A stretch of DNA of 64,000 bases from Blattabacterium cuenoti. GTDB taxonomy: Bacteria > Bacteroidota > Bacteroidia > Flavobacteriales > Blattabacteriaceae. Numbering within the stretch: the stretch's first letter is position 1; each line of letters starts with the position of its first letter. The stretch spans positions 62,001 through 126,000 of the forward strand of contig NZ_CP059220.1 of assembly GCF_014252435.1 (NCBI RefSeq), written 5' to 3'. The position numbers and the translations under genes are program-made. Shown piece by piece: positions 1 through 64,000 of the stretch. Under the pieces are notes generated by a model, which saw nothing but the letters and a program-made list of their open reading frames with translations, was not told the DNA's origin and made no database searches.

Positions 1-285
1 AAAACTATACGTAGAAGTTTTTTCTGTTCTTATTTAATAGCTTTTATTATAAATATTGGTATGTGGTTTGAAAGATTTGATATTATTGTGTTAAATCTCA
101 GTCATGACTACCTACCTTCATCTTGGACTGGTTTTATTCCTTCATTTGTAGATGTAGGTATTTTTATAGGAACAATTGGTTTATTTTTTGTATTATATTT
201 GCTTTATATACGTACTTTCCCAGTAATTTCTCAATCAGAGTTAAAAACAATATTAAAAGAACCTGAAAATTGTTCTAGTAAATGA
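1..285 (+). CDS. actC: Alternative complex III subunit ActC (NrfD-like), C-terminal end, cut by the window edge
   Basis: The frame is open from the first base and ends at a TGA overlapping the next gene, so only the last 94 residues are present. They form two hydrophobic segments around a loop containing HDYLPSSW and a short polar tail, as at the end of the large NrfD/PsrC-type quinol-binding membrane subunit. In Bacteroidetes this subunit belongs to alternative complex III, which passes electrons from menaquinol to cytochrome c or directly to an oxidase. The assignment rests on this tail plus the following actD-actE-actF order. It overlaps actD by four bases (ATGA), which suggests translational coupling. 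Confidence 0.8.
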   Translation, partial: KTIRRSFFCSYLIAFIINIGMWFERFDIIVLNLSHDYLPSSWTGFIPSFVDVGIFIGTIGLFFVLYLLYIRTFPVISQSELKTILKEPENCSSK

Positions 286-833
286 ATCATTATATGTTTT
301 ATATACAAATATTATATGATAACGAAAATTTACTTGTAAATAGTATTCAAAATTTATTAAATAAAAAGAAAAAAAATGTAAAAATACATAATGTTTATTC
401 TCCATATCCTATTCATCATATGGAAAAATTAATCCATTTAAAAGAAACAAAATTATCATTTTTATCCTTTTTATATGGATTATTAGGTTTTTCCATTGCA
501 AGTATTTTAACTTGGTACACTATGATTTTTGATTGGCCTCAAAATATAGGTGGAAAACCTTCTTACTCATGGATTCAAAATGTTCCCTCTTTTATTCCTG
601 TAATATTTGAAGTATCAATATTTTTTTCTGCACATTTCATGTGTATCACATATTTAATTCAATGTAAATTATTTCCTGGTTCTATTTCAAAAAATCCAGA
701 TAAAAGAACTACTGATAATATGTTTCTTATAGAAATATATAGTGAACAAGAACAAAAAGTAAAAGAGTTAACATATTTTTTTAAACAAAACGGAGCAAAA
801 GAAATAAATATAAAAAAAATACAAAATGTATGA
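282..833 (+). CDS. actD: Alternative complex III subunit ActD (DUF3341 membrane protein)
   Basis: This 183-aa protein has two transmembrane helices around residues 60-80 and 105-127. Between them lies the GGKPSYSWIQNVPSFIPVIFE region typical of DUF3341, the ActD subunit of alternative complex III. The soluble N-terminal part (YDNENLLVNSIQNL) and C-terminal part (FLIEIYSEQEQKVKEL) resemble the family's ferredoxin-like fold. Known role: a membrane subunit supporting quinol oxidation at ActC. It overlaps actC by four bases and actE by four bases, so the genes are tightly coupled. The length is normal for the family. Confidence 0.88.
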   Translation: MNHYMFYIQILYDNENLLVNSIQNLLNKKKKNVKIHNVYSPYPIHHMEKLIHLKETKLSFLSFLYGLLGFSIASILTWYTMIFDWPQNIGGKPSYSWIQNVPSFIPVIFEVSIFFSAHFMCITYLIQCKLFPGSISKNPDKRTTDNMFLIEIYSEQEQKVKELTYFFKQNGAKEINIKKIQNV

Positions 834-1441
834 AAAATTTATTTTTTATTTTTATAAAAATATGGATGTTTTCTTTTTTATTCATTTCTTGTAGTTCTTA
901 TAAAAAAAAAGTGACTCCTAGTAGAGTATATATGCCTGATATGTATTATTCAGATGCATATGAACCATATTCTGATCCAAATTTCGAATACAATAAAAAA
1001 AATAAAAAAATAGAAATTCCTATCTTTTCTAAAGAAAAAACATCTGCACTTATACCTGTACCACATACTATTTCTAGAGAAAATGAATATGAAAAAATTT
1101 CATATTTTATTTCAGAAAAAGGATTGAATTATTCTAAAAAAATCAATCACTCTCCTATTATAAATTCCAAAAATAATCAAAAAATAATTAATGAAGGAAA
1201 GCTTTTATACAAAATCAATTGTTCTATATGTCATGGTGATAAAGGAAATGGACAAGGTATATTAGTGAAAAATGAAAAAATTTTTGGAATACCAGATTAT
1301 AAAGATAGGGATCTTACGGTTGGTAGTGTATATTATGTAATTACATATGGAAAAAATAATATGAATTCTTATGCATCTCAATTAAATAAAATTGATCGAT
1401 GGAAAACATCTGAATATGTCATGTATTTAAAAAATAAATAA
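830..1441 (+). CDS. actE: Alternative complex III subunit ActE, monoheme cytochrome c lipoprotein
   Basis: The N-terminus is a hydrophobic signal ending in a lipobox-like FISC, so the mature protein is probably a lipid-anchored periplasmic protein. One CXXCH heme motif (CSICHGDKGNGQG) is near residue 131. The later methionine in NNMNSYASQL fits the sixth heme ligand, and SYASQLNKIDRWK is a typical class I cytochrome c ending. In alternative complex III, ActE carries electrons from the ActB iron-sulfur centres towards the terminal oxidase. It overlaps actD and is followed four bases later by actF. Confidence 0.88.
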   Translation: MKNLFFIFIKIWMFSFLFISCSSYKKKVTPSRVYMPDMYYSDAYEPYSDPNFEYNKKNKKIEIPIFSKEKTSALIPVPHTISRENEYEKISYFISEKGLNYSKKINHSPIINSKNNQKIINEGKLLYKINCSICHGDKGNGQGILVKNEKIFGIPDYKDRDLTVGSVYYVITYGKNNMNSYASQLNKIDRWKTSEYVMYLKNK

Positions 1442-1445
1442 AAAA

Positions 1446-2678
1446 ATGCGTCTATTTTTTCAAAAAGAAAAAAAAATAATCCGTTGTATTATTATATTGG
1501 GGCTATTATTGATTTTATTTCATAAATGTTATCGACTATTTTTTGATAGTGAAAAAAATTTTATTACTTTCTTGAAAGAAGAAAGTATTTGGTATGGATT
1601 TTACATTTCTATTTTTTATTTTATTTCTATATCTATAGGATCATTTTTATTTCTCACAATACAAAATGTTTCAAAATCAGGATGGTCTACTATCATTCAT
1701 CCTATTATGGAGGAAATTTCTCATTTTATTCCCTATGGATTTACCATGATTTTTTTCATACATATGTTGTGTATTACCAATAATATTCATATGTTCCATT
1801 GGATGGATCCATTTGTATATGATATTACTTCATCGAAATATGATGAAATGATTGCGAGTAAAAGAATATTTCTAAATAAACCATTTTTTATCATCAGAAA
1901 CATTATTTATATAATAATTATTAATTTTTTTTATTTCCAAATAACTAGATTATCTAAGAAAATGAATATATCGTTTTCTATAAAAAAATATAACAAAATA
2001 TTTTTTATGTCCGTTTTGTTTATCATACTATTTTCTGTAATATCTATTTTTATGTCGTGGGATTGGATCATGTCATTAAACCCACATTGGTTTAGTTCAT
2101 TATTTGAATGGTATGTATTATCCCATTTTTTAACTACTGGCATAGGAATGATTATTATAGTATCCTTATATCTAAATAAAAAAGGTTTTTTTCCACTATT
2201 TAATAATAATCACTTACATGATTTAAGTAAATATTTATTTTCAAGTAATTTATTATGGACTTATTTATGGTTTTCTCAATTTGTTTTATATTGGTATGGT
2301 AATATACCAGAAGAAATTTATTATTTCATCAAGAGAGAAAAATTATATTATTTTATTCATTTTTGGATTCTAATACCTAATTTTATCATTCCATTTTTTC
2401 TGTTGATGAGCAAAAAAAATAAAATTAATTCAAAAATTGTATTCACTGTATCTTTTATCACACTTATTGGCCATTATATCGATATTTATCATCTAATAGC
2501 TCCAGATATAAATCATAAAATAAATTTTTGGATACAAGATATAGGTTTCTTTTTATTGATAGGAGGAATATTTATTTATATATTGGTTCTCAATTTAGAA
2601 AAAAAAAGATATTGTCAATATCCTATAGGAAATCCTTTTTTTAAAGAAAGTAAAAATTATAAAAATCCTCATATATAA
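1446..2678 (+). CDS. actF: Alternative complex III subunit ActF (NrfD-like membrane protein)
   Basis: The product is 410 aa with about ten hydrophobic helices. Recognisable pieces are FMSWDWIMSLNPHWFSSLFEWYVLSHF and LLWTYLWFSQFVLYWYGNIPEE, the conserved core of the ActF family, a paralogue of ActC. Known role: a second large membrane subunit of alternative complex III that may contribute to proton movement. It is the last gene of the operon seen here; the next genes (ktrA/ktrB) lie on the opposite strand. Flavobacteria often have cytochrome oxidase genes next; none follow here. Confidence 0.88.
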   Translation: MRLFFQKEKKIIRCIIILGLLLILFHKCYRLFFDSEKNFITFLKEESIWYGFYISIFYFISISIGSFLFLTIQNVSKSGWSTIIHPIMEEISHFIPYGFTMIFFIHMLCITNNIHMFHWMDPFVYDITSSKYDEMIASKRIFLNKPFFIIRNIIYIIIINFFYFQITRLSKKMNISFSIKKYNKIFFMSVLFIILFSVISIFMSWDWIMSLNPHWFSSLFEWYVLSHFLTTGIGMIIIVSLYLNKKGFFPLFNNNHLHDLSKYLFSSNLLWTYLWFSQFVLYWYGNIPEEIYYFIKREKLYYFIHFWILIPNFIIPFFLLMSKKNKINSKIVFTVSFITLIGHYIDIYHLIAPDINHKINFWIQDIGFFLLIGGIFIYILVLNLEKKRYCQYPIGNPFFKESKNYKNPHI

Positions 2679-2696
2679 AAATAGTTTGCATTAAAT

Positions 2697-3386
2697 TTAT
2701 TTTATTTTTTTAACAAAATTCATGATTGACTTATTTGATCCAAAAATTGTTAAAACATCATTTTTTTCTATAGTTGTATCACCTGTTACTAACCCAATCA
2801 CTTTTCTTGTTAAACTATTTTTTTTATATTCAGTTTTATTGATATCTCGTATGATTGTTATGAGAGATACAGAATAATTTTTTGTTAATTTTAAACTTTT
2901 TACTTTTTCTCCATTAAAAGAAGAAGGAGAAAATACTTCTGCAATAGAATGCTCATTATCTACTCTAAAATAGTCTAATGCATAATTAAAGGATATTTGT
3001 TTAGTCAATCTATAAGCAGCATCTTGTTCTGGATGTATTACGTCGTTAATACCCATAGCTTCCAATATAGTATCATGTATTCTTGATAATGATCGACTAA
3101 TAATACGAAGATGTTTATATTTATTTTTTAAAATAGCAGTTGTAACAATAGATGAACCTTCATTTTCACCTATAGCTATAATACCTAAATTGGCTTGTTG
3201 TATTGGTAAAACGTCATAAGCTTCTTCATTATTTGCATCCATGCATACAACATCAGCAATGTGATCTCTTAATAAATTAACTTTCTCCATTTTATGATCT
3301 ATTCCAAAAACTTCATGACCATTATCAGTTAAATTAATAGCTAAAGATCTTCCAAAATTTCCTAATCCAATAATTACAATTTTCAT
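2697..3386 (-). CDS. ktrA: Potassium uptake regulatory subunit KtrA/TrkA (RCK domain)
   Basis: The 229-aa protein begins with a Rossmann nucleotide-binding motif (GLGNFGRSLAINL) followed by the acidic residue of VFGID. That is the RCK-N domain that binds NAD(H) or ATP/ADP in the cytoplasm. The second half, with SLKLTKNYSVSLITIIRD and GDTTIEKNDVLTIFGS, is an RCK-C domain. One RCK pair of this length matches KtrA rather than the double-length TrkA. It gates the KtrB channel encoded 19 bases upstream on the same strand. Confidence 0.85.
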   Translation of the reverse strand: MKIVIIGLGNFGRSLAINLTDNGHEVFGIDHKMEKVNLLRDHIADVVCMDANNEEAYDVLPIQQANLGIIAIGENEGSSIVTTAILKNKYKHLRIISRSLSRIHDTILEAMGINDVIHPEQDAAYRLTKQISFNYALDYFRVDNEHSIAEVFSPSSFNGEKVKSLKLTKNYSVSLITIIRDINKTEYKKNSLTRKVIGLVTGDTTIEKNDVLTIFGSNKSIMNFVKKIK

Positions 3387-3405
3387 ATTTTATGTTATGT
3401 GATCA

Positions 3406-5169
3406 TCAATTAATAATAATATTTCCTTTTGGAAATTTATAATAATGATGATAATGAATTCTATTTTTTCTTAATAAACTAATCATAACATTAAAAATTC
3501 CTATTCTTCCCAATAACATAAGAAAAATTAATACAAATTTACTACCATTAGACAAATAAGGGGTTATACCTAAAGATAATCCAGTTGTTGAAAAAGCAGA
3601 AAATACTTCAAATGAAATTGATAAAATATCTTTTTTAGGATCTAAAAATAGAATAATCAAAATACTAATATAATTGACAATGAGAGATAACATAATAATT
3701 GAGAAAGATAAACGAATATCTTCATAAGATATTTCTCTTTTTTTTATTTCTAAACGATATTTTCCTTTAGATAAAGAAAAAATATTCATTAATGATAAAG
3801 CAAAAGTACTTGTTTTGATCCCTCCACCTGTCGATGCAGGTGATGCACCTACCCACATGAAAAAAATAGTAACTAGAATAGTTATTGGATTCATTGTATT
3901 CATATCCATAACATGAAATCCAGCTGTTCTTGATGCAGCTGAAGAAAAAAAAGAAATAACTAACTTTCCAAAAAATGAAGAATGTTCTGATATAGCATTA
4001 CTATATTCACTGATATAATAAAAAATAGTTCCAAAAAAAAGAAAAAAAAAAGTTGTAATCACAACGATTTGAGTATTTAAAGTTACTATATGAACAGGAT
4101 TTCGTATATTTTGATTTCTAAAAATTTTATAAAAATATTTTTTCAATATTAACCATATATATGTAAAAAAATTAAATAATATATTAAATCCTATTCCTCC
4201 TAATATCAATAATAAAGCAATAATCAAATGGAATAAATAATTAAATCTCACAGAATAAGAATAAAGCCCTTTACTCATAGTTGAAAAACCTCCATTACAA
4301 AAGGCAGATATAGAATGAAAAATAGAAAAAAATATAGGATTATTGATTTCTATTTTTAGATTATTACTATTTTTAATAGAAAAATATATTAATACTGTAC
4401 CTAATCCTTCTAATAAAATGGTTAATAATACGACCTTTACTGCGAAAGAAAGAACATTATTTGTTGTTTTCATATTTAAAAAATTACTAATAAAAACAGA
4501 TTCTTTAAAAGAAAATCCATTTCGAAAAAAATAACTAATAAAAGATGTGATAGTTAAGATACCTAACCCTCCTAATTCTATTAATATTAAAATAATTATT
4601 TTACCTAAATGAGTAAAATCTTTAGAAGTATCTAAGACTACTAAACCTGTTACACATACGGCACTAGTAGATGTAAATAATGCATCTATAAATGATATGT
4701 TTTTTTCAGTAGTAGATGCTGGAAGCATTAATAATATAGAACCTAAAAAAATAAGAAAAATAAAACTAGTAATAAATATGAAAATAGGATTATGTATTTT
4801 TATATATATTATTCGTACAAAATACGTAATACGAACTAACATATGTAAAATTAAACTTATGAATAAGTAAATTTTTTCGTCATAAAAATGATTTTCTTTT
4901 TTACAAAAAAAAGATAGAAAAATATGAAATAAAATAGGAATACATAGCATTATAAATGATAAAAAAGTCATAGATTTATAACTACTTGTATTTTGTTTTC
5001 CAAAAAAAATAATAATATGTAAAATACTTAAAAAGGATATAATTCCTATTAAAAATTCTATTGTAAAAATTTTATAATGTAATTTACTCCATCCTAAATA
5101 AATGATTATATAAATAAATATAATCGGAGTTGTAAAATCAAAAATATCTTTTATTCTAATTTTTCTCAT
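3406..5169 (-). CDS. ktrB: Potassium uptake membrane subunit KtrB/TrkH
   Basis: This 587-aa integral membrane protein has the four pore repeats of the TrkH/KtrB family. The filter segments read SAVCVTGL, SAFCNGGF, SRTAGF and STTGL, each with the filter glycine. The N-terminal ~140 residues add extra helices, as in Bacteroidetes homologues. It forms the K+ translocating pore in the inner membrane. The start codon shares one base with the stop of tsaB, and ktrA follows after 19 bases, so tsaB-ktrB-ktrA probably form one transcript. Confidence 0.87.
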   Translation of the reverse strand: MRKIRIKDIFDFTTPIIFIYIIIYLGWSKLHYKIFTIEFLIGIISFLSILHIIIFFGKQNTSSYKSMTFLSFIMLCIPILFHIFLSFFCKKENHFYDEKIYLFISLILHMLVRITYFVRIIYIKIHNPIFIFITSFIFLIFLGSILLMLPASTTEKNISFIDALFTSTSAVCVTGLVVLDTSKDFTHLGKIIILILIELGGLGILTITSFISYFFRNGFSFKESVFISNFLNMKTTNNVLSFAVKVVLLTILLEGLGTVLIYFSIKNSNNLKIEINNPIFFSIFHSISAFCNGGFSTMSKGLYSYSVRFNYLFHLIIALLLILGGIGFNILFNFFTYIWLILKKYFYKIFRNQNIRNPVHIVTLNTQIVVITTFFFLFFGTIFYYISEYSNAISEHSSFFGKLVISFFSSAASRTAGFHVMDMNTMNPITILVTIFFMWVGASPASTGGGIKTSTFALSLMNIFSLSKGKYRLEIKKREISYEDIRLSFSIIMLSLIVNYISILIILFLDPKKDILSISFEVFSAFSTTGLSLGITPYLSNGSKFVLIFLMLLGRIGIFNVMISLLRKNRIHYHHYYKFPKGNIIIN

Positions 5170-5807
5170 TATAAATATATAGGAATATATTTTTCTAAAT
5201 CAATAAATTCTTTTTTACAAAATTTAATGTAAGAAATAGCTGCCATATTTTTTGCAGATGGAAAATTACTAAAAAAGTATTTTTTTTGAAGTAATGAAAC
5301 ATTGTTTTCTGGAAAATTTATGTTTCCTATGTAATAAATGTTTTCATGATTTTTAGTTATTTGAAAAAAACTTTTTTCATATTTATTTATAGAAATCGAA
5401 TTTATTCTTTTTTTAAAATTATTATATAAAGAAGTATAAAAAAATCCTTTTTTAGCATATATCATTGGAATAATAAATCCATTTTTTATATTTATTTCTT
5501 GAACTAAAATAGTTAATGAATTCATTGTCAACATAGGAATACCTAAAGAAATACAAAAACCCTTTGCAGAAGATGATCCTATTCTTAAAGAAGAATAAGA
5601 ACCTGGTCCTTTACTGACACATACAGAATCTAATTTTTTAATATTAATATTAGAAATATCCAAAATATATTGAATAAAATTATGCAATTTTTCTGAATGT
5701 AAATATTGCTCTGAATGTTCTTCTATATAAGCTAAACATTTTCCATTTTTAGCAATACTTACAGAACAATTATTTGTAGAAGTTTCTAAATTTAGAATTA
5801 AAGACAT
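5169..5807 (-). CDS. tsaB: tRNA threonylcarbamoyladenosine biosynthesis protein TsaB
   Basis: The start MSLILNLETSTNNCSVSIAKNG is the ASKHA-fold phosphate loop of the YeaZ/TsaB family. VCVSKGPGSYSSLRIGSSSAKGFC is the signature that in TsaB replaces the metal-binding histidines of TsaD. At 212 aa the length is normal for Bacteroidetes. TsaB is a non-catalytic partner of TsaD and TsaE in making t6A37 on tRNAs that read ANN codons, which is relevant in an AT-rich genome using many AAA/AAT/ATA/ATT codons. It is divergent from nadE, 48 bases away. Confidence 0.85.
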   Translation of the reverse strand: MSLILNLETSTNNCSVSIAKNGKCLAYIEEHSEQYLHSEKLHNFIQYILDISNINIKKLDSVCVSKGPGSYSSLRIGSSSAKGFCISLGIPMLTMNSLTILVQEINIKNGFIIPMIYAKKGFFYTSLYNNFKKRINSISINKYEKSFFQITKNHENIYYIGNINFPENNVSLLQKKYFFSNFPSAKNMAAISYIKFCKKEFIDLEKYIPIYL

Positions 5808-5855
5808 AAAAAACAGTTTTGTTCAAGAAAACAAAATAAAACATTAATTGAAAAA

Positions 5856-6671
5856 ATGATCAAAGAAAAAAAAATAATAAAACATATTGTATCCTGGTTA
5901 AAAAAATACATTAAAAAATCCAAATTAAATGGATTTATTGTTGGAATATCTGGTGGAATAGATTCTTCAGTCACCTCATATTTAACAGCTATGACTCAAT
6001 ATCCAACAATAGTATTAGAAATAATTATAGGGAAAAAAAAATACAAAACATTATCTCAAAAACATGCTGAATTTTTAATATCAAAATTTTCTAATGTTCG
6101 TTTTTTACAAAAAGATATAGATTCATTATTTGATTTTTTTTGTGAAAATATTATTTCTAATATTAGTCAAAACAAAAAAAACAAAAAAAATATGTTAGCA
6201 TTGGCTAATTTAAAATCTCGTATATACATGTTAATTTTATACTATTACGCTAATATAAATAACTTTTTAGTAGTTGGAACTGGAAATAAAATAGAAGACT
6301 TTGGAATTGGATTTTTTACAAAATATGGAGATGGAGCTGTAGATATTCATCCAATAGCTGATCTTTATAAAAGTGAAATTAATATTCTTGCAAAAGAACT
6401 CAATATTATAAGGGAAATTCAAGAAGCTAAACCAACTGATGGATTATGGGAGGACCAACGTTCAGATGAAGATCAATTGGGAGCAAATTATAAAGATTTA
6501 GAATGGGCTATGATAAATGAAAATAAACAAAATAATTTTGTTTCTAAAAAAGAACATCGAATAATAAAATTATATAAAAAACTACATAAAAAAAATCAAC
6601 ATAAAATGATATCCATTCCTGTATGTAAAATACCATTTTGTTTGAAACAAGAAAAAATAAAAATAACATAA
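5856..6671 (+). CDS. nadE: Ammonia-dependent NAD+ synthetase
   Basis: Product: 271 aa. The PP-loop SGGIDSSVTSYL (about residue 33) binds ATP; VVGTGNKIEDFGIGFFTKYGDGAVDIHPIADLYKSEI is the deamido-NAD/ATP site of NadE; the C-terminus has EAKPTDGLWEDQRSDEDQLG, the flexible P2 loop. There is no glutaminase domain, so it should use free ammonia, as do other Bacteroidetes NadE proteins of this length. Reaction: deamido-NAD + ATP + NH3 to NAD. This last step suits a symbiont that recycles nitrogen from ammonia, although that link is inference. Confidence 0.9.
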   Translation: MIKEKKIIKHIVSWLKKYIKKSKLNGFIVGISGGIDSSVTSYLTAMTQYPTIVLEIIIGKKKYKTLSQKHAEFLISKFSNVRFLQKDIDSLFDFFCENIISNISQNKKNKKNMLALANLKSRIYMLILYYYANINNFLVVGTGNKIEDFGIGFFTKYGDGAVDIHPIADLYKSEINILAKELNIIREIQEAKPTDGLWEDQRSDEDQLGANYKDLEWAMINENKQNNFVSKKEHRIIKLYKKLHKKNQHKMISIPVCKIPFCLKQEKIKIT

Positions 6672-6844
6672 AATTTCTATAATAGAATATGGTTTTCGTA
6701 ACTTTATTTTGGATCATGATTGTATGATCATAGAAAAAAAATCAAAAAAAGAATAGTGAAAATGTTTTTTAAAAAAAAAAAGATATCCTAATAGATGACG
6801 ATGAAAAAAAAATTCATAAAATAGAAAAACATTTTTTTCAAATT

Positions 6845-7369
6845 ATGAAAACATTAGGTTTAAATATGAATAATAATAGTCTTAAAAAAACTCCAAATAG
6901 AGTAGCAAAAATGTTTGTAAAAGAAATGTTTAGTGGATTAAACATCCAATCTTTATCTAATTTATCCGTATTTGAAAATGAATACAAATATAAACATATG
7001 TTAATAGAAAAGAATATTACAGTTTATTCTACTTGCGAACATCATTTTCTTCCTATCATTGGAAAAGCTCATGTTGGATACATTTCAAATGGAAAATTAA
7101 TAGGATTATCTAAAATAAATAGAATTGTCAATTTTTATGCAAAAAGACCCCAAATACAAGAGCGTTTGACAATTCAAATTGTTAATTACCTCAAAAAAAT
7201 ATTAAAAACAGAAGATGTAGCTTGTGTTATAAATGCAAAACACTTATGTGTAAATTCCAGAGGGATAAGTGATATCGATAGTATAACTGTAACTACTGAA
7301 TTATCAGGCTCTTTTCAAAAGAATATAAAAAAACAAGAAGAATTTTTCTATCACATTCGAATATCTTGA
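6845..7369 (+). CDS. folE: GTP cyclohydrolase I FolE (5' end probably interrupted by a frameshift)
   Basis: Catalytic and zinc residues are intact: CEHHF near residue 61, then GKAHVGYISNGKLIGLSKINRIV, AKRPQIQERLT and AKHLCVNSRG with the second zinc cysteine. The enzyme converts GTP to dihydroneopterin triphosphate, the first step of folate and other pterin synthesis. The ATG at 6845 falls inside the family homology. In the same frame upstream, 6782-6844 encodes DILIDDDEKKIHKIEKHFFQI, which looks like the normal N-terminal helix, but an A11 run at 6771-6781 breaks its link to the ATG at 6762. The annotated start is therefore the conservative choice. cysS begins 15 bases after the stop. Confidence 0.87.
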   Translation: MKTLGLNMNNNSLKKTPNRVAKMFVKEMFSGLNIQSLSNLSVFENEYKYKHMLIEKNITVYSTCEHHFLPIIGKAHVGYISNGKLIGLSKINRIVNFYAKRPQIQERLTIQIVNYLKKILKTEDVACVINAKHLCVNSRGISDIDSITVTTELSGSFQKNIKKQEEFFYHIRIS

Positions 7370-7384
7370 AAAAAGCAACGTACT

Positions 7385-8827
7385 ATGTATCATAATGATT
7401 TAATCATATATAATTCTATAAATAAAAAAAAAGAAATTTTTCATCCTATTCATAAAAAATATGTAGGAATTTATGTTTGTGGTCCGACAGTATATAATCA
7501 TATTCATTTAGGTAATTGTCGTACTTTTGTTTTTTTTGATGTTGTTTATCGGTATTTGAAACATTTAGGTTATCAAGTTCGTTATGTAAGAAACATCACT
7601 GATGTTGGTCATTTAGAAAATGATAGACAATCCTATCAAGATGATAAAATTATTAAAAGATCACGAATAGAAGGTCTTGAACCTATGGAGATTGTTCAAA
7701 AATATACTATTTCTTTTCATAATTTTTTGAGAAAATTAAATCTCCTTCCTCCTAATATAGAACCTACTGCAACAGGACATATTATAGAACAAATAGATAT
7801 AATACAACAATTGATTTGTAAAAAAATAGCATATATATCAAATGGATCAATTTATTTTAGTTTAAAAAACTATACGAAATTATATACATATGGTATTCTT
7901 AGCAAGAATAAAATACAAAATCTTTTTAATAAAAAAACTCATTTCTCTAATGAAAAATACAGTTATCAAGATTTTTGTCTTTGGAAAAGATCAATTCATA
8001 ATCATATTATGAATTGGAACTCTCCATGGGGTATTGGTTTTCCTGGTTGGCATATAGAATGTTCAACCATGAGCACAAAATATTTAGGAAAAATTTTCGA
8101 TATTCATGGAGGAGGTTTAGATTTAAAATTTCCACATCATGAATGTGAAATTGCTCAATCAGTTGCTTTCTATAATGATGAAAATTGTTTTGCACGTTAT
8201 TGGATGCATACAAATATGTTAACTTTCAATGGACAAAAAATGAGCAAATCTGTAGGTAATACAATAACATTAAAAGATCTCGTTGAAAAAAAAAATATTT
8301 CACCAAATGTAATAAAATTTTTTATTTTACAAACTCATTATAGAAATGTTTTAAATTTTTCTGAAAAAAATTTATTAAACGCAAAAAATGGATTAAATCG
8401 TATTATAGAATCTATCCAAAAACTACAAAGTTTTGATGAAAAAAACATGTTAGAAAATAATAATAATTTTAATGTATTTATATGGATTAAAAAATGTTAT
8501 TATGCCATTAATGATGATTTTAATATCCCTTTATTAATTTATTACTTATTTCAAGCTACACGTGTTATTGATTCATTATCAATTGAAAATATGAACAAAT
8601 ATTATTTTAATTTTTTTAAAAGTTATATAATTTATTTTGTTTTTCATATTTTAGGAATTCAAAATGAAACAAAAAATAATTCAGATAAAAAATTACAAAT
8701 ACTTATTGAAAAAATACAACATATTCGACAATACTTCAGAATGCAAAAAAATTGGATCATTTCAGATAAAATAAGAGAAGAACTAGGTTCTATAGGAATT
8801 TTATTGAAAGATAAAAAACTATTTTAA
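7385..8827 (+). CDS. cysS: Cysteinyl-tRNA synthetase
   Basis: This 480-aa class I synthetase has a HIGH-type motif in CGPTVYNHIHLGNCRTF, with the first zinc cysteine just before it. The other zinc ligands lie in WHIECSTMS and FPHHECEIAQ. The KMSKS loop is QKMSKSVGNTITLKDL. The end is the short anticodon-binding region. It charges tRNA-Cys in the cytoplasm. The length is close to the usual 460-495 aa. Its stop overlaps the convergent cystathionine gamma-synthase-like gene by nine bases. Confidence 0.95.
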   Translation: MYHNDLIIYNSINKKKEIFHPIHKKYVGIYVCGPTVYNHIHLGNCRTFVFFDVVYRYLKHLGYQVRYVRNITDVGHLENDRQSYQDDKIIKRSRIEGLEPMEIVQKYTISFHNFLRKLNLLPPNIEPTATGHIIEQIDIIQQLICKKIAYISNGSIYFSLKNYTKLYTYGILSKNKIQNLFNKKTHFSNEKYSYQDFCLWKRSIHNHIMNWNSPWGIGFPGWHIECSTMSTKYLGKIFDIHGGGLDLKFPHHECEIAQSVAFYNDENCFARYWMHTNMLTFNGQKMSKSVGNTITLKDLVEKKNISPNVIKFFILQTHYRNVLNFSEKNLLNAKNGLNRIIESIQKLQSFDEKNMLENNNNFNVFIWIKKCYYAINDDFNIPLLIYYLFQATRVIDSLSIENMNKYYFNFFKSYIIYFVFHILGIQNETKNNSDKKLQILIEKIQHIRQYFRMQKNWIISDKIREELGSIGILLKDKKLF

Positions 8828-9973
8828 TTGTAAAAAAGAGTCTTCAAGATCTTTTATAAGATCTGAAACATTTTCTATTCCAAGAGATAAACGAATAAGT
8901 GAATCTTTGATACCTGATGAAATTCTAATTTTACTAGGTATAGATTTGTGAGTCATGGTAGCTGGATGACAAATTAAACTTTTTGTTCCTCCTAAACTTT
9001 CTGCTAATTTGAATATTTTAGTAGATTCAACTATTTTTTTTGCTGCATTAATCGAATCATTTTTGAGACTAAAAGAAACAATTCCTCCAAAATATCGTTG
9101 TTGTTTTAAAGCAACTAGATGATTTTTATGGTAAGATAATCCTGGATAATAAACAATATCTATAATAGAACTTCTTTTTTTATCTAAAAAAGTAGCAATT
9201 TGAAATGCATTGTGAGATTGTTTTTTAATACGAAGAAAAAGAGTTTGAATACCCCTGATAACTAACCAAGAATCCATAGGAGATAATACTCCTCCTGTTG
9301 CATTTTGAATATATTTTAAATTTTCGTATAATTTTTTATGTTTTACAGTAACCAATCCGGCTAATACATCTGAATGTCCAGATAAATATTTAGTAGCACT
9401 ATGTATTACTATATCCGATCCTAGTTGAAGAGGATTTTGAATAACAGGAGATGCAAATGTATTATCAACAACAAGTAAAATATCTTGATTAATTTTTTTA
9501 GATTTTTTACTTATTTCTTTTATATCAGATATTTTTAAAGTTGGGTTAGTTGGTGATTCCAACCAAATCAATTTAGTTTTTACAGAAATTGATGATATGA
9601 TTTTATGTATATCAGTTGTATCTACAAATTTAATTTGTATACCTAATTCTTTATATAGGTGTAACAAACGAAATGTTCCTCCATAAATATCATCTACAGC
9701 GATGATTTCATCTCCATATTTTAATATTTTGAATATAGAATCAATAGCAGCTAAACCTGAAGAAAAAGCTAAACTAGAATATCCATATTCTAAATTAGTA
9801 ATCAAATCTTCTAATATTTTTCTAGTAGGATTATTCGTTCTTGTATAATCAAATCCTTTATGAACACCAGGTGATTTTTGAACAAAAGTTGAAGTTTGAT
9901 ATATTGGGGTTGAAATAGATCCAGTAAGAGGATCTGATAAAATATTTTGAATAATTTTTGTTTCTTCCTTCAT
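8819..9973 (-). CDS. metB: Cystathionine gamma-synthase / gamma-lyase family PLP enzyme
   Basis: Product: 384 aa, fold type I Cys/Met metabolism PLP enzyme. Visible motifs are YTRTNNPTRKILEDL (phosphate-binding Tyr/Arg from the neighbouring subunit), FSSGLAAIDSI, LVVDNTFASPVIQNPLQLGSDIVIHSATKYLSGHSDVLAG with the PLP lysine in SATKY, and GGTKSLICHPATMTH near the end. The last motif and the length fit both MetB (cystathionine synthesis) and MccB/CGL (cystathionine cleavage to cysteine), which sequence reading alone cannot separate. The symbol is therefore tentative. It overlaps cysS convergently, and a ~155-base gap separates it from the divergent atp operon. Confidence 0.85.
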   Translation of the reverse strand: MKEETKIIQNILSDPLTGSISTPIYQTSTFVQKSPGVHKGFDYTRTNNPTRKILEDLITNLEYGYSSLAFSSGLAAIDSIFKILKYGDEIIAVDDIYGGTFRLLHLYKELGIQIKFVDTTDIHKIISSISVKTKLIWLESPTNPTLKISDIKEISKKSKKINQDILLVVDNTFASPVIQNPLQLGSDIVIHSATKYLSGHSDVLAGLVTVKHKKLYENLKYIQNATGGVLSPMDSWLVIRGIQTLFLRIKKQSHNAFQIATFLDKKRSSIIDIVYYPGLSYHKNHLVALKQQRYFGGIVSFSLKNDSINAAKKIVESTKIFKLAESLGGTKSLICHPATMTHKSIPSKIRISSGIKDSLIRLSLGIENVSDLIKDLEDSFLQLK

Positions 9974-10090
9974 TATAAAATAATTATCACAATATCAAAT
10001 ACAAATTTACTCTTTTACTATATTAACTCAAAACATGATGATAAAGTTCATATTTCTAATAATATTCACAATCCTTTATAAAAAAAATAT

Positions 10091-10098
10091 TAAATTTG
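10091..10098 (+). promoter_or_regulatory. Candidate Bacteroidetes -7 promoter box upstream of the atp operon
   Basis: TAAATTTG matches the Bacteroidetes sigma-A -7 consensus TAnnTTTG and lies 31 bases before the atpB start, in a gene-free gap. No good TTG -33 element is visible 19-21 bases upstream, so this is a weak call. Confidence 0.35.
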
Positions 10099-10129
10099 TT
10101 TAATACTTTCTTATTGTATATGTAAGTAA

Positions 10130-11200
10130 ATGAACTTAAAAAAGTTAATTCAATTTCTATTGTTTTTATTTTTTATAAAATTTTTATTATTTGCTAATAA
10201 TGAAAATCAGAAAGATAATAATATAAAGAAAGAAAAATTGAATATTTCTAATGTGATTACTGAACATCTAGGAGATTCCCATGAATGGCTTATAATCAAT
10301 ATAATGAATAAAAAAATATCAATACCTTTACCAATTGTATTATGGAACAATGGATTTGAATTTTTTACTTCTACTGCATTTTTTAAATCAAATGTAATAA
10401 AAGGAAAACATGGATATTATAAAATGTTTTCTGATAAAATATACAACACTAATAAAAACGGAAAATTATTGATAGATAAAAAAGGAATTCCATGTAATAG
10501 AAAACCTTTAGATTTTTCTATGACAAAAAATGTAGCATCCATATTTTTATCTTCTATTATTTTATGTTTTATTTTTTTGAAAATGAAAAAACGTTATAAA
10601 TACAATCAAATAAGATGGAAATTAGGAATTTTTCTTGAAGCAATAATTTTATTTATACGTGATGAAATTGCCATTCCATATATTGGAAAAAAAAAATATA
10701 AAAAATTTTTTCCATTCTTATTAACATTTTTTTTCTTTATATTGATTAATAATATAATGGGTCTTATTCCAAATTTTCCAAATGTTACAGGAAATATTAA
10801 TATTACACTTGCTTTATCTCTAATAATGTTTTTTGTGACTAATATTAATGGAAGTAAAAGTTATTGGAAACATACTTTTTTGATGCCAAATGTTCCAAAA
10901 CTAATTAAGTTGATTTTAATACCTATTGAATTGATTGGCATATTCATACGTCCATTCACTTTGGCAATTCGTTTATTTGCTAATATTACAGCTGGACATA
11001 TTATTATTTTAAGTTTTATTTGTCTTATTTTTATTTTTAAAAATATATTTGCAATTGGTTTTTCCATTACATTTAGTTTGTTTATATCTATATTGGAAAT
11101 CATGGTTTCGTTTTTACAGTCTTTTATTTTTACAACAATATCTGCTTTACTAATTGGTATGTCTATTAAAAATTATGAAAAACAAATTCAACAAAAATAA
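10130..11200 (+). CDS. atpB: F1Fo ATP synthase subunit a
   Basis: The 356-aa protein has an N-terminal signal-like helix and a long extra-membrane region (to about residue 135), typical of Bacteroidetes AtpB, which are ~100 aa longer than the E. coli protein. The core helices include the essential arginine in RPFTLAIRLFANITAGH. Subunit a forms the two proton half-channels against the c-ring. First gene of atpB-E-F-H-A-G, with 12 bases to atpE. Confidence 0.93.
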   Translation: MNLKKLIQFLLFLFFIKFLLFANNENQKDNNIKKEKLNISNVITEHLGDSHEWLIINIMNKKISIPLPIVLWNNGFEFFTSTAFFKSNVIKGKHGYYKMFSDKIYNTNKNGKLLIDKKGIPCNRKPLDFSMTKNVASIFLSSIILCFIFLKMKKRYKYNQIRWKLGIFLEAIILFIRDEIAIPYIGKKKYKKFFPFLLTFFFFILINNIMGLIPNFPNVTGNINITLALSLIMFFVTNINGSKSYWKHTFLMPNVPKLIKLILIPIELIGIFIRPFTLAIRLFANITAGHIIILSFICLIFIFKNIFAIGFSITFSLFISILEIMVSFLQSFIFTTISALLIGMSIKNYEKQIQQK

Positions 11201-11443
<243 letters not shown>

Positions 11444-11453
11444 AAAATAAGTC

Positions 11454-11930
11454 ATGGATTTAATATCTCCTTCTTTTGGATTGGTATTTTGGCATTTCAT
11501 TATATTTTCAATATTAATATTGTTTTTATCTAAATACGCTTGGAAACCAATTATGGATTTTATTGAAAAAAGAGAAAAAAAAATCCGAATATCTATCGAT
11601 AAAGCAGATAAATTAAAAGTAGAATTAGAACAAATACAAATCCAAAAAAATGAAATTTTAAAAAGTGCTTATATCGAAAAAACACATCTTTTAGAAGAAG
11701 CTATACGTATAAAAAAAAAAATGGAAAATGAAGGTTTAATCAAAAAACAAAAGATTGTTAATAGTGCAAAAAAAGTAATTGCAAAAGAAAAAAAAATAGC
11801 ATTCCATCAATTGAAAAATGAAATAGGATCTATTTCTATTGAAATAGCAAAAAAAATACTGCAAAAAAAGTTAAATAAAAATAAAAAACAAGAAGAATTG
11901 ATTAATTCAATTCTAGATAAATTTTATTAA
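11454..11930 (+). CDS. atpF: F1Fo ATP synthase subunit b
   Basis: The product is 158 aa: one N-terminal membrane helix (LVFWHFIIFSILILFLSKYAWKPI) followed by a long charged alpha-helical stalk. PIMDFIEKREKKIRISID is the usual transition, and the rest is coiled-coil-like. It forms the peripheral stalk that holds the alpha3beta3 head against the rotating c-ring. Only one b subunit is visible, so it should act as a homodimer. It sits between atpE and atpH with spacings of 10 and 19 bases. Confidence 0.92.
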   Translation: MDLISPSFGLVFWHFIIFSILILFLSKYAWKPIMDFIEKREKKIRISIDKADKLKVELEQIQIQKNEILKSAYIEKTHLLEEAIRIKKKMENEGLIKKQKIVNSAKKVIAKEKKIAFHQLKNEIGSISIEIAKKILQKKLNKNKKQEELINSILDKFY

Positions 11931-11949
11931 AAATTTTTTTTAAAATACC

Positions 11950-12471
11950 ATGTTTCTTGAAAAAATAATCAAACATTATGCATTCATATTATTTGAAAGT
12001 AGTATCATGTTAGATAAAAATTTTTATAAAAAAATAAAAAAAGTATATCAGATGTTTTCTCATGAAAAATTCATGAAAAAAATAATGTATAATGCATTTT
12101 TAACTTCTGATGAAAAGATATCAATTTTTAAAAACTCTAGTTTGAATCCTTTCCTTTTTCATTTTATAAAAATTTTAATTTTGCAAAAAAGAGAATTATT
12201 ATTTTTAGATATTTTAAAACGATATATGATAATATATGAAGAAAATATACAAAATATAATACAATGTGTTATTATTACTTCTATTCCTATAAATGAAAAA
12301 CTTCAACAAGTTATTCTAAAAAAAGTAGATTTTTATAAAAAAGTGACATTCCATGTAAAAAATAAAATTGATCAATCTATTATCGGTGGATTTTTACTAA
12401 GAATAGGATATAAAGAATTAGATTTTAGTATTAAACGTCAGTTAGTTATTTTTGAAAAAAAATTCAAGTGA
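11950..12471 (+). CDS. atpH: F1Fo ATP synthase subunit delta
   Basis: The 173-aa protein ends in IIGGFLLRIGYKELDFSIKRQLVIFEKKF, the OSCP/delta family C-terminal signature (iGGf.l.....d.Si...L). The N-terminal helical bundle starts YAFILFESS. Delta joins the b stalk to the top of F1. The sequence is highly diverged and rich in K/I/F/N, as expected for a poorly constrained subunit in this genome. Position between atpF and atpA is canonical. Confidence 0.88.
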   Translation: MFLEKIIKHYAFILFESSIMLDKNFYKKIKKVYQMFSHEKFMKKIMYNAFLTSDEKISIFKNSSLNPFLFHFIKILILQKRELLFLDILKRYMIIYEENIQNIIQCVIITSIPINEKLQQVILKKVDFYKKVTFHVKNKIDQSIIGGFLLRIGYKELDFSIKRQLVIFEKKFK

Positions 12472-12491
12472 AAAGTTATTAAATTAAATAC

Positions 12492-14078
12492 ATGTCAGAT
12501 CTAAAATATTCCGAAATTGCGTCCATACTTAAAAAGAAATTATCTGATTTTCAATTTGAATCAAAATTATCTGAATATGGAATTGTAGTTCAAATAGGAG
12601 ATGGAATAGTAAGAGCTTTTGGTCTTAATTCATCATTTTATGGAGAATTGGTTGAATTTGATTCCAATATTAAAGGAATTATTCTAAACCTAGAAGAAGA
12701 TCATGTTAGCATTGTATTACTTGAATCATCGAAAAATATTAAAGAAGGTGATATAGTACAAAGAACGGAAAAAACTTTTACATCAAAAGTAGGAGAAGGA
12801 ATGCTAGGACGTGTGATTAATGTTTTAGGAGACCCTATTGATGGAAAAGGACCAATATCTGGTGAATTATTTGAAATGCCTTTAGAAAGAAAAGCTCCAG
12901 GTATAATTTATAGAGAACCAGTAAATGAACCACTACAAACTGGGATAAAATTTATAGATTCTATGATTCCAATAGGTCGTGGACAACGAGAGTTAATTAT
13001 TGGAGATAGACAAACTGGTAAAACTACAATAGCTATTGATACAATTATTAATCAGAAAAAATTTTTTAAAAAAAATAATTCTATATATTGTATTTACGTT
13101 GCAATTAGTCAAAAAGCTTCATCAATAGCAAGAATTCAAAAAATTCTTGAAAAAGAAGGAGCGATGTCCTATACTATTATAGTATTTTCTAGCTCATCGG
13201 ATCCAGCTTCTATGCAAGTTTATGCTCCATTTTTTGGTACTTCTATTGGAGAATATTTTCGTGACACCGGAAGATCATCTTTAATTGTTTATGATGATTT
13301 ATCAAAACATGCTGTTTCTTATAGAGAAATATCTTTATTATTAAGAAGACCACCTGGACGAGAAGCTTATCCAGGTGATGTTTTTTATTTACATTCTCGT
13401 CTTCTAGAACGTTCATCTAAAATAATAAAAGATAATAACATAGCTAAAAAAATGAATGATATTCCTAACTCTATAAAAGATAGAATAAATGGAGGAGGAT
13501 CTTTAACTGCATTACCTATTATTGAAACCCAATCAGGGGATATATCTTCTTACATACCTACTAATGTTATTTCTATTACAGATGGACAAATTTTTTTAGA
13601 AAAAGATTTGTTCAATGCAGGAGTTCGACCTGCTATTAATGAAAGTATATCGGTTTCTCGTGTAGGAGGAGCAGCTCAAATTGATTCTATGAGAAAAATA
13701 TCTAGTACTCTTAAACTAGATCAAGCTCAATTTAAAGAATTGGAATCTTTTTCCAAATTTGGATCGGATTTAGATTCATCTACTATGAAAATTTTAAAAA
13801 AAGGAAAAATCAATATGGAAATTTTAAAACAATCACCACATAATCCATATGATATAGCAGATCAAATTGCAATTATTTATGTTGGTATTAATAATTTATT
13901 AACAAGTATTCCTATTGAAAAAATTTCTTTTTTTGAAAAAGATTATCTTTTATTATTAAATGAAAAATATACAAATATTTTAGATTCTATAAGAATTGGA
14001 ATATTAAATGAAAAAATCAAAAAAATACTAGAAAAAACCGCATTAGAAGCAATCAAAAAATATTTAGTAGAAAAATAA
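12492..14078 (+). CDS. atpA: F1Fo ATP synthase subunit alpha
   Basis: Product: 528 aa. The Walker A motif is [13 protein letters not shown], preceded by [61 protein letters not shown] and the family signature [17 protein letters not shown] are all present. Alpha carries the non-catalytic nucleotide sites and the arginine finger. The length is slightly above the E. coli protein (513), normal for Bacteroidetes. atpG follows after 10 bases. Confidence 0.97.
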
Positions 14079-14088
14079 TATTTATTTT

Positions 14089-14964
14089 ATGTCAAATTCA
14101 AAAGAAATCAAAAGAAAAATTGTTTCAATGGACTCTGTTATAAAAACAACAAATGCTATGAAAATGATTTCTGTTGTAAAATTGAAAAAAATAAAAATTA
14201 AAATACGACATATTCAAATATATTGGAACCATATCAAATCTATATTTATAAATATTTTATTTTTTAAAAAATTAAATAAATCGTGGAATAATAGTAAATA
14301 TTTTATAAATAAAAAGTTGAACAAAAAATTGTTCATTGTTTTTTCTTCTGAAAAAGGGTTATGTGGTTCATTTAATTCATCAATATTTGATCAAATTGAT
14401 GATATCATTCAAAATAATCGTTGCATTCATTATCAATGTTCATTTATTCCTATTGGAAATAAAGTTATAGATTTTTTATCAAAAAAATATGAAAAACATA
14501 TTTTTCATTCCATTGAAAAATTTTCATTAAAAAATGATACAAATTTTATTCAATCTATTATTAATTATTTTTTTCAAAATTTTCATTCTGTATATGTAAT
14601 ATACAATAAATTAAAAAATTCTTTAAATCAAAATACAATTGTAGAAAAAATACTTCCAATTTCTATTAGTGATTTCTTAATAAAAAAAGAAGATCATATA
14701 CCACCTATTTTAGAACCTAATCAAGAATATTTCATAGATTATATGATACCGAAATTTATACAATTAAAGTTAAAAAAAATATTTTTAGATTCTTCTTATG
14801 CAGAAAATACTTTACGAATGATTTCTATGCATAAAGCTTCAGAGAACGCTTCTAATATAAAAAAAAAATTAATATTAGATTATAATAAGGAAAGACAAAA
14901 CATTATAACTAAAGAAATACTTGAAATTATAGGTGGTCTAGAATCTTTAAAAAATAAAAATTAA
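14089..14964 (+). CDS. atpG: F1Fo ATP synthase subunit gamma
   Basis: The central rotor shaft, 291 aa. The N-terminus KEIKRKIVSMDSVIKTTNAMKMISVVKL and the C-terminus AENTLRMISMHKASENASNIKKKLILDYNKERQNIITKEILEIIGG are the two conserved helices of the coiled-coil axle. SSEKGLCGSFNSS is the third conserved block. It ends the operon. The beta and epsilon genes are not in this window; a separate atpDC locus is usual for Bacteroidetes. Confidence 0.95.
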   Translation: MSNSKEIKRKIVSMDSVIKTTNAMKMISVVKLKKIKIKIRHIQIYWNHIKSIFINILFFKKLNKSWNNSKYFINKKLNKKLFIVFSSEKGLCGSFNSSIFDQIDDIIQNNRCIHYQCSFIPIGNKVIDFLSKKYEKHIFHSIEKFSLKNDTNFIQSIINYFFQNFHSVYVIYNKLKNSLNQNTIVEKILPISISDFLIKKEDHIPPILEPNQEYFIDYMIPKFIQLKLKKIFLDSSYAENTLRMISMHKASENASNIKKKLILDYNKERQNIITKEILEIIGGLESLKNKN

Positions 14965-14986
14965 TAAAAAATTAATTTTAATTAAT

Positions 14987-15985
14987 ATGAAAAAGATATT
15001 AACAGGAATTCGAAGTACAGGTACACCTCATTTAGGAAATATTTTAAGTGTAATTAAACCGTCAGTATCCATTGCTAATAAAAATAAAAAATATTTTTCA
15101 TTTATATTCATAGCAGATTTACATTCATTAATAAAAAAAGAAAACATAAAAAATATTAAAAATAATGTTTATCAAATAATTTCTGCATGGTTAGCTTTTG
15201 GATTAAATATAGAAAATTGTATTATTTATAGACAATCTGACGTTACAGAGGTGACCGAATTAGCATGGTATCTTAGTTGTTTTTTTCCTTATCAAAGACT
15301 TACTTTAGCACATGCTTTTAAAAATGCAATTCAAGAAAAAAAAAAAAGTCAAATCAATGTTGGACTATTTACTTACCCTATATTAATGGCTTCTGATATT
15401 TTACTTTATGATGCCGAAATTATTCCTATAGGATTAGACCAATTACAACATATTGAAATTACACGTCGCATAGCTGGTTATTTTAATCAAAAAATAGGTA
15501 AAAATGTATTTTTGATCCCTAATGCTTTTTTAAAAAAAAAAACGATGTTTATTCCAGGTACAGATGGAAAAAAAATGAGTAAGTCTCAAAATAATTATAT
15601 TAATATATTTTCTCCATATCATGATTTAAAAAAACAGATAATGAATATTCATACAGATAGTAAATCATTAGCAGATAAAAAAAATCCCGAAATAAATACT
15701 ATTATATCAATATACCAGTTAATTGCACCTTCAAGTAAAGTACTAAAAATGAAAAAAAAGTATATCAAAGGAGGTTATGGGTATTTAGAAGCTAAAGAAG
15801 CCTTATATGAATATATCATTCAACATTTTGCAAATGAAAGAGAAAAATTTTTCAATTTTATGAAAAAAAAATCTTTTTTAGAAAAAATTTTAATTTCAGG
15901 TGCTTATAAAGCAAAAAATATAGCTCATAAAAAGTTAGATATTATTAGAAAATGTTTCAATTTTAATTCTTTATTAAAAAATTAA
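14987..15985 (+). CDS. trpS: Tryptophanyl-tRNA synthetase
   Basis: This 332-aa class Ic synthetase has a HIGH-like motif (GIRSTGTPHLGN) and a KMSKS loop (DGKKMSKSQNNYINIF). GLDQLQHIEITRRIA and AHAFKNAIQ are further family blocks. It charges tRNA-Trp. The length is close to the family's 320-350 aa. It lies 22 bases after atpG, so it may be read with the atp operon. Confidence 0.94.
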   Translation: MKKILTGIRSTGTPHLGNILSVIKPSVSIANKNKKYFSFIFIADLHSLIKKENIKNIKNNVYQIISAWLAFGLNIENCIIYRQSDVTEVTELAWYLSCFFPYQRLTLAHAFKNAIQEKKKSQINVGLFTYPILMASDILLYDAEIIPIGLDQLQHIEITRRIAGYFNQKIGKNVFLIPNAFLKKKTMFIPGTDGKKMSKSQNNYINIFSPYHDLKKQIMNIHTDSKSLADKKNPEINTIISIYQLIAPSSKVLKMKKKYIKGGYGYLEAKEALYEYIIQHFANEREKFFNFMKKKSFLEKILISGAYKAKNIAHKKLDIIRKCFNFNSLLKN

Positions 15986-16061
15986 CTCAAAAAAAAGTCA
16001 TATTGATATAATAATATTTTTTGGAAAAAATCAGTAAATTTATGTGAAATATTTTTATATT

Positions 16062-16598
16062 ATGGATACTAATAATCAAAAAAATGTTGAAAAAAAAGAT
16101 AATTTTTCCGAAAACAAATTAAATAATCAATGTAATAAAAAAAAAACGGAAAGTATTGAATTTTTTCAAAAAAAATTAGAAAAAGAAAAAGAAAAATTTC
16201 TACGTTTATTTGCGGAATTTGAAAATTATAAAAAACGTATTCAAAAAGAAAAATTTGATATTTTTAATATTATTCATGAACAGATTATTGTTGATATTAT
16301 TCCTGTATTAGATGATTTTGAAAGAGGAATTAAAGAATTAAAAAAATATAAAGATAAATTTTTAATAAAAGGAATTTTACTTATACAAGAAAAACTTATA
16401 AAGGTTTTAAAAGAAAAAGGATTGGAAAAAATACAAACCAAAAAAGGAGATAAATTTAATACTGATTTTCACGAAGCGGTTTCTCAAATTCCTTCTGTTA
16501 CAAAAGATTTAAAAGGAAAAATAATAGAAATTATAGAAAATGGATATTTATTAAAAGAAAAAGTTATAAGACATGCTAAAGTTATTACCGGAAAATAA
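16062..16598 (+). CDS. grpE: GrpE nucleotide exchange factor for DnaK
   Basis: The 178-aa product has a charged N-terminal coiled coil (LEKEKEKFLRLFAEFENYKKR) and the family signature FDPNFHEAV, here FNTDFHEAVSQI, in the beta domain. It releases ADP from DnaK. I chose the ATG at 16062; a GTG at 16044 would add six residues but is less usual. dnaJ follows after 30 bases, as in other Flavobacteria. dnaK is not in the window. Confidence 0.9.
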   Translation: MDTNNQKNVEKKDNFSENKLNNQCNKKKTESIEFFQKKLEKEKEKFLRLFAEFENYKKRIQKEKFDIFNIIHEQIIVDIIPVLDDFERGIKELKKYKDKFLIKGILLIQEKLIKVLKEKGLEKIQTKKGDKFNTDFHEAVSQIPSVTKDLKGKIIEIIENGYLLKEKVIRHAKVITGK

Positions 16599-16628
16599 GA
16601 GTATAAATAACGATAATTTTTTTTATTC

Positions 16629-17750
16629 ATGATACAAAAAGACTATTATCAAATATTAGATATTTCTAGAAATGCTTCTTCTGATGAAATTAAAAAAGCG
16701 TATCGAAAACTAGCAATCAAATATCATCCAGATAAAAATTTAGATAACAAAAAAAAAGCTGAAGAGAAATTTAAAGAAGCAGCTGAAGCTTATGAAGTAT
16801 TAAGTAATCATGAAAAACGACAACTTTACGATAAATATGGTCATTCTGGAATAAAAAATAGTAGTAGCGGTTCATCAGGAATGAATATGGAAGATATATT
16901 TGCAAATTTCGGTGATATTTTTGCTGATGCATTTGGAGATAGTTTTTCAAATTTTGGATTTGGTCGTAGTAATAGCCATCAATCAATAAAAGGAAGTAAT
17001 TTGAGGATTCGAGTTAAACTTTCTTTAGAAGAAATAGCGAATGGAGTAGAAAAAAAAGTAAAAGTAAAAAGATTAAAAGTTGCAAGTGGAGTAAAATTTA
17101 AAAATTGTGTTTCTTGCAATGGTTCTGGACAAATTATACGTATTACTAATACTATTCTAGGAAGAATGCAAACCTCTTCTCACTGCCATATATGTTCTGG
17201 AACTGGAAAAAATATTGAAAATAAACCAAGAGGATCAAATCAACTAGGGTTAATTAAAGAAGAAGAATTAGTCAATATAAAAATTCCTGCAGGTATTACA
17301 GAAGGAATACAATTAAAAGTTACTGGAAAAGGAAATCAAGCTCCATTTGGAGGCATTTCTGGTGATCTTATTGTTTTAATTGAAGAAAAACCTCATTCTA
17401 TACTGAAAAGAGAAGGACATAATCTTCATTATGATCTATATATATCATTTCCAGATGCAATATTGGGATCATTAAAAGAAATTCCAACTATAAATGGAAA
17501 AGCAAGAATCAAAATAGATTCTGGTACACAATCAGGAAAAACGCTTAGATTAAAAAATAAAGGATTACCTAATATAGATGGATATGGAAGAGGTAGTTTG
17601 TTTATACATGTTAATGTATGGACTCCCAAAAAAATCAATGAAGAACAAAAAGAATTTTTTGAAAAAATCAAACAAGATAAAAATTTTATTCCACACCCAA
17701 AAAATTCGGAAAAGTCTTTTTTCGATCGTGTAAGAGAAATGTTTTCTTAA
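16629..17750 (+). CDS. dnaJ: DnaJ chaperone with only two zinc-binding repeats
   Basis: Product: 373 aa. The J domain at residues 1-70 has the HPD motif (KYHPDKN). A Gly/Ser-rich linker ([14 protein letters not shown]) and an acidic Phe/Gly-rich region follow. The zinc-finger region has two CXXCXGXG motifs, CVSCNGSG and CHICSGTG, instead of four. The C-terminal substrate-binding domains follow (INVPAGI-like block, [35 protein letters not shown]). It delivers substrates to DnaK and stimulates its ATPase. The missing repeats match the first and fourth. I think this is a flavobacterial trait, but that is from memory. Confidence 0.95.
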
Positions 17751-17901
17751 AAAAGAAAAGAAAAATAATAACTCAAATAGTGAAAAAAATTATCAAATTT
17801 CTCAAAAAATCGATATATGAATAAAAATAAAAAAAAATATCCATTAAATAACTGATCATCATTATTTCAGTTTTGTTAATACTTCTATTTCTGAATAAAA
17901 T

Positions 17902-19077
17902 ATGAAAAAAGTAGTTGTAGCGCTTTCAGGTGGAATAGATTCTAGTGTAGCTGCTTTAATTCTCAAAAAAAAAGGATATCAAGTAATTGGTTTATTTATG
18001 GATAATTGGGATGAAACGAATTTGATCAATTGTACATGGAAAAGCGACAGCATTGATGCTATGATAATTTCTAACCAATTAAATATTCCATTTCAAATTA
18101 TAAAAATGAAGAAAGAGTATAAAAAATATGTAGTAAATTATATTTACCGAGAATATCAATTGGGAAAAACACCTAATCCAGATATTTTATGTAATAAAGA
18201 AATTAAATTTCACTTATTTTTGAAATTATCTATTGATTTAGGGGCTGATTTTATTGCTACTGGACATTATGTATATAAAAAATCAACAATAAAAAATAAC
18301 AAAAAAATATATCGTCTTTTCATGGGTATAGATTCAAATAAAGATCAATCATATTTTTTATGTCAACTGAGCCAATATCAATTAAAAAGATCTTTATTTC
18401 CATTAGGAAAATTAACAAAAGAACAAGTACGAAAAATTGCAAAAAAAAATGGCCTAAATAATTATAATAAAAAAGATTCTCAAGGAATTTGTTTTATTGG
18501 AAAAATTAATTTATCTCATTTTTTATCACAAAAAATACCATTAAAAAAAGGAGAAATCATATGTATAAGTGCTCATTCTCCAATATATCATCAAAAAGTT
18601 ACATTTTCTTCTTTAGAAGAAAAATTGTTTTTTTTATCCAAAAAAAAACAATACAAAAAATCAGATGGAAAATTAATTGGATACCACCAAGGTGCACATT
18701 TATTTACTAAAGGACAAAGAAAAGGAATATCTTTAGGAGGATATTCATCTCCTCAATTTGTTCTCGATACTGATATCAAACAAAATATTATTTATACAGG
18801 ATTGGGAAAAAATCATCCTGGTCTTTATAGAAAAATATTATTTATTAATGAAGAAAATATTCATTGGATAAGAAATGATCTGATTTTATTTGAAGGAGAA
18901 AAAATGAATGTATTTTGTAAAATTCGTTATAGACAACCATTACAAAAATCAATTTTACATAAGATGAAAAAAGGTATGTTTATCGAATTTGACCATTTAC
19001 AATGCGCAATATCAGAAGGACAATTTGTTGTATGGTACATTAATAATGAATTAATAGGATCAGGGGTTATATCTTAG
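17902..19077 (+). CDS. mnmA: tRNA-specific 2-thiouridylase MnmA
   Basis: The 391-aa enzyme starts with a PP-loop, VVVALSGGIDSSVAALIL, for ATP activation of U34. The two catalytic cysteines are in NPDILCNKEIKF and SQGICFIGK. FIATGHYV and DQSYFLCQLSQ are typical MnmA blocks. It makes the s2U34 of tRNA Lys, Glu and Gln, working alongside MnmG, which is also in this window at 41552-43423. The family is usually 360-400 aa. A 195-base gap follows before ilvD. Confidence 0.94.
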   Translation: MKKVVVALSGGIDSSVAALILKKKGYQVIGLFMDNWDETNLINCTWKSDSIDAMIISNQLNIPFQIIKMKKEYKKYVVNYIYREYQLGKTPNPDILCNKEIKFHLFLKLSIDLGADFIATGHYVYKKSTIKNNKKIYRLFMGIDSNKDQSYFLCQLSQYQLKRSLFPLGKLTKEQVRKIAKKNGLNNYNKKDSQGICFIGKINLSHFLSQKIPLKKGEIICISAHSPIYHQKVTFSSLEEKLFFLSKKKQYKKSDGKLIGYHQGAHLFTKGQRKGISLGGYSSPQFVLDTDIKQNIIYTGLGKNHPGLYRKILFINEENIHWIRNDLILFEGEKMNVFCKIRYRQPLQKSILHKMKKGMFIEFDHLQCAISEGQFVVWYINNELIGSGVIS

Positions 19078-19157
19078 ATAAAAAAATTATATTAATTTTT
19101 TTATTATAAAAATTTTTGAATAAACCATTCAAATTATAAAAATATAATTTTTTTTTA

Positions 19158-19165
19158 TATTTTTG
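19158..19165 (+). promoter_or_regulatory. Candidate -7 promoter box upstream of ilvD
   Basis: TATTTTTG fits TAnnTTTG and sits 107 bases upstream of ilvD in the 195-base gap after mnmA. No correctly spaced TTG -33 element is visible, so the call is weak. A promoter is expected somewhere in this gap. Confidence 0.28.
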
Positions 19166-19272
19166 CATATTATATAATTTTTTTATTTACAACTCAATTT
19201 TAATCAAAATAATCATTTATTTTCTTCTCACTTGATTTTTTCAAAAAGGAATTTGAATTTACAAAATATTTC

Positions 19273-20949
19273 ATGAAAAATAAGATCAATAATTCTAGTA
19301 AAGAAATAACAGAAAATTCTCAATTACCAGCTGCTCATGCTATGTTATATGCTATAGGAATGAAAAAATCAGATTTTTGTAAAGCTCAAGTAGGAATTGT
19401 TAGTAATTGGTACGAAGGAAATCCTTGTAATATTCATCTAAATCAATTATCAAAAAAAATCAAATCTTCAGTAATTTCTAATGGATTAATAGGTATACAA
19501 ATCACTACTATTGGAGTAAGTGATGGTATTACTATGGGAACATCAGGAATGAAATATTCTTTACCATCAAGAGAATTAATTGCGGATAGTATTGAAACTG
19601 CAATACAATCCCATTTTTATGATGGAGTCATAGCTATTCCTGGTTGTGATAAAAATATAACAGGAGTATTATTGGGAATACTTAGATTAAATAAACCGTC
19701 TATTATAGTATATGGAGGTTCTATTTCTTCTGGTTCCTATCAAGGAAAAAAATTAGATATAATTTCTTCTTTTGAAGCCTTAGGTAAAAAAAAATCTGGA
19801 AAAATTACTGAAAAAGAATATATAAATATAATAAAAAAATCTTGTCCTGGACCAGGAGCTTGTGGTGGAATGTATACAGCAAACACTATGTCTTCAGCAT
19901 TAGAAGCTATGGGGATAATGCTTCCATATTCATCTTCTTTTCCATCTACAAGTAAAGAAAAAAAAGAAGAATGTAAAATAGTATCTTATTATATAAAAAA
20001 ATTATTAAAAAAAGGAATCAAACCCAAACATATAATAACTAAAAGATCTATTGAAAATGGTATAAAGTTAGCTATTTCTTTAGGAGGATCGACTAATTTA
20101 GTATTACATATGTTAGCTATATCTAAAGCAGCAAATATTGATTTTTCTTTAACCCATTTCCAAAAAATCAGTGAAAAAACTCCAGTAATTGGAAATTTAA
20201 AACCAAGTGGAAATTTTTTAATGGAAGATATACATAATCATATTGGAGGGATGCCTGTTATTATCAAATATCTTATTCAAAAAGGTATTTTATCAGGTCA
20301 TTGTTTAACAATTACTGGAAAAACATTGTATGAAAATGTAAAAAATGCTCCTGATTTAGATTTTAATAAACAAATTATTTATCCTATAGAAAATCCTATT
20401 CAAAAAAATGGACACATTAAAATTTTATATGGAAATATTGCAACAGAAGGATCAGTTGCAAAAATAACAGGAAAAGAAGGTAAATTTTTTCGTGGAAAAG
20501 CTATAGTATTTAATTCAGAAGAAGAAGCGAATCAATATATTATAAATAATCAATTATTTCCAAATACAGTAATTGTCATTAGATATGTTGGACCTATCGG
20601 TGGACCAGGAATGCCGGAAATGTTAAAACCGACATCATATATTATGGGATCTGGTTTAGGGAAGAAAATTGCTCTCATTACAGATGGTCGTTTTTCAGGT
20701 GGATCTCATGGATTTGTAGTTGGACATATCACTCCAGAAGCACAATTAGGTGGAACAATAGCTATAATTGAAAATGGTGATTCTATAGAAATAGACGCAG
20801 AAAATAACGTTATAAATCTTGAAATAGAAGAAAATGAAATAAATAGTAGAAAAAATCGATGGAAAGCACCATTATTAAAAATCAATCAAGGATATTTATA
20901 TAAATATGCAAAAATGGTATCCTCTGCTTCTCAAGGATGTATTACTTAG
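19273..20949 (+). CDS. ilvD: Dihydroxy-acid dehydratase
   Basis: Product: 558 aa. Iron-sulfur cysteines are visible in PGCDKNITG and CPGPGACGGMYTANTMSSALEA. YVGPIGGPGMPEMLKPTS and ALITDGRFSGGSHGFVVGHITPEA are the C-terminal family signatures. It dehydrates the dihydroxy acids to the 2-keto precursors of valine and isoleucine. It is first in ilvD-B-N-C-A, with 22 bases to ilvB. The length is normal. Confidence 0.97.
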   Translation: MKNKINNSSKEITENSQLPAAHAMLYAIGMKKSDFCKAQVGIVSNWYEGNPCNIHLNQLSKKIKSSVISNGLIGIQITTIGVSDGITMGTSGMKYSLPSRELIADSIETAIQSHFYDGVIAIPGCDKNITGVLLGILRLNKPSIIVYGGSISSGSYQGKKLDIISSFEALGKKKSGKITEKEYINIIKKSCPGPGACGGMYTANTMSSALEAMGIMLPYSSSFPSTSKEKKEECKIVSYYIKKLLKKGIKPKHIITKRSIENGIKLAISLGGSTNLVLHMLAISKAANIDFSLTHFQKISEKTPVIGNLKPSGNFLMEDIHNHIGGMPVIIKYLIQKGILSGHCLTITGKTLYENVKNAPDLDFNKQIIYPIENPIQKNGHIKILYGNIATEGSVAKITGKEGKFFRGKAIVFNSEEEANQYIINNQLFPNTVIVIRYVGPIGGPGMPEMLKPTSYIMGSGLGKKIALITDGRFSGGSHGFVVGHITPEAQLGGTIAIIENGDSIEIDAENNVINLEIEENEINSRKNRWKAPLLKINQGYLYKYAKMVSSASQGCIT

Positions 20950-20971
20950 AGGTTAAATTATTTGTAGTGAT

Positions 20972-22663
20972 ATGAAAAAGTTAATTTCTGGTTCTGAAAT
21001 AGTAATAAAAACGCTATTAAATGAAAGTGTAGAATACATTTTTGGATATCCAGGAGGAGCTATCATGCCTATATATGATTCGTTACATGATTATATTAAT
21101 CTAGTTTCGCATATTTTAATGCGCCATGAACAAGGTTCCATTCATGCAGCACAAGGATATGCGCGCGTTACTGGTAAAGTGGGTGTATGTTTTACCACAT
21201 CAGGACCTGGAGCTACAAATTTGATTACAGGGTTAGCTGATGCTTTAATAGATAGTACTCCTATAGTGTGTATTACAGGACAAGTATTTTCTCATTTATT
21301 GGGTACCGATGCTTTTCAAGAGACAAATATTATAGACATTTCTCTTTCTGTTACAAAATGGAATGTGCAAGTATTGAGAGCTGAAGATATTTGTGCATCC
21401 ATTCAAAAAGGATTTATTATAGCTAAAAAAGGACGTCCTGGACCCGTTTTAATCGATATTACTAAAGATGCTCAATTTCAAAAAACTAAATTTAGTTACA
21501 AACCTTTTGACCAAATCGAATATTTCAAACCTTATCCATGTATAAAAGAAGAAAAAATAAAAAAAGCAGCACATTTAATAAATAATGCCAAAAAACCTTT
21601 AATTATTACAGGGCAAGGAGTTGTATTATCTAATTCAGAAGATGAATTCAAAAAATTTGTTGAAAAAACTGGTATTCCGGTAGCAAGTACTCTATTAGGA
21701 TTGGGTTCTTTGAATAGTACGCATCATTTATATGTTGGCATGTTAGGAATGCATGGAAATTATGCTCCTAATATATTAACAAATCAATGTGATCTTATTA
21801 TTGCAATTGGAATGAGATTTGATGATCGTGTAACAGGAAATATAAATAAATATGCAAAACAAGCTAAAATTATTCATTTAGAAATAGATTCTTCTGAAAT
21901 AAATAAAAATATATTATGTCATATACCAATTATAGGAGATTGTAAAAAATCTTTACAAAAACTAATCTATTACGTTTACAAATCTAATCATGAAAAATGG
22001 GTTCAAAAATTTTTTTTTCTGAAGAAAAAAGAAGAAAAAATCATAATTCAAAAAGATCTAAATCCAATAAAAGGAAACATTTCTATGGGAGAAGTTTTAA
22101 AGTGGATTAATTTATACAAAAAAAAAAATGCAATTCTTGTAACTGATGTTGGGCAACATCAGATGATCGCTTCTAGGTATTTTAATTTTACTTACAAAAA
22201 AAGTCAAATAACATCTGGAGGTTTGGGTACAATGGGTTTTGCTTTACCTGCTTCTATAGGTGCAAAAATAGGTGCAAAAAAAAGACAAGTTATTTGTATA
22301 GTTGGAGATGGAGGAATTCAAATGACAATTCAGGAAATGGGTACTATTTTACAAAATAATATTTGTATAAAAATTATTTTATTAAATAACAATTTTTTAG
22401 GAATGGTTCGTCAATGGCAACAATTATTTTTCAATAAACGTTATTCTTGTACAAAATTGATTAATCCAGATTTTGTAAAATTATCAAATGCTTATAATAT
22501 TAAATCTGAAAGAGTAAAAAAAAGAGAAAACTTAAAAAAATCAGTGAAAAGAGCTTTATATAACAAAAAATCTTTTCTGTTAGAAATCGTGGTAAAAAAA
22601 GAAGATAATGTTTTTCCTATGATACCTTCCGATTCGGCTGTAGATGAAATTCGTTTAACATAA
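20972..22663 (+). CDS. ilvB: Acetohydroxyacid synthase large subunit
   Basis: This 563-aa ThDP enzyme has the catalytic glutamate in LMRHEQGSIHAAQGYAR, the FAD region GMLGMHGNYAPNILTNQCDLIIAIGMRFDDRVTGN, and the ThDP/Mg motif GDGGIQMTIQEMGTILQNNICIKIILLNNNFLGMV. It condenses pyruvate with pyruvate or 2-ketobutyrate. A clean A11 tract at about 22118-22128 lies inside an intact frame. The partner small subunit is encoded 34 bases downstream. Confidence 0.97.
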   Translation: MKKLISGSEIVIKTLLNESVEYIFGYPGGAIMPIYDSLHDYINLVSHILMRHEQGSIHAAQGYARVTGKVGVCFTTSGPGATNLITGLADALIDSTPIVCITGQVFSHLLGTDAFQETNIIDISLSVTKWNVQVLRAEDICASIQKGFIIAKKGRPGPVLIDITKDAQFQKTKFSYKPFDQIEYFKPYPCIKEEKIKKAAHLINNAKKPLIITGQGVVLSNSEDEFKKFVEKTGIPVASTLLGLGSLNSTHHLYVGMLGMHGNYAPNILTNQCDLIIAIGMRFDDRVTGNINKYAKQAKIIHLEIDSSEINKNILCHIPIIGDCKKSLQKLIYYVYKSNHEKWVQKFFFLKKKEEKIIIQKDLNPIKGNISMGEVLKWINLYKKKNAILVTDVGQHQMIASRYFNFTYKKSQITSGGLGTMGFALPASIGAKIGAKKRQVICIVGDGGIQMTIQEMGTILQNNICIKIILLNNNFLGMVRQWQQLFFNKRYSCTKLINPDFVKLSNAYNIKSERVKKRENLKKSVKRALYNKKSFLLEIVVKKEDNVFPMIPSDSAVDEIRLT

Positions 22664-22697
22664 AAAAAAGAAAAAATTTCATAATCATATATCTATA

Positions 22698-22961
22698 ATG
22701 AATAATAATTCTCAATTTAGAATAAGAATATTAGGAGAAAATAACATTAGATTATTAAGTAGAATACTGATTATTGTAAATAGAAAAAATTTAAAAATCA
22801 ATTATATAAATATGGAAAAATATGAAATTATTCAAAATAAATGTAATCGATATATATTAGATTTAGAATGTAAAAAGACAGAAATCATTCAATTAAAAAA
22901 ATTAACTGAAAAACTAATCGGAATAATAGATGTTTCTTTTTTAGAAAAAGAAAAAAAATAA
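22698..22961 (+). CDS. ilvN: Acetohydroxyacid synthase small subunit (short, ACT domain only, altered valine site)
   Basis: The 87-aa protein is a single ACT domain starting FRIRILGENNIRLLSRILII. Position between ilvB and ilvC and the fold identify it as the AHAS regulatory subunit. Full small subunits have ~160-180 aa, so the C-terminal domain is absent. The glycine normally found in ENxxGxLSR is arginine (ENNIRLLSR), and the asparagine of the GYNI/KINI block is lysine (LKI). Changes at these two positions give valine resistance in E. coli IlvH, so feedback inhibition is probably lost (inference). 15 bases to ilvC. Confidence 0.82.
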   Translation: MNNNSQFRIRILGENNIRLLSRILIIVNRKNLKINYINMEKYEIIQNKCNRYILDLECKKTEIIQLKKLTEKLIGIIDVSFLEKEKK

Positions 22962-22976
22962 TTAATTATAAAAAAT

Positions 22977-24032
22977 ATGAAAATTAAATTTGGATCTGTA
23001 GAAGAAAATATTATTACAAGAGAAGAATTTCCAATACAAAAGGCTAAAGAAATATTAAAAAATGAAATTATATCTGTATTAGGATATGGAGTACAAGGTC
23101 CTGGACAATCTTTAAATTTAAGAGATAATGGATTTCAAGTTATTGTCGGACAAAGAAAAAATTCTTCTTCGTGGAGGAAAGCTTTACAAGATGGATGGAT
23201 TGAAGGAGAAAGTCTGTTCTCTTTAGAAGAGGCTTCTAAAAGAGGATCTATAATCATGTACTTACTATCCGATGCTGGTCAAATTGATTTTTGGCCTAGA
23301 TTATATCAATATCTTTTTTGTGGTAAATCTTTATATTTCTCACATGGATTTGGATTAACTTTTTTTAATCAAACAAAAATAAATCCTCCTAAAAATATAG
23401 ATATTTTTTTAGTAGCTCCTAAAGGTTCGGGTACTAGTTTAAGACGTTTTTTTAAAGAACAAAAAGGAATTAATTCTAGTTATGCTATTTATCAAGATTA
23501 TAGTGGAAAAAGCTTAGAAAAAGCTTTATCAATTGGTATCGGTATTGGTTCTGGATACTTATTTCAAACAAGTTTTAAAAATGAAGTTTATTCTGATTTA
23601 GTAGGAGAGAGAGGGACTTTAATGGGTGCTATACAAGGTATATTTTCAGCACAATATCAAATATTGAGGGAAAAAGGACATTCTCCTTCAGAATCTTTTA
23701 ATGAAACGGTTGAAGAATTAACTCAAAGTCTAATGCCTCTTGTTTCAGAAAAAGGTATGGATTGGATGTATACTAATTGTTCTACTACTGCACAAAGAGG
23801 TGCATTAGATTGGTGGAAACAATTTAGAGATGCAACATTACCTATATTTCATAAATTATATAATGAAGTATCATCAGGAAAAGAAGCTAAAAGAATTATT
23901 AAATCTAATCTTGATGTAAATTATAGACTAAAATTAAAAAAAGAATTAGAAGAACTAAAAAATAGCGAATTATGGTCAGTAGGAGATATCATTCGAAATT
24001 TAAGACCAGAAAAAAAACATGATAAAAAATAA
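22977..24032 (+). CDS. ilvC: Ketol-acid reductoisomerase, Bacteroides type
   Basis: At 351 aa this is the short single-domain-dimer type typical of Bacteroides, not the ~490-aa class II form of E. coli. The NADPH site is GYGVQGPGQSLNLRDNGFQVIVGQRKNS. The Mg-binding residues lie in YSDLVGERGTLMGAIQG and FNETVEELTQSLMPLVSEKGMDWMY. It converts acetolactate or acetohydroxybutyrate to the dihydroxy acid. Very well conserved for this genome, which points to strong selection on branched-chain amino acid supply. Confidence 0.96.
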   Translation: MKIKFGSVEENIITREEFPIQKAKEILKNEIISVLGYGVQGPGQSLNLRDNGFQVIVGQRKNSSSWRKALQDGWIEGESLFSLEEASKRGSIIMYLLSDAGQIDFWPRLYQYLFCGKSLYFSHGFGLTFFNQTKINPPKNIDIFLVAPKGSGTSLRRFFKEQKGINSSYAIYQDYSGKSLEKALSIGIGIGSGYLFQTSFKNEVYSDLVGERGTLMGAIQGIFSAQYQILREKGHSPSESFNETVEELTQSLMPLVSEKGMDWMYTNCSTTAQRGALDWWKQFRDATLPIFHKLYNEVSSGKEAKRIIKSNLDVNYRLKLKKELEELKNSELWSVGDIIRNLRPEKKHDKK

Positions 24033-24082
24033 TGTTTGAATAATACAATTTTATTACTAGTGTTCATTGGTTTTTTAACAAA

Positions 24083-25354
24083 TTGAAAAATATATTAAAA
24101 GGATATTATCCTTCTTGTGAAAATATCATCAAAGCTAAAAATTTATTAAACAATATAATTTATGAAACTCCATTACAAAAAAACTTTTTTTTATCGGAAA
24201 AATATAAAGCTAATATTCTCTTAAAAAGAGAGGATTTACAAATTATTCGTTCTTATAAAATCAGAGGAGCGTATAATAAAATAAAAAATCTTTCTCAAAA
24301 AAAAATAAAAAATGGAATTATTTGTGCTAGTGCTGGAAATCATGCTCAAGGAGTAGCTTATTCATGTCGTGCATTAAAAATATATGGAAAAATTTATATG
24401 CCTAATACTACTCCTAAACAAAAAATTGAAAGAGTAAAAATGTTCGGAGAAAATTATGTTGAAATTATTCTTACTGGAGATACTTTTGATGCGGTACACG
24501 ATGAAGCAATCAAAGATTATAAAAAAAATAACAAAGTATTTATTCATCCTTTTGATGATGTAAAAATAATTGAAGGCCAGGCTACTGTTGGATTAGAAAT
24601 CATCCAACAAATAAATAAAAAATTAAATATTGATTATATTTTTATTCCTATTGGAGGAGGAGGTTTAATATCCGGAGTTGGAAGTTATTTTAAACAATTC
24701 AGTCCTAATACTAAAATTATAGGAGTAGAACCAATGGGTGCTCCTTCAATGAGTTGTTCTATCAAACAAGGAAAAATAATAGAATTACAAAAAATAGATA
24801 GATTCATAGATGGAGCATCTGTAAAAAAAGTAGGAAAACTAAATTTTAGTATTTGTAATCAAATATTATATGATATCAAAACAGTTCCTGAAGGAAAAGT
24901 ATGTACTACTATATTAGATTTATATAATTTAGAAGCTATAGTAGCAGAGCCAGCAGGAGCTTTATCGATATCGGCTCTGGATTTTTATTCTAAAGAAATA
25001 ATAGGAAAAACAATAGTATGTATATTGAGTGGAGGAAATAATGATATTACTAGAACAGAAGAAATAAGAGAAAGGTCATTACTTTATGAAGAAAAAAAAC
25101 ATTATTTTATAGTACAATTTCCACAAAGATCAGGATCATTAAAAGAATTTGTTAATAATATTTTAGGAAAAAATGATGACATAACTTATTTTACATATTC
25201 TAAAAAAACTTCCAAAGAAGAAGGTCCTGCTATAATAGGAATTGAATTAGCCAATAAAAATGAATTTTCATCTTTGATAAAAAAAATGAAACTATATAGA
25301 GTTCATTTTCAATATTTAAATAAAAATCCTGATTTATTTCGATTACTTATATAA
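24083..25354 (+). CDS. ilvA: Threonine ammonia-lyase (biosynthetic threonine deaminase)
   Basis: Product: 423 aa, start TTG at 24083. This start puts the N-terminus in line with the family; no ATG in frame is better placed. The PLP lysine is in SYKIRGAYNK, and SAGNHAQGVAYSC, PIGGGGLISGVG and SGGNNDITR are the phosphate- and substrate-binding blocks. The C-terminal ~80 residues (YFIVQFPQRSGSLKEFVNNIL) are one ACT-like regulatory domain. It makes 2-ketobutyrate from threonine, feeding IlvB for isoleucine. Last gene of the ilv block. Confidence 0.94.
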   Translation: MKNILKGYYPSCENIIKAKNLLNNIIYETPLQKNFFLSEKYKANILLKREDLQIIRSYKIRGAYNKIKNLSQKKIKNGIICASAGNHAQGVAYSCRALKIYGKIYMPNTTPKQKIERVKMFGENYVEIILTGDTFDAVHDEAIKDYKKNNKVFIHPFDDVKIIEGQATVGLEIIQQINKKLNIDYIFIPIGGGGLISGVGSYFKQFSPNTKIIGVEPMGAPSMSCSIKQGKIIELQKIDRFIDGASVKKVGKLNFSICNQILYDIKTVPEGKVCTTILDLYNLEAIVAEPAGALSISALDFYSKEIIGKTIVCILSGGNNDITRTEEIRERSLLYEEKKHYFIVQFPQRSGSLKEFVNNILGKNDDITYFTYSKKTSKEEGPAIIGIELANKNEFSSLIKKMKLYRVHFQYLNKNPDLFRLLI

Positions 25355-25359
25355 GTATA

Positions 25360-25445
25360 TACCCACGACTGGATTCGAACCAGCATATCTTATTTTAGAT
25401 ACCACTCCCTCAAAGTGGCGTGTCTTCCAGTTTCACCACGTGGGT
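25360..25445 (-). tRNA. tRNA-Leu (anticodon GAG)
   Basis: On the minus strand an 86-nt cloverleaf is readable: acceptor ACCCACG pairing with CGTGGGT, D-arm GTGAAACTGGAAGACAC, anticodon stem CCACT/AGTGG with loop TTGAGGG (anticodon GAG), a long variable arm as in class II tRNAs, and T-arm CTGGTTCGAATCCAG. The leucine identity follows from the anticodon and long variable arm. The 3' CCA is not encoded. Confidence 0.95.
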
Positions 25446-25453
25446 ATTCAGAA

Positions 25454-25461
25454 CAAATATA
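25454..25461 (-). promoter_or_regulatory. Candidate -7 promoter box for tRNA-Leu(GAG)
   Basis: On the minus strand TATATTTG exactly fits TAnnTTTG and ends eight bases before the tRNA 5' end, a spacing expected for a short leader. The exact fit and position make it one of the better promoter candidates in the window. Confidence 0.45.
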
Positions 25462-25496
25462 AAAAATTATATAATTTTTTAAAATAAAAATTAATT

Positions 25497-25504
25497 TATA
25501 TTTG
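25497..25504 (+). promoter_or_regulatory. Candidate -7 promoter box upstream of dapB
   Basis: TATATTTG fits TAnnTTTG, 30 bases before the dapB start in the gap between the divergent tRNA-Leu and dapB. No clear TTG -33 element is seen. Confidence 0.38.
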
Positions 25505-25534
25505 AATTTATTAATAAAAATATACTAATGTATT

Positions 25535-26248
25535 ATGAATATAGCAATTATAGGATATGGAAAAATGGGAAAAGCAGTGAAAAATATAGCAAAAATGAGG
25601 GGTCATAGTATATTATTATGTTATGATCAGTCTCCACATAATCATATATTAAAAAATATAGATGTAGTCATTGAATTTAGCCAACCAGATTCTGCTTTTA
25701 ACAATGTTAAATTTTGTATAGAAAAAGGTATTCCTACTGTATGTGGAACTACAGGATGGTTAGATAAAATTGGTGATATTAAAAAAATATGTAAAGAAAA
25801 AAAGGGTTCTTTTCTTTATTCTTCGAATTTTAGTATTGGAATGAATATTGTTTATGAAATTAATAGAAAATTATCAAAACTTTTATCTTTATATTCTAAT
25901 GAATATAAAATAACTATAGAAGAAATACACCATAAAAATAAATTAGATCAACCAAGTGGAACTTCTATTTCATTAGCAAATGATATTATTAATAGTCATA
26001 TGAAAAAAAATTGGATTTTAGGAAAAAGTAATAATCATGATTGTATTTCGATAATTTCAAAAAGGTTTTCAGAAGAAGTAGGAACACATACTATAACCTT
26101 TCATTCTAACATAGATGATATTAAAATACAACATAAATCATTCAATAGGAATTCTTTTGCTTTAGGAGCAGTTATAGCAGCTGAATGGATTAAAAATAAA
26201 ATAGGTTTTTTTTCGATGAAAGAAGTTTTAAAAATAAATGGTAATTAA
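25535..26248 (+). CDS. dapB: 4-Hydroxy-tetrahydrodipicolinate reductase
   Basis: Product: 237 aa. The N-terminal Rossmann motif IIGYGKMGKAV binds NAD(P)H; VCGTTGW is the conserved nucleotide-domain block; EIHHKNKLDQPSGTSISLA is the DapB signature with the catalytic His-His and Lys. It reduces the DapA product on the way to meso-diaminopimelate and lysine, needed both for peptidoglycan and for host provisioning. lepB follows after 20 bases, an order common in Flavobacteria. Confidence 0.94.
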   Translation: MNIAIIGYGKMGKAVKNIAKMRGHSILLCYDQSPHNHILKNIDVVIEFSQPDSAFNNVKFCIEKGIPTVCGTTGWLDKIGDIKKICKEKKGSFLYSSNFSIGMNIVYEINRKLSKLLSLYSNEYKITIEEIHHKNKLDQPSGTSISLANDIINSHMKKNWILGKSNNHDCISIISKRFSEEVGTHTITFHSNIDDIKIQHKSFNRNSFALGAVIAAEWIKNKIGFFSMKEVLKINGN

Positions 26249-26267
26249 ATAGAACGTTATTTTTTTT

Positions 26268-27740
26268 ATGATTCAATATCTTATTTTCAGTGGTATTTTT
26301 CTACTTATTGAAAATATAATTCATACGTTAGGTACATTCCGACTTTATAGAAAATTTGGAATTAGTTTTTGGAAGATTTGTATTCCTATTTATAATATTT
26401 TTATACATATAAAAATATATAAAAAATCTATATTTTGGTTATTTTTGTTATTTCATCCTTTAACAAGTATTATTTTATTTATCACTATTTGGATGGATTT
26501 AATTCGTTCTTTTGAAAAAAAAAAATTCAACATTTTTATTTTATGTTTGTTATCTATTAGTATATTTTATATTTACTATATTAATTTTATAAAAAATACA
26601 AATCCTATAAAAATAAAAACAGGGTCCCATTTTGGATTTTTTTTTTCTTTAATTTTATCATTTTTTACTCAAACTTATATAATTCAACCTTTTATTATTC
26701 CTACTTCTTCTATGGAAAAAACATTATTAGTAGGTGATTTAATATTAGTTAGTAAAATTCATTATGGATTAAGACTACCAATTACTCCTATTTCTATTCC
26801 ATTTATTCATAATCAATTGATAAATAATATGACATCTTATTTATCTTTTTTTCAATGGCCTTATTTTCGTTTTCCTTCTATAAATCCTATTAGGCGAAAT
26901 GATATGATTGTTTTTAATTTTCCAAAAGATATCAAACATAATATTATAGATAAAAAAGATCATTATGTCAAACGTTGTGTAGGTCTTCCTGGAGATTTAT
27001 TGTTTATGAAAAATGGAATTTTATTCATTAATAATAAAAAAGAAAAAGAAATAGTCAATCAACAACAATCTTATACAATACAAACATTTCATAGACCTCT
27101 AAATATAAAATTTTTGAATCATAAAATGGATATTAAAGATTTGAATCTAGTATGGAATAAAGATGATATGTATTATTATCAAATAATGTTAACTAAAAAT
27201 AGTGTGATTCAAATGAAAAGAATATTTAAAAATACAATTTTTATTCAAAAAAATATAATACCATGTTCTTTTCAAGAACAAAATATATTTTTTAATCCAA
27301 ATTGGAATATAGATAACTATGGTCCATTGTATATTCCTAAAAAAGGAGATTTAATAGAGTTTAAATCCAAAAATTCTCATATATATAATGAAATATCTCA
27401 TTATGAAAAAATTCAATATGTAAATATTAATTCAAAAAAATATTGTCGAGTACAAAAAAATTATTATTTTGTAATGGGTGATAACAGACATAATTCTTAT
27501 GATTCACGCTATTGGGGTTTTGTTCCAGAAGATCATATAGTAGGAAAACCAATTTTCATATGGTTAAGTATTGATTGGAATCAAAATAACCCATTGTACT
27601 TACTAAGTTGGAAAATACGTTGGAATCGTACAATGAAAACAATAGAAGAAAAAAGTTCCTATTTACCACTATTTTTTTTATTTTCTTCTATGATTCTTTT
27701 ATATTTTACATTTGTTCCTGAAAAAATAAATAAAAAATAA
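26268..27740 (+). CDS. lepB: Signal peptidase I (long Bacteroidetes form)
   Basis: This 490-aa protein has about three N-terminal membrane helices of a DUF5684-like region (first ~115 residues), then the S26 peptidase. The catalytic serine is in IIPTSSMEKTLLVGD (about residue 148), and the lysine is in HYVKRCVGLPGD (about residue 234). YFVMGDNRHNSYDSRYWGFVPEDHIVGKP is the box E signature. A large insert (~residues 250-390) and a C-terminal membrane helix are usual for Bacteroidetes. It cleaves signal peptides of exported proteins at the inner membrane. Confidence 0.93.
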   Translation: MIQYLIFSGIFLLIENIIHTLGTFRLYRKFGISFWKICIPIYNIFIHIKIYKKSIFWLFLLFHPLTSIILFITIWMDLIRSFEKKKFNIFILCLLSISIFYIYYINFIKNTNPIKIKTGSHFGFFFSLILSFFTQTYIIQPFIIPTSSMEKTLLVGDLILVSKIHYGLRLPITPISIPFIHNQLINNMTSYLSFFQWPYFRFPSINPIRRNDMIVFNFPKDIKHNIIDKKDHYVKRCVGLPGDLLFMKNGILFINNKKEKEIVNQQQSYTIQTFHRPLNIKFLNHKMDIKDLNLVWNKDDMYYYQIMLTKNSVIQMKRIFKNTIFIQKNIIPCSFQEQNIFFNPNWNIDNYGPLYIPKKGDLIEFKSKNSHIYNEISHYEKIQYVNINSKKYCRVQKNYYFVMGDNRHNSYDSRYWGFVPEDHIVGKPIFIWLSIDWNQNNPLYLLSWKIRWNRTMKTIEEKSSYLPLFFLFSSMILLYFTFVPEKINKK

Positions 27741-27745
27741 AAAAT

Positions 27746-28435
27746 TTATTTTTTATAAAAAAAACATCCGATTAAATAACCAGATAAAAGACCTCCAATG
27801 TGTGCAAAATGAGCAACACCTGGTGCTAAATCAAAAATAATGGAAATTAGACTTCCAAAGATGAAAATTATAATAGCTTTTCTAATTGATATTGGAAATG
27901 GAAAAGGTATAATAAAAATTTTTTGTTCTGGAAAATATTTTGCAAAAGCTCCTACTACACCACTAACAGCACCAGATGCTCCCATCATAGGAGAGTACAT
28001 ATAACTATAAAAATTCATCTTTCCATTATCATATAAATAAGTTAAAATTTCTTTTGTTTTCAATAAATTTAAAATATTTATAAAATAATACATTGCTCCA
28101 GTATTAAAAAATATTTGAAAACATGCTGCGAATATACCGGATAAAAAATACAAAAATAAAAATTTTTTTACTCCTAGTACTGTTTCTATCTGTCCTCCAA
28201 ACATAAATAAAGCTATCATATTAAAAAATATATGCAAAAACACACGTTTAGAATGTAAAAACATATGAGTTAATATTTGATATAATTCAAATCTATCATC
28301 AATAGGATGATATAATGAAAATATATCTTCTATTCTATAATGAGGAAAAACAATGCTAGCTGTAAACACAAGTATATTAATACTAATTAAATGTTTAACA
28401 GCATATGAATTAAAATTTGTTGTAGAACCATTCAC
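27746..28435 (-). CDS. Rhomboid family intramembrane serine protease
   Basis: Product: 229 aa with about six membrane helices. The catalytic serine is in MGASGAVSGVVGAFAKYFPE, and the partner histidine is in HFAHIGGLLSGYLIG. HMFLHSKRVFLHIFFNMIALFMFG is the conserved N-terminal block with the HxxxN pattern. Its substrate is unknown. It overlaps the end of mutL by four bases, so the pair is probably co-transcribed; mutL-rhomboid is a common flavobacterial neighbourhood. Confidence 0.88.
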   Translation of the reverse strand: MNGSTTNFNSYAVKHLISINILVFTASIVFPHYRIEDIFSLYHPIDDRFELYQILTHMFLHSKRVFLHIFFNMIALFMFGGQIETVLGVKKFLFLYFLSGIFAACFQIFFNTGAMYYFINILNLLKTKEILTYLYDNGKMNFYSYMYSPMMGASGAVSGVVGAFAKYFPEQKIFIIPFPFPISIRKAIIIFIFGSLISIIFDLAPGVAHFAHIGGLLSGYLIGCFFYKK

Positions 28436-30126
28436 TTTTCAAAAAGTTTTGAAAAAAAATTTTTATTAAAAATAAAATAAACTGGTTTTCCAGAAAATGT
28501 ATATAATGGATTATCACAAGAGAATAATTCTTTGATTAAAGATTTTCTTACATGAGAATGACATTTTTCCTTATACTTTATCGAGGCCGATTCAGTAATA
28601 GACCGAATAATGATTTTTTTATTATTATGGTCACCTTTAATAAAATTATTTTGTAATATATTTTGAAAAATTTCATTTAACATATTTTTTTCTATTTTTT
28701 CAGGTATTGAGTATAAATAAACAGATTTATTCCAAAAATACAAACGAAAACCAAAATTTTCTAAATCATCTTTAATATTTTTTAATATAAAAATTTTATT
28801 GTATGTATTCCCTATTTCAATAGGAAAAAATAAATGTTTACTTACAATTTTTTTTTCTTTTAAAAAAAATTCAAATAATATGTTTTGACTAGCTCTATAT
28901 CGATCTAATAATATCATGATGTCCTTTTCGTAAGTAAATATCATATATCTTTTATTTATTTGAAATGATCGTATTTTTGTTTCATCCAAAATAAAATTTG
29001 ATATTGATTTATTTATTAAAATATTGTTAATAAAAAATTCATTTATATGAAAATGACTATTATAATTTATACAATTTTTTTCAAAAAAATTATAATGAAA
29101 AGCAATATTAGAATGATTCAATTCTAAATTATGATTTATTTTATATTGATTAAACAAATTTTTTTTTATTTCTCTATAAATTTCATCACTTATTATTTTT
29201 TCATTTTCTAATTTCACTTCTTTTTTAGAAGGATGAATGTTCCAATTTACTAAAGTTGGATTGATATAAATGAAAATAAAATAAGAAATTGTTTTAAATT
29301 TATTTAAAAATCCATCATAAGAACGAATAATGTGATTATGTATTAAAGAATAATTTACACATCGTTTATTTACAACAATAAATTGATCACCTTTTTTCTT
29401 ATCATTATCCGGAATGCTGAAATATCCTTCTACAAAAAATTGATCTCTGTTGATCGAAACAAATTTCAAATTTTTATTATTATTTTTGATAATTTCTTTG
29501 ATTCTTTTTTTTAAAGATTCTTTCTTAAAAAGAAATAACATTTTATTGTTATGATAAAAACGATACGAAATCGTTCTATGAGATAAAACAATTTTATAAA
29601 ATTCGTCTATAATATGTTTGAGTTCTATACGAGATGATTTTAAGAATTTTCTTCTGGCAGGAAATTTATAAAAAATATTTTTTACGGATATTCTTGTTCC
29701 TTTTAACATACTTATGGATATTTCTTTTTTTATAACTCCATCTTCAATAAACATATAAGAACCTATTGAGTTTCCTTTATATCTAGTTTGTATTTCTAAT
29801 TGAGAAACTAATGCTATAGAAAATAAAGCTTCTCCTCTAAATCCTTTTGTCCTAATATGGTAAAGATCATTCGTTTCCTTTATTTTTGATGTTGCATATT
29901 TTTTAATACTCATCTTAGCATCAAAAAAACTCATTCCATCTCCATTATCTACTAATTGAATTAATGTTTTTCCTGAATCTTCAATAAAAATATCAATTTT
30001 ACTTGCATTTGCATCTATCGAATTTTCCAATAATTCTCTTACAACGGATGATGGTCTTTCAATTACTTCCCCAGCTGCTATCTGATTAATTATTTTTAAA
30101 GGTAAAATATGTACGGATTTATTCAT
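28432..30126 (-). CDS. mutL: DNA mismatch repair protein MutL, shortened and lacking the endonuclease motif
   Basis: The product is 564 aa. The N-terminal GHKL ATPase is intact: IAAGEVIERPSSVVRELLENSIDA, DNGDGM, TKGFRGEALFSI and KGTRISVKNIFYKFPARRKFLKS. The linker is short and the C-terminal dimer domain is diverged. Where nicking MutL proteins carry DQHAxxER (DQHRAHQ in free-living relatives, from memory), this protein reads DRYRASQNILFE. The metal-binding histidines are therefore gone. It couples MutS mismatch recognition to repair; mutS is not in the window. Confidence 0.92.
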   Translation of the reverse strand: MNKSVHILPLKIINQIAAGEVIERPSSVVRELLENSIDANASKIDIFIEDSGKTLIQLVDNGDGMSFFDAKMSIKKYATSKIKETNDLYHIRTKGFRGEALFSIALVSQLEIQTRYKGNSIGSYMFIEDGVIKKEISISMLKGTRISVKNIFYKFPARRKFLKSSRIELKHIIDEFYKIVLSHRTISYRFYHNNKMLFLFKKESLKKRIKEIIKNNNKNLKFVSINRDQFFVEGYFSIPDNDKKKGDQFIVVNKRCVNYSLIHNHIIRSYDGFLNKFKTISYFIFIYINPTLVNWNIHPSKKEVKLENEKIISDEIYREIKKNLFNQYKINHNLELNHSNIAFHYNFFEKNCINYNSHFHINEFFINNILINKSISNFILDETKIRSFQINKRYMIFTYEKDIMILLDRYRASQNILFEFFLKEKKIVSKHLFFPIEIGNTYNKIFILKNIKDDLENFGFRLYFWNKSVYLYSIPEKIEKNMLNEIFQNILQNNFIKGDHNNKKIIIRSITESASIKYKEKCHSHVRKSLIKELFSCDNPLYTFSGKPVYFIFNKNFFSKLFEK

Positions 30127-30465
30127 TAAATTTGTTCAAAATCTTTATGAAAAAAATAAATAAATAACATCATTTTTATTTGTATTCTTTTTAAAAGATG
30201 GATCAAAAAATATTTTTTATTTACATATTTTAAATAATATAAAAAATACTATTGTAATAATAAACTTATGCATCCTTACTAAATATTTGAGTATTGAAAA
30301 TTTTGTTTACAAAAAAACATTAATCAATTCAATAAATATTTTAACAAAAATTTATCATCGAAAAATATATATATTTTAGTAATTTTTTGAAATTTACGTT
30401 TTTTTTATTTTTTATAGATAGAAAAAAATAAAAAACCAACAAAGAAATATATTCAAACTCGATAT
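30127..30465 (-). other. Gene-free stretch between mutL and the TPR protein
   Basis: This 339-base, very AT-rich stretch has no open frame of note on either strand and no tRNA-like fold. Flavobacteria often have ribH near mutL, but I found no RibH-like pieces in any frame. It is probably an eroded gene too old to identify, plus the regulatory region of mutL. Confidence 0.4.
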
Positions 30466-31089
30466 TTATGATTTGTTTTGGATAAATACAAGATATTTTT
30501 CCACTTCTTTTCTATATAAAAAGAATGGATATTGTTTGTATATCTTTTCCAAGAAAAATCTAGATTTTTTATATTTTTTCATATACAAATGTAATAATGC
30601 TATTTTATAATAATAAATGGGAGTAGTAATATCATTTTTTTTAATTTTTGCAGCTTGCATATAATTTTTTATAGCTTCTTTATATTTTTTAATATATATA
30701 AAAGAATCCCCTATATATCCATATTTCATAGAAGATAAAAATTCATCATTTGTAGAAAAATGGTTCATCATATTGATAGATTGTTGATATTTTCTCAGTT
30801 TATAATAACAAATCCCTGCATAAAATTTTGATATATTACTTGCTTTTGTATATGGATATTTTTTCATTATTTCCAAAAAACCACGTATTTTTTTATTCTT
30901 ATTTTCATTCAAAGCTTCTTTGATTAATCCTTTAGATAAAAGCTCATTTGCATAATTCAATTCATTCATAGATTGATTTTCTAATGAATGAAATGGATGT
31001 CTTTTGATAAAGAAAAAAGAAAAATAAACTATTATTACTAAAAAAATACAAAAAAATATGTACTTTAATATAGTGTTTATTCTTTTCAT
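30466..31089 (-). CDS. TPR-repeat membrane-anchored protein (YfgM-like, Bacteroidetes type)
   Basis: The 207-aa protein has one N-terminal membrane helix (about residues 8-28). About four TPR-like helix pairs follow, for instance ASNISKFYAGICYYKLRKYQQSI, KYGYIGDSFIYIKKYKEAIKNYMQAAK and YYKIALLHLYMKKYKKSRFFLEKI. The layout matches a Bacteroidetes tetratricopeptide family of about 220 aa, similar to YfgM/BamD-like envelope scaffolds. The exact role is unknown; binding partners in the periplasm is the likely job. It directly follows the decayed gldE on the same strand. Confidence 0.75.
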   Translation of the reverse strand: MKRINTILKYIFFCIFLVIIVYFSFFFIKRHPFHSLENQSMNELNYANELLSKGLIKEALNENKNKKIRGFLEIMKKYPYTKASNISKFYAGICYYKLRKYQQSINMMNHFSTNDEFLSSMKYGYIGDSFIYIKKYKEAIKNYMQAAKIKKNDITTPIYYYKIALLHLYMKKYKKSRFFLEKIYKQYPFFLYRKEVEKYLVFIQNKS

Positions 31090-31107
31090 TTTTTTTCAAA
31101 ACTTGAA

Positions 31108-32381
31108 TTAACTTTTGTTTTTTACTACTTCTACTGTTTTAATTTTTTAATTATCAATATTTATAATAATAAAATTATAATTGAAAAAATTAATATTTTT
31201 TTTTAGGAAAATATTGATTGATACCCATAACAACCTTCCCTAAAATATTTTCATTACATTTTTTTTTCAAAATATAATTCTTATTTAATTTTCATAATTT
31301 GATACAAATTAATTAAAAGAAATTTTTCCATAAAATAAATAATCGTTTTGATTCAATTTTGAATATGATAAATATTCTTCATCAAATTCATTTATAATAT
31401 CACCTACCATTTTTTCAATAAAATCTTCAATAAAAACTAATATTCAAGTACTTATACTATTATAAACTACTATTGCTAGATGTATGTTTTTTTCTTAAAA
31501 TCATTTAAAAGATCATATATTTTTTTTCTGGAACAAAAAAAGGAAGATATATTAATCGATTCCAATAAAATTTTTTTCATATGAATAAATGATGATAAAT
31601 TTTTGAAAAATAAAATACTTTCTATATCATCTATATTATTTTGATAAATAGGTTTGTGAAAATATCTTAGATAACAAACTAATTTTAATACATGAAAAAA
31701 TTGATTTTTTTTATATAAAGAAAACATATCTATCCTAGGAGTTCTAATACAATGAATTTTTTTTTACAAAATCAATAATTCTAGATAAAAACTGATATTA
31801 TTCAATATTTTATGTATATGTTCTTTTCAAAGATTTTGAAAAATAATTAATAAATATCAAATGATTTTTTTTCATGATTTTCTTTTCTAGTAATTTTGAA
31901 ATGCATATCCTTATTCTAATAATAGAATGTAATATGTTTTCAATAATAAATAATGATTTAGACATAAATATTGAAACACAAATAGTATTGTGACTATCAT
32001 ATATTTTAGGAATGATTTCTCCAAAAAAAAACAAAATAAAAATAATAAATATTACTTTGACAAAAAATAAATAGGAATCACAATTATGTTATACATTGTA
32101 ATATATTTTTTTTTAAAAAAATCTCTTCTTCAAAAAAAAGGGAATCAAACAATATTTACATTAAAAAAAATGATTACAAATGAATATAGTATCTAATCGT
32201 TTTTCTTATTTCTAATAATTTTTAAAATATTATCTCTTTTATGAATATGATTTTTTATTTTTTTGGTAATAGTTTGTTTATCAATACAAAAAAAAATGGG
32301 ATCTGATCCAGATATCATTGTAGAACATAGTATCAATATTAATATTCATAAAAAACAAGAAATCAAATATAAAATATTCAT
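31108..32381 (-). pseudogene. gldE: Decayed gldE (DUF21 / CBS / CorC_HlyC gliding-associated protein)
   Basis: The whole length of a GldE-like gene can be followed on the minus strand in broken frames. From 32381: a start, an early in-frame stop, then ILCSTMISGSDPIFFCID, like the first DUF21 helix. At 32034-31810: FFGEIIPKIYDSHN, the DUF21 GEIIPK motif. At about 31757-31476: CIRTPRIDMFSL and KPIYQNNIDDIESILFFKNL, the CBS entry motif and first CBS domain. At about 31438-31309: IEDFIEKMVGDIINEFDEEY. Near 31220: NILGKVVMGINQYFPKK. Finally KIKTVEVVKNKS before a stop at 31108. At 1.27 kb the length fits an intact GldE. mutY-gldE adjacency matches Flavobacteria. At least four stops or frameshifts make it non-functional. 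Confidence 0.82.
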
Positions 32382-32389
32382 AAAATAAA

Positions 32390-33442
32390 TTATAGAATTC
32401 TTTGATGTTTTAAAAAAGAAATGATAGGAATAGGAAATGGATAGTTTTTCATTTTATCATATGCGATAAAAAAATATTTTTTGTATAAGATATTGTTTTC
32501 AAAATTTTTTAACATTTTATAACAAAAAAAGTTGATGAATAAATTTATATGACTTAATTTATGTTTTATTTGATAAATGGATCTATTTGGTATTACTATT
32601 CGAAATTTATTCCAAACTTTGAATTTTAAATCATCAATATTTAAACAATTTTTGGATTTAATCAAAGGAAAATCATAAAGACCACCCCATATTCCTTTAT
32701 AATCTCTTTTTTTGAAACATATATGATTCTTTCCTTTATTAATATATATGTAATAATAAAAATTATTAATTATATTTTTTTTTTTTGTTTTAATAGGATA
32801 TTTATTTACAATATGATTGTTTCTTGAAAAACAAAATTTTTTAACTGGACATATTTCACATTTCCATTTTTTGATAGTACAAACCATAGCACCAAGATCC
32901 ATAATGGATTGATTAAAAATACCCGGATTTTTTGAATCCATCATTTTAGTAACAAAAAATTGAAATTTGATTGATCTTTTAATAATATTTATACTGTGAT
33001 TTATACCAAAAAACCTAGAAAATACTCTATAAGCATTGGTATCAATTGCAGGAACAATTTCTTGAAAACATATAGAAGAAATAGAAGCAGCAATATAAGG
33101 ACCTATTCCCTTATATTTTATTAAATTTTTATAAGTTTTGGGAAAAATTCCTCTTTTATTATTAACAATTTCTTTAGCAAAATAATATAGATTTATTCCT
33201 CGAAAATAATAACCTAACCCCTCCCATGATTTTAATATACTTTTTTCATTTGATTGAGACAATTTTTGTATTGTAGGAAATTTTTCTATGAATTTTGAAT
33301 AATAACGAATAACAGTTGAAACTTTCGTTTGTTGTAACATAAATTCCGATACTAGTATATGATAAGGATTATTGGTTTTTCTCCAAGGAAGATTTCTTTT
33401 ATTTTTGTTATACCATTTTATTATTTTTTTAGAAAAATTCAT
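32390..33442 (-). CDS. mutY: A/G-specific adenine DNA glycosylase MutY
   Basis: Product: 350 aa. The HhH-GPD core includes LVSEFMLQQTKVSTVIRYY, YKGIGPYIAASISSICF and PAIDTNAYRVFSRFFGI, whose aspartate is the catalytic one. The 4Fe-4S cluster has the expected spacing C-X6-C-X2-C-X5-C in CTIKKWKCEICPVKKFC. The C-terminal NUDIX-like 8-oxoG recognition domain (KGIWGGLYDFPL) is present. It removes A paired with 8-oxoG, limiting G:C to T:A mutation. It is retained although mutL nuclease function looks lost. Confidence 0.95.
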   Translation of the reverse strand: MNFSKKIIKWYNKNKRNLPWRKTNNPYHILVSEFMLQQTKVSTVIRYYSKFIEKFPTIQKLSQSNEKSILKSWEGLGYYFRGINLYYFAKEIVNNKRGIFPKTYKNLIKYKGIGPYIAASISSICFQEIVPAIDTNAYRVFSRFFGINHSINIIKRSIKFQFFVTKMMDSKNPGIFNQSIMDLGAMVCTIKKWKCEICPVKKFCFSRNNHIVNKYPIKTKKKNIINNFYYYIYINKGKNHICFKKRDYKGIWGGLYDFPLIKSKNCLNIDDLKFKVWNKFRIVIPNRSIYQIKHKLSHINLFINFFCYKMLKNFENNILYKKYFFIAYDKMKNYPFPIPIISFLKHQRIL

Positions 33443-33524
33443 GAATATTTAATTTTAAAGCAATTTTATAAAAAATTGGTATATTTAAGAAACTAAATTT
33501 TGTTATTTGATATAATGATTTAAC

Positions 33525-33818
33525 ATGACAAAAGCAGATATAATAACAGAAATCATATTAGAAACTGGTTCTGAAAGAATTGATACACAAAAAGTAGTAG
33601 AAGTATTTATGAAAAAAATTAAACAAAGTCTTACATCAGGAAAAAATGTTTACTTAAGAGGTTTTGGTTCTTTTATTATTAAACATCGAGCGAAAAAACT
33701 AGGTCGTAATATATCTAAAAACATGTCTATCGTTATTCCAGAACATAATATACCGGCTTTTAAACCATCGAAATCTTTTACTGAATTGGTAAAGAAAAAT
33801 GTTCCTATTGAAAAATAA
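33525..33818 (+). CDS. HU/IHF family DNA-binding protein
   Basis: This 97-aa protein has the HU fold: TKADIITEIILETG at the N-terminus, GKNVYLRGFGSFIIKHRAKKLGRNISKNMSIVIPEHNIPAFKPSKSF in the beta arm, ending in a short helix. The arm proline (VIPEHNIPAFKPS) that wedges into DNA is present. It is a nucleoid protein. Divergent from mutY, and followed by the 29-aa basic protein and rng, an order I recognise from Flavobacteria. Confidence 0.92.
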   Translation: MTKADIITEIILETGSERIDTQKVVEVFMKKIKQSLTSGKNVYLRGFGSFIIKHRAKKLGRNISKNMSIVIPEHNIPAFKPSKSFTELVKKNVPIEK

Positions 33819-33846
33819 CAATTTTTTACAATAATATATAAAAATG

Positions 33847-33936
33847 ATGCCAAACGGAAAAAAAAGAAAAAGAAAAAAAATAGCTACTCATAAAAGAAAA
33901 AAAAGAAATAGAAAAAATAGGCATAAAAAAAAGTAA
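33847..33936 (+). CDS. Conserved 29-aa Lys/Arg-rich protein, possibly ribosomal
   Basis: This very short gene, starting MPNGKKRKRKKIATHKRKKR, has 19 Lys/Arg in 29 residues. An ATG three bases earlier could add one Met. I recognise the same peptide between HU and rng in free-living Flavobacteria, so it is a real conserved gene. The composition suggests an RNA-binding, ribosome-associated protein, but that function is inference. The near-pure A/G coding strand would make it easy to miss in automatic annotation. Confidence 0.75.
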   Translation: MPNGKKRKRKKIATHKRKKRNRKNRHKKK

Positions 33937-33996
33937 AATTTTTTCAAAAAAAATTATCTATTCTAATATTACAATAATTTTTTCTTTTTTTTATGT

Positions 33997-35562
33997 ATGA
34001 ATAAAGAATTGATTATAAATGTAGAAGAACAAGAAGTAAAAATAGCTCTTCTAGAAGATGGTTTACTTGTAGAACTTCATAAAGAAATTTTAAACAAAAA
34101 ATTTTCTGTAGGGGATGTTTACTTAGGAATAGTAAAAAAAATTTTACATGGTTTGAATGCAGCTATTGTTGATATAGGAAATTCACAATGTGGTTTTTTA
34201 CATTATAGTGATTTGGGATATCAAATAAAAAATATGTTTTATTTTATTTCTGCAGAATCAATTCCATTTTCATGTCAAAATAAAAATATTGGAAACGAAC
34301 ATATAAATTTTGAATGTGAAAAAGAAGAAAAAGAAATTTCAATAGACGATATATTATATTCTGGACAAAAAATATTAGTTCAAATTGCAAAAGAACCTAT
34401 TTCAAATAAAAAAATAAAACTTACTTCTAAAATTTGTATTCCCGGAAGAAGTCTAGTCTTAATACCTTTTTCCGAAAAAATATCTATATCAAAAAAAATA
34501 AAGGATAATAAAGAAAAAGAACGGTTGTTCTCTTATATAGACAAAATTAAACCTAAAAATGTTGGAGTAATTATTCGTACTGCTTCAGTATATGAAAAAG
34601 AAAAAAATCTTAATCAAGAACTCACATTTTTGATACAAAAATGGGAAAATGTCATAACAAATTTAGTCAAAAAACCACCAGTACGTATATTAAGTGAAAC
34701 AAATAAAACTCATATTTTTTTGAGAGATGTATTTAATGATGATTTTAAATTTATCTATTGTAATAATCGTTTTCTATGTAAAGAAATTCATTCCTATTTA
34801 TCTTTAATTTCTCCAAAAAGAACTAGTATAATACAATTTGATCCAGGAAAGATTCCAATTTTTGAAAAATATGGAATAGAAAAACAAATCCAAACTTTTT
34901 TAGGAAAAAATGTTCCTCTTGAAAATGGTGCATATATCGTTATAGAACATACAGAAGCATTACATGTAATAGATGTAAACAGTGGTATGAGCAATCATAT
35001 GAAAAAAAATTGTACAGAATATGAAAGAATGAACAATATTTTTAATATAAATTTATTGGCAGCAACCGAAATATCTAGACAACTTCGATTAAGAGATATG
35101 GGAGGTATTATTGTAGTAGATTTTATAGATATGGAAGATCCTGATCAAAAAAAGAAATTATATGATCATTTAAAGGAAAAAATGAAAAAAGACAGAGCAA
35201 AACATCAAATCCTACCACCTAATGAATTTGGCTTAGTAGAATTTACAAGACATCGAGTACGACCTGAATTAAAAAAATTTCAATATAACAATAAAAATTA
35301 TACATTGAGTTATATTTTCTGTTTAGAATTTATCATAGAAAATATTTTAAAAAAATATGAAAATGATATAAACATTCAACTTCATATACATTCATTCGTT
35401 TCGGCTTATTTAAAAAAAGGATTTCCATCTATACAACAAAAATGGTTTGTAAAATATAAAATATGGATTAAATTAGTTTCTCAAGATTCATTTAAATATA
35501 CAGAATACAAGATCATTAATAATAATCGTGAAATTTTATATTCTATATTTCCTTTGAATTAA
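33997..35562 (+). CDS. rng: Ribonuclease G/E family endoribonuclease
   Basis: Product: 521 aa. The S1-like RNA-binding domain is near residues 35-130 (VGDVYLGIVKKILHGLNAAIVDIG). The RNase E/G catalytic core has the two Mg-binding aspartates in LHVIDVNSGM and GGIIVVDFIDM. GLVEFTRHRVRPEL is the last core motif. The zinc-link CPxCxG of E. coli RNase E/G is absent at the expected place. It matures 16S rRNA and turns over mRNA. No C-terminal degradosome scaffold is present. Confidence 0.92.
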   Translation: MNKELIINVEEQEVKIALLEDGLLVELHKEILNKKFSVGDVYLGIVKKILHGLNAAIVDIGNSQCGFLHYSDLGYQIKNMFYFISAESIPFSCQNKNIGNEHINFECEKEEKEISIDDILYSGQKILVQIAKEPISNKKIKLTSKICIPGRSLVLIPFSEKISISKKIKDNKEKERLFSYIDKIKPKNVGVIIRTASVYEKEKNLNQELTFLIQKWENVITNLVKKPPVRILSETNKTHIFLRDVFNDDFKFIYCNNRFLCKEIHSYLSLISPKRTSIIQFDPGKIPIFEKYGIEKQIQTFLGKNVPLENGAYIVIEHTEALHVIDVNSGMSNHMKKNCTEYERMNNIFNINLLAATEISRQLRLRDMGGIIVVDFIDMEDPDQKKKLYDHLKEKMKKDRAKHQILPPNEFGLVEFTRHRVRPELKKFQYNNKNYTLSYIFCLEFIIENILKKYENDINIQLHIHSFVSAYLKKGFPSIQQKWFVKYKIWIKLVSQDSFKYTEYKIINNNREILYSIFPLN

Positions 35563-35579
35563 AATAAATATACAAATAT

Positions 35580-35663
35580 GTGGGCGTGGTGGAATAGGTA
35601 TACACGTCAGACTTAGGATCTGATGCCTTTTTAGGCATAAGGGTTCAAATCCCTTCGCCCGCA
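35580..35663 (+). tRNA. tRNA-Leu (anticodon UAG)
   Basis: This 84-nt class II tRNA has acceptor GTGGGCG with CGCCCGC, D-arm GTGGAATAGGTATACAC, anticodon stem TCAGA/TCTGA with loop CTTAGGA (anticodon UAG), a variable arm TGCC...GGCA, and T-arm AGGGTTCAAATCCCT. The discriminator is A. The CCA end is not encoded. It lies 17 bases after rng. Confidence 0.96.
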
Positions 35664-35671
35664 CTATGAAT

Positions 35672-36937
35672 TTAATTGGATTTATCTATATTTCTTTTTT
35701 TATATCCTATATAAATTTGTCTAGGTCTTCCTATCGGATCGTTATTTTTTTTCATTTCTCTCCAATGAGCTATCCATCCTGGTAATCTTCCTAATGCAAA
35801 CATAACAGTAAACATTTCTTTTGGTATTCCTATAGATTGATAAATAATACCAGAATAAAAATCAATATTTGGATAAAGTTTTTTTTCTTGAAAATAAGAA
35901 TCTTGTAACGCTGTTTCTTCAAGTTTTTTTGCCAATTCTAAAATTGGATCATGAATCCCTAATTTATCTATAAGTTTTTCTGCTACTTTTTTAGCAATAA
36001 CAGCTCTAGGGTCAAAATTTTTATAAATACGATGACCAAAACCCATTAAACGAAACGGATCTTTTTTATTTTTTGCTTTATTGATCCATTTATTTATGTT
36101 AGATCCATTTTGTAACATAATTTCTAACATTTCTATTACAGCTTGATTAGCACCTCCATGTCGTTTTCCCCACAAAGCATTGATACCTGAAGATATAGAA
36201 GAAAATAAACCTACATGAGCTGATCCTAATAAACGAACAGTTGTTGTAGAACAATTTTGTTCATGATCTGCATGCAATATTAAAAGTTTATCTAATGCAT
36301 CTTCTATAATTGGATTATGATGATACAACTTATTTGATACTGAGAAAAACATTTTTAACAAATTAGACGTATAATAAATATTTGTATCTGATAAAATAGG
36401 TGGAATACCTATTTTTTTTCTATATATCAAAGCAACTAATAAAGGAAATTTAGATAATAAATCTATGTAAATATCGTTCCCTTCGATCAAATTACTTTTT
36501 GTAAAAGCCGTCATGATATGCGTTAAAAATGATAAAAAACCCATAGGATGATAAAAATTAGGAATTTGATTTATGATTTCATAAAATTTTGGATGAAGAA
36601 AATTAAATTTTTTTATTTTTTGAGAAAAAAATTCTAATTGTTTCGAATTAGGAATATCTCCATTTAAAATTAAATAACATGTTTCTATAAATGAACATTT
36701 TTCGATGATTTGTTCAATAGGATATCCTCTGTATAAAAGTTTTCCTTTTTCACCATCAATAAAACTAATAGAACTTTTAGTAATTCCTGTATTTTTAAAA
36801 CCTGGATCAAAAGTAATAAAACCTGTATTTTCTACTAATTTTGAAATATTAATAGCTTTATTATTAGAATAAATTCCATTAACTACAGGTAGTTGATAAG
36901 TAGATCCATTGATATCAATATCAACAAAATCGCACAT
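35672..36937 (-). CDS. gltA: Citrate synthase
   Basis: Product: 421 aa. The catalytic histidines are in HADHEQNCSTTTVR and GFGHRIYKNFDPRA, and the catalytic aspartate is in YPNIDFYSGIIY. FDPGFKNTG and GKLLYRGYPIEQI are N-terminal type II signatures. It condenses acetyl-CoA with oxaloacetate. Together with fumC in this window, it shows at least part of a TCA cycle remains. The length is normal. Confidence 0.96.
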   Translation of the reverse strand: MCDFVDIDINGSTYQLPVVNGIYSNNKAINISKLVENTGFITFDPGFKNTGITKSSISFIDGEKGKLLYRGYPIEQIIEKCSFIETCYLILNGDIPNSKQLEFFSQKIKKFNFLHPKFYEIINQIPNFYHPMGFLSFLTHIMTAFTKSNLIEGNDIYIDLLSKFPLLVALIYRKKIGIPPILSDTNIYYTSNLLKMFFSVSNKLYHHNPIIEDALDKLLILHADHEQNCSTTTVRLLGSAHVGLFSSISSGINALWGKRHGGANQAVIEMLEIMLQNGSNINKWINKAKNKKDPFRLMGFGHRIYKNFDPRAVIAKKVAEKLIDKLGIHDPILELAKKLEETALQDSYFQEKKLYPNIDFYSGIIYQSIGIPKEMFTVMFALGRLPGWIAHWREMKKNNDPIGRPRQIYIGYKKRNIDKSN

Positions 36938-36989
36938 AATAAAATAATTTTTTAAAGATCCATAAAATTAAATAAAATATAATGATCTT

Positions 36990-37922
36990 TTAAATGATCA
37001 TTTCTTCAAATGAAATAATAGTATGAAAACCTTTTTGAGAAAAATATTTTTTCATTCCTTTTCTAGAACTTATCAGAACAAAATCTCCACCCCAAGCTCC
37101 GAGACTTTTTACGAGTCCTAAGTAATCTGGAAAATATATTTCTTTAATAGTAGGAATATTTAATATTCTAGATATAATCATTTCATGTTTCAACAATAAA
37201 TCTTCAAATTCTTTTAAAGTTTTACATAATGTAATTTTTAATGTAATAGAAGATATTAAATTAATACTATTTTTATGAATAAAACTTTTTGAAGAAAACA
37301 ATCGAATGCTTTCACTAGTATTTTGTTTTTTATTAAGATATAAAAAAAATAATTTATCCTTAAATGGTGGATTGAATTCTATAGGTTTAATATATGGTTT
37401 TTTATTTACAATTTTATAAAATATTGGTTTAAAATTTGATACACAAGCTAAATCATAACCACTTCCTGTAAAAGGTGGTCCTATCAACATATAGGGATTG
37501 ATTTTAGCCCATTTGGAAATATTGTTTATTAAAGTAGAACTACTACCTAAACCCCAGTCAAGAGGAAATTCTAATTTTGAATGAGCAGTTATTTCAAGTG
37601 AATTTACAAGAAAATTTTTTCGAATTTTTTTTGATTTTAATAATAAATTTTTTAACCGAACAGCAATATTTTTTTCCGTATTATAAAAAATATCTAAATA
37701 AGGAAGTTGAAAAATTCCTTCAAACCAAATATGATTTATTTTATCAAAACTGATCCAATGTAAAATAGAATTGGAAGATGAAGGTATATTTTTCTCAAAA
37801 ATAGAAAGAGATTGTCCTTGAATTGTAGGTAAAGCTAAACCTAAAGCTCCATACAATATAAGATATTCTCCTGTTAATAATAATTTTCCATGACTATGAA
37901 AAAAATGTTTACATTGATACAT
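36990..37922 (-). CDS. GHMP kinase, probable mevalonate-pathway kinase
   Basis: Product: 310 aa. It starts with HSHGKLLLTGEYLILYGALGLALPT, and the GHMP ATP-binding motif is WGLGSSSTLINNI, followed by FTGSGYDLACVSN. Flavobacteria have a close homologue, generally placed with mevalonate or phosphomevalonate kinases. Which substrate it uses cannot be told here. If correct, it supports isoprenoid synthesis by the mevalonate route. It follows fabD by two bases. Confidence 0.75.
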   Translation of the reverse strand: MYQCKHFFHSHGKLLLTGEYLILYGALGLALPTIQGQSLSIFEKNIPSSSNSILHWISFDKINHIWFEGIFQLPYLDIFYNTEKNIAVRLKNLLLKSKKIRKNFLVNSLEITAHSKLEFPLDWGLGSSSTLINNISKWAKINPYMLIGPPFTGSGYDLACVSNFKPIFYKIVNKKPYIKPIEFNPPFKDKLFFLYLNKKQNTSESIRLFSSKSFIHKNSINLISSITLKITLCKTLKEFEDLLLKHEMIISRILNIPTIKEIYFPDYLGLVKSLGAWGGDFVLISSRKGMKKYFSQKGFHTIISFEEMII

Positions 37923-37924
37923 TT

Positions 37925-38803
37925 TTAAATAATTTTGTATCTTTTTTCAATATTTGTTAAAATTTTTTTAACAATTCCTTTTAATATATTTCCTGGTTCT
38001 ATAATTTGAAATGAAGATGCTCCATTTAAAATCATATTTTGGATAGATTGTTTCCATTTTACCGCACTTGTTAACTGATTGATGAGATTATTTTTTATTT
38101 CATTAGGTCTATATACTGCTTTTCCATTGAAATTTTGATAAATTGGACATTTTGGATTTTGAAATGAAATATTTTTAATTATACTTTCCATCTTTTTTCT
38201 TGCTGGTTCCATGATTGGAGAATGAAATGCTCCATCTACAGATAGATAGATTATTTTTTTAGCTCCTATTTTTTGTAAGATAGAACAGACTCTTTTCATC
38301 GATTGTTTATCTCCTGAAATAACTAATTGTCCATTATAATTATAATTAGAAGGTACTATGATTCCTTTATCTTTTTTACAAATTTTTTCGATCATATCAT
38401 CTTCTAATCCAAAAATAGCGGCCATTATTCCATGAGAACTTTTGCAAATTTTTTGCATTATAGAAGCTCTTTTATAAACTAACATCACACCATCTTCAAA
38501 AGAAAGAACATTAATTGCAGTTAATGCAGATAATTCACCTAGGGAATGTCCAGCTACCATATCTGGTTTAAACTTTTTTGAAATTTTTATTTGTATTACG
38601 GAGTAAATATATAGTGCAAGTTGTGTATATTTTGTTTGTTCTAAAATATTATTAGGATTGTTAAACATGATATATGTTATTTGAAATCCCAAAATATCAT
38701 TATAATATTGAAAAAGTTTCTTTGCCAAAGAATTACTTTCATACAAATCTTTTCCCATTCCCATAAATTGAGAACCTTGCCCAGGAAATAAATATGCTTT
38801 CAT
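37925..38803 (-). CDS. fabD: Malonyl-CoA-acyl carrier protein transacylase
   Basis: Product: 292 aa. LFPGQGSQFMGMGKDLY at the N-terminus, GHSLGELSALTAINVLSFEDGVMLVYKRASIM with the nucleophilic serine, and GAFHSPIMEPARKKM with the catalytic histidine are all typical FabD. It loads malonate from malonyl-CoA (made by AccBC plus AccAD) on ACP for fatty acid synthesis. The length is slightly short of E. coli FabD (309). Confidence 0.94.
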   Translation of the reverse strand: MKAYLFPGQGSQFMGMGKDLYESNSLAKKLFQYYNDILGFQITYIMFNNPNNILEQTKYTQLALYIYSVIQIKISKKFKPDMVAGHSLGELSALTAINVLSFEDGVMLVYKRASIMQKICKSSHGIMAAIFGLEDDMIEKICKKDKGIIVPSNYNYNGQLVISGDKQSMKRVCSILQKIGAKKIIYLSVDGAFHSPIMEPARKKMESIIKNISFQNPKCPIYQNFNGKAVYRPNEIKNNLINQLTSAVKWKQSIQNMILNGASSFQIIEPGNILKGIVKKILTNIEKRYKII

Positions 38804-38838
38804 TAAAAAAAAATTTTTTAATTAAAATTAAAAATTAT

Positions 38839-38846
38839 CAAAATTA
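38839..38846 (-). promoter_or_regulatory. Candidate -7 promoter box for fabD and the GHMP kinase
   Basis: The minus strand reads TAATTTTG, fitting TAnnTTTG, 36 bases upstream of the fabD start in the short divergent gap to tatD. In such AT-rich DNA, chance matches are likely. Confidence 0.3.
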
Positions 38847-38857
38847 ATAATCACTTT

Positions 38858-39649
38858 ATGAAAATAACAGATACTCATGCTCATTTATATATGAATGAAT
38901 TTCAAAAAGATTATAAATTAGTAATAAAAAAATCATTGTCTCAAGGAATACATAGAATTTTACTTCCTTCTTTAAATAAGAATAGTATAATAAAAATATT
39001 AAAATTAAAAAAAAACTTTCCAACTATATGTTTTCCTATGATAGGATTACATCCTAATTATATTAATTCAGATAATCTAAAAATAGAATTGAATAATATA
39101 ATGAATTGTATCGAAAAACATTATATCATTTCTATCGGAGAAATTGGAATAGATTTACATTTATCAAAAAAATTTTTTTTTGAACAAAAATATGCTTTTC
39201 AAATTCAAATAAAATGGGCTAAAGAACACAATATTCCTATAGTGATTCATTGTAGAAATGCATTTAACTATGTTTTTGATATTCTTTCAAAAGAAAACAA
39301 TCCTAATTTAAAAGGGGTTTTCCATTGTTTTAACGGTACCTTGGAACAAGCAAAAAAAATTGTAGACCTAGGAATGAAATTAGGCATTGGAGGTATCGTT
39401 ACTTTTAAAAAAAATAATTTAGTTCCATTTTTACATAAAATTAAACTAAATAATATTTTATTAGAAACGGATTCTCCATATCTTTCTCCTCATCCTTTAC
39501 GGGGAAAAAGAAATAATCCATCTAATTTACGTATCATATTAAAAGTATTATCAAAAATTTATTCTCTCTCAGAAGAGAAAATGGCAATAACTATTGAAAA
39601 AAATGTAAATGAACTATTTTTTGATAATTCTAAAATTAAATCATCTTAG
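38858..39649 (+). CDS. TatD family metal-dependent hydrolase
   Basis: Product: 263 aa TIM-barrel hydrolase. Metal ligands are in [37 protein letters not shown] and [19 protein letters not shown]. TatD proteins are 3'-5' DNases or D-aminoacyl-tRNA hydrolase-like quality-control enzymes. It is the ~260-aa form common in Bacteroidetes. It overlaps convergent fumC by 14 bases. Confidence 0.9.
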
Positions 39650-41021
39650 ATGGATCTACTATTTTATCAAATTCTTCTGAACTTAAATATCCTAATCGAA
39701 TAGATTCATCTTTTAATGAACTATTATTAGCATATGCTGATTGAACAATTTTTGTTGCTTTATCATATCCAATATGCGTATTGAGAACTGTAACCAACAT
39801 TAAGGACTTATCTAAAAATTCTTTAATCCTTTGATGATTTGGTTTTATACCCTTAATACAAAGAGATGAAAAAGAAGTACATGAATCTGAAAGGAGAAGA
39901 GCAGATTCTAAAAAATTATATATTATTAATGGTTTGCATACGTTTAATTCATAATTTCCTGAAGATCCAGCTATGGATATAGCAACATCATTACCTATAA
40001 TTTGTGTACAAACCATGATAAGAGATTCACATTGAGTAGGATTAATTTTTCCAGGCATAATAGAAGAACCAGTTTCATTTTTTGGTATATGAATTTCTCC
40101 AATTCCTGAACGTGGACCTGAAGCTAAAAAACGAATATCATTTGATATTTTGATTAAAGAAACAGCTATTTGTTTTAAAGAACTGTGATTTTCTACAATG
40201 GCATCATGAGATGATAAAGATTCAAATTTATTTTTTGCAACTTTAAATGGATATCCGGTTTCAGATTTTAATTTTTCAACAACTTGTAGATCATAACCAT
40301 GTGGTGCATTTAATCCTGTACCAACTGCTGTACCTCCTATAGGTAAATCCAATAAACGATTTAATGAATTTTTTAAAGATGTTAATCCATTTTTGATTTG
40401 TGACACATACCCAGAAAATTCCTGTCCTAAAGTAATAGGTACGGCATCCATTAAATGAGTCCTTCCTATTTTTATAATGTGTTGAAATGAATTTTTTTTT
40501 TTTTCTAAATTATTCATTAATTCTTCTATAGATGGAATGGTTTTTTCTACTAATAATTTATATGAAGCTATATGCATAGCTGTAGAAAAAGTATCATTAG
40601 ATGATTGAGACATGTTTACATCATCATTTGGATGAATAAAAGGTTTTTCATCTCCCATATTTTTTCCTATCAAAACATTTACTCTATTAGATATAACTTC
40701 ATTTACATTCATATTCGTATGCGTTCCAGATCCAGTTTGCCATATAACTAAAGGAAATTGATCGTCTAATTTTCCATTTATAATTTCATCACAAACTAAA
40801 GATATGAGATCTTTCTTTTTTTTACACAAAAAACCTAATTTAAAATTAACATAAGAAATTGCTTTTTTTAAAAGTCCAAAAGCATAAATAATCTCTATTG
40901 GCATAGATGATTTTTTACCAATTTTAAAATTTCTTCTTGATCTCTCTGTTTGCGCTCCCCAATATTTATTTTTCGGAACTTGAACTTTTCCTAAAGCGTC
41001 CTTTTCTATTCTGTATGTCAT
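39636..41021 (-). CDS. fumC: Class II fumarate hydratase
   Basis: Product: 461 aa. N-terminal signature [35 protein letters not shown], and the catalytic serine loop [35 protein letters not shown] and [15 protein letters not shown] are other fumarase/aspartase blocks. Fumarase FumC is favoured over aspartase by the close FumC-like reading. It interconverts fumarate and malate without an iron-sulfur cluster. Fumarate is also the electron acceptor for class 1A PyrD in this window. Confidence 0.93.
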
Positions 41022-41102
41022 ATTTATATTTTTTTTTCATGGAATTGAAAAATCAAAAAAAATACTGTATTTTGATCATTTTATATTTTTATCAAAAAAA
41101 CA

Positions 41103-41269
41103 TAATGATAATTAAATTTTTGGGATTTTTAATGTTTTTATTAATATTTATATCTGGTTTTTGGTGTATCATATTTTTATCTTTATTTAGTTTTTATTGG
41201 TTTATTACCTATTTTATACATGTGTTTCAAACATATTTTGATGAAAAAAAAAATAAAAATACTTATTAA
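41103..41269 (+). CDS. Small hydrophobic hypothetical protein (uncertain)
   Basis: A 54-aa frame, mostly hydrophobic (about two membrane segments, IIKFLGFLMFLLIFISGFW and CIIFLSLFSFYWFITYFI), ending FDEKKNKNTY. An in-frame ATG at 41039 would lengthen it. It overlaps the start of the divIC/ftsB-like gene. I do not recognise the family. It may be a small membrane protein or chance coding in hydrophobic AT-rich DNA. Confidence 0.3.
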
Positions 41270-41542
41270 AAATAAATATTTTTGGATGAGTATCATGTTT
41301 CTTATATGGATATCTTTTTTTGATACTAACTCTTTATTATTACATTACAAATTTAGTAAAGACATCGATAATATGACAAAAAGTAAAGAATATTTAAAAA
41401 AAAAGTACATATAAAAAAAATTTTATTAAAAAAACTTCAAACGGATCTTGAGTATATTGAAAAATACGCAAGAGAGAAATTTTATATGAAAAAAAAAGAT
41501 GAAGATTTATTTGTTATAACAAAAAAAAGAAATTTAGATTAA
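41241..41542 (+). pseudogene. DivIC/FtsB-like septum formation initiator, frameshifted at an A9 tract
   Basis: The first part has a basic N-terminus, one membrane helix (WMSIMFLIWISFFDTNSL) and the start of a coiled coil (LHYKFSKDIDNMTKSKEYLKK), as in Bacteroidetes FtsB/DivIC. The frame stops at 41414. One extra A in the A9 run at 41396-41404 would restore it: VHIKKILLKKLQTDLEYIEK, YAREKFYMKKKDEDLFVITK, then a stop at 41542. Joined, it has 100 aa, the family's usual length, including the YAREKY-type block. It may be a recent pseudogene, a slippage-rescued gene or a sequencing error. Known role: divisome FtsBLQ complex. Confidence 0.78.
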
Positions 41543-41551
41543 TAGGTCATT

Positions 41552-43423
41552 TCATCTTCCCATATACAATAATAAAATACTTAAATCTGAAGGCGATATA
41601 CCACTAATTCTTGAAGCTTGAGATAATGAAATTGGTCTATAATATTCTAATTTTTCTCGAGCTTCTATAGATAAAGAATGAATTTTGTTATAATTAAAAT
41701 TATTTGGAATTCGAATATTCTCCAATCTCAATAATTTTTTTGCATTTTCTTTTTCTTTGTCAAGATACCCTTTATATTTGACACGAATAGAAACCTGTTC
41801 TAATATTTCGTTATTAAAATTATTTTTTATAATTTCATTCATTATAAATGGAATAGATTTCATATCTTCTATATTAATTTCAGAACGAGATAATATTGTA
41901 TCTATTTTTTTATTACAATTTACTTGAGAAGAAGATTTCTTATTTAGAATAGGATTTATTATTTTTGGTTGGATATAATTTTTTTGAAAAAAATGTAAAC
42001 ATTGATTGATTTTATTCTTTTTTTCATTTATTATTTGCATATAACGAATAGGAACAGACCCTATTTTATATCCTATATGAGTTAATCGTTCATCTGCATT
42101 ATCTTGTCTCAATAACATTCTGTATTCAGCTCTTGATGTAAACATTCTATATGGTTCATTTGTACCTTTTGTTACTAAATCGTCTATTAAAACTCCAATA
42201 TATGCTTCATTTCTTTTTAAAATTAAAGGTGGTTTGTGATATACCTTTAAATAAGCATTAATTCCTGCTATTAAACCTTGACCAGCCGCTTCTTCATAAC
42301 CAGTTGTTCCATTAATTTGTCCAGCAAAAAAAAGATTATCCACAATTTTACTTTCTAATGTTCCTTTTAATTGTTCTGGATGAAAGTAATCATATTCAAT
42401 AGCATATCCAGGTCTTAATATTTTAATATTTTCTAATCCTTCTATTTTTCTTAAAGATTCATATTGTATGTTTTCTGAAAAAGAAGTAGAAAATCCATTA
42501 ATATACATTTCTACTGTATTTAATCCTTCTGGCTCTATAAAAATAGGATGTCTATTTTGATTAGGAAATCTGTAAATTTTTTCTTCTATTGATGGACAAT
42601 ATCTAGGACTTATTCCTCTAATTGATTTCAAAATCAGAGATTCTTTCACTTTTTTTCGAAGAAAGTCATGTATGGTTTCATTTGTATAAGTAATAAAACA
42701 TTTTTTTTGTTTTAAAAATTTATTTTTTTTATGAAAAAATGAAAATCTTTTTGGATATTTATCTCCATATTGAGTTTCCATTTTTTTGTCATTTAAAAAC
42801 CGACCATCAACTCTAGGAGAAGTTCCAGTTTTCATTTTACCACATTTTAACCCAAAAGACTTATGTAATTGTTCTGTTATTCCTTTGGATTCCTTTTCGG
42901 ATATTCTTCCACCATTTATTATTTTATTTCCAATGAATATTTTTCCATTTAAAAATGTTCCATTTGTCAGAATAACTGTTTTTGATTTAATTTCCAATCC
43001 TAATAAAGTTTGTACTCCTTGAATTTGATATTTATTTTCAATTAAAGAAATCACTGTATCTTGATATAAATCTAATTTGATATTTTTTTCTAAAAATTGT
43101 CTCCAATAATAAGAAAATAATCTTCGATCACATTGAGATCTAGGACTCCACATCGCAGGTCCTTTTGATTTATTTAACATTCTAAATTGAATACTACTAT
43201 AATCAGTGATTACTCCAGAATATCCTCCTAAAGCATCTATTTCTCTAATAATTTGACCTTTTGCTATTCCTCCTATAGCTGGATTACAAGACATCTGTCC
43301 TATGGTTTGTAAATTACTAGTAATAAGCAACGTTTTTGCGCCCATTCTAGAAGATGCGGATGCTGCTTCTGATCCAGCATGACCTCCACCAACTACAATG
43401 ACATCATATATACTAGAAAACAT
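41552..43423 (-). CDS. mnmG: tRNA uridine-34 carboxymethylaminomethyl modification enzyme MnmG
   Basis: Product: 623 aa. The FAD-binding motif is DVIVVGGGHAGSEAASASSRMG. GQMSCNPAIGGIAKGQIIREIDALGG is the MnmG signature and carries a catalytic cysteine, and TGTSPRVDGR and FAGQINGTTGYEEAAGQGLIAGINA are further blocks. With MnmE it makes (c)mnm5U34 on tRNAs. The last ~80 residues are the MnmE-binding domain. ybeY lies 13 bases upstream on the same strand, a conserved Bacteroidetes pairing. Confidence 0.96.
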   Translation of the reverse strand: MFSSIYDVIVVGGGHAGSEAASASSRMGAKTLLITSNLQTIGQMSCNPAIGGIAKGQIIREIDALGGYSGVITDYSSIQFRMLNKSKGPAMWSPRSQCDRRLFSYYWRQFLEKNIKLDLYQDTVISLIENKYQIQGVQTLLGLEIKSKTVILTNGTFLNGKIFIGNKIINGGRISEKESKGITEQLHKSFGLKCGKMKTGTSPRVDGRFLNDKKMETQYGDKYPKRFSFFHKKNKFLKQKKCFITYTNETIHDFLRKKVKESLILKSIRGISPRYCPSIEEKIYRFPNQNRHPIFIEPEGLNTVEMYINGFSTSFSENIQYESLRKIEGLENIKILRPGYAIEYDYFHPEQLKGTLESKIVDNLFFAGQINGTTGYEEAAGQGLIAGINAYLKVYHKPPLILKRNEAYIGVLIDDLVTKGTNEPYRMFTSRAEYRMLLRQDNADERLTHIGYKIGSVPIRYMQIINEKKNKINQCLHFFQKNYIQPKIINPILNKKSSSQVNCNKKIDTILSRSEINIEDMKSIPFIMNEIIKNNFNNEILEQVSIRVKYKGYLDKEKENAKKLLRLENIRIPNNFNYNKIHSLSIEAREKLEYYRPISLSQASRISGISPSDLSILLLYMGR

Positions 43424-43436
43424 TTGATAATATTTT

Positions 43437-43853
43437 TTATTGAAATAAAATTAAGTAAAATTCTTCTTTTTTTTTCATGATATTTTTTTGTATTTCCTGA
43501 TCATCATTATATCCTAATAAATGTAACAATGAATGTATCATGACTCTTTTTAATTCATTGATCAAAGTCTGATGCCATTTTTTAGAATTATCCAAAACAC
43601 GATCAAAACTTATATAAATATCTCCTGATATATATTTTTTTTCAGTATAATTAAAAGTAATAACATCTGTATAAAAATTTTTTTTGAGATATTTATTATT
43701 CATTTCCAAAATAAATGGATCATCACAAATAATATAATTGATATCTCCTATAGATAAAATACTTTCATTTCTTAATAAAATAATAATTTCCTTTAAAAAA
43801 GAATATTGATTTTTCATTTTGAAATAAGAAATTTCGTAGAATATATTAATCAT
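43437..43853 (-). CDS. ybeY: Endoribonuclease YbeY
   Basis: I chose the ATG at 43853 (138 aa), which matches the Bacteroidetes family length; an upstream ATG at 43979 would add 42 residues without homology. The core includes NYIICDDPFILEMNNKYLKK, YTDVITFNY, ISGDIYISFDRV and the metal motif HSLLHLLGYND. The third histidine of the classic HxxxHxxxxxH motif is an aspartate here, which I believe is usual in Bacteroidetes. Role: maturation of the 16S rRNA 3' end and ribosome quality control. Confidence 0.85.
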   Translation of the reverse strand: MINIFYEISYFKMKNQYSFLKEIIILLRNESILSIGDINYIICDDPFILEMNNKYLKKNFYTDVITFNYTEKKYISGDIYISFDRVLDNSKKWHQTLINELKRVMIHSLLHLLGYNDDQEIQKNIMKKKEEFYLILFQ

Positions 43854-44477
43854 TATTAGATTGACTATAAAAATACATTGTGATAAAATAAAAAAAATAT
43901 TTTCTTTTATTGAATTTATTTTCAATAGACTATCCACCTTTTTATAACATGAAATACTGCAACTATTTTGTAGAAACAAACTTATTTTTCTATATTATTG
44001 GATTCTTTTCATGTTTTTTTTTCTAAATTATGAAAAACAAAAATTTATATTTTATAGTATCATTCATTTTTATAACATATTTATTCCTATTTACGTAAGT
44101 AATATTTTAGAAAAAAATATTGTAATTGGTTTTATTATATAGAATATAGTTTATTGTCAATTTTTTATATTTTATTCAAAAAAAACAAAAAATTGGTATA
44201 TTAATTACACCAATACATATTTTGTTTTGGATTCATATCTATAATTCAATGTTAAATATTAATGTTTTTTCTATGGTTATGATATCTATCATATTTTTAT
44301 CATGTGATTTTTGGATATATAAAGTACTTATGATTTATCAAAAATTTTAAGTATTTTCTCGAAAAAAAAAGAACATTTATGATATTTTTATTAAATTTAT
44401 TATCTCTTTCATATATTATAATTGAATATGTAATAACTTCTATTTATCTTCATAAAAAAATTTTATATCATTAAATA
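43854..44477 (+). other. Gene-poor stretch with hydrophobic coding remnants
   Basis: Between ybeY and the exonuclease, the plus strand holds broken hydrophobic pieces: MKYCNYFVETNLFFYIIGFF near 43948, KNKNLYFIVSFIFITYLFLF near 44034, ITPIHILFWIHIYNSMLN near 44200, and LNLLSLSYIIIEYVITSIY near 44395. Several stops separate them. This looks like a decayed integral membrane protein gene. I could not name the family. Confidence 0.4.
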
Positions 44478-45263
44478 ATGAAATTAAAACTTTACCGACC
44501 TATATGTTTTTTTGACATAGAAGCAACAGGAATAAACATAGGAAAAGATAGAATTATAGAAATTTCTATATTAAAAATATTTCCAAATGAAAATAAAGAA
44601 AATAAAACTTGGCTAATTCATCCTGGAATTCCGATCCCTCCACAATCAACTGCTATACATGGAATAACAGATGAAGATGTGATAGGAAAATTGCCATTTA
44701 AAGATATAGCTTATTCTGTATTTCAAATGATGGAAAATAGTGATTTAGCTGGATATAATTCTAATAGATTTGATATTCCAATTTTAGCGGAAGAAATGCT
44801 TCGTGCAGGAATATCTTTTGATATAAAGAAACACAAAACAATAGATGTCCAAGTCATTTTTCATAAAATGGAACCAAGAACACTTTCTGCTGCTTATAAA
44901 TATTTTTGTCAAAAAACGATTAATAAAGCTCATAGTGCTAAAGAAGATGTTTTTGCTACATATGAAATACTTTTAGCTCAATTAGATAAATATCAAAATT
45001 TAAAAAAAGATGTGAAAAGTTTGGATCAATATTCTCACCAAAAAAATATTGCAGATCTTGCTGGATTTATCAAAATGGATGAAAATGGTCATGAAATATT
45101 TAACTTTGGAAAATATAAAGGTAAAAAGATAATAGATATATTTGATATAGATCCAAATTATTATGCATGGATACAAAATTCTGATTTTCCTTTATATACA
45201 AAAAAAATATTAACAGGAATTAAACTGAAAAAGTTTAATACAAAAAAAAAAAATTCATTTTGA
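44478..45263 (+). CDS. 3'-5' exonuclease, DnaQ/Pol III epsilon-like (DEDDh)
   Basis: Product: 261 aa. The DEDDh residues are in FFDIEATGINIGKD (D and E), AGYNSNRFDIPIL (D) and KAHSAKEDVFATYEIL (H and D). The C-terminal ~70 residues (FNFGKYKGKKIIDIFDIDPNYYAWI) form a DUF3820-like extension. It could act as the Pol III proofreading subunit or as a general exonuclease. The end of the gene carries an A12 tract in an intact frame. Confidence 0.88.
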   Translation: MKLKLYRPICFFDIEATGINIGKDRIIEISILKIFPNENKENKTWLIHPGIPIPPQSTAIHGITDEDVIGKLPFKDIAYSVFQMMENSDLAGYNSNRFDIPILAEEMLRAGISFDIKKHKTIDVQVIFHKMEPRTLSAAYKYFCQKTINKAHSAKEDVFATYEILLAQLDKYQNLKKDVKSLDQYSHQKNIADLAGFIKMDENGHEIFNFGKYKGKKIIDIFDIDPNYYAWIQNSDFPLYTKKILTGIKLKKFNTKKKNSF

Positions 45264-45280
45264 TCACAAAAAATAGGAAA

Positions 45281-47116
45281 TTATTGAATTAAGTCTTTCA
45301 ATTTTTCTGAAATAAAAATATCCAAATTTTTTCCCCGTAACATATTTTTATATAAAAGAGTTAAATTTAATGCTTCTTTAAGAATTTTGATTTGTTTCTT
45401 TTCATTCATTTCTTTTAATATATTTTGAATCAAAATATGATTAGTGTTTACTATCATTTGATAGTAATGATCTTTTTGTTCTTCTTCTTTTCCTAATACA
45501 TTTTTCATTTCTTCCATTCTTCTTATCCATTCTGGAATGATTATCATAAACGGAGCTTCATCTTTAGATAAACGTTCTAATTTAATGGAAAAATGAAAAT
45601 TGTTTATTAAATTATTTTTTATCATATTTTCCAATTTCTTTTTATTATCATCGGATAATTCAGTAACTAACTTTTCATTCATTTCATCAATGAATATTAA
45701 CTCATTAATGGAACCTGAATCAATTCTTACAAAAGAAATATTTTTATCATACAATTCCAATTTTTGAATAATATGAACCAAAAGTGGACTGTCCATTAGT
45801 AATACATCATATTTTTTATTTTTTGCATTTTTAATATAACTATATTGTTCATCTTTATTTGATGAATATAGAAATACTACTTTTCCATTCTTATCTTTTT
45901 GCGATTTTTCTATTTTTTTTTTATAATCTATAAAAGAATAAAAAATATGATCTACAGTAATAAACAAATAAAAATTGATAGCTTGATCAAAAAAATTAGG
46001 TGTACTTATCATTCCATATTCCACTATAATTTTGATATTATCCCATTTTTTTTGAAAACAAGTGATATCATTTTGATACATTAAATGTAATTGATCTGAT
46101 ACTTTCCTTGTTATATATTTAGATATATTTTTTACTAGATTATCATTTTGTAAATGAGAACGTGATACATTGAGTGTTATATCTGAAGATTCTATTACAC
46201 CTTTTAATAAACTTAAAAAATCTGGTACAATTTCATCTAAATTATCTGTTACATAGACCTGATTTTGATAAAAATGTATTTTTTCTTTTTGTAAATTCAT
46301 TTTTTTCTCTATTCTAGGAAAGAATAAAATACCTGTTAAATGAAATGGATGATCTATATTTAGATGAATCCAAAATAAAGGATCATCTAATTGATTTGGA
46401 TAAAGTTCTTTATAAAAATGTAAATAATCTTTGTCTTTTAATTCAATAGGTTTTCGTTTCCAAGCAGGATACGTGTTATTAATCAAAACGTTATCTTTAT
46501 TTTCATCTTTCGAAGAAAGAAAAATTTTCACAGGCATGAATTTACAATATTTTTTAAGTAATTGTACAATATTTTCATATTCTAACAACTGTTCATTATT
46601 TTTATCAATAAATAAAATCACTTCGGTTCCTCTATTTTTTTTTTCAGTTTCTTTCATGAAAAATTTGGTAGAACCTTGACAAACCCAACATACAGATGGA
46701 TATTTTTCTTGATAAGACTGAGTTAGTATTTTTACTTTATCTGAAACCATAAATGATGAATAAAAACCTAATCCATAATGACCAATAATATCTGAGTTTT
46801 TATATTTTTGAATAAATTCTTCCGCACCGGAAAAAGCTATTTGATTAATATATTTTTCTACTTCTTTCTCATTCATTCCGATTCCATTATCGATAATATG
46901 AAGTGTTTTGTTATTTTTATCTATTAAAACCTGAATTTTCCATTCGTTATTAATATTTTCTATATTAGAAACATTACATAATATTTTGAATTTGATAATT
47001 GCATCTGTAGCATTAGAGATCAGTTCACGTAAAAATATATCTCGTTCTGAATATAAAAATTTCTTAATAATGGGAAAGATATTTTCTGAAGAAACCCGAA
47101 TTGTATTTTCTTTCAT
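45281..47116 (-). CDS. htpG: Molecular chaperone HtpG (Hsp90)
   Basis: Product: 611 aa. The N-terminal GHKL ATPase includes LRELISNATDAIIKFK, IDNGIGMNEKEVEKYINQIAFSGA and GHYGLGFYSSFMVSDKV. The middle domain has YVTDNLDEIVPDFLSLLKGVIESSDITLNVSRSHLQ with the catalytic-loop arginine. The C-terminal dimer domain is shorter than in E. coli. The start overlaps the end of ftsY by four bases, so they are read together. Confidence 0.95.
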   Translation of the reverse strand: MKENTIRVSSENIFPIIKKFLYSERDIFLRELISNATDAIIKFKILCNVSNIENINNEWKIQVLIDKNNKTLHIIDNGIGMNEKEVEKYINQIAFSGAEEFIQKYKNSDIIGHYGLGFYSSFMVSDKVKILTQSYQEKYPSVCWVCQGSTKFFMKETEKKNRGTEVILFIDKNNEQLLEYENIVQLLKKYCKFMPVKIFLSSKDENKDNVLINNTYPAWKRKPIELKDKDYLHFYKELYPNQLDDPLFWIHLNIDHPFHLTGILFFPRIEKKMNLQKEKIHFYQNQVYVTDNLDEIVPDFLSLLKGVIESSDITLNVSRSHLQNDNLVKNISKYITRKVSDQLHLMYQNDITCFQKKWDNIKIIVEYGMISTPNFFDQAINFYLFITVDHIFYSFIDYKKKIEKSQKDKNGKVVFLYSSNKDEQYSYIKNAKNKKYDVLLMDSPLLVHIIQKLELYDKNISFVRIDSGSINELIFIDEMNEKLVTELSDDNKKKLENMIKNNLINNFHFSIKLERLSKDEAPFMIIIPEWIRRMEEMKNVLGKEEEQKDHYYQMIVNTNHILIQNILKEMNEKKQIKILKEALNLTLLYKNMLRGKNLDIFISEKLKDLIQ

Positions 47117-48060
47117 AATCTTAAATTTTTTTCAAAAAAAGAATCAACGAATTTAACTTCGTTAAATTCTTTTAAATCTTCTATTTTTTCTCCTACTCCT
47201 ATATATAAAATAGGTATTTTAAATTGATCTGTTATTTTTATAATAAATCCTCCTTTAGCCGTTCCATCTGTTTTTGTTAGAATAATAGAAGATATTCCAA
47301 TGAAAGAAATAAATTGTTTTACCTGTTCAAAAGCATTTTGTCCATTAGTTGCATCTAAAATTAAAGTGATTTCATGAGGAGCTTCTGGTATAACTTTTTT
47401 TATAACTCTTTTCACTTTAAATAATTCCTTCATCAAATTGGTTCGATTATGTAATCGACCAGCTGTATCAATTATTACTACATCTCTTTTTTTTGAAATA
47501 GCAGATTGTAATGTATCATAAGCTACAGAAGCGGGATCTGAATGTATACGTTGTTTCACTAAAGGAACATTTGCCATTTTTGACCATATTTCAAGTTGAT
47601 CAATAGCTGCTTCACGAAAAGTATCTGAAGCTCCTATAATTGGATTGAATCCCATTTTTTTTAATAGAAATGACAATTTTCCAACAGTAGTTGTTTTACC
47701 TACTCCATTTACTCCTACTATTAGAAATACATATGGTTTTTTATTTTTGTCAATCGTATTTTTTAAAGATTCTTTTTTAACATGAATAAATGAACGAAGA
47801 ATTTCATGTTTAATCACATCATGTATATGTTCATCTAATATCTTATTTTTTTCAATTTTTTTTTCTAAACTTTGAATCAACTTTATTGTCGTTTCTGTAC
47901 CTATATCGGACGTTAATAATATTTTTTCAATGTTATCTATTTCATCTATTTTAATTTTTGATTTTTTGGAAAAAAATGTTTTAAGTTTGGAAAAAAAAGA
48001 TGATTTATTTTCTTTATATCTTTTACATAAAAACTTTTCTTTTTTTCTGAAAAAAAACAT
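47113..48060 (-). CDS. ftsY: Signal recognition particle receptor FtsY
   Basis: Product: 315 aa. The SRP GTPase NG domain has G1 VGVNGVGKTTTVGKLS, DTFREAAIDQLEIWS, G3 DTAGRLHNRTNLMKEL, G4 LTKTDGTAKGG and a GVGEKIEDLKEF closing motif. The acidic N-terminal A domain is almost absent; there is only a short lysine-rich tail. It docks SRP-ribosome complexes at the membrane. It follows the L28-L33-DUF4295 genes, a Bacteroidetes-typical order. Confidence 0.95.
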   Translation of the reverse strand: MFFFRKKEKFLCKRYKENKSSFFSKLKTFFSKKSKIKIDEIDNIEKILLTSDIGTETTIKLIQSLEKKIEKNKILDEHIHDVIKHEILRSFIHVKKESLKNTIDKNKKPYVFLIVGVNGVGKTTTVGKLSFLLKKMGFNPIIGASDTFREAAIDQLEIWSKMANVPLVKQRIHSDPASVAYDTLQSAISKKRDVVIIDTAGRLHNRTNLMKELFKVKRVIKKVIPEAPHEITLILDATNGQNAFEQVKQFISFIGISSIILTKTDGTAKGGFIIKITDQFKIPILYIGVGEKIEDLKEFNEVKFVDSFFEKNLRL

Positions 48061-48064
48061 ATAA

Positions 48065-48217
48065 TTATTTTTTGGAAAAAAATTTTTTAACTTCTTTTTC
48101 CGAAATCATTTTTTGTTCAAAACTATAAAAGTGCCTTTTATTAGATTTAATCATTTTTATGGCTAAAATCATTTTATTTTTTTTCTTTTTTATATCACTC
48201 AACTTATTTTTAGGCAT
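48065..48217 (-). CDS. DUF4295 small basic protein, ribosome-linked
   Basis: This 50-aa minus-strand gene starts MPKNKLSDIKKKKNKMILAI and ends EKEVKKFFSKK. It matches the Bacteroidetes DUF4295 family (KxxKAIKMVKSxKxxxYxFxExxVxxxxVxxFxKK), which always follows rpmB and rpmG. The neighbours and composition suggest a ribosomal or ribosome-bound protein (inference). It ends four bases before ftsY begins. Confidence 0.85.
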   Translation of the reverse strand: MPKNKLSDIKKKKNKMILAIKMIKSNKRHFYSFEQKMISEKEVKKFFSKK

Positions 48218-48224
48218 ATAAAAA

Positions 48225-48407
48225 TTATTTAATTTCTTTATGTATTGTATATTTTTTTAAAATTGGGTTGAACTTTTTTAATTTCATTCTATTTGGGTTA
48301 TTTTTTTTATTTTTTGTTGTAATATATCTAGAGCACCCAGATAATCCTAATTTTCTGTGCTCAATACATTCTAATATTACTTGAATTCTACTTCCTTTTT
48401 TACTCAT
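48225..48407 (-). CDS. rpmG: 50S ribosomal protein L33
   Basis: 60 aa: [17 protein letters not shown], then [25 protein letters not shown] and [11 protein letters not shown] are the L33 blocks. Only one of the zinc cysteines (LEC) is in place, so this is a C-minus type L33. It sits between L28 and DUF4295 on the same strand. Confidence 0.93.
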
Positions 48408-48418
48408 ATAAGTTATTT

Positions 48419-48646
48419 TTAATATTTATATTTAAAACGTTTCAATGCATTTTCTATTCCGATTTTATCGATGATCCGAATAGCATAAGCACTGATTTTT
48501 AATGTAATCCACTTATTTTTCTTTATTAAAAAAAAACGTTTTTTGCATAAATTGATATTGAAACGACGTTTATTTTTGTTATTTGCATGAGAAACACGAT
48601 TCCCCATCATAACTTTTTTTCCTGTCAATTCACAAATTTTTGCCAT
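48419..48646 (-). CDS. rpmB: 50S ribosomal protein L28
   Basis: 75 aa: [33 protein letters not shown] is the L28 N-terminal signature. The tail [18 protein letters not shown] is typical. Upstream lies the divergent yebC gene, 66 bases away, so a promoter for the L28-L33-DUF4295-ftsY-htpG run should lie there. Confidence 0.94.
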
Positions 48647-48712
48647 AAAATTTTTTTAAAAAATTGAAAATACTATTTTATATTTAAATATATATAAAAA
48701 GAAACACTTTTT

Positions 48713-49432
48713 ATGTCAGGACATAGTAAATGGGCTAATATACAACGAAGAAAAAATAATCAAGATTTTCGAAAATCAAAAATTTTTTCAAAACATATCA
48801 AAGAAATATTTATGGCTGTCAAAAAATCAGGAATTAATAATTTTCGTATCAAAAACGCTATTATAAACGCAAAATCAGTAAATATTCCAAAAAATACAAT
48901 AGAAAAAACTATCCAAAAAGCATTACAAATAAAAAAAGAAAATTATACAATTCTAAATTTAGAAGGAAAAATAGATGGAATAAGTATGATTATAAAATGT
49001 AATACAAATAATAAATTAAGAACTATTTCCAGCATAAAACATATGTTTCATAAAAAAGGCGGTACTTTATGTAAAAAAAAAGAACTCATTCATTTTTTTC
49101 ATAGAGTTGGATTTTTTATTATAAAAGAAAAAAATATTCACCAATCAATCGATGAATTTGAACTTACGTCTATCGATTTTGGAGCAAAAGATTTTTTAAG
49201 AAAAAAGAATAAAATTTATATTTATACAGATTTTAAATATTTTGGGAATATGAAAAATCATCTAGAAAAACTCAATATATTTTATACATGTCAAGTCAAT
49301 ATTATTCCTAAAGAAACCAAACATGTTTCAAAAGATCAAAAAAAAAAAATTTTTAATTTGATTGAACAAATTGAAGAACATGATGACGTAGAAAATGTAT
49401 ATTCAAATTTATACGAAGAAAAAAGTCATTAA
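48713..49432 (+). CDS. yebC: YebC/PmpR family protein
   Basis: Product: 239 aa. The start MSGHSKWANIQRRKNNQDFRKSKIFSK is the family signature (GHSKWANIKHRK). GVFIIKEKNI- and EYVTD-like later blocks are diverged. YebC proteins act as transcription regulators or, as shown more recently, help translation through proline-rich stretches. The stop is four bases before the RNase P RNA begins. Confidence 0.9.
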   Translation: MSGHSKWANIQRRKNNQDFRKSKIFSKHIKEIFMAVKKSGINNFRIKNAIINAKSVNIPKNTIEKTIQKALQIKKENYTILNLEGKIDGISMIIKCNTNNKLRTISSIKHMFHKKGGTLCKKKELIHFFHRVGFFIIKEKNIHQSIDEFELTSIDFGAKDFLRKKNKIYIYTDFKYFGNMKNHLEKLNIFYTCQVNIIPKETKHVSKDQKKKIFNLIEQIEEHDDVENVYSNLYEEKSH

Positions 49433-49435
49433 TTA

Positions 49436-49781
49436 AAAAAGAAAAATGACCTATCGCATGAAAAAATGAGGAAAGTCCGGACACCATAGAGCGTCGTAAA
49501 GGGTAACACCCTTCCATTGTAAAATGAGGAATAGTGCAACAGAAAGAATGTATAGTACTATATAAATATTTTTAGTATAGTAATCTATAGTGAAATCATG
49601 TAAACTCTACGAGGTGAAATGCCATATATACCGGTAGTAATTTGCTCGGTTGATGCCGAGGGGTAGGCAGATAAAAATTTAGGGTAACTTAAATTTTAGA
49701 TAAATGATAGGAATCATATAATATATATTCATTTATGAATTATTATATCAAAACAGAATCCGGCTTATGATTTTTCTTTTT
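49436..49781 (+). ncRNA. rnpB: RNase P RNA (M1 RNA, class A)
   Basis: The conserved core is readable: GAGGAAAGTCCGGACACCATAGAG near 49468 (P4 5' side and J3/4), GGGTAACACCC, GTGCAACAGAAAGA (J11/12 region), GAGGTGAAATGCC, and near the 3' end ACAGAATCCGGCTTATGA (P4 3' side). The ends pair over 12 bases, AAAAAGAAAAAT at 49436-49447 with ATTTTTCTTTTT at 49770-49781, forming P1. It cleaves 5' leaders from tRNA precursors. Its protein partner rnpA at 61177-61540 is frameshifted. Confidence 0.95.
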
Positions 49782-49798
49782 GATTAATCTTTTTTTTA

Positions 49799-49888
49799 GG
49801 AGAGATGGCCGAGAGGTTTAAGGCGCACGTCTGGAAAGCGTGTTCACAAATGAAAATAGTGTCAAGGGTTCGAATCCCTTTCTCTCCG
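49799..49888 (+). tRNA. tRNA-Ser (anticodon GGA)
   Basis: This 90-nt class II tRNA has acceptor GGAGAGA/TCTCTCC, D-arm GCCGAGAGGTTTAAGGC, anticodon stem CACGT/GCGTG with loop CTGGAAA (anticodon GGA), a long variable arm (TTCACAAATGAAAATAGTGTC), and T-arm AAGGGTTCGAATCCCTT. The discriminator is G, as usual for serine. It follows rnpB by 17 bases and may be its co-transcribed substrate. Confidence 0.96.
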
Positions 49889-49915
49889 TTTTGTTTATTT
49901 ATTAAACACTTTGAT

Positions 49916-51070
49916 TTAATTCTTTTCTATGTCTCGAAATTTTTTATAGATTAATTGAGTTCTTACTCCTAATAATGTTTCTATATCTCTTGATGCTCCC
50001 TGCAATTTATCTTGAACTTGATGTAGTAATACACCAAATTTTTGAAATTCTTGCTTCACTGATTCTAATACTTTCCAAATTTCAGATGTTTTTTTTTGTA
50101 TGGTTAATGTACGAAATCCTATTTGTAAACTATTTAATACAGCTGCTAAAGTAGAAGGACCGGCTATAACCGTTTTATATTTTCTAAGCAATTCTTCTAA
50201 TAAGCTAGAATGTCTTGTAATCTCTGCATATATTCCTTCAAATGGAAGAAACAAAATAGCAAAATCAGTAGTATTTGGCGGATCTATATATTTTTCTTTA
50301 ATATCTTTAGACATTTTTTTCAATACAGATTCCATATTCTTTATAGCTATTTCTATCGATTTTTTTTCACCTTGATAATAAGCTTCTTGCAATCTTTCAT
50401 ACGTTTCTTTTGGAAATTTCACATCAATTGGAAGCCAAATGTTTTTATCACCAACACCTGGTAGTCTAATAGCAAATTCTACTACAAAATTTGTATTAGA
50501 TTTTGTGATTACATTGGAGGAATATTGTTCTGGAGATAAAATTTGTTCTAATAACATAGATAACTGCATTTCACTAAAACTTCCACATATTTTAACATGA
50601 TTCAATGTTCTTTTCAAAGAACTCACATCTTTTACTAATACTTGCATTTCTCCTAAACCATTTTGCAATGACAATAATTGTCCTCCTATTAATTTAAATG
50701 ATTTCTCTAAATGAAAATTTAGAGAAGCCTGAAAATTTTCATTTAGAGAATCTCTTATTTCATTTATATTCTTTTCTATAGAATCAAAAATTTTTTGATT
50801 TTTTTCATAAAAAGAATTTAATTTTTTAGAATTATGATCAATATAAAGTTGAATATTATTTTTTATAGAACTTTGAAAATCAATAATGGATTGACCATAT
50901 GTTTCTTTTATATCTTTCAATGAATTATTCATATAACGATAATTATATTGATATAATTCATTATTTTCTCTTCTTTGATTTTTGAATTCTTCGCGAATCA
51001 ATAATTCAACTTTTCTTAAAAAATAGATAAATGCAATAAAAATGAACAATAGAAATAAATACAAAGACAT
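49916..51070 (-). CDS. rmuC: DNA recombination protein RmuC homologue
   Basis: Product: 384 aa. One N-terminal membrane helix (SLYLFLLFIFIAFIYFL) is followed by a long coiled coil (~residues 25-150). The RmuC domain follows, with CGSFSEMQLSMLLEQILSPEQY, WLPIDVKFPKETYERL, TTDFAILFLPFEGIYAEI and AGPSTLAAVLNSLQIGFRTL. RmuC limits rearrangement at inverted repeats in E. coli. Its presence in such a reduced genome with few repeats is notable. Confidence 0.92.
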   Translation of the reverse strand: MSLYLFLLFIFIAFIYFLRKVELLIREEFKNQRRENNELYQYNYRYMNNSLKDIKETYGQSIIDFQSSIKNNIQLYIDHNSKKLNSFYEKNQKIFDSIEKNINEIRDSLNENFQASLNFHLEKSFKLIGGQLLSLQNGLGEMQVLVKDVSSLKRTLNHVKICGSFSEMQLSMLLEQILSPEQYSSNVITKSNTNFVVEFAIRLPGVGDKNIWLPIDVKFPKETYERLQEAYYQGEKKSIEIAIKNMESVLKKMSKDIKEKYIDPPNTTDFAILFLPFEGIYAEITRHSSLLEELLRKYKTVIAGPSTLAAVLNSLQIGFRTLTIQKKTSEIWKVLESVKQEFQKFGVLLHQVQDKLQGASRDIETLLGVRTQLIYKKFRDIEKN

Positions 51071-51107
51071 AAATAATATTCTTATACAGAGAAATCCTAA
51101 ATAAAAA

Positions 51108-51180
<73 letters not shown>

Positions 51181-51241
51181 ATATATGAATCCAATATAAT
51201 ATTTTTCATTTACAAAATCAAATATTAATTAGAAATTAATT

Positions 51242-52807
51242 TTATCCATTCATAGATATTAAGAATTCTTCATTATTCTTAGTTCTAGAAATTCTAATTC
51301 TTAAAAATTCCATAGCTTCTACTGGATTCATATCCGAAAGATGTTTTCTTAAAATCCACATTCTTTGTAAAGTTTTTCTATCCAATAACAGATCGTCTTT
51401 TCTTGTACTAGAAGATACTAAATCAATAGCTGGATAAATTCGTTTATTAGCTATTTTTCTATCTAATTGAAGTTCTTTATTCCCTGTACCTTTAAATTCT
51501 TCAAAAATAACTTCATCCATTTTTGATCCTGTATCAATCATTGCAGTAGCTATAATAGATAAAGACCCCCCATTTTCTATATTTCTAGCTGCTCCAAAAA
51601 ATCTTTTGGGACGATGTAAAGCATTTGCATCAACACCACCTGATAATACCTTTCCAGAAGTAGGTGCTACAGTATTATAAGCTCGTGCTAGTCGGGTAAT
51701 AGAATCTAATAGTAGAACAACATCATGAGAACATTCTACCATTCTTTTCGCTTTTTGCAATACAATGTTTGCGACTTTTACATGTTTATCAGCAGGTTCA
51801 TCAAAAGTAGATGCAATGACTTCTCCTTTTACATTTCTTTGCATATCTGTTACTTCTTCTGGACGTTCATCGATTAACAAAATAATTAAATATACCTCTG
51901 GATGATTTGCTGCAATAGCATTAGCTATTTCTTTTAATAAAGTAGTTTTTCCCGTTTTAGGAGGAGCTACGATCATACCTCGTTGACCTTTTCCAATAGG
52001 AGTAAAAAGATCGACAATTCTTGTAGAAATAGTTGCATTTTTTTCAGCTAATTTAAATTTTTCATTTGGGAATAGAGGTGTTAAATGTTCAAAAGAATTT
52101 CTATCTCTAACAAAAGATGGCCTACGTCCATTTACTTCAAGAATTTTAATTAAAGGAAAGTATTTTTCTCCTTCTTTAGGAGGTCTGACTTCACCTTTTA
52201 TTGTATCTCCTGTTTTCATTCCAAAAAGTCTTATTTGAGATTGAGATACATAAATATCATCAGGAGATGATAAATAATTAAAATCTGAAGATCTTAAAAA
52301 TCCATAATTTTCTGGCATGATTTCTAGTACTCCTTCACTAGTTACTATTCCTTCAAATTCATATTCTGGTGTTCTATATTTATTAGATGCATGATGTTTC
52401 TGCATTCCTCCTGATTGATTTCCATAATGAGACATATAATGATGTTCATGTCGATTATCTTTTTTCCAATGAAAATTAGAAAAATTTTGATTTTTTTTTT
52501 GAAATCTATCTTCTGAATTTTTATTTATTTTTAAATGTTCCTGAAATTTTTTTTTTTTCTTGTTTTCTGTAAATAAATGTTTTAATTCCACTTTTTTTCT
52601 TCGATCCTTAAATATTTTTTTTATAGAATTTTCTTTTTTTAAATTTGAAGGAGAATTCGTTGATATATTTCTATTATTAGAAATAGAAATAATTTTTTTA
52701 AGAAGTTCGTTTTTTCTTAATTGTGTACATTTTTTTAATCCTGAAGAACGAGCTATCTCCTGTAATTCAAAAAGTTTTTTACTTTTTAATTCAGTAATAT
52801 CAAACAT
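51242..52807 (-). CDS. rho: Transcription termination factor Rho (Bacteroidetes form)
   Basis: Product: 521 aa. The N-terminal Rho-N domain ([20 protein letters not shown]) is followed by a Lys/Asn/His-rich insert (~residues 50-150), larger than in E. coli. RNA-binding CSD block: [35 protein letters not shown]. Walker [16 protein letters not shown]. Walker B and Q/R loops: [16 protein letters not shown] and [21 protein letters not shown]. Its retention suggests Rho-dependent termination matters here. Confidence 0.96.
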
Positions 52808-52928
52808 AAAGTAGTTGGATTATTTTTTTATTGTTTGGATGATAATATACCCTTTTTATTTGGTATAAAATTATAAATGACGAATACAAACAAAAAATTA
52901 AATAGAACTTAAAAATAAAATATTAAAT

Positions 52929-53345
52929 ATGTTATACAAATTATGTAAAATACAAACATTATATTTAATAATATCTATTATAATAGATATTGTTTCTTTA
53001 TATATTCTGTATCCTGTAGAAAAAAAATATTTTTTTTCATTACAATCGAATATTTTTTTTATATCCTTATGTTTATTATTATCTATATCATATTTTTTCT
53101 TCTTTCATAAGAAAAAAATACAAATATTATTGAATAAAATTAATATACTTGTCAATATATCAATTAGCATAATCAAAGTATTTTATTTTTTTTATGATGA
53201 TAAATATTTTCATAACATTTTAATAAAAAAAAAATGGATTTTTTTATTAATATTATTCATTTTCAATTCAATAGTATTGAATATTGCAAATAAATCTATC
53301 AAAACAGATTTGAAAATTATAGATTCTATGAATAGAATACGATAA
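52929..53345 (+). CDS. DUF4293 family membrane protein
   Basis: Product: 138 aa with four hydrophobic helices. The start (KIQTLYLIISIIIDIVSLY) and the end (NIANKSIKTDLKIIDSMNRIR) match the Bacteroidetes DUF4293 pattern (QTIYL... and LANKAIKKDExLVxSxDRIR). It is usually beside rho, as here, divergently. Function unknown. The gene is diverged but the end motif is clear. Confidence 0.78.
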   Translation: MLYKLCKIQTLYLIISIIIDIVSLYILYPVEKKYFFSLQSNIFFISLCLLLSISYFFFFHKKKIQILLNKINILVNISISIIKVFYFFYDDKYFHNILIKKKWIFLLILFIFNSIVLNIANKSIKTDLKIIDSMNRIR

Positions 53346-53389
53346 ACATTATAAATGTTCAATAATATTTTTCAAATTGATTAGAAAAA

Positions 53390-54481
53390 ATGAAAAAAAC
53401 TTTATTCATTCATAAATTAGAATATTTTCAAAAACAATTTTTTGAAATTTCTAAAAATATTGAGAATTACAATTTTTCTTATCAAAATCAAAAAAAATAT
53501 AGATTATTTTTCAAAAAATATGTAGAACTGGATAAAATAATTCATTTATATAAAAAATATAATCAAAAAATCATGTTATTTCAAGAAGCTATTCATATTT
53601 CGGAAAATGATACAGATGAAGATATGAGACAATTAGCTATTTCAGAAATAAAGAAAATTTTACATCAAATAAATTATATAGAAACAAAATATTCCAACAT
53701 TTTTTTTTCTAAAAAAGATAAAGAATACAATGAAAAACTAGAAGATCAAAGAAATGTAATTTTAGAATTGCGTTCTGGAACAGGTGGAAACGAAGCATGT
53801 TTATTTGTGGAAGATATTCTTAGAATGTATATGATGTATTTTAAAAAATTAAATTGGAAATATAACATTATACATGCTAAAAAAGGAAATGTAAAAGGAT
53901 ATAAAGAAATAATTTTAGAAGTAATTGGAAGTCAAAATGTTTATGGAAATTTAAAATTTGAATCTGGAGTACATAGAGTGCAAAGAATTCCAGAAACTGA
54001 ATCTCAAGGAAGAATTCATACATCTGCTATTACAGTAGCCGTATTACCAAAAGTCAAAAAAATAGAGGTTAATATCAATTTTAATGATATTAAAAAAGAA
54101 ACTTTTCGATCAAGTGGTGCTGGTGGACAACATGTTAATAAAACAGAATCAGCAGTAAGACTTACTCATATACCAAGCAAAACCAGTGTAGAATGTCAAG
54201 AAGGTCGTTCTCAACATAAAAATTTTGAAAAAGCTATGGATATTTTAAGATCTCGTATTTATCACTATAAAATGAAAAAAGTTTTAAAAAAAAGATCAAT
54301 AAAAAGAAAATCATTAGTTTCTACAGGAGATCGATCTGTTAAAATACGTACTTATAATTATCCAAAAAATAGAGTGACAGATCATCGAATACAAAAATCT
54401 ATTTTTGATTTAATAGGATTTATGAATGGAAATATTCAAAAAATGATAAATTTCATAAAAAAAATTGAAAGTGAAAACTAA
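53390..54481 (+). CDS. prfA: Peptide chain release factor 1
   Basis: Product: 363 aa. The GGQ peptidyl hydrolysis motif is in [46 protein letters not shown] and [28 protein letters not shown] are the domain II/IV blocks. [18 protein letters not shown] is the end signature. RF1 reads UAA and UAG. Full length, no frameshift, unlike many bacterial prfB genes. Confidence 0.96.
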
Positions 54482-54494
54482 ATTTCAATCATAA

Positions 54495-55838
54495 TCAATT
54501 TAAATCTTGATTATCTAAAAAACTTACGTTATAATCTCCTTTTATAAAATCATTATTATTCATAAGTTTTTTATAAAATGGGATAGTAGTTTGAATTCCT
54601 TCAATTACAAATTCATCTAACGAACGTTTCATTTTTTGAATCGATTCTATTCTACTTTGTGAACTTGTAATAAGTTTTGCTATCATAGAATCATAATAAT
54701 GTGGGACATAGTATCCAGAATAAATATGTGTATCTACACGTACGCCTTGCCCTCCTGGTAAATGAATATGAGTAATTTTACCAGAAACAGGTCGAAAATT
54801 ATGATATGGATCTTCTGCATTAATTCTACATTCTATAGCGTAACGATTATGACTAGTTTTTTTTATTTTAGAAAGTTTGTTTCCATATGCTATAGATATT
54901 TGTTCTTTTATTAAATCTAATCCAGTGATTTCTTCGGTTATAGTATGTTCTACTTGTATTCTTGGATTAATTTCCATAAAATAAAAATTTTTATTTATAT
55001 CTACTAAAAATTCTATTGTTCCTAATCCTTCATAATGAAAAATTTTTGCTGTTTTTATTGCTTGTTTCTCCATTTTTTTTCTAAGAGTGAGATCTAAAAA
55101 CGGAGAAGGAGTTTCTTCTACCAATTTTTGATTTCTTCTTTGAATAGAACAGTCTCTTTCATATAAATTCCATACTTTTCCATATTGATCTCCTATTATT
55201 TGAATTTCAATATGTCTTGGATTTAAAATTAATTTTTCAAGATATAATTCCTCTTTACCAAAACAAGATAAAGATTCTTTTTTTGCTTCTTCCCAAGAAT
55301 TTTGCAAAAGATTTTTATTGAAAACGGGTCGAATTCCTTTTCCACCACCTCCAAAAATAGATTTTATAATAATCGGATATCCAATTTTATCTGCTTCTTT
55401 TTCTATTTCATTATAAGAATAATTGATCAAAGAATTAGTACCTGGAATACAAGGAATGCCAATTTTGGTTAATATATTTTTTGCAGTAATTTTATTTTCT
55501 ATTCTAATTAAATTATTAAAATTTGATCCTATAAATTTTATTCCATGTTTATTGCAAACAGAAGAAAAATATGCATTCTCAGATAAAAATCCATATCCAG
55601 GATGAATAGCATCAACATTTGTAATTTCCGCTGCAGAAATAATATTTGGAATATTTAAATAAGATTGATATGGATTGGGTGGACCGATACAAACTGCTTC
55701 ATCTGAAAAATATACATGAAGACTATATTTATCTGCTGTAGAATAGACAGATACTGTTTTTATCCCCATTTCTTTTGCTGTTCTTATTATTCGTAAGGCA
55801 ATTTCTCCTCGATTTGCTATCAATATTTTGTTGAACAT
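54495..55838 (-). CDS. accC: Acetyl-CoA carboxylase biotin carboxylase subunit
   Basis: Product: 447 aa. The start MFNKILIANRGEIALRIIRTAKEMGI, the ATP-grasp glycine loop KSIFGGGGKGIRPV, and ERDCSIQRRNQKLVEE, FMEINPRIQVEHTITEEITGLDL and CRINAEDPYHNFRPVSGKI are the biotin carboxylase signature set. It carboxylates the biotin on AccB. accB is six bases upstream, rpmF before that: a conserved Bacteroidetes run. Confidence 0.96.
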   Translation of the reverse strand: MFNKILIANRGEIALRIIRTAKEMGIKTVSVYSTADKYSLHVYFSDEAVCIGPPNPYQSYLNIPNIISAAEITNVDAIHPGYGFLSENAYFSSVCNKHGIKFIGSNFNNLIRIENKITAKNILTKIGIPCIPGTNSLINYSYNEIEKEADKIGYPIIIKSIFGGGGKGIRPVFNKNLLQNSWEEAKKESLSCFGKEELYLEKLILNPRHIEIQIIGDQYGKVWNLYERDCSIQRRNQKLVEETPSPFLDLTLRKKMEKQAIKTAKIFHYEGLGTIEFLVDINKNFYFMEINPRIQVEHTITEEITGLDLIKEQISIAYGNKLSKIKKTSHNRYAIECRINAEDPYHNFRPVSGKITHIHLPGGQGVRVDTHIYSGYYVPHYYDSMIAKLITSSQSRIESIQKMKRSLDEFVIEGIQTTIPFYKKLMNNNDFIKGDYNVSFLDNQDLN

Positions 55839-55843
55839 CCTTT

Positions 55844-56302
55844 TTATCCATTAGGTTCCAAAAAAAATAAGGGTTGATCATAATCAACGGGGGTCTCATT
55901 TTCTACAAGAACTTGAATTAATTTTCCTTCTATATCAGATTCAATATTATTGAATAATTTCATTGATTCTATTACACAAATTTTTGTTCCAATCTTGATA
56001 AAATCTCCTATTTCTACAAATGGTTTTTTATCTGGATGTGGACTACGATAAAAAGTTCCTATCATAGGAGATTTTATCGTTAAATATTGTTTTTTATTTT
56101 TTTTATAAAATTTGTTAGAATAATTAACGTTTGAATGAATTTTTTTCGAAAAAAATGATTTTTTTACATAATGATTTTTCTTTTTAAAAAAATTTTTTAT
56201 TATATGAATTATCGTGTCTCCTTTTTGAATTTTTATCTCATTTATATCCGATTTAGAAATGATATGAATGATAGATTTTATTTTTTTTATATCTATATCC
56301 AT
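55844..56302 (-). CDS. accB: Biotin carboxyl carrier protein
   Basis: Product: 152 aa. The C-terminal biotinyl domain has KSPMIGTFYRSPHPDKKPFVEIGDFI and the biotinylation site VIESMKLFNNIESDIEGK. The N-terminal part is a lysine-rich helix and linker. It carries the carboxyl group between AccC and the transcarboxylase. The genes accA and accD are not in the window. Confidence 0.94.
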   Translation of the reverse strand: MDIDIKKIKSIIHIISKSDINEIKIQKGDTIIHIIKNFFKKKNHYVKKSFFSKKIHSNVNYSNKFYKKNKKQYLTIKSPMIGTFYRSPHPDKKPFVEIGDFIKIGTKICVIESMKLFNNIESDIEGKLIQVLVENETPVDYDQPLFFLEPNG

Positions 56303-56318
56303 AAATATTATAATATTG

Positions 56319-56504
56319 CTATTTTTCTCGATTATATACTAATTTATTTCTATAGTAAAGTTTATTATCAACCCAATGTGAATGATGATATAAATGCTTT
56401 TTTTTAGTTAGAGAACATTGGATTAATAATGGTTTTTTTATTTTTATGCGACTTCTTCTTTTATTTTTTCTAGATTTAGATTGTCTTCTTTTAGGATGTG
56501 CCAT
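56319..56504 (-). CDS. rpmF: 50S ribosomal protein L32
   Basis: 61 aa: the start MAHPKRRQSKSRKNKRRS is the L32 signature, and the middle IKKPLLIQCSLTKKKHLYHH carries only one cysteine, so the zinc ribbon is reduced. It is 17 bases upstream of accB on the same strand. Confidence 0.94.
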   Translation of the reverse strand: MAHPKRRQSKSRKNKRRSRIKIKKPLLIQCSLTKKKHLYHHSHWVDNKLYYRNKLVYNREK

Positions 56505-56616
56505 AATTAATGTTTTATATATTTCATGATTATTAATATACTAATTTAGAAATAAAATTAGATGTGTAAAATATTTTTTATATTTATTTAGGAATTTTTC
56601 TTATTATATTTTTACT

Positions 56617-58074
56617 GTGGAAAATAAACGTAAAGAAAATTATTCAAAATGGTATAATGAAATAATTTTAAAATCTGAATTAGCAGAGTTCTCAGGAATA
56701 CGAGGTTTTATGATTATAAAACCATATGGTTATTCCTTGTGGGAAATGATAAAAAAAGAGTTAGATAAAATATTTCGACAAACAGGACATAAAAATATTT
56801 ATTTTCCTTTATTAATACCTAAATCTATTCTTTCAAAAGAAAAAGAACATACTGATTTATTTTCTGAAGGATGTGCAATAGTTACTCATTCTAAAATTAA
56901 AAAAGATCAAGAAAAAATCATTATAGATCCAAAATCAAAATTAAAAGAAGAGTTAATCATACGACCTACTTCAGAAAGCATAATATGGAGTATTTATAAA
57001 CGTTGGATTCAATCTTATAGAGATCTTCCTGTTTTACTTAATCAATGGGGAAATGCTATTAGATGGGAAATGCGTACAAAATTATTTCTTCGAACAACAG
57101 AATTTTTATGGCAAGAAGGTCATACTGCACATTCTACTAAAAAAGAAGCAATAGAAGAAACCTTAAATATATTGAATATTTATACTGATTTTTCTCAAAA
57201 TTTCATGGCTATCCCAGTTTTACAAGGAATAAAACCACACATGGATAAGTTTCATGGATCTAAAACAACCTATTGTATTGAAGCATTAATGCAAGATGGA
57301 AAATCATTACAAATGGGAACTTCACATTTTTTAGGTCAAAATTTTTCAAAAGTATTTAATGTTCAATTTACAAATATGAATGGATATAAGGAATACATAT
57401 GGTCTACTTCTTGGGGAATTTCAACTCGATTAATAGGAGGATTAATTATGTCTCATTCTGATGACCGTGGTTTAATTCTACCTCCCAAAATTGCTCCAAT
57501 TCAAATAGTCATTATTCCTATATATAAAAAGAAAAATTTTTCTATTATTGATGAACATGCAAATAATATTTTGAATTTTTTAGAAAAAAAAAATATTCGT
57601 ACTTTTTACGATAACAGAACTCAATTTACACCAGGATGGAAATTCCATGAATATGAAATAAAAGGAATTCCAATACGAATCAATATTGGAATAAATGAAA
57701 TAAAAAATGAAAAATTGGAAATTATTCGAAGAGATACACTTGAAACCATTTGTATTCCCTTTCATTTTTCAATCAATTTGATAAAAAAATTATTATGCGA
57801 TATACAAAAAAACATATACCAAAAAGCTTTACATAGAACTAAAAAATATATGATTGAATTAGATAATTATCATGATTTTAAAAATCAAATAAATGATTCA
57901 GGAGGTTTTATCTTTGCTCATTGGGATGGTACTAAAAATACGGGGAAAAAAATTCAAGAAGAAACGGAAGCCACAATTCGTTTTATCCCTTTTCCTTCTA
58001 AAGAAAAAGAAGGAAAATGTATTTTTTCAGGAAAAAAATCAAAACAAAAAGTAGTTTTTTCCAAATCCTATTAA
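56617..58074 (+). CDS. proS: Prolyl-tRNA synthetase (short, archaeal/eukaryal-like type)
   Basis: Product: 485 aa from a GTG start at 56617; the family's conserved N-terminal YSKWYNE lies at residue 9, so this start is needed. Class II motifs: LFLRTTEFLWQEGHTAHST and IRPTSESIIWS, GTSHFLGQNFSKVF. The anticodon-binding domain and the C-terminal zinc-like domain (FIFAHWDGT) are present. It lacks the ~180-aa editing insertion of the long bacterial form. Confidence 0.95.
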   Translation: MENKRKENYSKWYNEIILKSELAEFSGIRGFMIIKPYGYSLWEMIKKELDKIFRQTGHKNIYFPLLIPKSILSKEKEHTDLFSEGCAIVTHSKIKKDQEKIIIDPKSKLKEELIIRPTSESIIWSIYKRWIQSYRDLPVLLNQWGNAIRWEMRTKLFLRTTEFLWQEGHTAHSTKKEAIEETLNILNIYTDFSQNFMAIPVLQGIKPHMDKFHGSKTTYCIEALMQDGKSLQMGTSHFLGQNFSKVFNVQFTNMNGYKEYIWSTSWGISTRLIGGLIMSHSDDRGLILPPKIAPIQIVIIPIYKKKNFSIIDEHANNILNFLEKKNIRTFYDNRTQFTPGWKFHEYEIKGIPIRINIGINEIKNEKLEIIRRDTLETICIPFHFSINLIKKLLCDIQKNIYQKALHRTKKYMIELDNYHDFKNQINDSGGFIFAHWDGTKNTGKKIQEETEATIRFIPFPSKEKEGKCIFSGKKSKQKVVFSKSY

Positions 58075-58079
58075 AAAAA

Positions 58080-59027
58080 TTATAAAATATTTTGTAATTT
58101 TCCTTTAAAATCATCTATAGATGAATATTTTTTTTTTCTTAAAAGAGAAGAAAATTCTTGATTTAATCGATCAAAAACTGAAATTCCTTCTTTGATAAGT
58201 TGTGTTCCAATTTGCACGGCTGAAGCACCACATAATATATATTCAAACATATCTTTTCCAGACTGAATACCACCACATCCTATTATTGATATTTCTTTAC
58301 GAAGAAAAGAATAAAATTTAAAAACATTAGCTAATGCAAATGGTTTAATAATTGAACCACCAATTCCTCCAAATCCTTTATTTGGACGTATTACTGTAGA
58401 TTCTTTATTTACATCAATAAAAATTCCATTAGGGATACTATTAATGCAAGTAATAAAAGAAATTGGAAATTTATTTAGTATTAAAGACATATTTTCTATA
58501 TGGATATCTCTAAAATAGGGAGGAAGCTTCAATCCTATAGGTTTTTCATGAAATCTAAATATTTTTTCCAAAAAATGTGACACAACACAAAAATCATATC
58601 CAACGATACCTTGATTTTTATTTTCAATAAGATTTGGACAAGACAAATTTATTTCTAAGGCAGATATTTTAGAACAAAAATTAGATTTTTGAATAATAAA
58701 ACTAATTTCATCAATGGATCTCCCCGCTATAGAAATAAGTACAGGTTTTGTAATTTTTTTTCTTTCTAAAAAATCTAAATAAAAATCAATTCCATAATTT
58801 GGTAATCCCATAGAATTTATACTGCCTATATTCCATTCAAAATATCTTGGATATGAATTCCCCTTCCTTGGATGTTTAGTACAACTTTTTGTTACTATTG
58901 CTCCAGAAGAACTATTTAATAAATTTGATAATTCAATGTCTGTTCTACAAATAGCTCCAGAAGCATTCATAATACATGATGAAAGTTGAATTCCATTAAT
59001 ATTCGTTGTAATATCTATATTTTCCAT
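58080..59027 (-). CDS. pyrD: Dihydroorotate dehydrogenase, class 1A-like
   Basis: Product: 315 aa. FMN/orotate residues are in IMNASGAICRTD, IVTKSCTKHPRKGN, SMGLPNYGIDFYLDF and NLSCPNLIENKNQGIVGYDF, where the catalytic base is cysteine as in class 1. GGIQSGKDMFEYILCGASAVQIGTQLIKEG closes the barrel. The length and NxxxKxxxGYDF pattern fit class 1A (soluble, fumarate-using) rather than membrane class 2. It is divergent from the pyrE-pyrF fusion, 60 bases away. Confidence 0.88.
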   Translation of the reverse strand: MENIDITTNINGIQLSSCIMNASGAICRTDIELSNLLNSSSGAIVTKSCTKHPRKGNSYPRYFEWNIGSINSMGLPNYGIDFYLDFLERKKITKPVLISIAGRSIDEISFIIQKSNFCSKISALEINLSCPNLIENKNQGIVGYDFCVVSHFLEKIFRFHEKPIGLKLPPYFRDIHIENMSLILNKFPISFITCINSIPNGIFIDVNKESTVIRPNKGFGGIGGSIIKPFALANVFKFYSFLRKEISIIGCGGIQSGKDMFEYILCGASAVQIGTQLIKEGISVFDRLNQEFSSLLRKKKYSSIDDFKGKLQNIL

Positions 59028-59087
59028 AATGAAAACAATTATAATAATAATTATTTAAAAATTTTAACTTTACTGAAATAGTTTTTT

Positions 59088-60455
59088 TTGATGAAAAAAA
59101 AAGAAAAATTTTTTTTAAAAATTTACAATTTAGGAATTATAAAATTTGGAAATTTTACATTAAAAAGTGGAATAAATTCTCCTTTATATATAGATTTTAG
59201 ACCTATTGCTTCTAAACCCGATTTATTAATAAAACTTTCGGACTTACTTTTGTGTGAAATTTTACCATATAAATTTGATTTAATTTGTGGAGTTCCTTAT
59301 GCAGCTTTACCTATCGCTACTACTCTTTCTATAAGGCATAATATTCCACTAATTATTAAAAGAAAAGAAAATAAAGGTTATGGAACTAGACGTATGATTG
59401 AAGGAGTATATAAAAAAGGCCAATATTGTCTTCTTGTTGAAGATGTCATTACAAGCGGAGATAGTTTATTAAACACAATACTAGATCTTGAAAAAGAAGG
59501 GTTAATTGTTGAGAATATTATCTCTATTTTTGATAGAGAACAAGGAGGAGTAGATCATATCAAAAAAAAGGGATATAAAATACAAACATTATTTCGAATA
59601 GGTGATATATTAAAAATACTAGAAAATCAACATTTTATAAAAAAAAGTGATCAAAAAATGATCCATTTTTTTTTAAAAAAAGAAAATAGAAAAAACATCA
59701 ACAAAAGAATTTCTTATGAAGAAAAAAAAAAAATCATATCTCATCCTACAGGAAAGAAATTAATCGATATTGCATTAAAAAAAAAAACAAATCTCATAGT
59801 ATCTGCAGATTTAATCTATTCTAAAAAAATATTAGATCTATCTAATTTGATTGGTGATTTGATTTGTGGATTAAAAATTCATGTAGATATTATTAATGAT
59901 TTCTCGCATTCATTTATTACATGTCTCAAAAAAATATCTAGAGAGAAAAATTTTCTAATATTTGAAGATAAAAAATTTTGTGATATAGGACATACAAATT
60001 ATCTTCAATTTCATTATGGAATATACAAAATTTCATCTTGGGCTGATATTATTACTGTACACACAATTTCAGGATGTTCTAGCTTAGAACAATTAAAAAT
60101 ACCAGATAACATAGGACTCATAACTATATCAGAAATGTCTACGAAAGGAAGAATATCTGATGATAATTACATTAGAAACGTAATCAATATTTCATTAAAA
60201 AATACAAAAGTAATAGGTACTGTAGCTCAAAGAAAAGTCGATCATCGTCTATTATTATTTACACCTGGTATTCATTTTTCTCAAAAAAAAAGTCATGATT
60301 CAGATAATCTATACATAACACCTCATCAAGCATTTGAAAAAAATAAAAGTGATTTTATTATTGTTGGAAAAGCTATATACCAAAATAACAATCCAAGAAA
60401 AATAGCAAAAAAATATAGAATTTCTGGATGGAAATCTTATCAAGATGGACTTTAG
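59088..60455 (+). CDS. pyrEF: Fused orotate phosphoribosyltransferase - OMP decarboxylase (UMP synthase, eukaryote-like)
   Basis: The product is 455 aa, a single open frame. Residues ~1-205 are OPRT with the PRPP motif LLVEDVITSGDSLLNTI and FDREQGGVDHIKKKGY. Residues ~215-455 are OMP decarboxylase with KIHVDIINDF, FEDKKFCDIGHT (Lys-Asp-Lys-Asp charge network), LITISEMSTKG, FTPGIHF and FIIVGKAIY. Domain order, linker position and motif wording resemble animal UMP synthase closely. It does the last two steps to UMP. Two A8-A9 tracts lie in the intact frame. Confidence 0.93.
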   Translation: MMKKKEKFFLKIYNLGIIKFGNFTLKSGINSPLYIDFRPIASKPDLLIKLSDLLLCEILPYKFDLICGVPYAALPIATTLSIRHNIPLIIKRKENKGYGTRRMIEGVYKKGQYCLLVEDVITSGDSLLNTILDLEKEGLIVENIISIFDREQGGVDHIKKKGYKIQTLFRIGDILKILENQHFIKKSDQKMIHFFLKKENRKNINKRISYEEKKKIISHPTGKKLIDIALKKKTNLIVSADLIYSKKILDLSNLIGDLICGLKIHVDIINDFSHSFITCLKKISREKNFLIFEDKKFCDIGHTNYLQFHYGIYKISSWADIITVHTISGCSSLEQLKIPDNIGLITISEMSTKGRISDDNYIRNVINISLKNTKVIGTVAQRKVDHRLLLFTPGIHFSQKKSHDSDNLYITPHQAFEKNKSDFIIVGKAIYQNNNPRKIAKKYRISGWKSYQDGL

Positions 60456-60615
60456 ATCCATTTTATTTTTGAAAATGACGTCCATTTTTATAAAAAGTAA
60501 TGACACTCATTATAATTTTATTTAATTTGTATTTATGTAAATATTTTTTGTATTCAAAAAATATTTATTTAAAAATTGAATTACTTTGTTATTTCGAAAA
60601 TAAAAAGAATATAGT

Positions 60616-61191
60616 ATGAAATGGATACATTCATTAATTAGCTGTTTTATGATCCTTTTTAGCATTATAGATATATTAGGAAATGCTCCTATTATTATGG
60701 GTTTTAAATCTAAAGGAAATATCATAGATACGAAAAAAGTTATCATAACTTCTCTGATCATTTTTTTATTTTTTTTATTTTTAGGCCAACCTATGTTAAA
60801 AATTATAGGAATCGATGTTCATTCTTTTTCCGTAGCTGGATCATTTGTTTTATTTATTATCGGGTTGGAGATGATATTAGGAATCGATATTCATAAATCC
60901 ACAGAAAACACACAGACATCTATTGTTCCAATAGCATTTCCACTTATAGCAGGACCTGGATCTTTAACTACATTAATTTCATTAAGAACTACTTATGATG
61001 TCAATACTATATTAATATCTCTTTTACTCAATATGATTGTTGTTTACTTTGTCATAGATAAATGTGATGTAATTGGAAATAAAATAGGAAATAATGGGTT
61101 GGACATTTTGAAAAAAATATTTGGAATTGTATTACTTGCTTTTTCTGTTAAAATTTTTGGAGCAAATGTTATACAATTATTCCATAATTAA
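60616..61191 (+). CDS. MarC family integral membrane protein
   Basis: Product: 191 aa with six hydrophobic helices. FSIIDILGNAPIIMGF is the MarC N-terminal signature (DPxGNxPxF type), and IVPIAFPLIAGPGSLTTLISLRTTY is the central one. The family's function is unsettled; resistance and transporter roles were proposed and later doubted. It is convergent with rnpA and overlaps its predicted end by 15 bases. Confidence 0.87.
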   Translation: MKWIHSLISCFMILFSIIDILGNAPIIMGFKSKGNIIDTKKVIITSLIIFLFFLFLGQPMLKIIGIDVHSFSVAGSFVLFIIGLEMILGIDIHKSTENTQTSIVPIAFPLIAGPGSLTTLISLRTTYDVNTILISLLLNMIVVYFVIDKCDVIGNKIGNNGLDILKKIFGIVLLAFSVKIFGANVIQLFHN

Positions 61192-61540
61192 TTGTTGAAT
61201 TTTATGCAAAATTTTTTGCATCGATTGATTTATCTTACAATAATTATACAACTTATTTGTTTGATATAGAAAAATAAAAAAACAAATGATTCCTTTTCTT
61301 TTTATTATAGATCTATTGGAAAAGAAAGCAAATTTTATTCTACGTTTGATTTTATTTCTTTGGAAAGATTTTTTGATAAATTTTTTTTTTTACTAAAGAT
61401 CCAATTAAAAATAATTTTGTATTGTTCTCAATATTAACATAATTTATTTTGATTATACAAAGAATCGGATATATCAAAATATATTTTCCATTTTTAATAA
61501 TAATTTGAAATAACTTTTTTTTATTAAATATTTTATTCAT
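61177..61540 (-). pseudogene. rnpA: RNase P protein component, frameshifted at an A11 tract
   Basis: From the ATG at 61540 the frame reads NKKKLFQIIIKNGKYILIYP and LFLIGSLVKKK, like RnpA's N-terminal half, then stops at 61352 after an A11 run (T11 on the plus strand, 61381-61391). One A fewer gives VKKKFIKKSFQRNKIKRRIK, which is the RnpA RNR signature, then FAFFSNRSIIKRKGIICFFI and a stop at 61177. Joined, 120 aa, the normal RnpA length. The start overlaps the fbp stop by eight bases. RnpA binds RNase P RNA, which is intact here; a truly dead gene is therefore unlikely. Confidence 0.82.
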
Positions 61541-62549
61541 AATTCACAATAAATTCTTCTAATTTCGATACTATTTCCGTAGGTCCACAAATAAAAGGCG
61601 TTCGTTGATGTAATTCTTTTGGTTGTATATCTAAAATTCTATTTTTTCCATCAATAGCTCTTCCACCAGCTTGTTCTGTTAAAAAGGCTATTGGATTACA
61701 TTCATACAACAAACGTAATTTTCCTTTTGGAGAAAATGCCGTTTTTGGATAAATATAAATACCTCCTTGAATCATATTTCGATGAAAATCTCCAACTAAT
61801 GAACCAATATATCTTGCCGTATAAGGCTGAATTTTTTTTTTATCTATATTCTGACAAAATCTTAAAAACTTTTTAATTCCTTTAGAAAATTTAGCATAAT
61901 TTCCTTCATTAATGGAATACATTTTTCCGTTTTTAGGAAAACGAAGATTAGGATGAGATAAATAAAAAGTTCCAAATGAAGGATCTAATGTAAATCCATG
62001 TACACCTGATCCTGTACTATATACCAATATTGTTGAAGATCCATATATAATATATCCTGCTAGAATTTGTTCACTTCCTTTTCGTAAAAAATCATTAATA
62101 GTAATACTTTCTTGAATAGAAGATTTACGTATATATACAGAAAATATGGTTCCAATAGATACGTTTACATCTATATTAGACGATCCATCTAATGGATCTA
62201 TTAAAACAATATACTGATTTTTTACAATGTTTTCTTGTTTATTTTCTATGACTATGAAATTTTTACTTTCTTCAGAAGCTATTCCACATACTACGTTTCT
62301 ACTTTTAAATGATTGTATAAAAACGTTATGGGCAAAACAATCCAATTTTTGTTGGGTTTCTCCTTGAATATTAATTATTCCAGAACTTCCTATAAGTTCT
62401 TCTGTTAATCCAGCTTTATTTACTTCTTTGTGTATTGCTTTAGAAGCTAGTTTAATACAGCTAAACAATCGTAATAAAGATTCAACGGAATAAGAAAAAT
62501 GATGTCTATTTTTTATAATAAATTCACCTAATGTATACATTGATATCAA
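61533..62549 (-). CDS. fbp: Class I fructose-1,6-bisphosphatase
   Basis: Product: 338 aa. Metal site: LIDPLDGSSNIDVNVSIGTIFSVY. Substrate site: YIGSLVGDFHRNMIQGGIYIYPKT and LRLLYECNPIAFLTEQAGGRAIDG. The C-terminal RTPFICGPTEIV is standard. It makes fructose-6-phosphate for gluconeogenesis, as expected in a symbiont fed on amino acids and organic acids (inference). rnpA overlaps its end by eight bases. Confidence 0.96.
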   Translation of the reverse strand: MISMYTLGEFIIKNRHHFSYSVESLLRLFSCIKLASKAIHKEVNKAGLTEELIGSSGIINIQGETQQKLDCFAHNVFIQSFKSRNVVCGIASEESKNFIVIENKQENIVKNQYIVLIDPLDGSSNIDVNVSIGTIFSVYIRKSSIQESITINDFLRKGSEQILAGYIIYGSSTILVYSTGSGVHGFTLDPSFGTFYLSHPNLRFPKNGKMYSINEGNYAKFSKGIKKFLRFCQNIDKKKIQPYTARYIGSLVGDFHRNMIQGGIYIYPKTAFSPKGKLRLLYECNPIAFLTEQAGGRAIDGKNRILDIQPKELHQRTPFICGPTEIVSKLEEFIVNYE

Positions 62550-63383
62550 AAACTAGAATAAATCGTTTTTGTAAAGATCATATTTTTTTTTTAAAATTTT
62601 GTAATAAAGTCTATAGTAATAGGATAAAATTGATCATATTTTATCTAAACAATACATTTATATTAAGAATCATTATTAATTTTTAATAAAATGTATACAA
62701 AATATTACTGATATGATAATACCGGATGTATTGTTTGTTCATTAATATTTTTTTGTTTTTTTTTGATAAAAATCTATTACTATTTTTTATGGAAAAAAAA
62801 ATATTATTTCATTGTATATTGGTTTTACAAAATATAAAACAAAATTGATGTATTGCTCATGGAATGTTGATATGTTTTTAAAAAACATGATGAAAAACGA
62901 TACACAAATGAACAGTATTTAATTGTGAATTATCACAATTTTATTATGGATATCATATGAATTTTGTATATAATAAGGAAATATATATTATGTTTTATAA
63001 GAAAATCGGAACTATCTAAATTTCCTTTGTGTAAATTTTTTGATCAAGAAAATACTATGATAATAAATAAAAAATATTTATATAATTTTATCAAATTTTT
63101 CAAAAAAATATAAACAAAAGTTGATTATGGGAATAAGTACTTGTCTCTTTCTATATAAAGGAAGAATAAATCCATTTATTTTTTGATATGAATTTCCAAG
63201 GACATTTTTCTGCATTTTTATTAAAAAAAAATTCTAAATTATTCTATGATAATAAGATATATATAAAAAATAAAAATGAAACAATATCATTCTAATGTAA
63301 AGAAAAACTAATCTGTCAAATATCAAAATGTATTGAAACAAAATATTTTAATATTATTAAATATCAGTTAAAAAAAATTAACT
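62550..63383. other. 834-bp gene-free, probably eroded stretch between fbp and rnhA
   Basis: No frame above ~60 codons is seen on either strand and no RNA gene is recognised. The plus strand has short, stop-ridden coding-like bits such as MEKKILFHCILVLQNIKQN near 62790, MGISTCLFLYKGRINPFIF near 63127 and LICQISKCIETKYFNIIKYQ near 63310. The length would fit a ~250-aa gene. I could not assign a family. It may also hold the promoters for fbp and rnhA. Confidence 0.4.
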
Positions 63384-63884
63384 ATGAACAAGTTTTTCGT
63401 GAATAAAAGGATTCATATTTATACAGATGGATCGTCAAGAGGAAATCCTGGACCAGGAGGATATGGTGTTTTCATTGAAATCTTTTCATATATTTCTAAT
63501 TTTTATAAACAAATTATTATATCTGAAGGGTTTCGTTATACAACCAATAACAGAATGGAATTATTAGCTACAATAGTTGGACTAAAAAACATCAAAAAAA
63601 AAAAACAAGATATTACTATATTTACTGATTCTAAATATATAATCAATGCAGTCCAAAATAGTTGGATTTATAAATGGGAAAAAAATAATTTTTTGAAAAA
63701 AAAAAATGTAGATTTATGGAAAAAGTTTATTCAAATATTCCATCAGCATTTTGTATCTTTCCATTGGATCAAATCTCATAATTATCATTATATTAATGAT
63801 TATTGCGATAGATTATCTGTAGAAGTAACTAAAAAAAAATTTCTGAAAACTGATATCATATATGAAAAACAATCTTCTTTATAA
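63384..63884 (+). CDS. rnhA: Ribonuclease HI
   Basis: Product: 166 aa. The catalytic carboxylates are in IYTDGSSRGNPGPGGYG (D), NNRMELLATIVGL (E) and IFTDSKYIINAV (D), with a C-terminal WIKSHNYHYINDYCDRL bringing the last His/Asp. It removes RNA from RNA-DNA hybrids. An A12 tract at 63594-63605 is inside the frame and encodes KKKK; the frame stays open. Its stop overlaps the convergent methyltransferase gene by six bases. Confidence 0.95.
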   Translation: MNKFFVNKRIHIYTDGSSRGNPGPGGYGVFIEIFSYISNFYKQIIISEGFRYTTNNRMELLATIVGLKNIKKKKQDITIFTDSKYIINAVQNSWIYKWEKNNFLKKKNVDLWKKFIQIFHQHFVSFHWIKSHNYHYINDYCDRLSVEVTKKKFLKTDIIYEKQSSL

Positions 63885-64000
63885 AAGAAGAAATTTTTTT
63901 TGTCGAATTATTTCATATACTATGATAGACATGGCATTACTTACATTTAATGAATCTATATTTCCAAACATAGGTATTTTTATAATTTTATCCGCTATTT
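63879..64000 (-). CDS. SpoU/TrmH family RNA 2'-O-methyltransferase (RlmB-like), C-terminal end, cut by the window edge
   Basis: The 39 residues visible include KIPMFGNIDSLNVSNAMSII, which is motif 3 of the SPOUT methyltransferases (IPMxGxxxSLNVSxAxxI), followed by VYEIIRQKKF. The motif forms the SAM-binding trefoil knot. RlmB (23S rRNA Gm2251) or a close paralogue is likely, but the N-terminal part is outside the window. It is convergent with rnhA. Confidence 0.82.
   Translation of the reverse strand, partial: IADKIIKIPMFGNIDSLNVSNAMSIIVYEIIRQKKFLLL

Follow-up and report, generated by a model that had tools for sequence, protein, structure and literature searches.

The closest described systems are the small subunits of acetolactate (acetohydroxyacid) synthase (AHAS) from Escherichia coli. 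AHAS I of this organism is inhibited by valine and AHAS II is not, and both enzymes contain a one-domain small subunit (PMC5727371). The AHAS II subunit, IlvM (encoded in ilvGM), is reported to be valine-insensitive (PMC5727371); it has one ACT domain, is 87 aa long, and carries E, H, and C at the positions equivalent to G14, N29, and E31 of the E. coli IlvH protein. The AHAS I subunit, IlvN, likewise has one ACT domain (96 aa) and serves as partner of an AHAS large subunit, but its pocket still has G, N, and E, and it is sensitive to valine. According to the account of Kaplun 2006 given in PMC11893703, N11 and N29 of IlvH, plus L9, L16, and V35, are related to valine binding. In Corynebacterium glutamicum, changing G-I-I at positions 20-22 of IlvN to D-D-F gives a feedback-resistant enzyme in which valine inhibition is relieved, and with an IlvN that lacks 53 C-terminal residues, 90.8% of activity is left in the presence of valine (PMC8709942). 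Judged by motif, this G-I-I includes the glycine equivalent to IlvH G14.

Decay of a regulatory domain in a symbiont is already known, and its nearest precedent is the prephenate dehydratase (PheA) of Buchnera, in which Jimenez et al. 2000, as cited in PMC2649895 and PMC5054487, described an altered regulatory domain. On that account, Buchnera PheA resembles the case presented here in that a nutritional symbiont has a degenerated amino acid feedback site, suggesting desensitisation; it differs in enzyme, amino acid, and phylum, and in showing point changes, whereas a whole domain is also missing from the Blattabacterium protein. In a search of the open-access literature we came across no assay of a Blattabacterium AHAS with valine (an earlier remark on the subunit elsewhere is possible), no paper on Blattabacterium or Sulcia together with ilvN, and none on IlvH G14D.

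A short ilvN between ilvB and ilvC

The window analysed is a stretch of 64,000 nucleotides from the 586,140-bp single-contig genome of a Blattabacterium, a cockroach symbiont. Its ilv genes lie on the + strand in the order ilvD-ilvB-ilvN-ilvC-ilvA. Four of them, ilvD (19273..20949, dihydroxy-acid dehydratase, 558 aa), ilvB (20972..22663, AHAS large subunit, 563 aa, intact, 687 bits to TIGR00118), ilvC (22977..24032, ketol-acid reductoisomerase, 351 aa), and ilvA (24083..25354, threonine deaminase, C-terminal regulatory domain kept, 423 aa), are full length and each exceeds at least one curated cut-off, in keeping with the initial annotation, which had described the other ilv genes as intact. 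The first codon of the ilvA frame at 24083 in the mechanical ORF list is TTG. The ilvN ORF (22698..22961, +) has only the 87 codons previously given for it, and its translation, predicted to be an 87-aa single-ACT small subunit of AHAS, includes ...ILGENNIRLLSRILIIVNRKNLKINYIN....

When used alone, the window IlvN produced weak matches (14.5-16.5 bits) to ACT and acetolactate synthase small-subunit models, below their curated cut-offs. An hhalign comparison of the genus IlvN profile with free-living IlvN gave a probability of 98.2% (E 4.8e-14), and a profile of the window protein and its relatives (A1) matches the solved chains 2f1f, 2pc6, and 2lvw, which are IlvH and IlvN structures. By these sequence comparisons, the ORF is assigned as an AHAS small subunit (IlvN/IlvH) whose predicted ACT domain is homologous to known ones. 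Structure prediction yielded a complete ACT fold with a mean pLDDT of 92, in which residue 18 immediately precedes helix 1 and residue 33 begins strand 2. ACT domains bind their effectors in the region where helix 1 and strand 2 start.

Free-living Bacteroidota IlvN proteins and E. coli IlvH share the homologous N-terminal ACT domain, but they are 157-199 aa long, contain the C-terminal domain ALS_ss_C, and keep G14 and N29. This domain (PF10369) has zero matches across the whole Blattabacterium genome. The 15-bp gap between ilvN and ilvC (22962..22976) holds no remnant of it, and with the end of ilvN at 22961 and the first base of ilvC at 22977, there is no space for it. The absence of a C-terminal domain from this gene had been noted before and stands, but it is not a property of this genome alone, as ALS_ss_C was found in no genus genome among those listed in the domain search. 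The shortness of the gene had also been read as a sign of deregulation, a use that the 96-aa, one-domain, valine-sensitive E. coli IlvN rules out. In length and in its single ACT domain the protein resembles IlvM, yet IlvM forms a separate lineage that scores 93 bits against Pfam ACT_5, compared with 14.5 bits (cut-off 27) for the window IlvN, and PRK11152 is absent among the NCBIfam matches of the window proteins.

Residues of the valine pocket across the genus

Alignment to E. coli IlvH places Arg18 (codon AGA, 22749..22751, +) at G14, Lys33 (AAA, 22794..22796, +) at N29, and Asn35 (AAT, 22800..22802, +) at E31, positions that are Gly, Asn, and Glu in free-living relatives. At IlvH D69 the protein has Gly75 (GGA, 22920..22922, +), as do all 42 intact genus genes, and the N11 position is still Asn. 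The Arg and Lys recognized by the initial annotation are thereby confirmed, and the G14 and N29 (IlvH numbering) of valine-sensitive small subunits are not found in the window protein. We take these two positions to be sites of valine resistance themselves. The alignment with free-living relatives that had been proposed as a check also bore out the change: G14, N29, and E31 are kept in 8/8 free-living Bacteroidota. ALS_ss_C is present in 9/9 free-living members of the order with ilvB, and the order ilvB-ilvN-ilvC also occurs in free-living Flavobacteriaceae. At the pocket positions the aligned Blattabacterium sequence follows IlvM, in which these residues are lost too, and not E. coli IlvN, from which it differs at all three.

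Among 49 Blattabacterium genomes, 44 have ilvB/ilvC, and in all 44 that keep the pathway ilvN lies between these genes as a single ACT domain. The 42 intact ilvN genes from this set provided the pocket counts. The N29 residue is replaced in 42/42 (K in 40, R in 1, Q in 1), E31 is lost in 42/42, and G14 is R or K in 40/42 (R in 39, K in 1), with G in the other 2. The N11 position is Asn in 15/42 and K, R, or D in 27/42. As the replacements occur in 42/42 and 40/42 proteins of the genus, and the residues are kept in 8/8 free-living proteins, the changes cannot be put down to an accident of a single sequence. The two members with Gly14 encode it as GGA, one base away from AGA, and are sisters within a basal group that also contains Arg genomes, which implies either repeated origins of Arg14 or a single reversion. 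An origin of the ilvN state in sequencing or assembly of the window genome, which the poly-A richness of ilvN and the frameshifts in two relatives could suggest, is refuted by the same length class and residues in 42 independent genomes, and we assign it practically no weight.

Several residues are near-invariant across the genus (R14, L15, N27, K62, and G69), which indicates that the new state is maintained. Conservation of the new pocket residues, the Asn that remains at N11 in the 15 proteins above, and the fact that the one-domain E. coli IlvN is regulated are the points in favor of a regulation that was altered and not lost, in which a reshaped Arg14/Lys29 pocket would sense isoleucine, leucine, a keto acid, or another metabolite. 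We consider this very unlikely given the joint loss of three pocket positions, the K, R, or D at N11 in most of the genus, and the lack of any known candidate ligand. It is quite unlikely, in our estimate, that the fixed Arg and Lys act as a built-in mimic of the ligand in the old valine pocket, which would make the subunit a constitutive activator and not just a broken sensor.

Other members of the family also contain a short ilvN, with different pocket residues. The 1.3-Mb genome G157 has R14 and retains N29, G171 (309 kb) has R14 and S29, G158 (285 kb) retains both G14 and N29, and G159 (274 kb) has V14 and K29; the C-terminal domain is also missing in other family members whose ilvN was readable. 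The presence of a short ilvN in these four genomes indicates that this form probably predates their split from Blattabacterium, with loss of the pocket probably later and at varying pace, on a tree that is partly resolved. In the 263,431-bp genome G170, ilvC directly follows ilvB with no ilvN between them (L186, about 3850-3900), and nothing convincing was found elsewhere in that genome; a 50-aa frame (E 0.007) lacks the motif and was taken as chance. Outside the family, a Chitinophagales metagenome-assembled genome (L084) contains, right after ilvB (match ends 5689), an 89-residue frame that resembles a one-domain small subunit, with a non-Gly residue at G14 and Asp at N29; it is a possible independent reduction.

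Selection on ilvN and loss of the pathway

For 16 close pairs of genomes, the median dN/dS of ilvN was 0.27 (range 0.08-1.06, with 15/16 pairs at 0.08-0.53), about twice the medians of ilvB (0.13) and ilvC (0.14). Constraint on ilvN is relaxed yet real, and this purifying selection suggests that the gene product is an activator that has been kept and not a leftover. In two genomes ilvN is apparently frameshifted, at an A10 run in G063 (L160, about 2205-2215) and at an A8 run in G064 (L161, about 2075-2085); together with the family member without ilvN, these cases suggest that the benefit from the subunit may be small.

The same observations lend some weight to the view that IlvN is a decaying remnant, with IlvB sufficient alone and the pocket changed under relaxed selection by AT-biased mutation (GGA to AGA, AAT to AAA). 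The higher dN/dS of ilvN than of ilvB and ilvC, with 1.06 in one pair, the two frameshifts, the genome without any ilvN, and the AT-enriching direction of the pocket codon changes all speak for this view. We consider it unlikely, as ilvN is intact in 42/44 genomes of an old genus, its dN/dS is mostly far under 1, genus-specific residues are fixed, and the new pocket residues are conserved and not drifting.

Five genomes of the genus lack ilvC, and in these ilvB is also gone and ilvD is absent or broken; a direct search for ilvN in two of the five (G007 and G013) found no ilv-locus copy. In G013, where ilvB and ilvC are gone, ilvD is reduced to fragments interrupted by several stops, at G013:C1:553035-553671. 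In another genome (G010, L148), ilvB has a frame change and a TAG about three-quarters along, with the remainder open in another frame, which reflects sequencing error, slippage, or early decay.

A proposed AHAS activator that may not sense valine

Based on the above results, the best explanation, to which we assign a probability of about two in three, is a pared-down ACT small subunit that associates with IlvB as its activator but is unable to bind valine, so that AHAS would be active at any valine level. In this model, the short IlvN would keep the ACT fold, pair with the large subunit, and activate it; valine would no longer be bound, and the enzyme of Blattabacterium would work whatever the valine level. 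The design would be similar to that of E. coli IlvM in AHAS II, but the starting point would be a Bacteroidota IlvN with two domains that then degenerated. Of this explanation, the analysis established that the protein is short, that its pocket residues are replaced and the replacements fixed across the genus, that it is a homologue with a confidently predicted fold, and that it is under purifying selection; the retained N11, the elevated dN/dS of ilvN, the two frameshifted genes, the family member without ilvN, and the two Gly14 members count against it. The proposal that IlvN is deregulated, made in the initial annotation, thus holds in part: its pocket residues are lost, relatives keep them, and the pattern is that of valine-insensitive IlvM, but the shortness of the protein is no evidence for it. 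On sequence grounds, the Blattabacterium AHAS is likely valine-insensitive. We infer that binding and activation of IlvB, combined with lost inhibition by valine, would raise the output of branched-chain amino acids, and a higher supply of these to the host is plausible. As the change is old and genus-wide, mutation pressure may have fixed it as a by-product, just as it may be adaptive.

Valine is probably makeable inside the symbiont, as the same genome encodes, at another site, an ilvE-type aminotransferase (aminotransferase class IV); this rules out for Blattabacterium that a missing IlvE makes valine feedback moot. Three other members of the family do not have such a gene. A general loss of ACT regulation is also ruled out, since ACT domains persist in 816-aa and 289-aa frames and IlvA keeps its regulatory domain. 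The Blattabacterium LeuA (401 aa) is without LeuA_dimer, but most free-living Flavobacteriales LeuA proteins are equally short (391-419 aa); its state is thus ancestral to the order, not a symbiont deregulation, and LeuA was rejected as a parallel case.

These findings suggest that an ancient nutritional symbiosis released branched-chain amino acid synthesis from its chief end-product control, keeping the activator half of the small subunit. The relatives form a natural series, from two domains with a valine site, through a single domain in which the site has been lost in part or altogether, to no subunit, and this series makes evolved over-production by deregulation versus mere decay of regulation testable on one small enzyme, for which the Blattabacterium ilvN sequences are candidate natural valine-insensitive small subunits.
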